A stretch of 6,764 bases of DNA from B21-G16 sp003644825 [NCBI: Candidatus Zhuqueibacterota bacterium] (GTDB lineage Bacteria; SM23-31; B21-G16), in contig QNDJ01000092.1 in NCBI GenBank assembly GCA_003644825.1, positions 1-6,764 on the forward strand, in the 5' to 3' direction. Numbering within the stretch: the stretch's first letter is position 1; each line of letters begins with the position of its first letter. Positions 1 through 6,764 of the stretch are shown piece by piece. The notes beneath the pieces are model-generated. The model was not told the DNA's origin, searched no databases, and was given only the letters and a program-made list of their open reading frames with translations. The position numbers and the translations under genes were made by a program.

Positions 1-38
1 ATAAGAAATCAGGTTTTCGATAATCTTAAAAACCTGAT
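1..38 (-). terminator. Possible rho-independent terminator of the operon
   Basis: A perfect 10-bp inverted repeat, ATCAGGTTTT at 8-17 and AAAACCTGAT at 29-38, encloses an 11-nt loop, about 47 bp after the last stop codon. Read on the minus strand it is followed by TTCTTAT to the window edge, and with the stem end this gives a T-rich tail. The stem has only three G-C pairs, so it is weak. The 39-84 stretch between it and the last gene is very AT-rich and shows nothing else. Confidence 0.5.
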
Positions 39-84
39 AATATAAAAATTAAATTTATTATTGTCAATTACTTTATTTTAAAAT

Positions 85-2499
85 CTACTCACTCAGAATT
101 TTCATTGTTTCTTCAATTTCCTTTTTAGTTACTTTTTTTCTTATTTCTTCCAGTTCTTTAATAACCCTTGCCCATTTTTGTCCTTCAGCTGCACTGATAT
201 ATTCAAGTTGAAGTCTCTCGGGTCTGATTTTTTTTCTTTCAAGTTTATTCCATAATTTTTCAATTCTTTTTTGAGTCCATCTAACAGCATTAATATAGTG
301 GCAATCGGAAAAATGACACCCCGATACAAGCACTATTGGTGCCCCCAATTTGAAAGCATGAAATACAAATTTTTCGTCTACACGCCCGCTGCACATCGTT
401 CTTATAACTCTGTTATTCGGTGGATATTGAATCCTTGAAGTGCCCGCAAGGTCAGCACCAGGATAGGAACACCAATTACATGCAAAGGTAACAATTTTCT
501 CCTCTGGTTTCTCTGACAATATTGATTCTATTTGAGCCATTATCTGTTCATCTCTAAAATGCCTCATAATAATAGCATCCGATGGACATTCAGCAGCACA
601 GGTTCCACATCCTGCACAGGCGGCTTCTACTACCTTTGGCAGGGTTTTAGTTTTTTTATCAGGTGGAACAATCGCATGATATGGGCATACCCTTGCACAT
701 ATACCACAATAAATACATTTATCAGGTATAACCCTTGATGTAATAGCTTCGATTTTAACTTTTCCTGCATTCAAAAGAATACTTGCTCTTGCTGCGGCAG
801 CACTGGCCTGTGTAACACTATCTTTAACATCTTTAGGAGATTCAGCACAACCTGCAAAGTATACTCCTCTCGTTGGTGCATCAACCGGCTTTAACTTCGG
901 ATGGGACTCCATATAAAATCCATCAGATGTTGTCGAAAGAGTTAGAAGCTGTTTGATTATTTTATTGTCCTGCCTTGGTATTACACCAACTGAAAGAACC
1001 ACCATTTCAAGATTGTGTTTTTCAAGCTTCCCATTTGATGTGTTTTCTACCGTGAGTATAAGATTTTTTGTATTCGGGTCTTCTTCAATTTCACCGGGTA
1101 GTCCTCTAATGTATTTTACACCTTCCTGTTTGCTTCTCATATACAGGTCTTCAAACCCCTTACCAAATGCTCTTATATCCATATAGAATACTTTACATTC
1201 AACACCCGGATAATGATCTGAAAGAAGAAGAGTATCTTTCACTGTATTCATACAGCAAATATTTGAACAATATGGATTACCCCTCTTTTCTGACCTTGAA
1301 CCGACACACTGAATAAACCCAACAGTTTTTGGAACTTTTCTATCAGTTGGTCTGATAAAATGCCCTTCTGTAGGACCACTTGCACTTATCAGTCTTTCAA
1401 ATTCCATACTTGTAATTACATTTTCATACCTTGTATAACCGTATTCATCGAGTTCTGTTGGGTCATAAACGTCCATTCCTGTTGCAGTAATAATTGCCCC
1501 CGCATCAATTTCTATAATCTCATCCTGCATATCATAATCGATACATTTTTTTTCACAAGCTTCGTAACATTTTCCACAGGCAATAGGATTATTCCCCAGA
1601 CAGCTTTCCATATCCAGAGTATAAGTAGAAGGAACAGCTTGAGGAAAAGGAATGTATATAGCTTTTCTTGATGAAAATCCCTGTTGAAATTCGTCTGGAA
1701 CAATAACAGGACATACCTCAGCACAATCACTGCATGCAGTGCATTCGTTTTCATCTACATATCTTGCTTTTTTCCTGATGGTAACTTTAAAATTTCCTAT
1801 AAACCCGGTGACATTTTCAACCTCACTATAAGTGTAAAGAGTTATATTAGGATGCCGACCGACATCCATCATTTTCGGTCCAAGAATTCATATAGAGCAA
1901 TCCATTGTCGGGTAAGTTTTATCAAGGGCTGCCATAATTCCACCAATACTGGGTTCTTTTTCAACGAGAAATACTTTATGACCGGCATCCGCTAAATCAA
2001 GGGCGGCCTGGATACCCGCAACACCACCACCTATTACAAGGGCAGATTTTGTTACAGGAACCTCTGTTTCTTCCTGAGCTTCCAGAAACCTCGCCCTGGC
2101 AACTGCACTCTTTACGAGGTCTTTAGCTTTTTCAGTGGCTTTTTCTTTCTCGTATTGATGAACCCAACTGCAATGTTCCCTGATATTAGCCATTTCAAAC
2201 AGATATGGATTCAAACCAGCATCTGCAACACAGGCTCTAAAAGTAGGTTCATGGATTTTTGGAGTACAGGAAGCCACAACCACCCGATTTAAGTTATGTT
2301 CTACAATTGCTTTTTTTATTTCATTCTGACCCGGGTCAGCACAGGTGTATTTGTTCTGCATTACACAAACAACATCGTCCAGTGTTTTTGCAAACTCCGA
2401 TACTTCATTACAGTTCACTGTTCCTGCAATATTAGTACCGCATTCGCAAACAAATACACCTATTCTGAGTTCACCATTAGTTTTTTTTGATACTGGCAA
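85..2499 (-). CDS. hdrA: Selenocysteine-containing HdrA-MvhD fusion protein (804 aa, UGA read through)
   Basis: Electron-transferring flavoprotein subunit of a heterodisulfide-reductase-type complex, expected to be cytoplasmic. An in-frame TGA at 1890-1888 interrupts the reading frame, but the protein on both sides is one uninterrupted HdrA. The residues around it read MDCSI-U-ILGPKM, the conserved HdrA site that holds Cys or Sec in known members. Domains: N-terminal HdrA domain with C18, C20, C53, C78; FAD-binding GGGxAG at about 157-162; Sec204; inserted ferredoxin with C253/C256/C259/C263 and C300/C308/C311/C315; the HdrA core motif IQCVGSR with Cys at 398, 411, 415, 416; second FAD motif near 548-570; ferredoxin with C595/C598/C601/C605 and C628/C631/C634/C638; then a fused MvhD domain from about 665 with the five family cysteines C674, C677, C703, C728, C733, which bind [2Fe-2S] in the family. 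The start is TTG at 2499, chosen because AGGAGGTGA lies 9 nt upstream and no ATG is nearby. The stop is TAG. The gene lies 18 bp after the HdrCB gene. A pseudogene is unlikely, since only one codon is affected, at the known Sec site. Confidence 0.93.
1850..1867 (-). promoter_or_regulatory. Bacterial SECIS hairpin for the HdrA UGA
   Basis: The mRNA folds as GGAUGUC-GGUC-GGCAUCC: a 7-bp stem with one G-U wobble closing a 4-nt loop GGUC. The stem begins 21 nt and the loop 28 nt after the UGA, within the 16-37 nt distance expected for bacterial SECIS loops. The loop starts with GG followed by U, matching the bacterial rule of a guanine in the first two loop positions and resembling the GGUC core of the Escherichia coli fdhF loop bound by SelB. 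The hairpin lies inside the coding sequence and encodes D-V-G-R-H-P in part. A strong lower stem is not evident. The fold was found by eye, without an energy calculation. Confidence 0.8.
1888..1890 (-). other. In-frame UGA selenocysteine codon (Sec204 of HdrA)
   Basis: The mRNA reads ATG GAT TGC TCT ATA TGA ATT CTT GGA, giving M-D-C-S-I-U-I-L-G. HdrA proteins carry Cys, or in known selenoprotein versions Sec, at this place, three residues after the Cys of the DCS motif. The frame stays open for 203 codons before and 600 codons after the TGA, and both halves match HdrA without gap or frame change. A SECIS-like hairpin starts 20 nt after the codon. Reading it as Sec is inference from family and context; the host's selA/selB/selC/selD genes are not in view. 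Confidence 0.92.
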
Positions 2500-2505
2500 A
2501 TTTAT

Positions 2506-2514
2506 TCACCTCCT
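2506..2514 (-). promoter_or_regulatory. Strong Shine-Dalgarno site deciding the TTG start of Sec-hdrA
   Basis: AGGAGGTGA on the minus strand is a near-perfect complement of the 16S rRNA 3' end and sits 9 nt (counted from GGAGG) before TTG at 2499. It lies in the 18-bp gap after the TAA of the HdrCB gene. No ATG or GTG is better placed, so it fixes the rare TTG start. Confidence 0.85.
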
Positions 2515-2517
2515 ATT

Positions 2518-3669
2518 TTATGCCCCTGATTTCAGTGAAGATGCAAAAAAGACCGTCAGATCTTTTATATTAATTCTTGAATTTTTATCAAGATTTTCAT
2601 CATTCATAGCACATTTAAAATGTATCTCACATTTAGGACAGGCTGTAATCAGTACACTTCCGTCTGTATTTACAGCCTGTTTTAACCTTCTAACCTGTAT
2701 TTGTTTTGAATTTGCATCACAATTAATCCAGCTATTTGTTCCACAACACAGCGCATTATTTCTATTTTTTACCATTTCTACAAGTTCAACATCTGGTATA
2801 GCTGTCAGAACATTTCTTGGTTCATCATACACACCATTATATCTCCCGAGTCTACAGGGGTCCTGATAAGTTACTTTTTTATCCGAAGGACTTTTAAATT
2901 TAAAAGAATCTAATTTTTCATTGATAAACTGAGAAATATGCCAAACTTTTACTTTGAATTCCTTTGATAGTGAAGGATAAATATTCTTGAGAATATTATA
3001 ACATTCGGCACAGGCAGTAACTATTGTAGATGCCCCTGATTCTTTGATTAAACTGATATTAATTTTAGCTAATTTTTCAAAATTTTCTTTATCCCCTATT
3101 GTAAGAAGGTCTGCACCACAACAACGCTCATCCTCCAGTATAACTGGCTCAATTCCCAGATAATTAAGAATTTCAATTGTGCTCTTACCAATCTCCAGAG
3201 GTTCTACATCTATGTCTTTACTGAAGATATTATCATAATAGGGTAAACACCCAACAAAATAAAGAACATCTCCTTTTTTGGAAGTTTTAAGTTTTTTTGG
3301 AATCCATTCGGTTCTTTTCTGTTTAAGGTTTGGATTTGCCATCATTTTCATTACAGTTTGAATTACTCCCCCGTGAGAACACTGGGGCAATTTTCCTTTA
3401 TTTAAAGCTTCTTTACGAACATCAATTATAAATTGAGAAAAAGATACATCAGATGGACACCTTTCACTACACATCTGACAGGTCAGGCAACTCCAGATAA
3501 GCTCATTATTTATAACCTGGTTCTGGTTATAAAGAACAGCTTGATTAATTATCTTCCTCGGAGAAAATTCTTCATTATACTGGGAGATAGGACAATTAGC
3601 TGTGCATTTACCACAGTCAAGGCAAAAATAAGCTTTTGAATTTTTTATTGCTACATCAATGTAGTTCAT
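2518..3669 (-). CDS. HdrC-HdrB fusion protein (HdrD-like), CCG-domain iron-sulfur subunit
   Basis: Fused HdrC and HdrB, the layout of HdrD, about 383 aa. In the family HdrB carries two non-cubane [4Fe-4S] clusters that work on heterodisulfide-type substrates, and HdrC wires them to HdrA. N-terminal part: two [4Fe-4S] motifs, C16/C19/C22/C26 (CLDCGKCTANCP) and C61/C64/C67/C71 (CLTCQMCSERCP). C-terminal part: CCG motif 1 with C141, C183-C184, C220, C223, and CCG motif 2 with C272, C308-C309, C344, C347. Both motifs are complete, with spacings close to CX31-39CCX35-36CXXC, so both clusters are probably present. There is no signal peptide or membrane segment. The frame is open from a TTG at 3681, but GAGGAG at 3679-3674 overlaps that codon, so the start is ATG 3669 or, with tighter spacing, ATG 3672. 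The stop is TAA. The natural substrate is unknown; it need not be CoM-S-S-CoB, as bacteria use this family for other electron acceptors and donors. Confidence 0.92.
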   Translation of the reverse strand: MNYIDVAIKNSKAYFCLDCGKCTANCPISQYNEEFSPRKIINQAVLYNQNQVINNELIWSCLTCQMCSERCPSDVSFSQFIIDVRKEALNKGKLPQCSHGGVIQTVMKMMANPNLKQKRTEWIPKKLKTSKKGDVLYFVGCLPYYDNIFSKDIDVEPLEIGKSTIEILNYLGIEPVILEDERCCGADLLTIGDKENFEKLAKINISLIKESGASTIVTACAECYNILKNIYPSLSKEFKVKVWHISQFINEKLDSFKFKSPSDKKVTYQDPCRLGRYNGVYDEPRNVLTAIPDVELVEMVKNRNNALCCGTNSWINCDANSKQIQVRRLKQAVNTDGSVLITACPKCEIHFKCAMNDENLDKNSRINIKDLTVFFASSLKSGA

Positions 3670-3673
3670 CATA

Positions 3674-3679
3674 CTCCTC
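3674..3679 (-). promoter_or_regulatory. Shine-Dalgarno site of the HdrCB gene
   Basis: GAGGAG lies 4 nt before ATG 3669 and 1 nt before ATG 3672, within the roughly 21-bp gap after the MvhD stop. It rules out the upstream in-frame TTG at 3681 as the start, because the site overlaps that codon. Confidence 0.7.
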
Positions 3680-3690
3680 AAATTTTCCTA

Positions 3691-4128
3691 TCAATTTTCT
3701 GCAATAGGCGACCTTCCAAGCTTTTTTATCTGGTCAACAAATTCATTAATTACCTGCCCAAATCTGACTCCTTCTGCTGCAGAGATCCATTCCAGCCTTA
3801 TTCTTTCTTCTTCTAAACCCAATGTATGAATTAATGCTTTTGTTTTTTCAAAATTATCCACCGCTCTATAATTTCCAAATATATAATGACAATCACCAAA
3901 ATGACAGCCTGAAACAATTACTCCATCTGCTCCATCCAGAAAAGCCTTAAGAACAAAATTAGGATGGACTCTGCCTGAACACATTACCCTGATTATTCTA
4001 AAATATGGAGAATACTGTATTCTATTTATTCCAGCGCTATCTGCACCAGCATAACTACACCAATTACAGGCAAAAACTACTATTTTGGGAATAAATTTAT
4101 CATTACTGGATTGTTTTTTATCTGCCAT
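3691..4128 (-). CDS. mvhD: MvhD-type [2Fe-2S] electron-transfer subunit (free-standing)
   Basis: Small cytoplasmic iron-sulfur protein of 145 aa, the usual length for MvhD, which passes electrons from a hydrogenase or formate dehydrogenase to HdrA. The five conserved cysteines are C21 and C24 (CNWCSY), C50 (MCSGRV), C75 and C80 (GCHFGDC). All are ordinary Cys; none is encoded by UGA. The C-terminal part includes the family motif WISAAEG near 114-120. It closely resembles the MvhD domain fused to the downstream HdrA: they share [33 protein letters not shown] and ISAAEG. That makes them paralogues within one operon. The start ATG has GAGGG 7 nt upstream. The stop TGA is followed directly by an in-frame TAG. 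No hydrogenase or dehydrogenase partner is visible, so its donor is unknown. Confidence 0.95.
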   Translation of the reverse strand: MADKKQSSNDKFIPKIVVFACNWCSYAGADSAGINRIQYSPYFRIIRVMCSGRVHPNFVLKAFLDGADGVIVSGCHFGDCHYIFGNYRAVDNFEKTKALIHTLGLEEERIRLEWISAAEGVRFGQVINEFVDQIKKLGRSPIAEN

Positions 4129-4135
4129 TATATAA

Positions 4136-4140
4136 CCCTC
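4136..4140 (-). promoter_or_regulatory. Shine-Dalgarno site of mvhD
   Basis: GAGGG is placed 7 nt before ATG 4128, in the 42-bp gap that follows the tandem HdrA gene. No hairpin or promoter-like element is seen in that gap, which fits co-transcription. Confidence 0.65.
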
Positions 4141-4170
4141 ATTTCAAATTTCCTGGTATAATTAATTTTT

Positions 4171-6764
4171 TCATAATTCTGAGTATGCAGAATCTATCAT
4201 AGAATAAATTTGTTTATCAGTAAAATGTTTTGCAGTAATTGCACCAGTTGGGCACCAGGAAGCACAGGTGCCACATCCTTTACAAAGAACTTCATTAATT
4301 CTTGAAACATACACTCCAGGACTTTTTTCAATTAATTCAGGAGCATGAAATTCACAAATAGAAACACACTTTCCACAGGCTCTGCATAAATTCTCATCTA
4401 CTACTGCAGTTGTGGGCTCAATTTCTGTTGTATCAGTATATATAATGGAAGCAACTTTACCCGCTGCTGCAGAAGCCTGACTCATAGAATCCGAAATATC
4501 TTTAGGGCTTTGAACACAACCACATAGATAAACCCCTTCTGATGTTGTTTCCACGGGACCCAGTTTAGCATGCCTTTCCATAAAGAAACCATCGAGTCCT
4601 CTTGGTACCTTAAGTAATTCGTGTAACTTTCCCGTTCCCTCTTCATCAGGAACCATAGCTACCGCCAGAACAACAAGGTCTACCGGGACCTCAATATCCT
4701 TTTTAAAAATCTCCATATAAAAGTTTATTTTTTCAGCTTTTGTTTTTCCAGAAACTTCAGGCTCATTTTTTGGGTCATATCTAATAAATTTTACACCCTG
4801 TTTTCGAGCTTCTCTGTATAATTCTTCTGTTCCAGGAGCTACAGTTCTAATATCTCTATAGAATACCACAGAATTTATTCCTTTTTTCTTGAGTTCAATA
4901 GATTGCTTTATAGTTGTAGGACAGCAATACCTTGAGCAGGTCGGGTTTTCTTTACATCTTGAACCGACACATTGAATGAAGGCAACAGTTTTTATTTTAG
5001 CTAAAACTTCATCATTATTTTTCAAAATTGATTCTAATTCCTGGTTTGTAATAACATTTTCAAATTTTTCATATCCAAATTTATTGCCCGGCTTATATAA
5101 AGCTGAACCTGTAGCAAGAACAATTGTCCCGGTTTTAAATGTTCCGTTACTGGTTGAAACTTCAAAATTACCTACAAATCCATTTATTTGTTCAATATTA
5201 CAACCTGTATAAATTTTTACTTTGCTTTTTTCCAATTCTTTTAGCTTTCTGTCCAGGAGTTCACCTGCTGAGATTCCATAAGGATATAAATTATGGAGGA
5301 GGTTCAATCTTCCTCCGAGTTTTTTTTCTTTTTCTATAAGGAAAACCTCAAACCCCTGGGCATCAAGGTCAAGGGCACATTGTATTCCTGAGATTCCACC
5401 ACCAATTATTAATGCTTTCTGGTCAATCTTTATTCTGTTTTTTGTAAGAGGTGAAAGGAATCTTGCCCTTGAAACCGCCATCCTGATCTGGTCTTTTGCT
5501 CTTTCAGTTGCGTTTTCAGGTTCAAAAGAATGAACCCAGGAACACTGGTCTCTTATATTTACCATTTCAAACAGGTATGGGTTCAGTCCTGCCATAAAAC
5601 AGGATTCCCGAAATATCGGTTCATGGGTTCTTGGAGTACAGGCAGCAGCAACAACTCTTGTTAATTTTTCCTCTTTAATAACTTGCTGGATTCTTGACTG
5701 ACCGGTATCCGAACATAAAAAGAGATTGTCTTCAACAAAAGTTACATAAGGCAATGTTTTAACATAATCTAATATTTCAGATATATTGAGAACACCGGCT
5801 ATATTTATTCCACAATGACAAACAAAAACACCAATTCTTGGTGGTCCACTTATATCTACAGGTTCAATCTTGACTTCCTTTTTGGGAAGACGATACGCAG
5901 AAACATATTTTTCAGCTTTTGAGGCTGCTGCTGTAGCCTGAGCCACTGATTCAGATATATCATAGGGACCCGAAGAACAACCACAAAGAAATATCCCATC
6001 TCTTGTTGTTTCTACTGCTGTTATATTTGATTTTTCTGTCTGAAAAAATCCACTCTTATCAAGCTCAATTCCAAGTATCCGGGCAAGTTTCTCACTTCCC
6101 TTAGATGGTAATGCAGTGGATGATAGAACTACCATTTCACTCCTGATAAACTTAAGTTCTCCCGTTAACGTGTCTTCAACATGAATCATTAAGTCACCGG
6201 TCTTTCTGTCTTCATCAATTCGCGCAGGTCTTCCCCTTATATATTCAATTTCACCTGTTTCCAATGACCGCTGATAAAATTCTTCAAATCCTTTGCCGGC
6301 AGCTCTCATATCTATATATAATACATTCAATTTCTTAATGCCGGGTTCATGCTGTTTTACCAGCATACAATCTTTAATGGTATTCAAACAACAATACCTT
6401 GAACAATACTGATTACCTGCTTCGCCTCTCGCTCCAACACATTGAATAAATGTTATGGATTCAGGAGATTTTTTATCAGAAGGCCTTAAAATGTGACCAT
6501 TAGTTGGTCCGGAAGCGCTCAACATCCTCTCGAGCTCTAGTTGAGTTAAAACATTTTTATAAAGACCATATCCATAAGGCTTTATAATTTCAGGATTCAA
6601 AACATCAAATCCTGTAGCTACAATAATAGAACCCACTATCTTTTCAATTATCCTATCTTTTTGCTCCCAATCAATAGCATTTACACTACAGAATTTTTCG
6701 CATGCTTTACATTTACCCCTCTGGAAAAATATACAATTTTCTTTATCAATAACAGGTTTATTTG
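4171..6764 (-). CDS. hdrA: Tandem HdrA-HdrA flavoprotein, 5' end beyond the window (863 residues visible)
   Basis: FAD and iron-sulfur subunit of the Hdr complex with two HdrA modules in one chain. The frame is open to the window edge; the GTG at 6636 is internal, because the 42 residues before it hold an HdrA ferredoxin motif (visible residues C10, C18, C21, C25). Module 1, visible residues 1 to about 300, has the end of the inserted ferredoxin, the IQCVGAR core with following YCSRYCC, and the FAD motif FLCGCSSGPYDISES. It then runs straight into module 2 without its own C-terminal ferredoxin. Module 2, about 307-863, has N-domain cysteines 315, 317, 350, 375, FAD motif GGGISG near 453-458, the IQCVGSR core near 596, and a C-terminal ferredoxin with C793/C796/C799/C803 and C827/C830/C833/C837. 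Module 2 has no inserted ferredoxin and no Cys or Sec at the site that carries Sec204 in the downstream HdrA. The stop TGA is backed by an in-frame TAA two codons later. The FAD and first Cys/Sec site of module 1 lie outside the window. Confidence 0.93.
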   Translation of the reverse strand, partial: NKPVIDKENCIFFQRGKCKACEKFCSVNAIDWEQKDRIIEKIVGSIIVATGFDVLNPEIIKPYGYGLYKNVLTQLELERMLSASGPTNGHILRPSDKKSPESITFIQCVGARGEAGNQYCSRYCCLNTIKDCMLVKQHEPGIKKLNVLYIDMRAAGKGFEEFYQRSLETGEIEYIRGRPARIDEDRKTGDLMIHVEDTLTGELKFIRSEMVVLSSTALPSKGSEKLARILGIELDKSGFFQTEKSNITAVETTRDGIFLCGCSSGPYDISESVAQATAAASKAEKYVSAYRLPKKEVKIEPVDISGPPRIGVFVCHCGINIAGVLNISEILDYVKTLPYVTFVEDNLFLCSDTGQSRIQQVIKEEKLTRVVAAACTPRTHEPIFRESCFMAGLNPYLFEMVNIRDQCSWVHSFEPENATERAKDQIRMAVSRARFLSPLTKNRIKIDQKALIIGGGISGIQCALDLDAQGFEVFLIEKEKKLGGRLNLLHNLYPYGISAGELLDRKLKELEKSKVKIYTGCNIEQINGFVGNFEVSTSNGTFKTGTIVLATGSALYKPGNKFGYEKFENVITNQELESILKNNDEVLAKIKTVAFIQCVGSRCKENPTCSRYCCPTTIKQSIELKKKGINSVVFYRDIRTVAPGTEELYREARKQGVKFIRYDPKNEPEVSGKTKAEKINFYMEIFKKDIEVPVDLVVLAVAMVPDEEGTGKLHELLKVPRGLDGFFMERHAKLGPVETTSEGVYLCGCVQSPKDISDSMSQASAAAGKVASIIYTDTTEIEPTTAVVDENLCRACGKCVSICEFHAPELIEKSPGVYVSRINEVLCKGCGTCASWCPTGAITAKHFTDKQIYSMIDSAYSEL

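Follow-up and report, generated by a model that had tools for sequence, protein, structure and literature searches.

A UGA-containing hdrA-mvhD fusion gene with a conserved downstream hairpin, predicted to encode a selenoprotein

Selenocysteine-containing HdrA proteins and the gene in the window

Selenocysteine (Sec) in HdrA has been in print for bacteria since 2006, including cases where two hdrA genes are neighbors (PMC1794560). It has been described in Desulfobacterium autotrophicum (PMC2702500), among the selenoproteins of a marine deltaproteobacterium (PMC8318568), and in Asgard archaea (PMC11227280). A preliminary description of the DNA studied here, which had stated that Sec in HdrA was known from Methanococcus and some bacteria, was right in this. 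The selenoprotein families already on record include the NCBIfam HdrA2 family NF040770, with its fused MvhD part (PMC13188914). We have analyzed a stretch of 6,764 nucleotides, termed the window, that contains an hdrA-mvhD fusion gene of this already known kind; Sec-HdrA itself is not new.

Like HdrAU of Methanococcus and the Sec-HdrA of Syntrophobacter, Desulfobacterium, Moorella and others, the window gene has a UGA to encode the putative Sec, and hdrA is clustered with mvhD/frhD (PMC1794560, PMC2702500, PMC11097638). Unlike those systems as they are presented in the parts of these sources that we consulted, the HdrA and MvhD of the window are fused in one gene, the operon adds hdrCB and probably 2-oxoacid oxidoreductase genes, and the relatives come mostly from uncultured lineages. 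The domain order, HdrA with a C-terminal MvhD, is that of HdrA2 or type Ia HdrA (NF040770; PMC12054007). Archaeal type Ia HdrA is not described as Sec-containing in the consulted part of PMC12054007, whereas the window gene has a UGA and a bacterial SECIS.

A further comparison is with clusters of methane-metabolizing archaea that encode a fused two-module (type II) HdrA and may also hold a further HdrA and HdrD (PMC12054007, PMC9012536). As in those clusters, the two-module HdrA has MvhD, an HdrCB-type protein and a second HdrA as neighbors, and the Cys197 site and the N-terminal domain are complementary between modules. In contrast to archaeal type II HdrA, the Sec module comes first and is without the N-terminal domain, and Sec replaces Cys197; the module order is thus opposite to that of the fused HdrAs of PMC9012536. 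A 2-oxoacid oxidoreductase takes the place of the FdhB and molybdopterin protein of the archaeal clusters.

Within the portions of main text covered by our literature search there was no report of a broad distribution of Sec-HdrA-MvhD, nor of a double-Sec Hdr operon with 2-oxoacid oxidoreductase, and within the same coverage no statement was found on Zixibacteria with Sec and Hdr or on Hdr clusters that include 2-oxoacid oxidoreductase. New here are the presence of the UGA in 73 of the 80 closest of 182 relatives, a probable second UGA-HdrA that follows 2-oxoacid:ferredoxin oxidoreductase genes in this operon, and the match of the Sec site to a residue reported to ligate an Fe-S cluster of the partner subunit.

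Table 1. Coordinates of the features in the window
Feature	Position	Strand	Remarks
hdrA-mvhD fusion gene	85..2499	minus	804 codons counting one TGA, TTG start, TAG stop
MvhD (FlpD, PF02662) domain, residues 669-785	145..495	minus	fused to HdrA
HdrA C-terminal two-cluster ferredoxin domain, ~residues 590-645	565..732	minus	in the HdrA part
Bacterial SECIS hairpin	1850..1867	minus	stem 1867-1861/1856-1850, loop GGUC 1860-1857
UGA codon 204, putative Sec	1888..1890	minus	aligns with Cys197 of 5odc_A
Ribosome-binding site AGGAGGTG	2507..2514	minus	7 nt 5' of the hdrA-mvhD TTG
hdrCB-type gene, 387 aa	2518..3681	minus	Fer4 and two CCG stretches
Separate mvhD gene, 145 aa	3691..4128	minus	without in-frame UGA; TGA stop
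Two-module hdrA, single frame	4171..6762	minus	5' end cut by contig end; TGA stop

The features of the window are collected in Table 1. The preliminary description had proposed one gene of 804 codons crossing a UGA that lies on a conserved HdrA site, with HdrA sequence in the same frame on both sides and MvhD fused to it. All of this held on the minus strand, as did its forecast that standard annotation would break the gene, which translation table 11 splits into ORFs of 203 and 595 aa. Residues 10-661 match the solved HdrA 5odc_A in one stretch (phmmer, 1.6e-250). The alignment is gapless around the UGA, and residue 204 falls on residue 197 of that chain, a Cys inside the motif DCSICIL. The whole translation scores 1210.5 bits against NF040770, for which the cut-off is 1100, and the C-terminal MvhD domain of type Ia HdrA/HdrA2 is present. 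In an alignment with the relatives examined below, the N-terminal Cys 18, 20, 53 and 78 are conserved in 80 of the 80 rows that cover them, and Cys 253, 256, 259, 263, 300, 308, 311, 315 and 319 in 81/81 rows, as are Cys 398, 411, 415 and 416 and the Cys within 595-638. Judged from this alignment, the N-terminal, inserted and C-terminal ferredoxin Cys and the CX..CX3CC motif of HdrA are kept. On its sequence, the region is one hdrA-mvhD gene and not two.

Conservation of the UGA codon and the downstream hairpin

A genome collection was scanned with the window protein, and the best 80 of 182 encoded relatives were kept. The search patterns were degenerate back-translations of the protein, so that codons at the SECIS should not be favored by the search. 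Within these 80 loci codon 204 is TGA in 73 and TGT or TGC in seven; counting the window's own copy among the UGA genes gives the tally of 74 UGA and seven Cys genes used below. The TGA loci span about 15 lineages named in the sequence records, including Zixibacteria, KSB1, Calditrichota, Marinimicrobia, WOR-3, Eisenbacteria, Chloroflexi, Acidobacteria and Armatimonadetes, and all seven Cys loci are recorded as Chloroflexi, Chloroflexota or Dehalococcoidia. The recurrence of TGA in 73 other loci excludes a sequencing error in the window. The preliminary description would have given up its proposal had resequencing shown TGC or TGT, and the other loci speak for TGA. Gene finders that treat UGA as a stop would split the genes of all 73, so that annotation easily understates how far uncultured anaerobes rely on Hdr in their energy metabolism.

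A quick tree places the seven Cys rows in a single clade (SH-aLRT 100), nested among the UGA rows. Constraining the 76 UGA rows as one clade was not rejected (p-AU 0.741) and gave a higher likelihood than the unconstrained tree. A loss of Sec to Cys is therefore not shown.

Directly ahead of the site stands an Ile codon, which is ATA in 70 of the 74 UGA genes and six of the seven Cys genes, although ATA is the rarest Ile codon across the 81 genes (821/4176). This preference ahead of the UGA, kept ahead of Cys in six of seven cases, is a weak hint only as to the direction of change.

The hairpin downstream of the UGA, GGAUGUC-GGUC-GGCAUCC, has a stem of 7 bp that begins 20 nt past the UGA, with 27 nt from the UGA to the loop. 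The published rules for bacterial SECIS elements are a loop of 3-9 nt, a stem of 4-16 bp and a G in the first two loop positions, with a distance of 16-37 nt from the UGA and an MFE of at most -7.5 (figure legend of PMC13188914). The window hairpin agrees with all four published rules, having a 4-nt loop, 7 bp, GG, 27 nt and -10.0 kcal/mol. The last value is for the bare 20-nt hairpin (z -3.5). Folded in its own context, in four stretches of 41-61 nt, the window hairpin gave z values of -0.63 to +0.21, no better than shuffles. The copy on contig C344, discussed below, gave z -0.97 in a 46-nt context, and the hairpin context of one relative (L037) gave z -2.46. When the window's own codons were shuffled synonymously the hairpin was retained in 31% of draws. 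An Rfam scan of the window returned only matches below the gathering scores, with no SECIS family among them.

The comparison across relatives gives a very different result. All seven stem pairs are standard in 74/74 UGA genes, own included, and are complete in none of the seven Cys genes (best 80 of 182 relatives). Synonymous shuffling of codons +7 to +13, with codons drawn from each gene's own usage, predicts the stem, on average, in just 7.3 of the 74 UGA genes and 0.24 of the seven Cys genes. Among HdrA modules nearby, 18 of 19 of the UGA type (that on C344 included) keep all seven pairs and the exception keeps six, and neither of the two Cys-type modules has all seven. These counts use rows with enough flanking DNA and modules in which the codon is TGA, TGC or TGT, with one module per locus. 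Third positions are invariant in the 74 UGA genes at codons +8 (GAT), +9 (GTC or GCC), +10 (GGT) and +12 (CAT). Outside Met codons, the other third positions mostly have an entropy of ~0.8 to 1.95 bits, with lower values at codon -1 (0.30 bits) and at codon +11, in the stem (0.67 bits). One stem pair has undergone a two-sided swap, GTC with CGA (GUC..CGA) becoming GCC with CGG. While the element shares its constraints with the canonical bacterial SECIS (PMC13188914), it is of a type nearly fixed in sequence in the 74 UGA genes, with the consensus GGAUG(U/C)C-GGU(C/A)-G(A/G)CAU(C/U)C.

We take the conservation of the predicted hairpin across relatives to be decisive, and the hairpin to be weak when the window is judged alone. 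The SECIS-like hairpin of the preliminary description is thus present, with its pairs kept in every UGA gene, while its folding within the window context does not stand out. The contrast between UGA genes with a kept SECIS and Cys genes with a decayed one makes a clean test case for selenoprotein finders.

These data bear on the reading of UGA204 as a real stop, the locus being a pseudogene, the product of a sequencing error, or two genes, with the 595-aa ORF translated alone. The two ORFs given by table 11 would fit, as would the lack of selC from the assembly (see below). Against it, TGA occupies the same codon in the 73 loci with both sides conserved, wobble-level conservation of the SECIS is confined to UGA genes, and the cut would fall within an FAD/NAD-binding family stretch (Pyr_redox_2 at 153-241). 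We regard a real stop as very improbable.

Selenocysteine machinery of the genome

The genome of the window encodes selA (3.6e-144, contig C279). selB begins within the end of selA and runs off the same contig, with a match of 349 bits over 2-373 of 581 positions. selD, on contig C14, has one in-frame TGA, AAG-U-AAKIS, at what we take to be the usual Sec site of SelD. Ahead of it on that strand are an ORF resembling NifS and a 91-aa ORF, and after it comes a LysR-type ORF; the names of these neighbors were assigned by eye.

selC was not found in this draft genome, which is 83.6% complete; the best match to RF01852 scored 32.9 bits against a gathering score of 47. Three tRNA-Sec candidates of 73-75 nt scoring 29-33 bits were taken to be ordinary tRNAs. 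Three of five genomes of the same class (G002, G003 and G005) have selA and selC together on one contig and strand, with selC 2.0-3.4 kb further downstream. Contig C279 stops 1.3 kb past selA, so a missing piece of this incomplete draft can explain the absence. The search for sel genes proposed in the preliminary description has therefore yielded selA, selB and a UGA-containing selD, and failed for selC alone; the absence of a Sec-insertion system, which would have spoken against the proposal, did not occur.

SelA scored over the cut-off in 66 of 73 UGA-type genomes, leaving seven without, and in 7/7 Cys-type genomes (fragments at contig ends included). SelA presence consequently failed as a discriminator between UGA and Cys types, and the Cys types are not explained by a lack of machinery.

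Because the frame, the homology, the conservation of the SECIS and the set of SelA, SelB and SelD agree, Sec is very probably inserted at UGA204, as judged from comparative sequence data. hdrA-mvhD would then encode one selenoprotein of 804 residues, HdrA fused to MvhD. The sel genes, together with the conserved SECIS, suggest that the hairpin would recruit SelB and Sec-tRNA to the ribosome at this UGA.

Reading of the UGA as another amino acid such as Trp, under a variant code, would equally leave the frame open, since this is so with TGA as any residue. Yet the homologs have Cys and not Trp at the site, and two of the four window genes, mvhD and the two-module hdrA, end in TGA as an ordinary stop. 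selA, selB and the UGA-containing selD are present, and the SECIS would stay unexplained. Moreover, seven loci of the genome hold five places where TGA is flanked by at least 60 open codons on each side; these are two UGA-HdrAs, an apparent two-gene junction on contig C3, and two lying opposite a longer ORF on contig C118. A variant code has a negligible probability in our estimation.

The UGA might act in addition as a selenium-dependent switch, so that in the absence of selenium a truncated HdrA would be made and its role would pass to a Cys-type HdrA. Contig C32 of this genome does encode an HdrA of the Cys type, and in Methanococcus maripaludis Cys isoforms rise on selenium depletion (PMC11097638). 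What C32 carries is a pair of neighboring HdrA genes and not HdrA-MvhD, which counts against such a switch, and we consider it rather improbable. The Cys-type HdrA of C32 (4624-5070; NDCSLCILAPKM, in a 928-aa ORF, followed by the second HdrA gene) is a possible selenium-independent counterpart.

The operon and the role of residue 204

Genes in the window are transcribed in the order two-module hdrA, mvhD, hdrCB and hdrA-mvhD. The second module of the two-module HdrA has the N-terminal Cys domain, and Glu (GAA) at the site of residue 204. Contig C344 of the same genome carries genes for the alpha, beta and gamma subunits of a 2-oxoacid:acceptor oxidoreductase, then an HdrA module that again contains a UGA and this SECIS, and the final 83 nt of the contig are identical to the first minus-strand bases of the window. 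That overlap cannot serve as a decisive join, because an identical stretch of 123 nt opens both contig C303 and the window contig; the join is therefore ambiguous, at a fork in the assembly. Gene order in relatives favors it. In 15 of the 80 loci (best 80 of 182), korG is followed on a single strand by a first and a second HdrA module, hdrCB and hdrA-mvhD (L038, L039, L042, L044, L047, L048, L049, L053, L056, L081, L082, L094, L101, L103 and L110), an order read by eye, with fused and adjacent modules pooled. In 14 of these loci the site in the first module is UGA, and in L103 it is Cys. In the remaining loci the flanking DNA is too short, or something else lies between korG and mvhD. C344 is therefore the probable 5' part of the window's two-module hdrA, and a second UGA-HdrA probably precedes the window genes in the same operon, behind the 2-oxoacid:ferredoxin oxidoreductase genes.

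In the structure of HdrA from Methanothermobacter wolfeii, Cys197 is reported to extend to the second HdrA of the dimer, where it ligates the N-terminal Fe-S cluster (PMC9012536). That Sec is inserted in the window protein and that residue 204 is the equivalent of this Cys are, taken together, highly probable. Since Cys197 is reported as a ligand in trans, Sec204 most likely ligates the cluster of the partner. It would replace Cys197, completing the N-terminal Fe-S cluster of the partner HdrA across the dimer, and the selenolate would lie on the ferredoxin-reducing branch. The two-module pairs show what a trans ligand predicts. In 18/18 complete two-module pairs the Sec/Cys site occurs only in the module that is without the N-terminal Cys domain. 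All the first modules are without this domain, and their site holds Sec in 17 cases and Cys in one; the second modules have the four N-terminal Cys with neither Cys nor Sec at the site. The window protein carries both Sec204 and the four N-terminal Cys. Another solved HdrA sequence, 9sfi_A, has an X at exactly the position of residue 204, and this is most likely Sec; our literature search found no publication describing 9sfi. Nor, in the parts of main text it covered, did it find a statement that the Sec of HdrA is an inter-subunit cluster ligand.

Alternatively, Sec204 could pair with Cys201 as CxxU and ligate no cluster, acting near the flavin as a free selenolate in catalysis or redox sensing. 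Cys201 is invariant in 81/81 rows, and a review gives the family motif as CxxU (PMC13188914). That the aligned Cys197 is reported to ligate the N-terminal cluster of the partner argues the other way, as does the complementarity of the N-terminal domain and the Sec/Cys site in every one of the two-module pairs. We think a free selenolate unlikely, and favor a ligand in trans as the probable role of Sec204. The preliminary description had placed a selenolate beside the flavin or a cluster; this is narrowed to a probable ligand of the partner's cluster, in preference to a free selenolate by the flavin.

The partners of the fusion protein would be HdrCB, MvhD, the two-module HdrA with a Sec of its own, and the 2-oxoacid:ferredoxin oxidoreductase. 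From the gene order, the assembly would probably be a soluble flavin-based electron-bifurcating or confurcating complex. Whether the 2-oxoacid oxidoreductase is part of the complex or functionally coupled to it is evenly balanced on present gene-order evidence. More tentatively, many mostly uncultured bacteria may run a two-selenium Hdr complex composed of a two-module Sec-HdrA, Sec-HdrA-MvhD and 2-oxoacid:ferredoxin oxidoreductase, in which each Sec would ligate the [4Fe-4S] cluster of its partner across the HdrA-HdrA interface, with selenium tuning the ferredoxin branch of bifurcation. A Sec at a reported inter-subunit cluster ligand makes possible a clear test of the part played by selenium in an electron-bifurcating enzyme.

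Other hdr loci of the same genome were observed. A third UGA-HdrA lies on contig C3 (11982), with the motif NDCSI-U-ILAPKM and the hairpin GGATGCC-GGTC-GGCATCC; it adjoins an HdrCB-type ORF, another HdrA and an MvhD-like ORF. The 123 nt at the minus-strand start of the window (6642-6764) are identical to positions 1-123 of C303, lying in two HdrA paralogs, and C344 ends in 83 nt of them. This suggests a recent gene conversion or duplication, plus the assembly fork. C303 (1-3607) encodes an HdrA with its 5' end cut and an MvhD-type ORF, followed by an Fe-S-like ORF. Its last ORF, cut by the contig end, matches fumarate reductase flavoprotein, best to NF004900 below its cut-off, and the cluster is thus a possible Hdr-linked fumarate reductase.
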